A DNA stretch of 28,154 nucleotides from a virus. Location of the stretch: IMG/VR virus record IMGVR_UViG_3300031654_000019, positions 1 to 28,154 of that record; one strand, 5' to 3'. The notes beneath the pieces were generated by a model. It was given only the letters and a program-made list of their open reading frames with translations, had not been told where the DNA came from and searched no databases. Both the position numbers and the translations under genes were made by a program. Of the stretch, positions 1 through 28,154 are shown piece after piece (position 1 is the first letter of the stretch; the number at the start of each line of letters is the position of its first letter).

Positions 1-2
1 TC

Positions 3-122
3 GAAGGCAGAATAATCATCCCCCCGACCGCCGGGATTTCCCTGCACGTGGTAGCTTCATCGGTCAACGAGGATTTCAACGTAGGCTTCGCCTGGCATGA
101 AGTCCAACTCGTTCTTCCCTGA
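3..122 (+). CDS. C-terminal end of a virion-type protein (5' end outside window)
   Basis: An open frame enters from the left edge and gives 39 residues before a TGA at 120-122. It ends in alternating hydrophobic strands with the pattern IIIPPTAGISL ... VNEDFNVGFAWHEV. That pattern, a proline-glycine turn followed by an 'N...V.F.W.E' strand, is common at the end of small beta-rich phage structural proteins (family knowledge, not searched). A capsid-associated or decoration protein is likely because fibre-like and head-tail connector genes follow. Too little is visible to name it. Confidence 0.5.
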   Translation, partial: EGRIIIPPTAGISLHVVASSVNEDFNVGFAWHEVQLVLP

Positions 123-130
123 GAATTAAA

Positions 131-153
131 GCCCGCCCTTCGGCAAGGCGGGC
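131..153 (+). terminator. GC-rich hairpin after the left-edge gene
   Basis: GCCCGCC and GGCGGGC form a perfect 7-bp stem around a 9-base loop, eight bases after the stop codon at 122. The run after it (ATCGTTCC) is only weakly T-rich, so it may be a weak terminator or an RNA-stabilising hairpin rather than a full intrinsic terminator. Confidence 0.5.
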
Positions 154-173
154 ATCGTTCCTCCTTTACAGTG

Positions 174-205
174 GAGGGGGTGGGGATAATAACCCCCACC
201 CCCTC
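174..205 (+). terminator. Perfect 12-bp G/C hairpin
   Basis: GAGGGGGTGGGG (174-185) pairs perfectly with CCCCACCCCCTC (194-205) around an 8-base loop. No T-run follows. A similar G4/G5 hairpin stands at 6679-6704 before the tail chaperone gene. It could be an attenuator or mRNA 3'-end stabiliser between head and fibre genes. It could also form G-rich structures. Confidence 0.55.
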
Positions 206-229
206 GTAATCTGGGGGTGAAAGAGATTT

Positions 230-376
230 ATGTCCAGATATATTAAAGAAATCGAGACGACCAGCCTGGAGCCGCCTGAGAATACCATGATAAAGCTGAA
301 GAAGACATCAAATAAAAGGAAGAAGGCAGCCAAGAATAAAGCAAATCTGGCCGGCCAAAGCGAGACGTCAGAATAA
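230..376 (+). CDS. Small basic protein, function unknown (48 aa)
   Basis: An ATG at 230 follows a GGGGGTGA ribosome site (212-219) and opens a 48-codon frame ending TAA at 374-376. The product is strongly basic, with Lys clusters in its second half (KLKKTSNKRKKAAKNKANL), no cysteines and no membrane segment. It lies between a hairpin and the long fibre gene and reads in the same direction. A nucleic-acid-binding or virion-core role is conceivable, but nothing in the sequence shows it. The reality of the gene rests on the ribosome site, the uninterrupted frame and the tight spacing. Confidence 0.45.
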   Translation: MSRYIKEIETTSLEPPENTMIKLKKTSNKRKKAAKNKANLAGQSETSE

Positions 377-429
377 AGTCGTGACGAAAACAGGTAAGCG
401 ATAGATATCACAGGCGATAAGAAGATAGC

Positions 430-2472
430 ATGGCTGAAATAACATACCCAGCAACTATAAAGACAGACTTTGAAAAGTTGAAGTGCGTCTATTCTCTGGT
501 TGAGCAGATGCGCCTTGAGCATAACAGCGTGGCAGAGGATTTTAGGGGCAGACTTGTATTAGAATCTGCACCTACGAATCCTGAAGAATACAAGAAAAAA
601 CAAGAACAAGGCTTTATTCCTACTTGGGTTCCCGAAGGCTTCATGGTTTCTGATACTCTCAACAATATTGTTTTGAAGGGCAAATTCAAAACCTACGCCC
701 AGATTTCCAAAGATAAGCTGAAGAAACTACTAGCTGAGCAGAACGAATTAAAGGAGAATATCAGGTGGGCTAAATATACTCCTGTGGAGTGGAAAGCCGT
801 AGGGCATCTTCCTGAGCAGACACAGGATGCGGTATATCATGCTCTATTCGGTGATAAAGAAGTAGAAAAGGTAAAGCCAACAAAAGCTACCTCACCCTTG
901 TTGGATGAACTTAAAGCACTTGACCTTGATAGCCTACCAGAAACTCTTGGTATTGACCCAGTGGAAGACTTCACTTCAGCAAGTTGGAAATACGGTGTGC
1001 CTCAATCTGACCCTGACTCTGAACTTACAGTTATAGCAAGCAAAGTGACCGTTACCACAATGGCAAGGTCGGAGGATGCCTTTTTCTATTCGGATAAAGA
1101 TTCAGGACACTTTAATGGCAATTTTGAGCACTTATTGGAAGGTTTTGTAGATTCAGGGAGTTCCAACTCTGCTGGAGTGATTATCTGGGCATTATCTGAT
1201 TCCACAGATTCATACCTAGACATAGTGGGTGCTAGTGGAGATTTAATCGGTCTCCAGATTGGAGCTGGAGGCGGGGATTTAAGCGGAAAATGTGTTACCT
1301 ATCTTAGAGAAGTTGATGGCGGAACTGAATACTATGATTTTAGTGCATTACCTCTTGAGGACGTTCTTCATTTCTTTGAAGTGGAACGGGATGAGGATAT
1401 TGCTGCTTATGGCACAGCTTATGTTTATATCTGTACTGGTGAACATTGGGACGATGGTGGTACTCAAATTGACACACTAACTTTAGCCCTTCATACATCA
1501 AAAAAGGACTTCCAGAATATTTACTCAATAATGGGTAAGACTAGCCCAACTGGTTTAGATTACGTTACTTGCTACATGCAGAACCTTGACTTGCAGGAGG
1601 GGGGAGCTGAAACCCAGACGATAAGCTCGGCGGGCAATATAGCATCGGCGGAGGCATTCGGTACACTGCAGGTGAATCTTAAAGCCGAGCCATCAGGGAT
1701 TGAATCAGGCGAGGCACTGGGGAGCCCGCAGGCGAATCTTAGAGCCGAACCATCGGGGATAGCTTCAGCGGAGGCACTGGGGAGCCCGCAGGCGAATCTC
1801 AATTTATCGGTAGTCGCCATAGCCTCCGGGGAAGCCTTCGGGACGACAGCCCTGAAAATCTACCTGTTGCCGTCAGCTATAGAAAGCGGGGAGGCTTTCG
1901 GCACGGCGAAAATCGGGGACGTACTGGGGCCAACGGGCATCGAGTCCGGGGAGGCCTTCGGGGATGTCGACATAGATTTCGAGCTCCTGATGACGGGGAT
2001 AGAATCGGCGGAGGCCTTCGGCACGTCTGCCCTGAAAATATATATCATTTCCGCTGGCATCGCCAGTGGGGAGGCGTTCGGCACGGCATTGCTCGGCAGC
2101 ATATTATCGCTCGCGGGCATCGTCTCAGAGGAGGCCTTCGGGGATATCGATATCCAGTTCCGCCTCCTGATGACCGGAATAGAGTCGGAGGAGGCCTTTG
2201 GCGATACCATAGTTTCGACTGGGGGCCAGACATTACTGCCGGAGGGCATTAGCAGCAGCGAGGCACTGGGGAGCCCGGCACTCGAATTGACAATCACGCC
2301 TTCAGGCATAGCATCGGCCGAGGCTTTCGGGAGCGTATTTCTACAGCTAATCAGGGGGATAACGACAGCACTTAAACTGCCCGGGCGTTCCGTAACCTTG
2401 AGTCTGCCGGGGCGGAGCAAGACAATCAAAATACCCGGGCGCAGCACCAATGTAAAAACATACACGGAATAA
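430..2472 (+). CDS. Fibre-like virion protein with twelve GI-S-EA-x-G motifs
   Basis: A 680-residue protein with four visible parts. Residues 1-165 are charged and helical. Residues ~185-400 are rich in short beta strands and aromatic/Gly residues and look like a lectin-type sandwich; no family is assigned. Residues 403-635 hold twelve copies of the motif [GAN]I-x-S-x-E-A-[FL]-G, one every ~20 residues, each followed by hydrophobic strands. Residues ~645-672 hold three LPGRS/IPGRS copies. Repeats of this kind occur in phage structural proteins (established), usually with unknown role. The gene lies between the capsid side and the head-tail connectors, so a head fibre or decoration protein is as likely as a tail fibre. 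The first ~1.2 kb is visibly more AT-rich than the repeat part, which suggests a mosaic origin. The ribosome site is weak (AAGAAG upstream of ATG 430). Confidence 0.7.
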   Translation: MAEITYPATIKTDFEKLKCVYSLVEQMRLEHNSVAEDFRGRLVLESAPTNPEEYKKKQEQGFIPTWVPEGFMVSDTLNNIVLKGKFKTYAQISKDKLKKLLAEQNELKENIRWAKYTPVEWKAVGHLPEQTQDAVYHALFGDKEVEKVKPTKATSPLLDELKALDLDSLPETLGIDPVEDFTSASWKYGVPQSDPDSELTVIASKVTVTTMARSEDAFFYSDKDSGHFNGNFEHLLEGFVDSGSSNSAGVIIWALSDSTDSYLDIVGASGDLIGLQIGAGGGDLSGKCVTYLREVDGGTEYYDFSALPLEDVLHFFEVERDEDIAAYGTAYVYICTGEHWDDGGTQIDTLTLALHTSKKDFQNIYSIMGKTSPTGLDYVTCYMQNLDLQEGGAETQTISSAGNIASAEAFGTLQVNLKAEPSGIESGEALGSPQANLRAEPSGIASAEALGSPQANLNLSVVAIASGEAFGTTALKIYLLPSAIESGEAFGTAKIGDVLGPTGIESGEAFGDVDIDFELLMTGIESAEAFGTSALKIYIISAGIASGEAFGTALLGSILSLAGIVSEEAFGDIDIQFRLLMTGIESEEAFGDTIVSTGGQTLLPEGISSSEALGSPALELTITPSGIASAEAFGSVFLQLIRGITTALKLPGRSVTLSLPGRSKTIKIPGRSTNVKTYTE

Positions 2473-2492
2473 TTATCAATCGGAGGTGAAAT

Positions 2493-2903
2493 ATGGCCAA
2501 TGCTTTATACGCGAAAGGGAGGGAGCACTTCCTCGACGGCAGCCTGGACTGGGACACGCAGGATATCAGGTTCGTGTTCACTGACCATGACGACGATACG
2601 CCGGTGCCGGCTACCGATAACGACCTTGATGATATCGATGATGCCAGCGCCACGGTAGCCACCAGCGATGCATTGAGCTCGAAGACAGTGACCGACGGCG
2701 TGGCCGATGCCGCCGATGAGACGGTCTCGACGGTGAGCGGCGACCAGTTCGAGAGCATCAACCTTTACTACCATACCGGCACGGCGTCGACATCCCTGCT
2801 CATCGCCTATCTCGACACGGTGACGGGTCTGCCCTGCACGCCCAATGGCGGGGATATTACCGTGCAGTGGGACTCCGGGGCGAACAAGATTTTCAAGTTA
2901 TAG
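2493..2903 (+). CDS. Phage structural protein, conserved type of unknown role (136 aa)
   Basis: The start at 2493 follows a clear GGAGGTG site. The protein begins MANALYAKGREHFLDG and ends with a strand-rich part containing LIAYLDTVTGLPCTPNGGD and VQWDSGANKIFKL. I recognise this beginning and ending as typical of a small beta-rich phage protein found near capsid and tail genes (recall of the family, no search). It is acidic, with many Asp in residues 30-60, and lacks membrane segments. Its position in the fibre cassette suggests a virion decoration or spike role. The exact function is unknown. Confidence 0.65.
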   Translation: MANALYAKGREHFLDGSLDWDTQDIRFVFTDHDDDTPVPATDNDLDDIDDASATVATSDALSSKTVTDGVADAADETVSTVSGDQFESINLYYHTGTASTSLLIAYLDTVTGLPCTPNGGDITVQWDSGANKIFKL

Positions 2904-2910
2904 GAGAGGT

Positions 2911-3297
2911 ATGGTCGAGATATTAAAGTCGAAAATATCTAAGATGACCGTTAGCCGGGATGGGCTTGACGTGGTAATCGTGAAAAATGGGCAGAGAATA
3001 TGCGAGCTTCCCTGGGACGCCGCCCTGATGCTGGCCGATGCCATCAAGGTACAGGCCCGCCGCATCGAGGAGTGGGTGAAGGCGGACCAGGTAGTCAATG
3101 ACCAGGCCTTCGTCATGCGGAAGGGGTTGCCCTTCGGTCTGACGAGCAACCCGATGATAATCAGCGAGGCCAAGAAGGAAGCGGCGCATAATCCGCAATT
3201 GAGAAGATATATTCCCCATGTTCCCACGGGCATCAGGAGCCGGGAGGCTCTGGGGACGCCCAGATTGATAAAGCATAGGAGGTCGAAACATGAATAA
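2911..3297 (+). CDS. Unknown virion-cassette protein ending in a GI-S-EA-x-G motif (128 aa)
   Basis: The start is taken at ATG 2911 because TAGGAGAGG directly precedes it and the upstream gene stops at 2903; an in-frame ATG at 2845 would run through that gene. The first half looks like a small mixed alpha/beta unit (VEILKSKISKMTVSRDG, then GQRICELPWDAALMLADAIK). Residues 107-117 are GIRSREALGTP, a single copy of the motif repeated twelve times in the protein encoded at 430-2472. The C-terminus is basic. The shared motif suggests physical association with that fibre-like protein, which is an inference. Confidence 0.6.
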   Translation: MVEILKSKISKMTVSRDGLDVVIVKNGQRICELPWDAALMLADAIKVQARRIEEWVKADQVVNDQAFVMRKGLPFGLTSNPMIISEAKKEAAHNPQLRRYIPHVPTGIRSREALGTPRLIKHRRSKHE

Positions 3298-3550
3298 ATA
3301 TGAAGATATGACCATCGAGCAGCTGGAGGAAATAAACAATAAGATGGGGGCCAAGCGGCTGGAGATTAAGGGGGAGCAGAGCAAGGTCGTGGCGGTCCTC
3401 GATGCCAAGAAGACTGAGAAGAAGGCTGCCGAAAAGCTGGCCGCCATGACCGATAACGAAAAGAAGGCACTTGCCCGGGTGATAGAAGCCGAGGGGATAG
3501 AGTCGGCGGAGGCGGTGGGCGAACCCGGGGGATTAGCCGTCGGGGAGTGA
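3290..3550 (+). CDS. Small helical protein ending in the GI-S-EA-x-G motif (86 aa)
   Basis: It overlaps the upstream gene by 8 bases (ATGAATAA at 3290-3297) and has an AGGAGG site inside that gene. Residues 1-66 are highly charged with heptad-like spacing (Lys/Glu/Ala-rich), a likely coiled coil. Residues 69-79 are GIESAEAVGEP, the third occurrence of the shared motif in this cassette. A short tail GGLAVGE follows. It may be a small helical adaptor carrying a docking tag. No family is recognised. Confidence 0.6.
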   Translation: MNKYEDMTIEQLEEINNKMGAKRLEIKGEQSKVVAVLDAKKTEKKAAEKLAAMTDNEKKALARVIEAEGIESAEAVGEPGGLAVGE

Positions 3551-3551
3551 T

Positions 3552-3866
3552 ATGCAGGAAGTTATCACGCCGCAGGGTGACTACGGGCATTATCTATATT
3601 TCACATTCCAGGACGCGGACGGCGATGCCGTTATTATCACCGGTTACACGATGATACTGAAGCTATGGCGCCCGGCCACGCCGGGTACCCTTTTCATGGA
3701 AGAGGAATGTGAGATTATCGATGGTGCCTCCGGGACTCTGAAATATCTCGTTCAGGATGGCGATTTCGATGACGCTTTGACATATGTCGGTGAGGTCGAG
3801 AAAACATCCGGCAGTGTTGTCGAGAGCAGTATGCCCGTGAGAGTAATCGTGACGGAGAGTGGATGA
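3552..3866 (+). CDS. BppU N-terminal-domain-like protein (104 aa)
   Basis: The start is one base after the previous stop (TGATATG). The strand order matches the small Ig-like domain found at the N-terminus of lactococcal baseplate protein BppU and related phage proteins. It opens with tyrosine/phenylalanine strands (HYLYFTFQDADG), has a central MILKLWRP strand, then C-E-I-D-G-ASGTLKY, and ends 'D..Y.GEVE' before a final strand. The whole gene is a single such domain without a fibre attached. It sits directly upstream of the head-tail connector, not near the baseplate genes. Assignment is by pattern only. Confidence 0.5.
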   Translation: MQEVITPQGDYGHYLYFTFQDADGDAVIITGYTMILKLWRPATPGTLFMEEECEIIDGASGTLKYLVQDGDFDDALTYVGEVEKTSGSVVESSMPVRVIVTESG

Positions 3867-4612
3867 TGGCACTGAAGATAAAGACGGAACCAATAGCCGA
3901 GCCTTTATCATTATTCGAGGTCAAGGACCACCTGCGCCTCGATCATGATGAACATACCGAGGACGACCTACTCAAAACGACGATAATACCGGCGGCGCGG
4001 CGTTATGCTGAATATGTCCTGGCGTGGCGGTCTTTTATTACGCAGACATGGGAACTCTGGTTGGACGCATGGCCGGATAAAAATTATATCAAACTGCCGA
4101 TGCCGCCGGTGCAGGAGCCGGTGGTCACCGCGGGGGACTTTGTGACGGGGATGGTATACCGCATTCTGACAGTGGGGGCGACTAACTTTATTGCCATCGG
4201 GGCGGCATCGAACACAATCGGCGTAATTTTTACAGCTACAGGCGCTGGTAGCGGGACGGGCACTGCCACGGCTTCCGGCATCATCAAGTATTACGGCACG
4301 GATGACACGGAATATTTCCTCGACGGCAGCTATTATGCGATTGATAAAGAAGACCAGTATGCGCCGAAGGTCTATTTAAAATATGGCCAGTCCTGGCCGG
4401 GCATTACACTGCGTCCTTATAATGGTATCTGCGTAACATTCGTGGCTGGTTATGGCGATAGTGGCTATGACGTGCCGCAGAATTTCAGGCAGGGATTACT
4501 GCTCTTAATCGGGCACTTTTACGAGCACCGCGAAGAGGTAATTACCGGGACTATAGTCGCAGAAGTACCGATGGCGGCCAAGGCATTGATTTGTGCCGAG
4601 AAGGCATATTAG
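3863..4612 (+). CDS. Head-tail connector protein (gp6-like), with an inserted Gly/Thr-rich domain
   Basis: The N-terminus (EPLSLFEVKDHLRLDHDEHTEDDLL, IIPAARRYAEYVLAWRSFI) and the TWELWLDAWP...IKLPMPPVQ segment are characteristic of the phage gp6-like/HK97-type connector that sits under the portal. The 'Y.D....YFLDGSYYAIDKE' and C-terminal helical part (NFRQGLLLLIGHFYEHRE) complete the fold. The family is usually shorter. Residues ~89-139 (nt ~4127-4279) form an extra block with 'FVTGMVYRI...GATNF.AIGA..N..G..FTATGAGSGTGTA', a small domain otherwise familiar from tail fibre proteins. Two ATGs (3863, 3866) overlap the preceding stop; either could start translation. Confidence 0.8.
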   Translation: MMALKIKTEPIAEPLSLFEVKDHLRLDHDEHTEDDLLKTTIIPAARRYAEYVLAWRSFITQTWELWLDAWPDKNYIKLPMPPVQEPVVTAGDFVTGMVYRILTVGATNFIAIGAASNTIGVIFTATGAGSGTGTATASGIIKYYGTDDTEYFLDGSYYAIDKEDQYAPKVYLKYGQSWPGITLRPYNGICVTFVAGYGDSGYDVPQNFRQGLLLLIGHFYEHREEVITGTIVAEVPMAAKALICAEKAY

Positions 4613-4933
4613 ATGAGAGCCGGCGAGTTGAGACACCAGGTTACGTTGCAGAGCCCGACGCAAGCCCGCAATGCGTTTAACGAAATGGAGACGACCTGGA
4701 CGGATGTGGCCACGGTCTGGGCGGCTATAGAGTGGCGCAGCGGGCGGCGCTACCTGGAGGCCGCGCAGCTCAATGCCGAGGTGCAGGGGGTCATCCGGAT
4801 ACGCTATCGCTCGGGCGTGCAGCCGTACTGGCGTTTCAAGTTTGGTGACCGCTATATCAGCATACTTTCGATGACCAATATCTATGAGCGCAACCGGGAG
4901 ATTCAATTCAACTGCAAGGAAGCGCAGGATTAA
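4613..4933 (+). CDS. Phage head-tail adaptor / head closure protein
   Basis: The product is 106 residues and begins MRAGELRHQVTLQSPTQARN, the standard opening of the SPP1 gp16-type head-tail adaptor family. It continues with the family strands (TWTDVATVWAAIEW..GRRYLEA), the 'R.RYR.G..P..RF.FGDR.ISIL' barrel segment and 'NREIQFNCKE' at the end. It lies immediately after the connector with no intergenic base and directly before the gp10-like gene, the normal order in long-tailed phages. The protein closes the head after DNA packaging and forms the tail attachment site. Confidence 0.85.
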   Translation: MRAGELRHQVTLQSPTQARNAFNEMETTWTDVATVWAAIEWRSGRRYLEAAQLNAEVQGVIRIRYRSGVQPYWRFKFGDRYISILSMTNIYERNREIQFNCKEAQD

Positions 4934-5331
4934 TGAAACCATCCATCTATCTCAAAGGCATCGATGAGCTGGAGCGAAAGACTAACCAGATACTTAAAGA
5001 GGTCAGCAAGGAAAAGCGGCAGATATTGGTCAATGCCGCCCGCTATATCAGGGATGGTATCAAACAAAACATAAAGTCCCAGTTCGATAAAAAAACGGGC
5101 AATCTTCTGGGTTCGCCTTATGCTGTCGCCTATCCGGAGACGACCAGGTCCATGGCGATGGCCTTTGCCGGCATCCGCCCCAGGAAGGCGCCCCACGCGC
5201 ACCTGCATGAATATGGGACAGTAAATATGCCAGCGCGTCCCTTTGTCCGCCTGGCCATCGATGAGAGGAAGGGCCCGGCGCTGGATATGATTAAGGTCGG
5301 GCTGGGGAAAACGATAGAGGGGGCGATATAG
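4933..5331 (+). CDS. HK97 gp10-like tail component
   Basis: The 132-residue protein shows the pattern of the HK97 gp10 family: a GIDELERKTNQILKE N-terminal helix, an Ala/Arg-rich helix, then 'KTGNLLGS', 'HAHLHEYGT' and 'MPARPFVRLAID'. The HxHEYGT...PARPF signature is the best landmark. The ATG overlaps the previous stop (TAATGA). The family acts in tail completion or joining during virion assembly. Confidence 0.85.
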   Translation: MKPSIYLKGIDELERKTNQILKEVSKEKRQILVNAARYIRDGIKQNIKSQFDKKTGNLLGSPYAVAYPETTRSMAMAFAGIRPRKAPHAHLHEYGTVNMPARPFVRLAIDERKGPALDMIKVGLGKTIEGAI

Positions 5332-5730
5332 ATGCTCATCGAGACGGCCTTAATGACCTATCTGCTGGCGCAGAGCGGCATCACCGATTTGGTCAGCATG
5401 CGGATTCATTTCGTCATCGCGCCCCAGGCAGTCGCCAAGCCCTATATTATCATCACCAAGATAGACTCGCCACGTGACCATTCGCATGACGGCGGTACCG
5501 GTCTAGCCAATCCCCGCTTTCAACTCTCCATCTTCGCCACGAAATACGGTGACGCCAAGAACATCGCCGCCGCGGTGCAGTCGGCCCTGCAGGGCTATAC
5601 CGGGACGATGGGCGGCGCTGGGGGAGTCTATGTCACGGCTGTTACCTATGAAGATGAAAACGATTTCTATGAAAATGAGACGGGGCTATTTCATGTTGCC
5701 GTTGATTATAAGATGTGGCACGAGGAGTAA
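5332..5730 (+). CDS. DUF3168 tail completion / terminator protein
   Basis: The product is 132 residues and follows the gp10-like stop directly (TAGATG). It matches the DUF3168 layout: an N-terminal helix LIETALMTYLLAQSGITDLVS, 'RIHFVIAPQAVAKPYIIITKI', an 'F.LSIFA' strand with a helix 'DAKNIAAAVQSALQGY', and a final strand 'GLFHVAVDYKMWHEE'. Proteins of this family cap the tail tube and join it to the head. The position just upstream of the major tail protein agrees. Confidence 0.8.
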   Translation: MLIETALMTYLLAQSGITDLVSMRIHFVIAPQAVAKPYIIITKIDSPRDHSHDGGTGLANPRFQLSIFATKYGDAKNIAAAVQSALQGYTGTMGGAGGVYVTAVTYEDENDFYENETGLFHVAVDYKMWHEE

Positions 5731-5732
5731 GG

Positions 5733-5933
5733 ATGTATCAACCCTGCCCGAAATGTGAGACCACAGGCAAGGTAAAAAAAGAGGCGCCGGTGGCCAGGGG
5801 AGTCATGGGGGAGGTCGAGGAAGATTGCGACCTCTGCGAGGGTACCGGCTGGCTTGATGTGGATTTAATGCCGCAGGTAATAGAGCGGCTTGATAGGATA
5901 ATCGGATTACTCGAAAAAAATAACAGGAGGTAA
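5733..5933 (+). CDS. Small zinc-finger protein in the tail module (66 aa)
   Basis: The start ATG 5733 is set by GAGGAGTAAGG just upstream, which overlaps the end of the DUF3168 gene. Two cysteine pairs (CPKC at residues 5-8 and CDLC about 30 residues later), each followed by a 'TG' turn (ETTGK, EGTGW), resemble half of a DnaJ-type zinc ribbon. A short helix (VIERLDRIIGLLEKNN) ends the protein. It lies between tail completion and major tail genes and probably binds zinc. Whether it acts in tail assembly or gene control cannot be told. Confidence 0.65.
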   Translation: MYQPCPKCETTGKVKKEAPVARGVMGEVEEDCDLCEGTGWLDVDLMPQVIERLDRIIGLLEKNNRR

Positions 5934-5938
5934 GTAAC

Positions 5939-6655
5939 ATGGCAACAGGAGGTTATCTAGGCTACACGACTATTCTGAAATGGAACGGGACGGCTATCGC
6001 GGAAATCAAGGGTGATATACCCCATCCGACAATTACCGCGGATGATGTGGATTTCACCAACCGCGATTCAGCGAGCCAGTGGGATGAATCCAAATCCGGC
6101 ATGAAACACGGCGGGGAGATTACCATCGAGGGCAATTACCTGCCCGGCGATTCCGCGCAGGCGGCCGCCATTGCCGATTTCCTCTCCGGTACTGAGCGGG
6201 AAGTCATCATCGAAGACACGACTGCGGGTTTCAGCTGGACATTCCAGGCCTGGGTCAAAACTCGGGGCGGTGCTTCGCCTGACAAGAATGGGCCCATATC
6301 TTTCAGCCTGACGCTGAAAATAACAGGTGAACCTGTCTATGCGGCCACGGCCTCGACCGGTCTGACGACCCCGTTCTTCTCCATCAGCGAAAGCGCTGTG
6401 GTTGTCCCGGATGAAGCTGGAGACGCTTACGAGTATGTCGCCACGGTCCTGACCGGTGTAACATCGGTCACCGTCACCCCGACGGCCTCCGCGGGCGTCA
6501 TCACCGTCGATGGGAATGTGGTGGCCACCGGAGAAGCATCCAGCGCCATCACGCTCGGCGACGCCGGAACCGTGACGGAAATCACCATCGTGGTCAAAGA
6601 GACCGGCAAGACCGCCAAGACCTATACCATCTGGCTGGCCAGGGCGGCATCCTAA
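5939..6655 (+). CDS. Major tail tube protein with C-terminal cadherin-like domain
   Basis: Residues 1-~140 have the tail-tube pattern: a Gly-rich opening, TTILKWNGTAIAEIKGD, 'DVDFTNRDSASQWDES..GMKHGGEITIEGNY' and later 'ISFSLTLKITG'. Residues ~148-238 form a second unit with 'V..PDEAGDAYEYVATVLTGVTSVTVTPT..AGVITVDG' and 'TEITIVVKETGKTAKTYTIWLAR', the signature of the cadherin-like beta-sandwich family. Added Ig-like domains on tail tubes project outward and may bind cell-surface sugars (family knowledge). GGAGG at 5928-5932 precedes ATG 5939. A hairpin at 6679-6704 follows, fitting high and separately tuned expression. Confidence 0.8.
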   Translation: MATGGYLGYTTILKWNGTAIAEIKGDIPHPTITADDVDFTNRDSASQWDESKSGMKHGGEITIEGNYLPGDSAQAAAIADFLSGTEREVIIEDTTAGFSWTFQAWVKTRGGASPDKNGPISFSLTLKITGEPVYAATASTGLTTPFFSISESAVVVPDEAGDAYEYVATVLTGVTSVTVTPTASAGVITVDGNVVATGEASSAITLGDAGTVTEITIVVKETGKTAKTYTIWLARAAS

Positions 6656-6678
6656 CCGGATAAAACTAGAGCGAGACT

Positions 6679-6704
6679 GGGGTCGGGGGATTCTCCCCCA
6701 CCCC
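6679..6704 (+). terminator. Hairpin between major tail protein and tail chaperone genes
   Basis: GGGGT (6679-6683) and GGGGGA (6685-6690) pair with TCCCCC (6694-6699) and ACCCC (6700-6704), with one bulged C and a 3-base loop. Only TTCTATTT follows, so read-through is likely. It probably lowers chaperone expression relative to the abundant tube protein. Confidence 0.5.
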
Positions 6705-6720
6705 TTCTATTTAAGGAGGC

Positions 6721-7080
6721 ATGATGATTGATAAGGTAGACCCTATTGTGTCCATTGAAATCGGCGGCAAGCAGCGCCATCTCAAATATGACTTCAAGGC
6801 CATGGTCGCCTTCACCAAGCAGACGGGCAAAAATCTTCTCGACCCAAAAATCGTCAAGCAGATTATTTATGATACTACTCCGGAAGACTTGCTCATGATG
6901 CTCTGGGCGGAGCTTCTCCACGAAGAGCCGCGCCTCACCGTCGATGAGGTTGCCGGGTGGATAAACATGGATAATCAACCCGAAGTCGCCCGGAAAGCCA
7001 TCGAGGCCTGGGCGGCGGCCATGCCGAAGGGGGGCGAAAAGAAAAAAGCCCCTTTAGCCAAGAAATCCCGGACTGGCTAG
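6721..7080 (+). CDS. Tail assembly chaperone, short form (gpG-like)
   Basis: A 119-residue protein placed between the tail tube and tape measure genes, the standard place for the tail assembly chaperone. It opens with strands (VDPIVSIEIGGKQRHLKYDFKAMVAFTKQTGKN) followed by helices and a Lys-rich end. AAGGAGG at 6713-6719 fits the second ATG (6724) better than the first. Near the end, the heptamer CCCTTTA (7050-7056) is in phase as C CCT TTA, a canonical -1 slippery site. The -1 frame downstream is open to 7418. The short form would act in tape measure folding together with the frameshift product. Confidence 0.75.
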   Translation: MMIDKVDPIVSIEIGGKQRHLKYDFKAMVAFTKQTGKNLLDPKIVKQIIYDTTPEDLLMMLWAELLHEEPRLTVDEVAGWINMDNQPEVARKAIEAWAAAMPKGGEKKKAPLAKKSRTG

Positions 7081-7418
7081 AAATCTGGTCATTCGGGCGC
7101 TATAACCTTAATCTCACCGAAGAGGAATTCTGGGGGCTTACCGTAGCGCAGTTCGGCGCGTTGGCCGAAAGGCATAATAAGCAGCATGCCGACAGGCATG
7201 AACGCGAGGATTACCGGACGGCTCTCATCGTCAGCGAAATCCTCAACACCATCCCCCGCGACCCCAAGAAAGAAATCAAGTTCTTCGGGCCCGCCGATAT
7301 ATTCCCCGGTTATAACTGGAAAAAGCAGAAGGACGCTCACCCGAAAACCGAGGAAGAAAGGCGCGAGCATTATCGCATATTGAATGCCGCCCTGGGCGGC
7401 ACGGAAAAGGAGCTTTAG
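7056..7418 (+). CDS. Tail assembly chaperone frameshift extension (gpGT-like)
   Basis: This is the -1-frame continuation of the chaperone. After slippage on CCCTTTA it reads SQEIPDWLEIWSFGRYNLNL, then TEEEFWGLTVAQFGALAERH. 'EEFW.LT..QF..L' is typical of the T part of lambda-type G/GT proteins. The fused product would be about 232 residues. A TTG at 7161 could in theory start the frame alone, but it has no good ribosome site and would drop the conserved part. It overlaps no other gene and ends just before the tape measure start, with AAGGAG shared as that gene's ribosome site. Confidence 0.75.
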   Translation, partial: SQEIPDWLEIWSFGRYNLNLTEEEFWGLTVAQFGALAERHNKQHADRHEREDYRTALIVSEILNTIPRDPKKEIKFFGPADIFPGYNWKKQKDAHPKTEEERREHYRILNAALGGTEKEL

Positions 7419-7419
7419 C

Positions 7420-9831
7420 ATGGCTCAAGAAATCTCCAAATTATTCGTGACGCTGGGACTTGAGGATAAAGGTTTCAAGTCCCAGCTAAAGCAAATCGAT
7501 AAGCAGATGTCGGCCATGGGTAAGACCATGATGGTGGCCGGGGCGGCTATCCTGGCTGGGATAGGTATGGCCGTCAAGGCCTGGGCGGCCGCCGGGGATG
7601 AGGTTCAAAAGATGAGCCTGCGCACGAATTGGGCCGCCGAATCCCTCAGCGAGCTCCGTTATGTTGCCGAGATTAGCGGTACGGAGCTGGGAGCCTTCGA
7701 GAAAAGCTCCCGCAAGATGACACAATCTATAACACAGGCCAGCGATGGCCTGGCCACATATATCCGTGAGTTCGACCGTCTTGGTCTGAACGCCAAAGAG
7801 CTAAAGGAAATGAAATCTGAGGAGGCCTTCTGGGTCATCGCCGAGGCTCTCGCCGGCATGGAAAATGAGATTGAGATGTCGAACACGGCGCTGGCCATCT
7901 TCGGTCGCAACGGCACGGCGCTCCTGCCCATGCTTGCCGAGGGCGCCGAAGGCATCAGTAAACTGCGCCAGGAAGCCCACGACACGGGCGCCGTCTTTGA
8001 CCAGGAGGCGGCTGAGGCAGCCGCGCATTTTTCCGATACGATAAAGCAGCTTGAATATTCCATAAAGGGAGTTACCTTCGCCATCGCCGAGCAGGCGGCC
8101 CCGACCATCGAGTCATATGCCGCTATCATCACCGATGCCGTGCAGGCGACCAGCAAGTTTGCCGATGAACATACGGAGCTGTCTAATATCCTGGTAACTA
8201 CGGGCATATCTTTTGGGGAAGCATCCCTGGCTGTCGGAGGTCTTATACTTATCCTTCCCAAATTAATATCTCTGGCAACATCTCTCAAGTTATCATTTTG
8301 GAAATTAAGTGCCGCCATTGCCGGTATCACCGTCGGTTTCACATTGATGGCCACCGGTATCAACATGTTGCTGCAGGAGACTCAACGCTATAACGCCCAG
8401 CTCGAGACGGCCAGGATATTATCCGAGGAATACGCCAAAGCGAAACGGGGAGAAACAAATACAGTCTATGAATCTATAGCTGCCCACGCCGATGCCCTCG
8501 AGGTATTAGCCAAAGCCTCTCACATGAACCGGGAAGCCAAGGAGGAGCAGTACGAATATATCCGCTACCTCCGCCAGGTGGTGAAAGACCATCAGGATTA
8601 TGAAAAGGCGGTCGCAGATACGAATGCCCGCCTGGAAGAGCAGAGGGTTATCCTTCAGGCCGATGCCGACAAATTCGTGGGTATGATAAAAAATATCAGG
8701 TATGCCTATTCGGAATCCGCCAAGTTCGGTGTGACCATCGAGGATATCGTGCAATACATGGTTGAGGCCGGGCGCGGTGCCGAGCTTCTGGGCATTAAAT
8801 GGCATGAAATCGGGGAAGATGCCGATCTCCTGGCGCGGAAGCTTAATCTCAGCAGAGCTGAGTTTGAAAAGTTAGCTGGCGGCGATTTACTGGCTCAGGC
8901 CTATCAGACCTATGAAAAAGAGATCCAGGCACTGGATGATATCGCCGATGCCGATAAGCGGGCGATAGATTCGCGGCTGGACTATTACCGGGAGAAAGTC
9001 TACGAACGCACGCGGCTGATTGAAGAGGCCGCCCTGAAAGAGATCGCCGCTGTCAATCCCAGCGTGGCGGCCATCCTCGAGGGTTACAACGAAGAAATGG
9101 AGGGGCTCGATGAGCGAGAGAAAGCCCGCGATATCGCGAGGGAAAATGAGCGTATCGCCAACCTGGAAGCTCAGTTAGAAAAAGAGGAATTATCTGAAGC
9201 TGAGCGCAAGCGTATTGAGCGCGACCTGGAAGAGGCGGAAGACGCGCAGCGGGAGCGAAAAATCCTCGAGCGCCGTAACGCCGAGATAGCCGCCCTTCCC
9301 ATGGAAGAATATCTGGAAGACAAAAAAACTGCCATCGAGCAAAACCTGGAAGATGAAAAGGCATTAAAAGAGACGGCCCTGGAAGAGACTAAAAATAATT
9401 ACAAGGCTGAGCTCGCTGACTTTATCGATATGTGGAATGCCAAGGTAGAGAAAACCAAATATTATACTGACCTGATTAATAAAATAAATAAAGCCTATGT
9501 CGAGCAACGGCAACAGCAATTAGAAATCTATTTGCCAGAATATAAGACTTTTGAACCTCGTGCCTGGTATGAAGCCTTTGGATTTGGTAAAAATTGGAGA
9601 ATTGTTGAAAAATCCAGCACCCCCGAGTTCGCCTCCGGCGGTATCGTGCCTGGCATTCCCGGTCAGCCGGTTCCTGTAATAGCCCACGGTGGGGAAATCA
9701 TCAGCCGGCCCGGCCAGGCCTCCCAGAATATCACCAATCAATTCCATATCGCCCAGCTCGTCGTGCGTGAAGAGGCGGATGTTCAGAAAGTCGCCCGGCA
9801 GCTCTATCGAATGCAGCAGGTGAGGATATAA
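7420..9831 (+). CDS. Tail tape measure protein
   Basis: The start ATG 7420 follows AAGGAG; an upstream in-frame ATG (7384) lies inside the chaperone extension. The product is 803 residues. It has an N-terminal coiled segment (LKQIDKQMSAMGK), a hydrophobic stretch at ~36-58, a second hydrophobic region at ~260-313, and a long charged coiled coil at ~555-665. The end carries 'ASGGIVPGIPGQPVPVIAHGGEIIS', a common feature of tape measure C-termini. The protein sets tail length and leaves the tail at infection; 803 residues imply a tail of roughly 120 nm by the usual ~1.5 angstrom per residue rule (inference). No lytic domain is visible. Confidence 0.9.
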   Translation: MAQEISKLFVTLGLEDKGFKSQLKQIDKQMSAMGKTMMVAGAAILAGIGMAVKAWAAAGDEVQKMSLRTNWAAESLSELRYVAEISGTELGAFEKSSRKMTQSITQASDGLATYIREFDRLGLNAKELKEMKSEEAFWVIAEALAGMENEIEMSNTALAIFGRNGTALLPMLAEGAEGISKLRQEAHDTGAVFDQEAAEAAAHFSDTIKQLEYSIKGVTFAIAEQAAPTIESYAAIITDAVQATSKFADEHTELSNILVTTGISFGEASLAVGGLILILPKLISLATSLKLSFWKLSAAIAGITVGFTLMATGINMLLQETQRYNAQLETARILSEEYAKAKRGETNTVYESIAAHADALEVLAKASHMNREAKEEQYEYIRYLRQVVKDHQDYEKAVADTNARLEEQRVILQADADKFVGMIKNIRYAYSESAKFGVTIEDIVQYMVEAGRGAELLGIKWHEIGEDADLLARKLNLSRAEFEKLAGGDLLAQAYQTYEKEIQALDDIADADKRAIDSRLDYYREKVYERTRLIEEAALKEIAAVNPSVAAILEGYNEEMEGLDEREKARDIARENERIANLEAQLEKEELSEAERKRIERDLEEAEDAQRERKILERRNAEIAALPMEEYLEDKKTAIEQNLEDEKALKETALEETKNNYKAELADFIDMWNAKVEKTKYYTDLINKINKAYVEQRQQQLEIYLPEYKTFEPRAWYEAFGFGKNWRIVEKSSTPEFASGGIVPGIPGQPVPVIAHGGEIISRPGQASQNITNQFHIAQLVVREEADVQKVARQLYRMQQVRI

Positions 9832-10568
9832 TGGCCGATAGCTTCTCCTTCAATGAGGTGGACATGAGCGCCTACGGGTTGCGGCTGCGGACTCACGAAG
9901 AGCCTTTCGCCCAGGAGACGCCGGCGGTGCAGATGCTGGACCGGGCTTACGGGTTCAACAGTCTCAGGCTCCCCATCCAGTTTACGCTCGATGTGGCCAT
10001 TTCCGCCGCCGACAAAGCCACGCTGTTATCCTACCTCGACAGCATCAAGCAGACGCTCAATGAACGCTGCGACTGCAAGCTCGCCCTGGACACCTTCGAT
10101 GACCGTTACTGGATGGCCAGGTTCACAGGCATATATAAAACAAATAATACGGCCAAAACCTGGGAAGGAACGATTGATTTTACGGCCAATGACCCGGCCG
10201 CCTATGACAACACCGAGACTGACCACGACCACACGATAGACGAGGACCCCGAAGAGCTGACCGAGACCGCCGGCGGCACGGAGAAAGTAGAGCCTGTTAT
10301 CACGCTCACCTGCGATGATACGCTCTCGGATACGACGGTGGAGATAGAAAATGCGGCCACCGGCGAAGCGTTCGAGTGGACGGGCGACCTCGTGGCTACC
10401 GATGTCCTCATTATAAATTGTGTCACGGGCTATGTCACGCTCAATGGGGCCGCCAGCATGGGGACGGTGGACGGGCAGTTCATCCACCTCTTGCCGGGGG
10501 ATAATGTCATAACCGTGACCGGATTCTCCGGCACCCTTAATTTCACCTATCGTAAGAGGTATGTTTAA
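9831..10568 (+). CDS. Distal tail protein (Dit-like)
   Basis: The ATG overlaps the tape measure stop (TAATG). The 245-residue product has an N-terminal beta part (FSFNEVDMSAYGLRLRTHEEPF) and 'NSLRLPIQFTLDV' then 'LLSYLDSIKQTLN...CDCKLALDTFDDRYWMARFTG', matching siphovirus tail component/Dit proteins that form the ring at the tail tip. The C-terminal part ('VEPVITLTCDDTLSDTTVEIENAATGEAFEWTGDL' and 'FIHLLPGDNVITVTG') is the typical galectin-like domain. The gene order tape measure-Dit-hub supports the call. Confidence 0.8.
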   Translation: MADSFSFNEVDMSAYGLRLRTHEEPFAQETPAVQMLDRAYGFNSLRLPIQFTLDVAISAADKATLLSYLDSIKQTLNERCDCKLALDTFDDRYWMARFTGIYKTNNTAKTWEGTIDFTANDPAAYDNTETDHDHTIDEDPEELTETAGGTEKVEPVITLTCDDTLSDTTVEIENAATGEAFEWTGDLVATDVLIINCVTGYVTLNGAASMGTVDGQFIHLLPGDNVITVTGFSGTLNFTYRKRYV

Positions 10569-11929
10569 TGGCGACGGCAACCATCCAGCCCAATACTAAA
10601 AACATCTATGCTAGACAAGCTTACCCCGATTCGAATACCGCTACTCCTCTATGCTTTCAAGATTATCTTAATGAAGCGATGAGGTCGATTCTTGAGTTTG
10701 GGCTTTCGGGACTCCCCGTAGGCGCTGATATTTCACTGGCGAAACTATATATTTATTACTATTATTATGGTTACGTTGATCCGGTCGGCAAGACCATCTG
10801 GGCATATAAACTTACGCGGACAGACTGGGTGGAGCTTGAAGCCACCTGGAACAGCTATAAATCTGGCTCGGCATGGACTGCGGCGGGCGGCGATTATGTG
10901 ACCTCGGACCCATCCGGCGGCAGCGCCAATATACCTGCCGGCTATGGCTGGATTGAAATAACCATTACCGATATTGTCCTCGATGCCTGGATAAACGGCA
11001 AATTAGCCGAATTACTGCTCAAATTCGAGACCGAAGACTTGGCGATAGAAAGCCGGTCATCTGCGCTTTGCCGTTCAAGGGAATACGCCGCCGATACATC
11101 CAAGCGCCCTAAGATTATCGTTACCTATGACATTTTTCCCGCCCCGACCAATATTGCCGCCACAAACAGTCTCAGCGATAAAGTCACCGTGACCTGGACT
11201 AAAACGACAGGAGCCACGGGTTATCGTGTTTATCGTGACGATGTCGATGTCTCCGGGCTTCTCGGTGATGTCGATACCTATGATGATACCGGGGCCGACC
11301 CGCCGACGATCACACCCGGGGATGCTGTTGCTACAGATGGGAAGCGCTCTGGATATGTGCGATTGACGATAGATGGGTTCTCATTTGCCGATGGCACCGA
11401 GCACACCTATAAAGTCAAAGCCTTTAAGGCTTACGCGGAAAGTGACTACTCATCCGAAGCTACCGGCTATCGCTGGGCAAAGGGTGACCTGACATATCAA
11501 TGGCAGCGCTCGGCTGCCGACAGCGATGCCTCTTATTCCAATATCACCGGTGGCATTTCGGCGACTTATAACGATTACGGAGCGCCCGCTTATCCCGCCG
11601 CCCGTTACTTCAAATGCGTTATTTCCATGACGGATGCCGCAACCCAGACTACTGCGGCGGACAGGGGATACCGGCGGCGGGCAGATGCCCCCGCTAATGT
11701 GGTGAATATTATCATCAAGAATCGTGATGGAGATACCCTTGGGCACGTCATGAATCTTTCAACGCCTGGCATTGATTACCGTATCAACAAGCTCCCATCC
11801 TGCTCTTTCAAACTCCCCAGCGACGAGGCTGTATGCGAGCATTTGGTTTACCCTGATGAAGCCTGGTTATACATTAACGGTGAATTGAAAGACATTTTTA
11901 AGATTACCGGCAAGGGGAAACAGCGATGA
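10568..11929 (+). CDS. Tail protein: DNRLRE-like, Fn3 and Ig-like domains joined to the start of a baseplate hub
   Basis: The product is 453 residues. Residues 1-~193 resemble DNRLRE-type carbohydrate-binding domains ('TIWAYKLTRTDWVELEATWNSY', 'WIEITITDIVLDAW', 'RPKIIVTY'). Residues ~195-300 are fibronectin type III ('APTNIAATNSLSDKVTVTW', 'GYRVYRD'). Residues ~305-372 look Ig-like ('TYQWQRSA...YFKCVIS'). Residues ~378-453 ('VNIIIKNRDGDTLGHV', 'SFKLPSDEA', 'EAWLYINGELKDIFKI') look like the first strands of a Gp37-like/Tal baseplate hub, which then stops at TGA 11927-11929. The next gene begins with what would be the following strands. The start overlaps the Dit stop (TAATG). Confidence 0.65.
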   Translation: MATATIQPNTKNIYARQAYPDSNTATPLCFQDYLNEAMRSILEFGLSGLPVGADISLAKLYIYYYYYGYVDPVGKTIWAYKLTRTDWVELEATWNSYKSGSAWTAAGGDYVTSDPSGGSANIPAGYGWIEITITDIVLDAWINGKLAELLLKFETEDLAIESRSSALCRSREYAADTSKRPKIIVTYDIFPAPTNIAATNSLSDKVTVTWTKTTGATGYRVYRDDVDVSGLLGDVDTYDDTGADPPTITPGDAVATDGKRSGYVRLTIDGFSFADGTEHTYKVKAFKAYAESDYSSEATGYRWAKGDLTYQWQRSAADSDASYSNITGGISATYNDYGAPAYPAARYFKCVISMTDAATQTTAADRGYRRRADAPANVVNIIIKNRDGDTLGHVMNLSTPGIDYRINKLPSCSFKLPSDEAVCEHLVYPDEAWLYINGELKDIFKITGKGKQR

Positions 11930-13449
11930 CGGATAATATCGCCGCCATTATCGAGGTTACCGGAACAGGCATGGGCTGGGCGCTCACGCAGGACTTGATT
12001 ACCTCGCAGTACGTGAAAACCATCTCTGATAATGCGACAGTATCGGAGGTATTGGAAGACCTCCTGGCATACCAGATAACTTCAGCCGTCGTCCTTGGCG
12101 GTGTCTCCACCACCCTTGACGTGCCGATTGCCATTGACACCGACCAGATACCGCTGGGAGACCGTAATGTCTGGGAAGCCTGCAAGCTGGTACGCGATAT
12201 TGCCGGCGGGTATCTCTATGTCGACTTCGACCCCGACGCTCCCATGACGCGCCGTCTGTGGCTCATGGACAGGTTGGGGCGCAATGAAGGCCAGCAAATT
12301 CGTCTCGGTAAGAACCTCGCTGGCGTCGACCATATTACCGACTATCTCCAATCCTGTAACTGTCTTTATCCTGTCGGGGATTCGTCATTAGATATTGAGA
12401 AAGTCTACACCCGCATCGACCCTGCCATTACTACCGATGCGTCTTACGCTTATATCACGATACAGGAGCAGTATTCAGCTTATAAGGATTGGACGGGTGA
12501 AGGGGATGCCCTGCCCGCCAATATAACGATAGAAAAACCTACCGGGGCATGGGATTCCCCCACTGGTAATGACAATTGCGGGGCATGGCAAAACCCCGAA
12601 AATGCTTACGATGATAACCTCGCTACCTTTGCTAGATGGATGCCGTTCGTCACAGGCTCTGTCAAAACCGCCTGGCTGCAGCTCACAATTCCCGCCACCG
12701 ATGCCACCCAGGTCGAGTTTCCCTCATGGTGGACAGAGGGTTCACTCCCCGGTACCCGCTACCCGAGTTATATCGAGGTTGAAATCTATTACTCGGGGGC
12801 CTGGCATAATATTTACGCTGATGCGCCTTATCGGGAAACGCAAGGCGAATTCGTCATTGCTTCCTTTTCACAGCAGACCATTACTGGTGTTCGGATTCGC
12901 TACATGAATACCGCAGATTACTATTATTGGTATACCAGGGTGGATGTGAAGGAAATTTATGTCTGGAATTCGACGGGATTCAGCAATGACGATGCCCATT
13001 GGGAGCAGGGCGAAAATGAAAAAGTGCTCCGCTGCGCCATTGGAGATTATGTCGAGGGTGTCGGCTACGTTCTCAGCTACACGCACGCACCCTATTTTAT
13101 TGACCTGGATGACATTACCGACCGCGATAATATCATCAGCCGGTATCAATCCTTCAATACCGATGACCAGGATACCCTCATGGCTCTGGGGAGGACGAGA
13201 TTGGCCGAACTGCCCAAAGTCAGTGCGCCATCGACTACTATTGATGTGCGCTCCGTGGATTTATCCGGCGAAGAAGGCATGGAGTTTGAGGAGTTGGAGC
13301 TCGGTTCCACTCTGCGCATCATCGATGAAGGACTGGATATCGATGAAAACGCCGTCGTGGTAAGGATTTATCGGCCCGATTTGACGCATCCAGGTCAGGT
13401 CACTCTCGAATTAGGCATACATGTAAAGGACATCATCGATGTCATATAA
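11926..13449 (+). CDS. Baseplate hub (Tal/Gp37-like) with inserted F5/8C-type domain
   Basis: A 507-residue protein whose ATG lies in an ATGA overlap with the preceding stop. Residues 1-~165 and ~350-507 have hub features ('GWALTQDLI', 'RDIAGGYLYVDFDP', 'LGKNLAGVDHITDYLQSCNCLYPVG', and at the end 'ALGRTRLAELP', 'ELGSTLRIIDEGLDI', 'HPGQVTLELGIHV'). Between them, residues ~211-346 ('PENAYDDNLATFARW', 'YPSYIEVEIYYSGAWHNIY', 'TITGVRIRYMN') look like a discoidin/F5/8C galactose-binding domain. The first hub strands are missing here and are found at the end of the upstream gene. A role in cell-surface sugar recognition and tail-tip opening is inferred. Confidence 0.7.
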   Translation: MTDNIAAIIEVTGTGMGWALTQDLITSQYVKTISDNATVSEVLEDLLAYQITSAVVLGGVSTTLDVPIAIDTDQIPLGDRNVWEACKLVRDIAGGYLYVDFDPDAPMTRRLWLMDRLGRNEGQQIRLGKNLAGVDHITDYLQSCNCLYPVGDSSLDIEKVYTRIDPAITTDASYAYITIQEQYSAYKDWTGEGDALPANITIEKPTGAWDSPTGNDNCGAWQNPENAYDDNLATFARWMPFVTGSVKTAWLQLTIPATDATQVEFPSWWTEGSLPGTRYPSYIEVEIYYSGAWHNIYADAPYRETQGEFVIASFSQQTITGVRIRYMNTADYYYWYTRVDVKEIYVWNSTGFSNDDAHWEQGENEKVLRCAIGDYVEGVGYVLSYTHAPYFIDLDDITDRDNIISRYQSFNTDDQDTLMALGRTRLAELPKVSAPSTTIDVRSVDLSGEEGMEFEELELGSTLRIIDEGLDIDENAVVVRIYRPDLTHPGQVTLELGIHVKDIIDVI

Positions 13450-13460
13450 GGAGGTCGGAT

Positions 13461-13667
13461 ATGCTTGAGAAAACGGACCATGACAGAATCATTGAAATGC
13501 ATGCCGCCTTACTCGGCACCAATGGCCAGGGTGGTTTATTTCGGCAGGTCGAAAAAAACACCAAAGCGATATTTCGCATCTGGCTTGCCGTCATCGTTAT
13601 TCTCTTATCTATCGGCGGCGGAACATTCGGCATAGTCAAAGCTGTTATTGCTATATCAGGAGCTTAA
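13461..13667 (+). CDS. Single-span membrane protein, XhlA/holin-associated type (68 aa)
   Basis: AAGGAGG precedes ATG 13461. Residues 1-33 are hydrophilic and helical with 'LLGTNGQGGLFRQVEKNTKAIFR'. Residues ~36-60 form one hydrophobic helix. This arrangement, a charged N-terminal helix and a C-terminal membrane span, resembles the XhlA-type proteins that work with holins. Its place right after the baseplate genes and before a lysis-type gene supports a role in lysis. Confidence 0.6.
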   Translation: MLEKTDHDRIIEMHAALLGTNGQGGLFRQVEKNTKAIFRIWLAVIVILLSIGGGTFGIVKAVIAISGA

Positions 13668-13668
13668 T

Positions 13669-14190
13669 ATGTGTCTTATTACCGAACACGCCCGGCTCAA
13701 GCAGGAAAATAAAGAGTTAATAGAACGGCTCGCCGCGCTGGGTGAAGATGCTAAACCGATGCCGGAGCCGCCATCCGAAGGTGTAAGTATAACCGGTACT
13801 GCCCTCAATGCCTTGCTGGCGCCTTACGGCATCGTCCTATCCGGAGGCCCCTGCGATTGGGAAGTCCTGCTCATGAAAAGGGAAGATGGGCAGCGTTTCC
13901 TTGACTGGTATCGTGACAGGCATCCCTATACCGCCGATGATTACGATTGCGAGGACTTCGCCTGGTGCATGCGCGCCGGTGCCCTGAGATGGATGGGCGG
14001 CAGATATGTCTGGGGGTATATAGAGGCGGAGGGACTTGGGGAAATCACCTATAAATTCTCGAATCACGGTTTCTGCTTCCTGGTCTTCGACGACCTGAGC
14101 GTATGGTTCTGCGATGAGCTGGCGCTGGCCGCTCCGGAAGATGAGTTCATGGAAGCCTATAAAATAAATTGCCATATGGCAAAAGCATAA
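13669..14190 (+). CDS. Putative papain-like cysteine peptidase / lysis-associated protein (173 aa)
   Basis: The start is taken at ATG 13669 (CAGGAGC upstream), two bases after the previous stop. Residues 1-~25 are a charged helix. The core has 'YTADDYDCEDFAWCMRAGAL', with a Cys followed by an acidic-Phe-Ala helix, and later 'NHGFCFLVFDDLSVWFCDE', with a His followed by a beta strand. A Cys at a helix start plus a later His-strand fits papain-like folds and resembles the C-terminal domain of the MOA agglutinin family (pattern recall only). The position between two membrane proteins suggests cell-wall or protein cleavage during lysis. A conventional endolysin is not seen elsewhere in the window. 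Confidence 0.5.
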   Translation: MCLITEHARLKQENKELIERLAALGEDAKPMPEPPSEGVSITGTALNALLAPYGIVLSGGPCDWEVLLMKREDGQRFLDWYRDRHPYTADDYDCEDFAWCMRAGALRWMGGRYVWGYIEAEGLGEITYKFSNHGFCFLVFDDLSVWFCDELALAAPEDEFMEAYKINCHMAKA

Positions 14191-14201
14191 GGAGGTAAAT
14201 C

Positions 14202-14378
14202 ATGGAAGAAATTAAGAAATGGTGGGCGTCAAAGACATTCTGGCTAGGTGTACTCATAGTGCTCGGCGGTATAGCTGAGTTTATTGCAGGGCTACCAGCC
14301 GGAGCTTCAGCATCAACTATAGCTGCTGGCGTTCTTACTGTTATTGTCCGATTCCTGACTAACCAGCCTATCAAATAG
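14202..14378 (+). CDS. Small holin-like membrane protein (58 aa)
   Basis: GGAGGTAAATC precedes ATG 14202; the frame ends TAG 14376-14378. The product begins MEEIKKWWASKTFWLGVLIV and has two hydrophobic helices (~14-30 and ~37-52) separated by a Gly/Pro/Ala turn, with a polar tail FLTNQPIK. 'KTFW.GV....GG......G' is a common opening of small phage holins. It is the last gene before the strong terminator, which is the usual end of the lysis module. Confidence 0.65.
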   Translation: MEEIKKWWASKTFWLGVLIVLGGIAEFIAGLPAGASASTIAAGVLTVIVRFLTNQPIK

Positions 14379-14439
14379 CCATCAGAGCGCACAGAATCAA
14401 CGATAGAGGCTTCATATAGCATCTAACAGGTATTCCTTT

Positions 14440-14475
14440 CCCCCTCGCCTTTGAAGGCGAGGGGGATTCTTTTTT
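14440..14475 (+). terminator. Rho-independent terminator of the late operon
   Basis: CCCCCTCGCC (14440-14449) and GGCGAGGGGG (14456-14465) form a perfect 10-bp stem with loop TTTGAA, followed by ATTCTTTTTT. It reads on the plus strand and closes the structural/lysis operon. On the minus strand no T-run follows. Confidence 0.9.
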
Positions 14476-14581
14476 ATATCCAGTCGAATTCAACAGCTAT
14501 TAAATAGAGAAACCCCAGCAATACCAGGATAATGATAACGGCTATAAGCGCCTTTCTGCTGATTTCGTCCCAGTCTGTCAC
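14474..14581 (-). CDS. Tiny single-span membrane protein overlapping the integrase stop (35 aa)
   Basis: A GTG start (14579-14581) overlaps the integrase TGA as GTGA and runs to TAA at 14474-14476. The product is MTDWDEISRKALIAVI followed by a continuous hydrophobic stretch and a polar end EFDWI. An AAGGATGGGG stretch lies a few bases upstream. One clear membrane helix in a frame with coupled start suggests a real micro-gene, but its length makes chance possible. Confidence 0.4.
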   Translation of the reverse strand: MTDWDEISRKALIAVIIILVLLGFLYLIAVEFDWI

Positions 14582-15545
14582 TTCAGCCCCATCCTTCCCA
14601 CCGGGCTGAAATCCTTGTGTCTGCTGACGGCATACTGGCTATCGATGGTGGCCGTATAGTGCTGGGTCATCCTCGATGTGCTATGCCCGAGCAGGAGCTG
14701 GACCTCCCGCTCGCTGGCGCCATTCATCATCGCCATGGTTCCGGAGGTATGCCGGAAAGTATGAGCCGAAAGCCGCACATCAGAAAAACCCGCCCGCCTC
14801 TTCAGCGCCTTGAAAATCTGGCTGATGCCGCTTAAGGTTATCGGCCGGCCTTCCTCGGTAAGCCAGAGCTGTTCATCACTCCCCGGGCGCTCTGCTGATA
14901 GTAGGCTATTATGGCTTTCAGAGTTGACTTACTGATTCCTACAACCCGTTCCCTGGCCCCCTTACCCATGACGATGATGATACCCCTCTGGACATCAATG
15001 TCGTTGACCTGGATGCGTGTCAGCTCGGAGAGGCGGATTCCGGTATCGAGCAGGGTCAGTACCATGGCTTTATTCCTGACGCCGGTGTGGGTGCCGTCCT
15101 CGCATAGAAGCAGAATCTTCCTGAGGTGCTCCTCGTTGAATATCTTGATTACTTTGACGGGCACCCTGGGTGATTTTATCCGGGCCATGGGGTTGACGGA
15201 TAGACGGTCCTCTTCGAAGAGCCAGGAGAAGAACCGCCGCACTACTTTATAGTATCCATTGACGGACTTGGGGCCATGGGACATTTGCATAGAGGCAATG
15301 AAACCACGAATATGGTCGGTGGTGACATCGGTTACCCGGGTGATATCCGCCTCAAGGCAATAGTTCACGAAGGCTCGAAGCTTGAAGCTGTAGTCATTTA
15401 CCGTGGCCGGAGAGAGCTCTATCCGGGCATTGAGGATAAAACTGTTGTACTGTCCTGTCAGACTATCGATATCGGTAGTCAAACGGTGTAAACCGCTTCG
15501 TGGCGCATCGTAACGAAGCGGCGTAGTCAAATGGTATAAACTCAT
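14578..15545 (-). pseudogene. int: Tyrosine integrase, interrupted by a one-base frameshift
   Basis: The first part (15545 to 14838) has an N-terminal SAM-like domain ('SPATVNDYSFKLRAFVNYC', 'DHIRGFIASMQM', 'YYKVVRRFFSWLFEEDRLSVNPM'). It then shows the catalytic Arg (DTGIRLSEL) and the Lys hairpin (VMGKGARERVV). It ends early at 14838. The rest of the catalytic domain is in the -1 frame: 'LWLTEEGRPITLSGISQIF', then SAHTFRHTSGT (H-x-x-R), LLGHSTSRMTQHY (final His and Tyr). The break is at a run of four G (complement of 14881-14884); one more G would restore the frame. All catalytic residues are present when the two parts are joined. It may be a sequencing error, true decay, or recoding. The start is uncertain. 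Confidence 0.85.
15475..15541 (+). repeat. Direct and inverted repeats at the integrase 5' end
   Basis: A 19-base direct repeat with two differences, GTAGTCAAAYGGTRTAAAC, occurs at 15475-15493 and 15523-15541. Between the copies lies a 9-bp perfect inverted repeat, CCGCTTCGT (15493-15501) and ACGAAGCGG (15513-15521). They overlap the presumed first codons of the integrase and lie next to the attP-like sequence. Integrase arm sites or an operator are possible. Confidence 0.6.
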
Positions 15546-15582
15546 TCATAAGCCGGCTACCGGGCGATATTTAGCTTCAAAA

Positions 15583-15624
15583 TGGAGCCGGGGGGATTCG
15601 AACCCCCTACCTTTTGACTGCCAG
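15583..15624 (-). other. attP-like sequence: 3' part of a tRNA/tmRNA gene
   Basis: On the minus strand this reads as a T-arm with GGGGG-TTCGAAT-CCCCC followed by CGGCTCCA, the 3' end of a tRNA or tmRNA without the 5' half. No complete cloverleaf can be drawn from the bases upstream. Tyrosine integrases commonly use such 3' ends as attachment core, and this one lies just upstream of the integrase gene. The exact RNA type is not clear; the CGGCTCCA end would suit a tmRNA. Confidence 0.7.
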
Positions 15625-15700
15625 GTTTAAATTAAAAAATCCAGCACAAACGTTCTAATGAAGCTAAGGCTGGTGGGTAGCCTTACCTCCTTTCATTTTT

Positions 15701-15940
15701 CTAATATGTATTTAATAAAATAGTTAATACTACTACTCCAACAACCAAAAATCCAATGCTAAATAAGATAATTCCTAGAGCCTGATTACTGCCATATGTG
15801 GTAACCTCCCCGCATTTTGGGCATTTAGTAACTCTATCACCTATTGGATTACCGCAGTTAACACATATTCTATTCTGGCATTTAGGACACTGCGTGACTT
15901 TATTTTCAACTGGCCAACCGCATACGCCACAGAATTTCAA
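15701..15940 (-). CDS. Double zinc-ribbon protein with C-terminal membrane helix (79 aa)
   Basis: The start is a TTG (15940) preceded by GGGGGGTGAT. Four CxxC pairs are visible: CGVC, CPKC, CVNC and CPKC, arranged as two zinc ribbons over residues 4-45. A hydrophobic segment follows at ~55-76. It lies downstream of the repressor gene on the same strand with 15 bases between, so both likely share a transcript made in the prophage. This suggests a lysogeny-expressed membrane protein, perhaps for exclusion, but no family is identified. Confidence 0.7.
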   Translation of the reverse strand: MKFCGVCGWPVENKVTQCPKCQNRICVNCGNPIGDRVTKCPKCGEVTTYGSNQALGIILFSIGFLVVGVVVLTILLNTY

Positions 15941-15955
15941 GCAATATCACCCCCC

Positions 15956-16300
15956 TTACGCCTCGTATTTCTGCCTCTCGTTCTTGCGCTCGCGCACCAT
16001 CTGGATAGTACGCCTCAGCCAGTCCTTCTCTTCATCATCCAGCTCTGGCAGGTCATTGATTAAGAAGGCCTTGATATCATGGTCTTCCACAGTCAGTATA
16101 TCGATTAAAACAGAAGGTGGCATCCCTAATCCTTTCGCAAGTTTCTCTGCTGTATTAAGAGTGATAGAGCAATTCTTCTTCGCTTCCAATTGACTTATAT
16201 AACCCCTATCTATCCCAATAAGTTTCCCCAATTTCCTTTGGCTCAAACCTGCTTTTTCTCTCAATTCTTTAATTAATTTGCCGACAGGCACTTCTCCCAT
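15956..16300 (-). CDS. cI-like repressor with HTH_3 domain (114 aa)
   Basis: The start ATG at 16300 is chosen because GGTGGAG lies 10 bases upstream; a longer in-frame start at 16378 would run through the promoter region. Residues ~6-65 are a classic XRE/HTH_3 domain: 'IKELREKAGLSQRKLGKLIGIDRGYISQLEA' with 'TLNTAEKLAKGLGM'. The C-terminal ~45 residues are acidic/helical ('NDLPELDDEEKDWLRRTIQMV'), probably for dimer formation; there is no LexA-type peptidase. It is divergent from the early promoter and probably controls it and itself through the TGAGGAT sites. Confidence 0.85.
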   Translation of the reverse strand: MGEVPVGKLIKELREKAGLSQRKLGKLIGIDRGYISQLEAKKNCSITLNTAEKLAKGLGMPPSVLIDILTVEDHDIKAFLINDLPELDDEEKDWLRRTIQMVRERKNERQKYEA

Positions 16301-16343
16301 AGATAATATTCTCCACCCCCTGAGGATATTTTTCAAGATGAGG

Positions 16344-16371
16344 ATAAAAATAACATAAAAACTATTGACAA
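16344..16371 (-). promoter_or_regulatory. Leftward promoter of the repressor gene
   Basis: On the minus strand TTGTCA (16371-16366), 16 bases, TTTTAT (16349-16344). Its -35 box covers the same bases as the -35 of the rightward promoter, so the two compete. A TGAGGAT copy overlaps the -10, which suggests self-control of the repressor. Confidence 0.5.
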
Positions 16372-16392
16372 ATTCCATAATAGGAGTATAAT
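16365..16392 (+). promoter_or_regulatory. Early rightward promoter (sigma-70 type)
   Basis: TTGACA (16365-16370), 16 bases, TATAAT (16387-16392): a perfect match to both hexamers. Transcription would start near 16400, just before the third TGAGGAT-type site, and lead into the small early genes from 16484. It is the strongest promoter visible in the window. Confidence 0.85.
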
Positions 16393-16437
16393 AGACTCAT
16401 ATGTAGATTAATCCTCATAGGAGAAACATAATACCAA

Positions 16438-16490
16438 GCCAACCCTGAAAGAGGGCAGGGAAAACACTCAAAAAGGGAGATAGATGGCAA
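16438..16490 (+). repeat. 53-bp leader repeat, copy 1
   Basis: The 53 bases leading into the gene at 16484 (from GCCAACCCTGAAAG to the first codons) recur at 16963-17015 with one mismatch. The unit contains a small CCCT-GAAAG-AGGG hairpin, an A-rich stretch, GGGAG and the start ATGGCAA. Confidence 0.9.
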
Positions 16491-16699
16491 AGGAAGAATA
16501 CGTAGAAGTCAAATTTAAGAACGTTAGACAGGTAGGAAGAGTGGGTAAGAAACTTATCAAGAGCGTCAACGCCCTTTATGATGCCGGTCTTATCAACATC
16601 GAAGAATATAAAAGCATCATCAGTAAAATCGGCACTTATCTCCCCGAAAAAGTAATGAAATTTAAAACGAAATTAAAAACTCGGAAGGTCAAGGCTTGA
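16484..16699 (+). CDS. Small basic early protein, unknown (71 aa)
   Basis: This is the first gene after the early promoter. ATG 16484 follows GGGAG inside the duplicated leader. The product is Lys/Val-rich ('EYVEVKFKNVRQVGRVGKKLIKSVNALYDAGLINIEEYKSIISKIG') with a predicted helical centre and a basic tail (KFKTKLKTRKVKA). No family is recognised. Its position suits an early regulator such as a Cro-like or anti-repressor protein, although no HTH pattern is obvious. Its last 11 bases overlap the end of the convergent gene at 16689. Confidence 0.6.
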   Translation: MAKEEYVEVKFKNVRQVGRVGKKLIKSVNALYDAGLINIEEYKSIISKIGTYLPEKVMKFKTKLKTRKVKA

Positions 16700-16889
16700 G
16701 GTTGCGTTTGATGGCACGTTCTATATCATTTATTTTCCTCTCCAAATCCTTTTTAAAATCGGGAGATTTTATGGTGATATGGCAATACGGACACTTACCC
16801 TCATTAGCCATCATCTGCCGGACGTTCAATGAGAATTTCCGTTTACAATTCGGGCATGTGAAATCAACCTTGGCATCTTTATTCAACAT
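16689..16889 (-). CDS. Zinc-ribbon protein, convergent with the early gene (66 aa)
   Basis: On the minus strand AGGAGG-ATGAT-ATG gives an excellent start at 16889. CPNC (residues 12-15) and CPYC (~33-36) form one zinc ribbon; a charged helix follows ('FKKDLERKINDIERAIKRN'). A minus-strand promoter lies upstream (16913-16941). The gene runs against the early operon and ends within the last codons of the plus gene, so the two transcripts are complementary at their ends. It could be a lysogenic or regulatory gene. Confidence 0.7.
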   Translation of the reverse strand: MLNKDAKVDFTCPNCKRKFSLNVRQMMANEGKCPYCHITIKSPDFKKDLERKINDIERAIKRNLKP

Positions 16890-16912
16890 ATCATCCTCCT
16901 TTACATGTCACC

Positions 16913-16941
16913 AGTTTAGTCATGAAGAAATATAAAGTCAA
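16913..16941 (-). promoter_or_regulatory. Minus-strand promoter for the zinc-ribbon gene
   Basis: On the minus strand TTGACT (16941-16936), 17 bases, TAAACT (16918-16913), followed within ~20 bases by the AGGAGG site of the gene starting at 16889. Five of six -35 and four of six -10 bases match. Confidence 0.5.
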
Positions 16942-16962
16942 GGAATCATAGATAAGATGTAC

Positions 16963-17015
16963 GCCAACCCTGAAAGAGGGCAAGGAAAACACTCAAAAAG
17001 GGAGATAGATGGCAA
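16963..17015 (+). repeat. 53-bp leader repeat, copy 2
   Basis: A copy of 16438-16490 with one substitution (G to A at 16983). It supplies the ribosome site and first codons of the gene at 17009. The duplicated unit is upstream of two different proteins, so it is a duplicated regulatory leader rather than a gene duplication. Confidence 0.9.
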
Positions 17016-17206
17016 GAATGATGCCAAGAATAGTCATAGACAACCAGGACGAGCTTACGAAAGAACTTGAAGAAGCCAGTGAAGCTCTTGGCAAGCTCGT
17101 CCGCATGGGAATCATCCTGCCGGAAGAGCTACCATCGCGGGAAACGATGGCCGTGCGGCTCGGAGACTATTACCTTAAAAACGTGAAGATGGAGATTAAA
17201 GCCTGA
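17009..17206 (+). CDS. Small early protein, unknown (65 aa)
   Basis: ATG 17009 uses the ribosome site in the second leader copy. The product is helical and acidic in the middle ('DNQDELTKELEEASEALGKLVRMGIILPEELPSRETMAVRLGDYYL') with a basic end. No domain is recognised. The stop overlaps the next start (TGATG at 17204-17208), so it is coupled to the following gene. Confidence 0.6.
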   Translation: MARMMPRIVIDNQDELTKELEEASEALGKLVRMGIILPEELPSRETMAVRLGDYYLKNVKMEIKA

Positions 17207-17397
17207 TGTACGTCTATATAAAGTCAGAACGGCAACTATATACAGTAGGATTTTACTCGCCAGATGGGAAATGGAACCCGGAAAGTGACTATGATTCGTC
17301 TGAGAAGGCAGCTGAAAGGGTTCATTATCTCAATGGCGGCCAGGGTTTCAAAGATAACGTTCGCGAGTTCTACCGCATGAGGAGGGGAGACAGGTAG
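17206..17397 (+). CDS. Small early protein, unknown (63 aa)
   Basis: The start overlaps the previous stop. The protein begins MYVYIKSERQLYTVGFYSPDGKW, with beta strands and a Trp, then 'SSEKAAERVHYLNGG', a helix. This is a common style of small phage/plasmid proteins that read 'YTVGFY.P.G.W....'. It is probably a single alpha/beta domain. The function is unknown. The 83 bases after it hold no gene or clear signal. Confidence 0.6.
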   Translation: MYVYIKSERQLYTVGFYSPDGKWNPESDYDSSEKAAERVHYLNGGQGFKDNVREFYRMRRGDR

Positions 17398-17480
17398 GGC
17401 ATCGTCCTCCGGCAAAAACCGCTGGCTCCACCCGTCCTTGGCTCCCCTCCCACCCCGATTATAGCGAAAAAGGAAGGTAA

Positions 17481-17693
17481 ATGACAACAGACACAGCCAT
17501 CCACAAAACACCGATGATGCGCCGCAAAGAGAAGGCGCTGGGGCAGCCCCTGGAGGAGAAAATCCCGGAGGTCTATGAAAGGCTAGGGAGCCTTGAAGCC
17601 GCCGGTGAGGAGCTCGGCATCAAGCCCAATACCCTTTATATCTGGATGCTGAGACTGGGACTGACCCGCAAAGTAACCCTCGTAAGGAGATAA
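17481..17693 (+). CDS. HTH protein, Fis/transposase-like (70 aa)
   Basis: AAGGAAGG precedes ATG 17481. Residues ~22-60 read 'LEEKIPEVYERLGSLEAAGEELGIKPNTLYIWMLRLGL', a helix-turn-helix with the 'AA.ELGI...TLY.WM...G' pattern seen in Fis-type and transposase-type DNA-binding helices. A small DNA-binding regulator of the early region is likely. Confidence 0.6.
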   Translation: MTTDTAIHKTPMMRRKEKALGQPLEEKIPEVYERLGSLEAAGEELGIKPNTLYIWMLRLGLTRKVTLVRR

Positions 17694-17696
17694 ACG

Positions 17697-18032
17697 ATGC
17701 CCATTTCAGTTCAGAAAGAAGTATTAAAACCCGTTCTCTTTATTTGCTCGAGATGCGGGACATTAACTGAATGGGATGAATCCCTCAGTCCGGACCCTTT
17801 ATGCGTTATCTGTTGGGATATCCAATCGGAATCAAGTAATAAGGAAACCGCCAGGCGACATGAATACAGGCAATCCCACCGGGAGAAAATCAATGCCAAG
17901 CGGCGTGAGTACTATCAATCCCACCGGGAGAAAATCAATGCCAAGCGGCGTGAGTACTATCAATCCCACCGGGAGAAAATCAATGCCAAGCGGCGTGAGT
18001 ACTATCAATCCCACCGAGGAGATAAACGATGA
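17697..18032 (+). CDS. Zinc-knuckle protein with 15-residue tandem repeats (111 aa)
   Basis: Residues 17-20 (CSRC) and ~36-39 (CVIC) form a zinc knuckle. From about residue 54 the chain is a tandem of EYxQSHREKINAKRR: one variant unit, two perfect ones and a partial one, ending GDKR. At DNA level three identical 45-bp units lie at 17871-18005. The repeats are basic and helical with a regular His-Arg, so nucleic-acid binding is plausible. Similar 'YR.SHREKI' repeats occur in phage zinc/HNH-type proteins (recall). AAGGAGATAAACG precedes the start. Confidence 0.65.
   Translation: MPISVQKEVLKPVLFICSRCGTLTEWDESLSPDPLCVICWDIQSESSNKETARRHEYRQSHREKINAKRREYYQSHREKINAKRREYYQSHREKINAKRREYYQSHRGDKR
17871..18005 (+). 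repeat. Three perfect 45-bp coding tandem repeats
   Basis: Units at 17871-17915, 17916-17960 and 17961-18005 are identical base for base; a partial fourth unit (CAATCCCACCG) starts at 18006. The unit length is a multiple of three, so copy number can change without breaking the frame. Identity at silent positions indicates recent expansion or conversion. Confidence 0.95.
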
Positions 18033-18412
18033 GTGTCAATCCTGTAAGCCGGATAATATCCTTTCTGGTGGTCCTGGCCTTAATCGCCGGGGTATTCATG
18101 GGTGGCTTCCTTTACGGGCTGAAAGAAAGGGCCCCGGCCGCCATCGCCAACGCTCCACCCATCCCGGCGCCGGAGCCGGCACCTGTAATCCTCCCGATAT
18201 TAATAACCTATTATGCGACATCTCACTATGAGTTCGCCGAATCCCTATCCCTTGAAGATGCCCGGGCCATCCTTGAGATGGCGCGCAGCAGCCACCAGTT
18301 CTATGTCGACAGTCCCGAAAAAATAAAGCACGGATTTGGCGTCGAATACGAGATAGGGTGGGTGGATAAATACGACAGGCTGGAGAAGCTGTTTATCGAG
18401 CTATCGAAATAA
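18029..18412 (+). CDS. Membrane-anchored small protein, unknown (127 aa)
   Basis: ATG 18029 overlaps the previous stop (ATGA) and uses GAGGAGATAAACG, the same start context as the gene at 17697. Residues ~9-30 are a membrane span ('ISFLVVLALIAGVFMGGFLYGL'). A Pro/Ala linker at ~36-56 follows, then a soluble domain of ~70 residues with 'HYEFAESLSLEDARAILEMARSSHQFYVD'. The N-in topology is suggested by the 'GLKERAP' stop. It could act at the membrane in superinfection exclusion; this is speculative. Confidence 0.55.
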   Translation: MSVNPVSRIISFLVVLALIAGVFMGGFLYGLKERAPAAIANAPPIPAPEPAPVILPILITYYATSHYEFAESLSLEDARAILEMARSSHQFYVDSPEKIKHGFGVEYEIGWVDKYDRLEKLFIELSK

Positions 18413-18421
18413 GGGAGGCGA

Positions 18422-18643
18422 ATGATGGTAATGCCGAAAATCATCACAAAGAACGCCCATGCTATCGCCAGCGAGATACTGGATAAATTCAATGCCCGGG
18501 CCGACGAGCTTGCAAGCAGATATCAGGACTCCGCCAAACGCGACCCTTCATCGGCGCCGTATTTGGAAGCCAGATTAAAAACAATCACCTGCGCCAGGGA
18601 AATCCTCAACAGTGTCATCGCGGATGTGACGGGCATCAAATGA
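18422..18643 (+). CDS. Small helical early protein, unknown (73 aa)
   Basis: GGGAGGCG precedes ATG 18422. The product is all-helical by appearance: 'ITKNAHAIASEILDKFNARADELASRYQDSAKRDPSSAPYLEARLKTITCAREILNSVIADV'. No cysteine pair or HTH is seen. It overlaps the next gene by ATGA. Function unknown. Confidence 0.55.
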   Translation: MMVMPKIITKNAHAIASEILDKFNARADELASRYQDSAKRDPSSAPYLEARLKTITCAREILNSVIADVTGIK

Positions 18644-18951
18644 AAAAGGTACTTCCTGAATTAAGCGCCAAGCGGGCCGCCGCCGGCAGGGAGGGCGGTT
18701 ACGCCACGTTTTTCCGATACGGCCGGGAGGAGATGCAGAGGAGGGGGAAGCTGGGGGGCCGGCCCCGGCTGAAGACGCTGGAAGAGCTTGAGAGTCAGTT
18801 CTGCGCCCCTGAATTACAGCAAAAAGAAAGGAGGCATCGGCTACCGGGCGATAACCTCCTTAAATCCGCCGGGGGCGCATTAAGGCTGAAAATAAAGGCT
18901 GGGGAGCCAGCCGGTCGCGGGTCGTGCGGCTCCCCGGAAAGGAGAGAATGA
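18640..18951 (+). CDS. Small basic protein with KLGGRPR motif (103 aa)
   Basis: Coupled by ATGA to the gene before and after. It contains 'AKRAAAGREGGYATFFRYGREEMQRRGKLGGRPRLKTLEELE', an Arg/Gly-rich block typical of small phage DNA-binding-type proteins with 'GGRPR' hooks. The C-terminal third is low in structure. The GGRPR element may bind the minor groove of AT-rich DNA, as in AT-hook-like motifs, but this is inference. Confidence 0.5.
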   Translation: MKKVLPELSAKRAAAGREGGYATFFRYGREEMQRRGKLGGRPRLKTLEELESQFCAPELQQKERRHRLPGDNLLKSAGGALRLKIKAGEPAGRGSCGSPERRE

Positions 18952-19169
18952 TGTTCAAAATAAAGGAGCTTTACTGGAATATCTTACATCACTTACTACG
19001 CCATAATATCAAGGTCCTGCTGACCAGTTCTTATTGCGAGGGAATCCGCAAAGGATGGAACCTGCACGAGCAGTACGTCAAGGGGATGATGGACCTGCGC
19101 GCCATAGCGCTCAGCCGGAACCCGGTCGATAAAGAAGTCGATAAGATTCTGAATGAAACACCATTCTAA
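18948..19169 (+). CDS. Small early protein, unknown (73 aa)
   Basis: The start is taken at ATG 18948 because AAAGGAG precedes it and it forms an ATGA overlap with the previous gene; an in-frame start at 18924 lacks a ribosome site. The sequence is basic at the N-terminus with aromatic residues ('FKIKELYWNILHHLLRHNIKVLLTSSYCEG') and helical later. No family is recognised. Confidence 0.5.
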   Translation: MMFKIKELYWNILHHLLRHNIKVLLTSSYCEGIRKGWNLHEQYVKGMMDLRAIALSRNPVDKEVDKILNETPF

Positions 19170-19190
19170 TTCCCATGCGAAGGAGGCATC

Positions 19191-19427
19191 ATGGCATCGA
19201 GAGAATTAAAGGTCAACGTCCAGGGCATCCAGAACCTGGAAACGAAAACTAAGAAAGTCATTCGAAATGAAAAAGCCAAGATAATCACTGTCGTTAAGTT
19301 CGAGTGCGAGACGCCGGCCGGGAAGTTCGATGATATCCATCAGGCGCTGGCCAGCAACCATGAAGTGGACATGATGATGGCCTGTCCCCAGCTGGCGATG
19401 GATATAAAGACTGATGAAGGGGATTAG
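19191..19427 (+). CDS. Small early protein, unknown (78 aa)
   Basis: AAGGAGGCATC precedes ATG 19191. The product has a beta-rich pattern ('RELKVNVQGIQNLETKTKKVIRN', 'AKIITVVKFECETPAGKFDDIHQALASNHEVDMMMACPQ') that could be a small ferredoxin-like fold. It is acidic at the end. Function unknown. Confidence 0.5.
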   Translation: MASRELKVNVQGIQNLETKTKKVIRNEKAKIITVVKFECETPAGKFDDIHQALASNHEVDMMMACPQLAMDIKTDEGD

Positions 19428-19515
19428 GAATCACCATGGGATAGCTTGCTGGTGTTCCTGTGATAAACGGATAGGATACTAACCGTCGGGGTGCAGGGCG
19501 AAGGAGCAATAGGCA

Positions 19516-19668
19516 ACGCGCGCAGCCCTGGAAGAACCTACCGGTTACTACTGGGTCGGTGAATGCCCCAAGTGCCAGGCAAAGAACTCAATCAAGAATG
19601 CCCGCTGGGACGGCATGTGCGGGCTGAACAAAAAAGAAGATGAAGAGGAGGAATCCGAAAATGAATGA
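19516..19668 (+). CDS. Possible small Cys-containing ORF without a normal start codon (50 aa)
   Basis: An open frame ending TGA 19666-19668 reads 'GYYWVGECPKCQAKNSIKN' and a very acidic tail. AAGGAG at 19501-19506 stands nine bases before an ACG (19516) in this frame; a CTG follows at 19528, but no ATG, GTG or TTG is usable. The stop overlaps the next gene's ATG (19661) in the coupled style of the neighbours, which supports translation. The original ATG may have mutated to ACG, or initiation is non-standard. The bases 19428-19515 before it hold no gene. Confidence 0.35.
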   Translation, partial: TRAALEEPTGYYWVGECPKCQAKNSIKNARWDGMCGLNKKEDEEEESENE

Positions 19669-20041
19669 AGGCAAAGTCGTCGAAGTTACCTTGAGCCAGG
19701 AAATGGTCGAATACCTGGAGCGAATTGACGCCGCCCAGGAAAAGATAATGCAGGCTGCCGAGCACATCAATGCCGCATCGGAAGTGTTGAAAAAGCTCGG
19801 CCTCAACTCTGATGATGTCGCCGTTATCGTCGGCGCGCGGGCCGGCGTCAAGAAGACCGCGGTCAAGCAGATATTCGCCACGCTTCGCCGCGGTGACCTC
19901 GACGCTCTCGAGATATTGGCCATGTTCGTTGCGGCCAGGGAGAACGTCGGCCGGGACCAGGCAAGGCGCGTTATACGCTGCCTCATGGATGTCGTCAAAG
20001 ATATCGAAAAGGATGAAATCGAAAAGGAGGGTGAAGCTTGA
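19661..20041 (+). CDS. Helical early protein, unknown (126 aa)
   Basis: GAGGAGG (19645-19651) precedes ATG 19661; an in-frame ATG at 19640 has no site. The protein has an N-terminal strand (KVVEVTLSQEMVEYLERIDAAQEKIMQAAEHINAA) then long helices ('GARAGVKKTAVKQIFATLRRGDLDALEILAMFVAARENVGRDQARRVIRCLMDVVKDIEKDE'). No catalytic motif is seen. It may be a structural or DNA-binding helical protein. Confidence 0.55.
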   Translation: MNEGKVVEVTLSQEMVEYLERIDAAQEKIMQAAEHINAASEVLKKLGLNSDDVAVIVGARAGVKKTAVKQIFATLRRGDLDALEILAMFVAARENVGRDQARRVIRCLMDVVKDIEKDEIEKEGEA

Positions 20042-20123
20042 GATAATCCTTTTCCCCGGCCCCTCGGCCGGATAGGTAGTTGCATTACCGGGGGGCCGCG
20101 ATAAGGGGATTATCGAGAGTAAA
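20042..20123 (+). other. Structured spacer between two early genes
   Basis: GATAATCC just after the stop at 20041 pairs with GGATTATC shortly before the next start. Inside, GGCCCC can pair with GGGGCC and a GGCCGG element adds more GC pairing. The transcript could fold into a multi-branched hairpin, acting as an attenuator or RNA stabiliser. There is no T-run. Confidence 0.35.
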
Positions 20124-20603
20124 ATGAAAGCGCTATCGTTCAGGCTGCCCTGGGCATATTACATTATTTATGGCATACCTCTCCTGGAAAAAGTCGATAC
20201 CGGCAGGGGCGATGGTAGCTACTCAGTTCAGCCATTCGGCAAGCTCTTATTAAAGGATGTTGAGAATCGGCCCTGGGAAGTCCCTGCCCGATTCGAGTTC
20301 CCCCAGCGCATTTATATCCATGTTAGCAAGAGGGATGACCCCACCCAGCCGGTCCTTGATATGTGCTGTAAGAAAATCGGGCTGCCATTCATGTCGATAC
20401 TGATGTCGTTTTCAGGCCGCCTGCCCCGCGGCGCCTTGCTCGGCACCATTGAGCTTATTGCCTGCATCCGGGACTCGAAGTCCCCCTGGGCGGTGCCGGG
20501 CCAGTACCACTTCATTCTCCGCGATCCCCAACCATTCAAAGAGCCCATCCCCTGCAGAGGCAAACTCGGCTTCTTCGAGCCGGATATCGAGGTATCGCCG
20601 TGA
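20124..20603 (+). CDS. ASCH-domain protein (159 aa)
   Basis: The opening 'MKALSFRLPWAYYIIYGIPLLEK', followed by 'ENRPWEVP' and 'RIYIHVSK', then 'GALLGTIELIACIRDSKSPWAVPGQYHFIL' and 'PIPCRGKLGFF', is the ASCH domain layout (PUA-like fold, RNA-binding or RNA-modifying in known members). A ~15-residue insertion lies between the first helix and 'ENRPW', compared with the plain family form. The stop overlaps the next GTG (GTGA). It may act on RNA or nucleotides during infection. Confidence 0.75.
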   Translation: MKALSFRLPWAYYIIYGIPLLEKVDTGRGDGSYSVQPFGKLLLKDVENRPWEVPARFEFPQRIYIHVSKRDDPTQPVLDMCCKKIGLPFMSILMSFSGRLPRGALLGTIELIACIRDSKSPWAVPGQYHFILRDPQPFKEPIPCRGKLGFFEPDIEVSP

Positions 20604-21430
20604 GAGGGCAGGGCATAATGCTGACAGTTCCCCCTCCGGGAAGGCTAAGGGATGCCTCCCCCGATGGCCAGCCACACCACTGGATGATTTACCCCTACGA
20701 AAGATATGTCTCGCGGGGGGTCTGCGACTGCGGAGCTGTCAGGTTCTTCGCCAATAATGAAAGCAAGATATCCCTGCAGCGCGCCGCGGAACTCAACGAG
20801 AAAAAAGGTAAAAAAGGTTCCGGGCACGAGATAAAATTGCCCGCCGGAATAGTCGAATCAACAGTAGAAAAGGAGGATATTATCATGGAGAAAGAAGAAG
20901 CCGGGAGGGCAAAATTGCCGCCCGTCCCACTCAAAAAGGATTATACCCTTTATAATACGGAGGAAAAGAAACTCATCGCGCAGGAAGCTGAAAAGAACGG
21001 CCGTAAAGCGGTCGGCATGAAATACGGTGTTCCCGGTCGTGTGCTTTGGGGCTGGGTACACGTATTTTGCCGAGGTCTCAATAGAAGGGACAAAACTTCA
21101 ACACCCGCCATTTCCGCCACCCCGAGCCGGGCCGCCGAAGTTCTCGGGGCAAAGCTGCATGAAGAAGTTTCAGCGCCACCACCAGCACCGCCACCAGAAA
21201 CCGATACTGGTACGGAAATTCCGGAGGCTGAAGCCAGGCAAGAACCGGAGGCTTCTACCAGGACTGCTTCAGCTACTAATGACCCTATCTTCAGAATAAA
21301 ACTAATATTTCCGGTCAATATTAGCGTATTGCCCCGCCTACCGGAGTTCAATCCGAAATGGAAGAAGGAAGTGCAGGTCGAATGGTTCCATATATATCGG
21401 GACCTGGCGCTGGGGAGAAAACAGTCGTGA
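20600..21430 (+). CDS. Two-part protein: Cys/His zinc motif fused to HTH region (276 aa)
   Basis: GTG 20600 overlaps the ASCH stop; ATG 20618 is an alternative. The N-terminal part has 'HHWMIYPYERYVSRGVCDCGAVRFFANNES', a small His/Cys motif common in phage and Chloroflexota proteins (recall). The second part has 'NTEEKKLIAQEAEKNGRKAVGMKYGVPGRVLWGWV', a transposase-like HTH, then a Pro/Ala-rich linker and a C-terminal domain ending 'WKKEVQVEWFHIYRDLAL'. AAGGAGG lies 8 bases before an internal ATG (20885), so a shorter 182-residue protein may also be made. Confidence 0.6.
   Translation: MRGQGIMLTVPPPGRLRDASPDGQPHHWMIYPYERYVSRGVCDCGAVRFFANNESKISLQRAAELNEKKGKKGSGHEIKLPAGIVESTVEKEDIIMEKEEAGRAKLPPVPLKKDYTLYNTEEKKLIAQEAEKNGRKAVGMKYGVPGRVLWGWVHVFCRGLNRRDKTSTPAISATPSRAAEVLGAKLHEEVSAPPPAPPPETDTGTEIPEAEARQEPEASTRTASATNDPIFRIKLIFPVNISVLPRLPEFNPKWKKEVQVEWFHIYRDLALGRKQS
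20885..21430 (+). CDS. Possible internal-start product of the HTH part (182 aa)
   Basis: AAGGAGG-ATATTATC-ATG is as good a start as any in the window and lies between the two recognisable parts of the longer frame. The product would contain the HTH, the Pro/Ala linker and the C-terminal domain but not the zinc motif. This suggests that two formerly separate genes are joined, or that two forms are produced. Confidence 0.45.
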   Translation: MEKEEAGRAKLPPVPLKKDYTLYNTEEKKLIAQEAEKNGRKAVGMKYGVPGRVLWGWVHVFCRGLNRRDKTSTPAISATPSRAAEVLGAKLHEEVSAPPPAPPPETDTGTEIPEAEARQEPEASTRTASATNDPIFRIKLIFPVNISVLPRLPEFNPKWKKEVQVEWFHIYRDLALGRKQS

Positions 21431-21585
21431 AATCGCGTATCTGCCCCAGATGCGGCGGCCGGCTCTTCCTGGATAGGGACGAGGACTCCGAGTGGTATCA
21501 GTATTGTCTCCAGTGCGGATATAACCGGTATCTCAAGCCGATAGCGCCCTTGAAGCTGGTCCATGAGAATTCGAATAAGAGGTAA
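21427..21585 (+). CDS. Zinc-ribbon protein (52 aa)
   Basis: GTG 21427 overlaps the preceding stop (GTGA), chosen over an upstream in-frame start that would overlap 70 bases. CPRC (residues 6-9) and CLQC (~30-33) form a zinc ribbon: 'ICPRCGGRLF..DEDSEWYQYCLQCGYNRYLKPI'. Small ribbons of this type usually bind nucleic acid or a polymerase surface. No further domain is present. Confidence 0.65.
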   Translation: MKSRICPRCGGRLFLDRDEDSEWYQYCLQCGYNRYLKPIAPLKLVHENSNKR

Positions 21586-21596
21586 GGAGAATCTTT

Positions 21597-22490
21597 ATGA
21601 CGAATATGCCCAGGCTCAGCAAGACCGGCATCGAGTATGGCGATTATGCCTGGAATTTCTATTCCGGCTGCCGTCACAAGCAGCAGGGCGTCTGCCCGCC
21701 CCTGGTGCCCTGCTGGGCGGAGGAAATCACCCAACGCTTCAAGGCTCATTACCCCAACGGCTTCGAGCCCACCTTCTATCCGGAGGTCTTCCTCTCGCCC
21801 CTGCGCGTAAAGAAGCCCTCCCGCATCCTGGTGAACTTCATGGGCGATATGTTCGGGGGCTGGAATAGACCCAGTATTATGGTTGCCCATGCGAAATCAC
21901 CTTATGGGAAGGATATTAGGCAAAAAACCTTTGAAACAATTGAAGCCTGCCCCCAGCACACCTTCATCTTCCTCACCAAGAATCCCCGCGGCATGATTCC
22001 CTGGTCGCCCTTCCCGGACAACTGCGAGGTCGGCTTCACCGCCGTGAATTCCAGGATGTTCGTGAATGGCATGAACGATTCTTATTTCGTCGAGGCCAGA
22101 GTCAAATGGGTCTCATTCGAGCCGCTCCTGGAGTGGCACATCGAGCCGGATATCCTCGAAGCCGATTTTTGGGCGCAGCATTTGAATTGGGTGGCCATCG
22201 GCGGGCTGACCGGCCGCAAGGACCAGATTGACAGACTGGCGGGGATTTATCCCAGGCTGACGCCCTATAAAATGAGCGGGAAGGGCAACCGCTGGGCGCT
22301 CCTGCCGCCAATCGAGTGGGTCGAAAATATCGTCAAAGCCTGCGATACGGTCGGCACGAAGGTTGTCTTGAAGGAAAATCTGAGACCGCTAATAGGATTT
22401 ACACCAGAGAACTCATTCCTATTCCAATCAATACCAGGGGTGCCAACAGGAATGAGTTTAAGACAGGAGCTGCCTGATGTCTCTCACTGA
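21597..22490 (+). CDS. DUF5131 / phage Gp37-Gp68 family protein
   Basis: GTAAGGAGAATCTTT precedes ATG 21597. The product has 297 residues with 'W(N)FYSGCRHKQQGVCPPLVPCWAEE' near the start (Cys at 25, 33 and 39), 'RILVNFMGDMFG', 'HTFIFLTKNPRGM', 'WVSFEPLLEW', 'WVAIGGLTGRKDQ' and 'KVVLKENLRPLI'. These are the hallmarks of the phage Gp37/Gp68 family (DUF5131), which has a TIM-barrel/radical-SAM-like sequence style and three close Cys; its reaction is not established. Parts near 21880-21960 and after 22370 are more AT-rich, and an 11-bp inverted repeat (22410-22458) lies in the last codons, which suggests a recombined gene end. Confidence 0.75.
   Translation: MTNMPRLSKTGIEYGDYAWNFYSGCRHKQQGVCPPLVPCWAEEITQRFKAHYPNGFEPTFYPEVFLSPLRVKKPSRILVNFMGDMFGGWNRPSIMVAHAKSPYGKDIRQKTFETIEACPQHTFIFLTKNPRGMIPWSPFPDNCEVGFTAVNSRMFVNGMNDSYFVEARVKWVSFEPLLEWHIEPDILEADFWAQHLNWVAIGGLTGRKDQIDRLAGIYPRLTPYKMSGKGNRWALLPPIEWVENIVKACDTVGTKVVLKENLRPLIGFTPENSFLFQSIPGVPTGMSLRQELPDVSH
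22410..22458 (+). repeat. 11-bp inverted repeat in the end of the DUF5131 gene
   Basis: AACTCATTCCT (22410-22420) and AGGAATGAGTT (22448-22458) are perfect complements with a 27-base loop, inside an AT-rich part of the gene. It would form an mRNA hairpin just before the stop and the next start. Confidence 0.7.
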
Positions 22491-22788
22491 CCAAAAGGAC
22501 CGCCAGCACATGAGGGTATATTATGACAGGCTGAAATTGGGCTTATGTCCCAAGTGCGGTGAGAAACGTGATGCTGAAGGTCTCTGGTGTAAAAGCTGCC
22601 TGAAGAGGAGCCATGAAAGCAAATCCAAACAGCCTATGGATGTCAGGGTAGCCTACAACAGGACACTCAGGGAGAAATACCGGCGTCTGGGTCTCTGCCC
22701 TCTATGTGGCAGTCGCCGGGACAATGGTCATAAAATATGTTCTAAATGCCTGAAGAAATCCAGATTATACAGGAAAGGGCATAATTAA
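22477..22788 (+). CDS. Duplicated zinc-knuckle protein (103 aa)
   Basis: The ATG overlaps the end of the DUF5131 gene by 14 bases, with AGGAGCTGCCTG upstream. Two similar halves each contain 'RLGLCP.CG..RD..G..C..CL.'. The first has CPKC...CKSC, the second CPLC...CSKC, joined by a basic linker. It resembles the zinc-ribbon arrays near HNH nucleases in phages and probably binds nucleic acid. The stop overlaps the next ATG (TAATG). Confidence 0.65.
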   Translation: MSLTDQKDRQHMRVYYDRLKLGLCPKCGEKRDAEGLWCKSCLKRSHESKSKQPMDVRVAYNRTLREKYRRLGLCPLCGSRRDNGHKICSKCLKKSRLYRKGHN

Positions 22789-23168
22789 TGAATACCGAGC
22801 AACCAACAGAAGCACAGGTGAAAAAGGTCTGGGAAGGGTGTGGGCTAAAGAAATTTATAGCTACTGATGGCAAATATCATTGGTTTGAAGATGGCGGTGA
22901 TATATGCTCTCCGACAGATGATAACGGCAATGTCCTAATAGACCTCAACAATCTCTTCAAGTATGCACCAGATATTATAGTTGGTATAACATTTCGCTAT
23001 TATCCAGGAGGATGTGAATGTGAACTGACCTATATAACTGAGGCTGGTTTTGATACTGTGAAATCTTGGGTACAGAACGAAACCGATGATGAAAATAAAA
23101 GCAGGGAATTATCTGCCTTGGCTCTCTTCTGGGCAATATTCAAAATCGATGAGGCTTCCGCCGGATAA
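22788..23168 (+). CDS. Acidic protein of unknown function (126 aa)
   Basis: Coupled to the preceding gene by TAATG. The sequence is AT-rich and acidic: 'VKKVWEGCGLKKF...KYHWFEDGGDICSPTDDNGNVLIDLNNLFKYAPDIIVGITFRYYPGGCECELTYITEAGFDTVKSW' and a helical end 'SRELSALALFWAIFKI'. No family is assigned. Its composition and following intergenic region suggest a recently gained accessory gene. Confidence 0.55.
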   Translation: MNTEQPTEAQVKKVWEGCGLKKFIATDGKYHWFEDGGDICSPTDDNGNVLIDLNNLFKYAPDIIVGITFRYYPGGCECELTYITEAGFDTVKSWVQNETDDENKSRELSALALFWAIFKIDEASAG

Positions 23169-23197
23169 CCTACCTATTATATATAGATAATTATCCC

Positions 23198-23227
23198 TTG
23201 ACATACAGTATGAGACTGGAATAAGAG
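23198..23227 (+). promoter_or_regulatory. Possible promoter with palindromic operator
   Basis: TTGACA (23198-23203), 17 bases, then ATAAGA (a weak -10). The palindrome CATACAGTATG (23202-23212) covers the spacer. CATACTGTAT recurs at 23459-23468. The start would fall close to the ATG at 23228, so the promoter may serve the genes from 23344 onwards, or the first ORF may be read from the upstream transcript. Confidence 0.4.
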
Positions 23228-23347
23228 ATGAATGAAATAGATTACGATACTGATTTGAAAGATAGAAGTTCTATAGTTATAAGACAAAAAGCTGGTCAAT
23301 ATGAGTGGTCAACACCACAAGAGATTTTCGATGCGCTTGATAAATGA
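23228..23347 (+). CDS. Micro-ORF, unknown (39 aa)
   Basis: ATG 23228 opens 39 codons ending TGA 23345-23347: 'MNEIDYDTDLKDRSSIVIR' and '..YEWSTPQEIFDALDK'. AATAAGAG upstream is a poor ribosome site. The stop overlaps the next ATG as ATGA, the same coupling used by neighbouring genes. The composition (Asp/Ile-rich, sensible hydrophobic pattern) suggests a real small acidic protein. Confidence 0.4.
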   Translation: MNEIDYDTDLKDRSSIVIRQKAGQYEWSTPQEIFDALDK

Positions 23348-23472
23348 AGGGCGAAATACATTTTATCAGAGGCAGAGTTAAATTCGAGGGGCGTAATACA
23401 AAAGGAGCATTGGTTAAATACCCCGCAACTTTCTCAAGTGCAATAGTGATATTTCGTGCATACTGTATATGA
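23344..23472 (+). CDS. Micro-ORF coupled to the preceding one (42 aa)
   Basis: ATG 23344 in the ATGA overlap opens 42 codons ending TGA 23470-23472. The product is small and basic with strand-like segments ('KGEIHFIRGRVKFEGRN', 'ALVKYPATFSSAIVIF'). No family is known. The second CATACTGTAT element overlaps its last codons. It may be a small regulatory or anti-host protein. Confidence 0.4.
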   Translation: MKGEIHFIRGRVKFEGRNTKGALVKYPATFSSAIVIFRAYCI

Positions 23473-23502
23473 AGGGATACTTACGTATATATAAGGAAAG
23501 GA

Positions 23503-24111
23503 ATGATGATGCCGAACCGCTTTCAGACAAAACAATATAATGCTATAGCCCCCTTCCTCGACGAAAGGGACGGTCACTATTGTCTGGCCTGCTTTATCGA
23601 GACTGGCCAGCGGCGAGGCACAAAAGCGAAACTGGAAATCGACCATGCGGACTCTGACAGGCGTAATTGGTCGCCGGAGAATTTACATTGGCTGTGTAAG
23701 ACACATAACATAAAGTTTCGGTCGCTGAGTGTGGCGGAGCACGTTTCACTCATGGCGAGGTATAGTGCTGAGAATGTGTGTGTGAGAGTGAGAAATAATG
23801 AGTACCTGGCTGAGACTAAAAGGAAGGTATCCTATATGCTCGGGAGTCCCGAGATGCAGGTCAACTCCATCGCTGAGAGCAACTGGCTGGAATTCATGAA
23901 AGAAATGATAAATACCAACGGGTCAATATCCAAAGAGGATGGTATCTATGCCGGTGCCATTGAGGCCGACGATGTCAACCCACAGACGACGGAGCGCTAC
24001 TGGAAAAAGCATACCTCTATCAGCGGCCGGTTCAAGGAAATCAAGCGCGAGGGCATCAAGTATGCCGTCTACCGGGACTCGCCCAACCCCAAGGCCATAA
24101 AGGAGACATAG
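23503..24111 (+). CDS. HNH endonuclease with C-terminal helical region (202 aa)
   Basis: AAGGAAAGG precedes three consecutive ATGs (23503, 23506, 23509). Residues ~25-68 hold the HNH core: 'YCLACF', 'LEIDHADSDRRNWSPENLHWLCKTHN', with paired zinc-binding Cys and the central His. The C-terminal ~100 residues are helical with a winged-helix-like 'GSISKEDGIYAGAIEADDVNPQTTERYWKKHTS'. HNH proteins of this type nick or cut DNA; an extra DNA-binding domain suggests a specific target, either a homing-type role or a part in packaging or host DNA attack. Confidence 0.8.
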   Translation: MMMPNRFQTKQYNAIAPFLDERDGHYCLACFIETGQRRGTKAKLEIDHADSDRRNWSPENLHWLCKTHNIKFRSLSVAEHVSLMARYSAENVCVRVRNNEYLAETKRKVSYMLGSPEMQVNSIAESNWLEFMKEMINTNGSISKEDGIYAGAIEADDVNPQTTERYWKKHTSISGRFKEIKREGIKYAVYRDSPNPKAIKET

Positions 24112-24113
24112 AA

Positions 24114-24608
24114 ATGAGATTCATCGCCATAGACCCTTCATCCACCGAGCTCGGCTGGGCTATTTTCGGCGATGATAAAGCCGTGGTCTGGGGTATTATC
24201 AGCACCGCGGCCGTCCCTTACGAGAAACGTTTTACCCATATCATTGGGGAGCTCACCGCTGTTTATGAGCGATTCGGCTTCTCGGAAATAGCCTGTGAAC
24301 GCGCCGTCCGCTTCGAGGGCCGCAGCATTCCCGCCCTGGAGGTGGCCGTCACCAGCATCAGGAAATGGGCGCAGCGCCATATCCTGGCCAGAAACGGCAA
24401 AATGGATATCAGCTTTTATTCCCCATCCGAATGGAAGGTCAGCGCCGCCGGGGACGGCCGGGCGGACAAAGAGGCGGTGGCCCGGGTTATCTGCCTTGAG
24501 TACCCCCAGCTCCCCGATGATGTCCCCAGCCATGTCACGGACGCCATCGGCATCGGCCAGCACCACTATGCCATGAGGAGGCTCGAAGAGCTAGCTGAGG
24601 AGGCTTAA
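24114..24608 (+). CDS. RuvC-like Holliday junction resolvase (164 aa)
   Basis: AAGGAGACATAGAA precedes ATG 24114. The RNase H-like fold is clear: 'FIAIDPSSTELGWAIF' with Asp7, 'IACERA' with Glu62, and 'SHVTDAIGIGQHHYA' with His140 and Asp143. The D-E-H-D set is the RuvC active site in the form with His at the third place, as in Thermus RuvC (established). The protein resolves or trims branched DNA before packaging. It follows the HNH gene with 2 bases between. Confidence 0.8.
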   Translation: MRFIAIDPSSTELGWAIFGDDKAVVWGIISTAAVPYEKRFTHIIGELTAVYERFGFSEIACERAVRFEGRSIPALEVAVTSIRKWAQRHILARNGKMDISFYSPSEWKVSAAGDGRADKEAVARVICLEYPQLPDDVPSHVTDAIGIGQHHYAMRRLEELAEEA

Positions 24609-24609
24609 A

Positions 24610-24699
24610 ATGAACCTCTCACGAGTTAACGCTCGGAGTATCATACATCAGGCGAAAGCCGAAAGGAGTAGCTATGATAGAACGAAATATATTCGATAA
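24610..24699 (+). CDS. Possible micro-ORF between resolvase and next gene (29 aa)
   Basis: GAGGAGG-CTTAAA-ATG at 24610 is a strong start and gives 29 codons ending TAA at 24697-24699, overlapping the next gene by 26 bases. The product is basic ('NLSRVNARSIIHQAKAERSS'). It may be a leader peptide for the next gene or may not be a gene at all. Confidence 0.25.
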   Translation: MNLSRVNARSIIHQAKAERSSYDRTKYIR

Positions 24700-25075
24700 G
24701 GTTGTGCGAGATTTAGCCATTCGCTATGCACCAAATTCCATAGCAAAGATTGGTGATGTTGTAACTGTTCAAGGCATGTGGAAGCATCCGTATGAGGTCA
24801 AAATAACTGGAATGGCTGTTGAAATTTCTAATATTGACCTTAGCATCGCACGCAGGGAGGAATTAGGTCTTACTGGCTGGTTGATAGTCCAGCATCAATA
24901 TATTGGACGGCGTTTAAAGGCTAATGGCGAAATGGTTCAATTTGGATTCTTACTTAATGATTTTACCACGTCTGATGGGAAGAAGTATGAGAGAATCCTA
25001 CCTGGATTCAATCATGTCGGGCTGGTATTTGACCTCAAAGAGGAGGAGGCGCATTCCTCCCCGACCTCACGGTAG
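24674..25075 (+). CDS. Unknown protein (133 aa)
   Basis: AAAGGAGTAGCT precedes ATG 24674. The composition is more AT-rich than flanking late genes. An N-terminal helix 'FDKVVRDLAIRYAPNSIAKIGDVVTVQG' is followed by strands ('PYEVKITGMAVEISNIDLS', 'GWLIVQHQYIGRRLKANGEMVQFGFLL'). It is probably a beta-barrel with one helix. No family is recognised. It may be accessory, next to the methyltransferase. Confidence 0.5.
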   Translation: MIERNIFDKVVRDLAIRYAPNSIAKIGDVVTVQGMWKHPYEVKITGMAVEISNIDLSIARREELGLTGWLIVQHQYIGRRLKANGEMVQFGFLLNDFTTSDGKKYERILPGFNHVGLVFDLKEEEAHSSPTSR

Positions 25076-25093
25076 GGGTATCCTGCGCACGAT

Positions 25094-25825
25094 ATGAAGA
25101 ATTTAATACTCAGCATTTTCCCTGGTATCGGCATTCTGGATAAAGGCTTTGAGGAAGAGGGGTACTGCGTAGTGCGAGGACCTGACAAGCTCTGGGGCGG
25201 CGATATCAAGAACTTCCACCCACCTTCTGGAGTATTCGAGGGGGTAATCGGTGGGCCTCCCTGCCAAGAGTTTAGTGAGCTTCGACATGTACACAAGAAT
25301 AAAAAAATGAAATGGGGGAATCTAATACCTGAGTTCGAGCGTGTCATTAGCGAGGCGCAACCGGAGTGGTTCGTGATGGAGAATATAAAGATGGCGCCAT
25401 TACCTGTAGTTGCTGGCTACCACGTACAAGGCACGTTGCTTAATAACAGATGGCTCGGTTTCCCACAGAACCGCGTGCATCGCCTATCTTTCGGGACAAA
25501 GAATGGCACCCATCTCACCTATGACATTGCCATCTTCGAATCTCCGGAGTGGGCACCTCGTGTCTTGGCGTGTGGCTATCCAACGAAAATCACCCACGTC
25601 AAAGACAGCCATAATCTTCATCTCAAGGTAGGTCCCACGAATCGGACGGTGCGAGATGGATTACGGTTACAGGGACTGCCAGAGAATTTCTTGGATGATG
25701 CCCCTTTCACAGTCAGAGCAAAGCAATCGGTTATCGGCAATGCTGTAGCCTTCCCTATGGCCAAGGCGTTAGCTAAGGCGGTAAAAAAAGCAATGGAGAT
25801 TCCCTTAAATGCTCCGCTACTATGA
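25094..25825 (+). CDS. DNA (cytosine-5) methyltransferase (243 aa)
   Basis: Motif I (SIFPGIGILDKGF, residues 7-19), motif IV (GGPPCQEFS, catalytic Cys57), motif VI (MENIK, Glu96), motif VIII (QNRVHRL) and motif X (VIGNAVAFPMAKALAKAV) are all present in order. At 243 residues it is short, so the target-recognition region is small. No restriction enzyme partner lies nearby, so it is likely an orphan methyltransferase that protects viral DNA from host cleavage or alters regulation. No strong ribosome site is visible before ATG 25094. Confidence 0.9.
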   Translation: MKNLILSIFPGIGILDKGFEEEGYCVVRGPDKLWGGDIKNFHPPSGVFEGVIGGPPCQEFSELRHVHKNKKMKWGNLIPEFERVISEAQPEWFVMENIKMAPLPVVAGYHVQGTLLNNRWLGFPQNRVHRLSFGTKNGTHLTYDIAIFESPEWAPRVLACGYPTKITHVKDSHNLHLKVGPTNRTVRDGLRLQGLPENFLDDAPFTVRAKQSVIGNAVAFPMAKALAKAVKKAMEIPLNAPLL

Positions 25826-26345
25826 CAAAGGCGAGCTCATCTGGGTGGCCCCCGGCGCCATCCGCTATGATGCGGTCGATATCGATTTCCTTCTCGACTG
25901 GCTCTCCGAGATGCGTGAAGGTGTCTATCCCGCCGAGCCCACCGGCGGCTATGTCGAAGGTAAACGCGCCGGCATTGCTTCGAGGGCTTACTATGAAGCC
26001 GCCTGCCAGGTCGCCGCGGAAATCGACCGCCGCCTCGCCCGGACCGGCCTCGATAGATATCTCGTCGAAGAATTCTACTGCCGCGACTGGCTTGGCCTCT
26101 CTGAAGATGAAATCCTCGATGTTATTACCGGCCATGTCGGCATAGAAAAAAGTGAGTTGCAGCGTCGCCTCCGCTCCGCCGTCTCTTACATCGCCAGCGG
26201 AACATGCCCCCGCTGGCTCCATTGCATAGATTGCCCGGAATACCAGAACTGTCGGAAGAAAAACAAAGGCAGGGTCGGTATCACCTATCGCCAATGGAAA
26301 GGTCATCGGAGAGTAAGAATATCGCATTTGCCGTCAAAGACTTGA
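25809..26345 (+). CDS. Putative late transcription regulator with sigma-4-like helices and Cys cluster (178 aa)
   Basis: The start overlaps the methyltransferase end by 17 bases, with GGAGA upstream. N-terminal part: 'AVDIDFLLDWLSEMREGVYPAEPTGGY'. Residues ~85-130 read 'YLVEEFYCRDWLGLSEDEILDVI....IEKSELQRRLRSAVSYIASG', like a sigma-70 region 4/ArpU-type DNA-binding helix pair. The C-terminus carries CPRWLHCIDCPEYQNC, a likely zinc cluster. It is followed at once by a promoter and terminator, and it lies before the packaging genes, where late activators or antiterminators are often placed. The assignment is inference. Confidence 0.45.
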   Translation: MLRYYDKGELIWVAPGAIRYDAVDIDFLLDWLSEMREGVYPAEPTGGYVEGKRAGIASRAYYEAACQVAAEIDRRLARTGLDRYLVEEFYCRDWLGLSEDEILDVITGHVGIEKSELQRRLRSAVSYIASGTCPRWLHCIDCPEYQNCRKKNKGRVGITYRQWKGHRRVRISHLPSKT

Positions 26346-26370
26346 CAAATTACACATAATGTGCTAAATA
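26342..26370 (+). promoter_or_regulatory. Promoter at the end of the regulator gene
   Basis: TTGACA (26342-26347), 17 bases, TAAATA (26365-26370), with the palindrome CACAT-A-ATGTG (26353-26363) in the spacer. The -35 overlaps the upstream stop codon (TGA at 26343-26345). It may drive the tRNA and the packaging region, possibly under control of a protein binding the palindrome. Confidence 0.5.
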
Positions 26371-26392
26371 TAGGGTATAGCGTCAAAACTGC

Positions 26393-26420
26393 GCCCCGGG
26401 ACCTCCGGGGCTTTTTATTT
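26393..26420 (+). terminator. Rho-independent terminator
   Basis: GCCCCGG (26393-26399) and CCGGGGC (26405-26411) form a 7-bp stem with loop GACCT, followed by TTTTTATTTT. It lies only about 25 bases after the promoter -10, so a very short transcript, or antitermination, is implied. Confidence 0.85.
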
Positions 26421-26440
26421 TGGTGGGGTGCTGAAACGCG

Positions 26441-26465
26441 TGTGAGGAACTAAAACTCACCACAG
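26441..26465 (+). other. Unassigned stretch with a small hairpin before the tRNA
   Basis: Between the terminator (26420) and the tRNA (26522) no gene is visible. GTGAG and CTCAC can form a 5-bp stem around GAACTAAAA. No T-arm or other tRNA feature is present. Confidence 0.3.
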
Positions 26466-26521
26466 AGGGGTATCAGCTAAGTGGCTCCCATTTATAGCCA
26501 GCCCCAGAACCATAGCGGTAT

Positions 26522-26596
26522 GTCGGGTAGGACAAGCGGTTAAGTCACCGGCCCCATAAGCCGGGGGAGTTGGTTCGACTCCAGCACCCGCTACCA
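26522..26596 (+). tRNA. tRNA with CAU anticodon (Met- or Ile2-type)
   Basis: The D-arm is GACA (26531-26534) and AGTC (26543-26546) with GCGGTTA in the loop. The anticodon arm is CCGGC (26548-26552), loop CCCATAA with anticodon CAT at 26555-26557, and GCCGG. The variable region has 4 bases. The T-arm is GTTGG-TTCGACT-CCAGC (26569-26585), and the 3' acceptor strand ACCCGCT plus A and encoded CCA ends at 26596. Base 33 is C rather than the near-universal T. The 5' acceptor strand GTCGGGT pairs at five positions with a G-T at 1-72 and a T-C mismatch at 2-71. It could be elongator tRNA-Met or a lysidine-type tRNA-Ile; it lacks the G-C stem of initiator tRNA. Confidence 0.7.
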
Positions 26597-26629
26597 ATTA
26601 TTCCCTGAGAAATCTTTTGTATCTAAGAG

Positions 26630-26828
26630 ATGTCCATGGAGCCCAAAAGTCAAACCTAAAACAAGAATCGCTCAGGCCAAGCTCAAGTGCGAATTCTGCC
26701 CGGAGCCTATCAAGCCCGGGCATTATTATGTCTTTGTTCAGGTGAGGCATGGACAGGTCATCCATCTCAGAAGAGCGCACCCCGAATGCGCTATCAATGC
26801 CATGTCTCAAACAGACACCGCCGCCTGA
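26630..26828 (+). pseudogene. Zinc-finger protein frame broken by a one-base shift (or with non-standard start)
   Basis: From about 26649 to TGA 26826-26828 a frame encodes 'KTRIAQAKLKCEFCPEPIKPGHYYVFVQVRHGQ' and '..RRAHPECAINAM', with CxxC, His and Cys placed as in a small PARP/treble-clef type zinc finger. The only ATGs (26630, 26636) are in another frame and hit TAA near 26660. Removing one A from the AAAA at 26645-26648 would join ATG 26630 (MSMEPK) to VKPKTRIAQ. It is therefore a frameshifted gene, a sequencing error in a homopolymer, or a gene with an unusual start. Confidence 0.5.
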
Positions 26829-26925
26829 TATCTGCCCTGAGCCGGGCAACTGCGGGAAATGCCTCATCGACAAGTCGAACTGCCCTTACTGGTGGAAATA
26901 TAAGAGGATTGATTATGTCCCTTAA
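26797..26925 (+). CDS. Cys-rich micro-protein (42 aa)
   Basis: ATG 26797 opens 42 codons ending TAA 26923-26925: 'MPCLKQTPPPDICPEPGNCGKCLIDKSNCPYWWKYKRID'. Five Cys follow in close spacing (C-x5-C-x2-C-x6-C plus Cys3), consistent with a zinc-binding turn. It overlaps the zinc-finger frame before it and the HNH gene after it, both on the same strand. No clear ribosome site stands before the ATG. Confidence 0.45.
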   Translation: MPCLKQTPPPDICPEPGNCGKCLIDKSNCPYWWKYKRIDYVP

Positions 26926-27295
26926 ACCACAGCGACCCTGCCGATATCCCGGCTGCCCGAATCTCACCGCCGACAAAAGCGGCTACTGCCCGGCCCATCT
27001 CGAGCAGACCCGCCGGCAGTACGACCATGAGCGGGGCACCAGCACACAGCGCGGCTATAACTACCGATGGCAGCGAGCCAGCAAGCTCTACCTCGCCGAG
27101 CATCCGCTCTGTGAAATCTGCTTGAAGAAGAACCCGCCGATCACCAAGGCGGCCACCCTCGTTGACCATATCGAGCCGCACCGCGGGGATTACGACCTCT
27201 TCTGGGATGAACGCAACTGGCAGTCCTCCTGCAAGGATTGTCACGACATCAAGACGGCTAAAGAGGACGGGGCATTCGGGAATCCGAGAACATGA
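26915..27295 (+). CDS. HNH endonuclease of the packaging region (126 aa)
   Basis: ATG 26915 follows AAGAGGA; longer in-frame starts lack sense upstream. The N-terminus has 'RPCRYPGCPNLTADKSGYCPAHL', a zinc ribbon, then 'R.YDHERGTSTQRGYNYRWQRASKLYLAEHPLCEICLKKNPPI'. The HNH core follows: 'ATLVDHIEPHRGDYDLFWDERNWQSSCKDCHDIKTAKED'. This is the HNH type that lies next to the terminase small subunit in HK97-like cos phages and assists terminase cutting (established for HK97 gp74). It is coupled to the next gene by ATGA. Confidence 0.9.
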   Translation: MSLKPQRPCRYPGCPNLTADKSGYCPAHLEQTRRQYDHERGTSTQRGYNYRWQRASKLYLAEHPLCEICLKKNPPITKAATLVDHIEPHRGDYDLFWDERNWQSSCKDCHDIKTAKEDGAFGNPRT

Positions 27296-28107
27296 GCAAA
27301 TATTGCCTGAGATGCGGCGTACCGACGAAAAGCAATCGAAATGACTATTGCGGCTATTCTTGCTCGAACGCCGACAAGAACGAAAAACGCAATCAGAGAT
27401 TCGAAGACCTGCCGGCCAGCATCGTCTGGTCATGCGGCGGCGGTATCCAGAGCACAGCGATAGCGGCATTGATATTAACTGGTGAGCTCCCCAAGCCGGA
27501 CTATTCGGTCATCGTCGATACGGGATACGAGCGCAGGAGCACATGGGACTATGTTTATAGCACGCTCATCCCCCGGCTCAGGGATATCGATGTCGAACTG
27601 CAAATCATCAAGACCATCGACTATGCGGATAACGCGCTTTTCTACAACGGATGTCTCCTGATACCAGCCTACGAGAAACGTACAGATGGCAGCACTGTCA
27701 GATACAGGACGATGTGCAATGGTGTCTGGAAGACGAAAGTAATCCGGCGCTGGCTCAGAGAACAAGGTGTCGAGAAGTGCATCACATGGCTCGGGATATC
27801 TCAAGATGAAGAACGCCGAAGACAAAAAGATGCAGTGAAGTGGAACCGGAGCGTCTACCCATTGCTGGAAAAGAAATTAAATAAAGACCGATGCATATAC
27901 CTCATCGCCAAAGCGGGGCTCCCGATGCCGCCACGGACATCCTGCTTAATCTGTCCTGGTATGGCGACCGAAGAGTGGCAAGACATTAAAGAAAATTATA
28001 AAGCGGACTGGGGACGTGCGGTGGGGATTGAAAAGCAAATCCAAAAGGTAAAGCCTGATACTTATCTGCATTATTCACTCCATCCGCTTGAGCAAGCTAT
28101 AAATTAA
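27292..28107 (+). CDS. PAPS-reductase-like ATP pyrophosphatase with N-terminal zinc motif
   Basis: ATGA overlap with the HNH gene. The 271-residue product has an N-terminal zinc motif (CLRC, then CGYSC at 20-24), then 'VWSCGGGIQSTAIAALILTGELPKPDYSVIVDTGYERRSTWDYV', the SGG-x-S PP-loop of adenine-nucleotide alpha hydrolases. 'TWLGISQDEERRRQ' and 'RTSCLICPGMATEEWQDI' lie near the end, with the CxxC typical of this phage group. Family members activate a substrate with ATP for sulfur transfer, reduction or tRNA/DNA modification; which of these is not shown. It is placed between HNH and the expected terminase genes. Confidence 0.8.
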   Translation: MSKYCLRCGVPTKSNRNDYCGYSCSNADKNEKRNQRFEDLPASIVWSCGGGIQSTAIAALILTGELPKPDYSVIVDTGYERRSTWDYVYSTLIPRLRDIDVELQIIKTIDYADNALFYNGCLLIPAYEKRTDGSTVRYRTMCNGVWKTKVIRRWLREQGVEKCITWLGISQDEERRRQKDAVKWNRSVYPLLEKKLNKDRCIYLIAKAGLPMPPRTSCLICPGMATEEWQDIKENYKADWGRAVGIEKQIQKVKPDTYLHYSLHPLEQAIN

Positions 28108-28154
28108 CTGAGGGGGAGGGGGGGCAAAATCTCTAAAAGCATTTGGCCCTAGAC
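28108..28154 (+). other. G-rich block before the presumed terminase genes; possible cos region
   Basis: After the stop at 28107 comes a G-rich run followed by CAAAATCTCTAAAAGC and GGCCC to the window edge. In cos phages the region between the HNH gene and terminase small subunit often holds the cos site, and a G-run with 'CAAAATCTCT' is familiar from such places (recall). The window ends before any next gene can be seen. Confidence 0.35.

Follow-up and report, generated by a model that had tools for sequence, protein, structure and literature searches.

A short motif that occurs in twelve tandem copies in one protein (R) of a virus contig of 28,154 bases, the whole of which was analysed (hereafter 'the window'), recurs once near the C-terminus of each of two neighbouring proteins, P130 and C80. 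The motif itself, its retention near the C-termini of P130 and C80, the conserved face common to tags and array units, and the constant presence of a wing-arm gene beside the motif carriers are all directly observed. We tentatively propose, on the strength of these sequence comparisons, that the motif is a docking strand with the arm as its most likely partner, R representing a row of sites and P130 and C80 each plugging in once.

Results

Gene cassette and repeat array

The order of genes in the left part of the window indicates that the motif-bearing genes constitute one cassette located just 5' of the connector genes. Protein R (430-2472, plus strand; 680 residues) comprises an N-terminal part of about 400 residues, the array (1639-2331), and a short LPGRS-type end in which [LI]PGRS occurs three times at intervals of about ten residues (2374-2454), as a second small repeat behind the array. 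It is followed on the same strand by (i) the arm-family protein (2493-2903; phrog_644, the family of the Bxb1 tail wing arm gp31, PDB 9d93), which has zero copies of the motif, (ii) P130 (2911-3297; 128 residues), which consists of a folded body and a disordered C-terminal tail with the tag GIRSREALGTP (3229-3261), and (iii) C80 (3290-3550; 86 residues), which is rich in Lys and Glu, probably coiled-coil, and carries the tag GIESAEAVGEP (3494-3526) close to its C-terminus. The gene after C80 (3552-3866) encodes a protein weakly resembling BppU_N, and downstream of it lie the genes for the head-tail connector, head closure, neck, tail terminator and major tail proteins; a long gene at the position expected of a tape measure (7384-9831) is then followed by genes for Dit and a prophage-type tail endopeptidase. 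Further along the window we noted an integrase gene on the minus strand behind the tail genes (14838-15545; PHROG 1, E 1.5e-28), a stretch of low G+C content after it (0.39 at 16001-17000), a C-5 cytosine methylase (25094-25825), and a phosphoadenosine phosphosulfate reductase-like gene (27292-28107; PHROG 424, E 1e-27), which is an auxiliary metabolic gene.

The earlier note on this DNA had reported twelve motif copies in R at a spacing of about 20 residues, and exactly twelve matches to [IVLF]x[ST]xEx[FLIVYM]G are indeed counted at residues 404-634 (1639-2331), the units following the form IxSxEx[FL]G with nine successive spacings of 20 residues, then one of 23 and a last one of 20. Over the array, R matches phrog_13352 (minor tail protein; E 7e-37, four stretches), and existing annotations already assign such EAFG repeats to minor tail proteins. 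A phmmer search of R against the PDB returned noise only, the repeat profile matched no PDB chain, and R, P130 and C80 belong to no Pfam family.

Relatives of the N-terminal part of R carry other C-terminal tandem repeats (of the KTALLGLxxTGSRAI, GLKxGDT and ATLSGTGTLA types). In the two nearest relative contigs (P130 78-79% identical), both tagged proteins are present and the array protein is located downstream of them, with an N-terminal part that differs from that of R. Hence, the array is a module that is joined to different front ends. At three loci (L007, 5989-8088; L008, 5953-7899; L010, 5989-8949) an R-like N-terminal part precedes other tandem repeats of about 20 residues (TALLGL, GLKxGDT and LSGTGTLA types), and a different small protein precedes each of these repeat proteins, in the place of the arm. 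Possibly, these repeats and small proteins constitute other motif-partner pairs; a single-sequence profile comparison of the small proteins with the arm, which is shallow and says little, gave no match.

One-copy tags on P130, C80 and other proteins

The only match in P130 is at residue 108 (3232-3255), a distance of 22 residues from the C-terminus when the preceding Gly is counted, and C80 contains one at residue 70 (3497-3520). The single copy in each protein, as first described, is thus confirmed, but it is located about 20 residues before the stop codon and not at the very end. When residues were shuffled, at least one copy arose in 51 of 20000 cases for P130 (∼0.3%) and in 77 of 20000 for C80 (∼0.4%).

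Since loci found through the motif are selected for it, P130 was searched for again with the tag cut from the query. The tag is present in 39 of the 42 distinct homologues thus obtained (complete C-termini, all loci), which are 32-79% identical to P130 of the window and some of which are closely related to each other. Gly and Pro are kept in 39/39 tags, Ser in 35 and Glu in 26. An EAFG array accompanies P130 in 16/22 records, the remaining six being records of 7 to 26 kb that are probably incomplete; viral records are mostly uncultivated fragments. The motif pair is found in related genomes, with P130 and C80 relatives having a C-terminal copy in many other viral contigs. The model of P130, predicted alone, exhibits a well-folded body (residues 12-100, pLDDT ∼91) and a disordered tail holding the tag (pLDDT 55-63). 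Neither Pfam nor PHROGs yielded a family with a useful E-value for P130, and its fold matched no entry of the PDB or BFVD with a useful score; as the profile from all nine P130 sequences was too divergent for scanning, two closer subsets were used. One P130 homologue (L050, 135-545) has two different consecutive tags, IESQSVVGTPTL and GGIESEEKLGD.

With C80 alone as query no relatives were found, and its relatives were identified as the gene following P130. The strict tag is present in 17 of 39 such records, several further copies are degenerate (e.g., SIASTAAVGEPGG in L037), and about half of the records have the C80 tag. Many tagless C80 proteins terminate at the tag boundary, and the tag is thus a separable end module of C80. 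It is likewise located at the end of two further, unrelated small proteins, one in L034 (5653-6060; PHROG 1084; GISSQEAIGAPTIIQL) and one in L089 (6707-6925; 73 residues; GIQSGESFGTPSIVMEPPK).

Residue pattern of tags and array units

Conservation alternates along the 1068 array units collected from 96 loci: Ile, Ser, Glu and Phe are kept, the intervening residues are small and less constrained, and Gly follows. This alternating pattern is characteristic of a strand in which a single face is functional. In the 39 tags the positions conserved in the 1068 array units (I, S, E, F/V, G) are likewise kept, whereas the other strand face bears small residues in arrays and Arg, Lys, Gln or Glu in tags, for which the consensus is [IV][RK]S[QR]Ex[VF]GTP. 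This common face, together with the occurrence of the tag in 39/42 P130 proteins, its separability in C80 and its presence on the proteins of L034 and L089, supports the original suggestion of a tag for docking or co-assembly.

Within genomes, tags match their own arrays better than others weakly (p 0.01-0.03), which shared ancestry could explain, and loss of Glu in tags does not reliably track the array. A Glu-for-Glu covariation of tag and array was considered and rejected, with two clean cases (L122 and L132) and a p-value of 0.17 over 26 loci that is not significant.

The arm-family protein

Across the phages, only the wing-arm protein is a constant partner; the earlier note had not named it. 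The arm profile matches Bxb1 gp31 (chain 9d93_Ra) with an hmmsearch E-value of 9.3e-23; 3 wing bases and 6 arms are modelled in PDB 9d93. Arm homologues from widely differing phages share 44-67% identity with the window protein. All 41 EAFG-array contigs that reach 20 kb, records which are not all independent, encode an arm, and an EAFG array is present in each of the 34 arm loci that reach 9.5 kb, a sample that was seeded with arms from array-bearing loci. Among the loci we found no arm columns changing clearly with motif type, and no natural fusion of arm and array. In Pseudomonas phage F116, a large protein (gp51; L224, 7717-10680) displays by eye degenerate repeats of the SSAFGTxxV kind, and its gene is the third downstream of that for the arm homologue gp48.

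Discussion

A proposed docking model and its alternatives

We infer that the motif acts by binding, that its binding partner is the arm, and that the virion contains P130 and C80. The array of R would then provide a row of twelve similar docking sites, a single copy on a flexible C-terminus would allow the unrelated proteins P130 and C80 to join the same structure, and the arm-family protein (2493-2903) would be the most likely common socket of the motif. With the arm as socket, many arms would sit on R, and P130 and C80 would be joined by way of an arm or held together with one. Linkage in one operon, taken by itself, is also compatible with proteins whose only tie is that they act in a common structure. 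It is tempting to speculate further that tailed phages of many hosts possess a common plug-and-socket code, in which a one-faced strand motif, present as repeats in fibres and as a C-terminal tag on unrelated small proteins, is read by a conserved wing-arm protein, a generalization that we regard as conceivable yet rather doubtful. If it is true, the attachment organ would acquire or shed accessory proteins through gain or loss of about ten residues, and the motif variants SxEAFG and STxxVG would represent distinct keys within a single code.

The chief competing explanation is direct stacking of the tag on array units: the array would be a β-solenoid, and the lone copy in P130 or C80 would supply one further rung at its end, capping or starting it. 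We consider this unlikely. AlphaFold2 folds the array into a solenoid with every motif as a long strand (mean pLDDT 74.8), and the model superposes on β-helix tailspikes and polygalacturonases with VIA-align Z-scores of 15-17. However, the five models range in pLDDT from 74.8 down to 46.8, with only one reaching 75, Foldseek gave no match for the array model (E 1 or worse), and AlphaFold2 is known to produce confident but unrealistic solenoids for tandem repeats (PMC11795689). Hence, the solenoid model constitutes weak evidence, and the β-solenoid rung put forward in the earlier note is not established, even though its more general idea of a tag for docking or co-assembly stands. In addition, stacking would place the conserved Glu in every rung, and by eye the phage Klein encodes a one-copy carrier (a wing base with the copy FIDSTAEVFSPAI) while an array gene beside the arm is absent.

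P130 and C80 might instead be assembly helpers that stay outside the virion, their tag mimicking an array unit and binding the arm or a folding site of R in order to block premature assembly. Both are small proteins encoded within the fibre operon, C80 is coiled-coil-like, and the tag is specialised with charged residues, all of which would suit such a role; yet no similarity to known fibre chaperones was detected in Pfam or PHROGs, and the one-copy carrier of Corndog-type phages is the wing base, the Bxb1 homologue of which is part of the virion, so that we rate this explanation as improbable. Finally, spreading of the motif as a DNA cassette by recombination, with single copies as incidental insertions, which was also raised at first, is very hard to sustain: units within arrays reach a DNA identity of up to 1.00, which indicates that arrays expand by duplication, but a tag and the nearest array unit of its own genome are only 0.47-0.77 identical, which makes recent copying of a cassette unlikely, and the tags have a consensus of their own and are kept at one place in proteins otherwise ∼40% identical. 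The single copies thus look old and maintained, as judged from these comparisons.

Provided that the docking model is right, it would yield a straightforward and testable rule by which siphophages fasten accessory proteins to the organs that recognise the host, would name a probable role for a very common unexplained repeat and for a widespread arm protein, and would enable one to mark virion-linked proteins of unknown function from sequence alone by means of a short tag. The arm has reportedly been seen in Bxb1 by cryo-EM. The one-copy C-terminal tag on P130, C80 and the wing base appears to be undescribed, and for the association of array and arm, too, we came across no published account, although the Bxb1 structure paper may state part of both; the motif was not found printed in a phage context in the literature searched.

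Comparison with known systems

In scaffolds of the dockerin-cohesin type, one protein provides a row of sites and others carry single matching pieces. The likeness to the window is one in working only: here the tag and the array unit resemble each other and are not complementary.

The mycobacteriophage proteins Kumao gp32, MosMoris gp90 and McProf gp72 (PHROG 13352) likewise possess repeats of 20-23 residues (GIPSAEAFGTP) in 4-7 copies, and the arm-family gene adjoins the array as in the window. They differ from the window in having an N-terminal array, and no one-copy neighbours of the P130 or C80 type were found beside them.

In the Bxb1 tail wing (base gp30 and arm gp31 in PDB 9d93; brush gp33), to the arm family of which the 2493-2903 protein belongs, the base with its D-Ala-D-Ala carboxypeptidase is encoded directly upstream of the arm, whereas the window has the array protein R in that place. 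No β-lactamase/carboxypeptidase domain as in the wing base was detected in the window proteins scanned, and R has no Pfam match. Unlike in the window, no EAFG array was seen in a Bxb1-type wing cassette (EnzoK), and a motif copy is barely recognisable in the Bxb1 wing base. Moreover, the window cassette adjoins the head-tail connector genes, whereas Bxb1-type wing genes come after the tail tip genes.

The wing cassettes of the Corndog/Brujita type (Firecracker gp60-62, Brujita gp22-24; PHROG 8501) comprise, like the window, an array protein, an arm and a protein with a single C-terminal copy. Five units are discernible by eye in the gene after the arm in Firecracker and Brujita (RIASTAAVGAPTV and RIASSASVGRPTV), and one matching unit closes the wing base that is encoded before the arm (KIGSTSKVGKPGV and RRASTAAVHSPGV). 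The differences from the window are that the motif lacks Glu (IxSTxxVGxP) and that the one-copy carrier is the wing base enzyme. ScoobyDoobyDoo, again by eye, has three MIxSAEQVYxP-like copies in the gene preceding the arm. Across the phages compared, the carriers change and the motif drifts, while the arm is constant.
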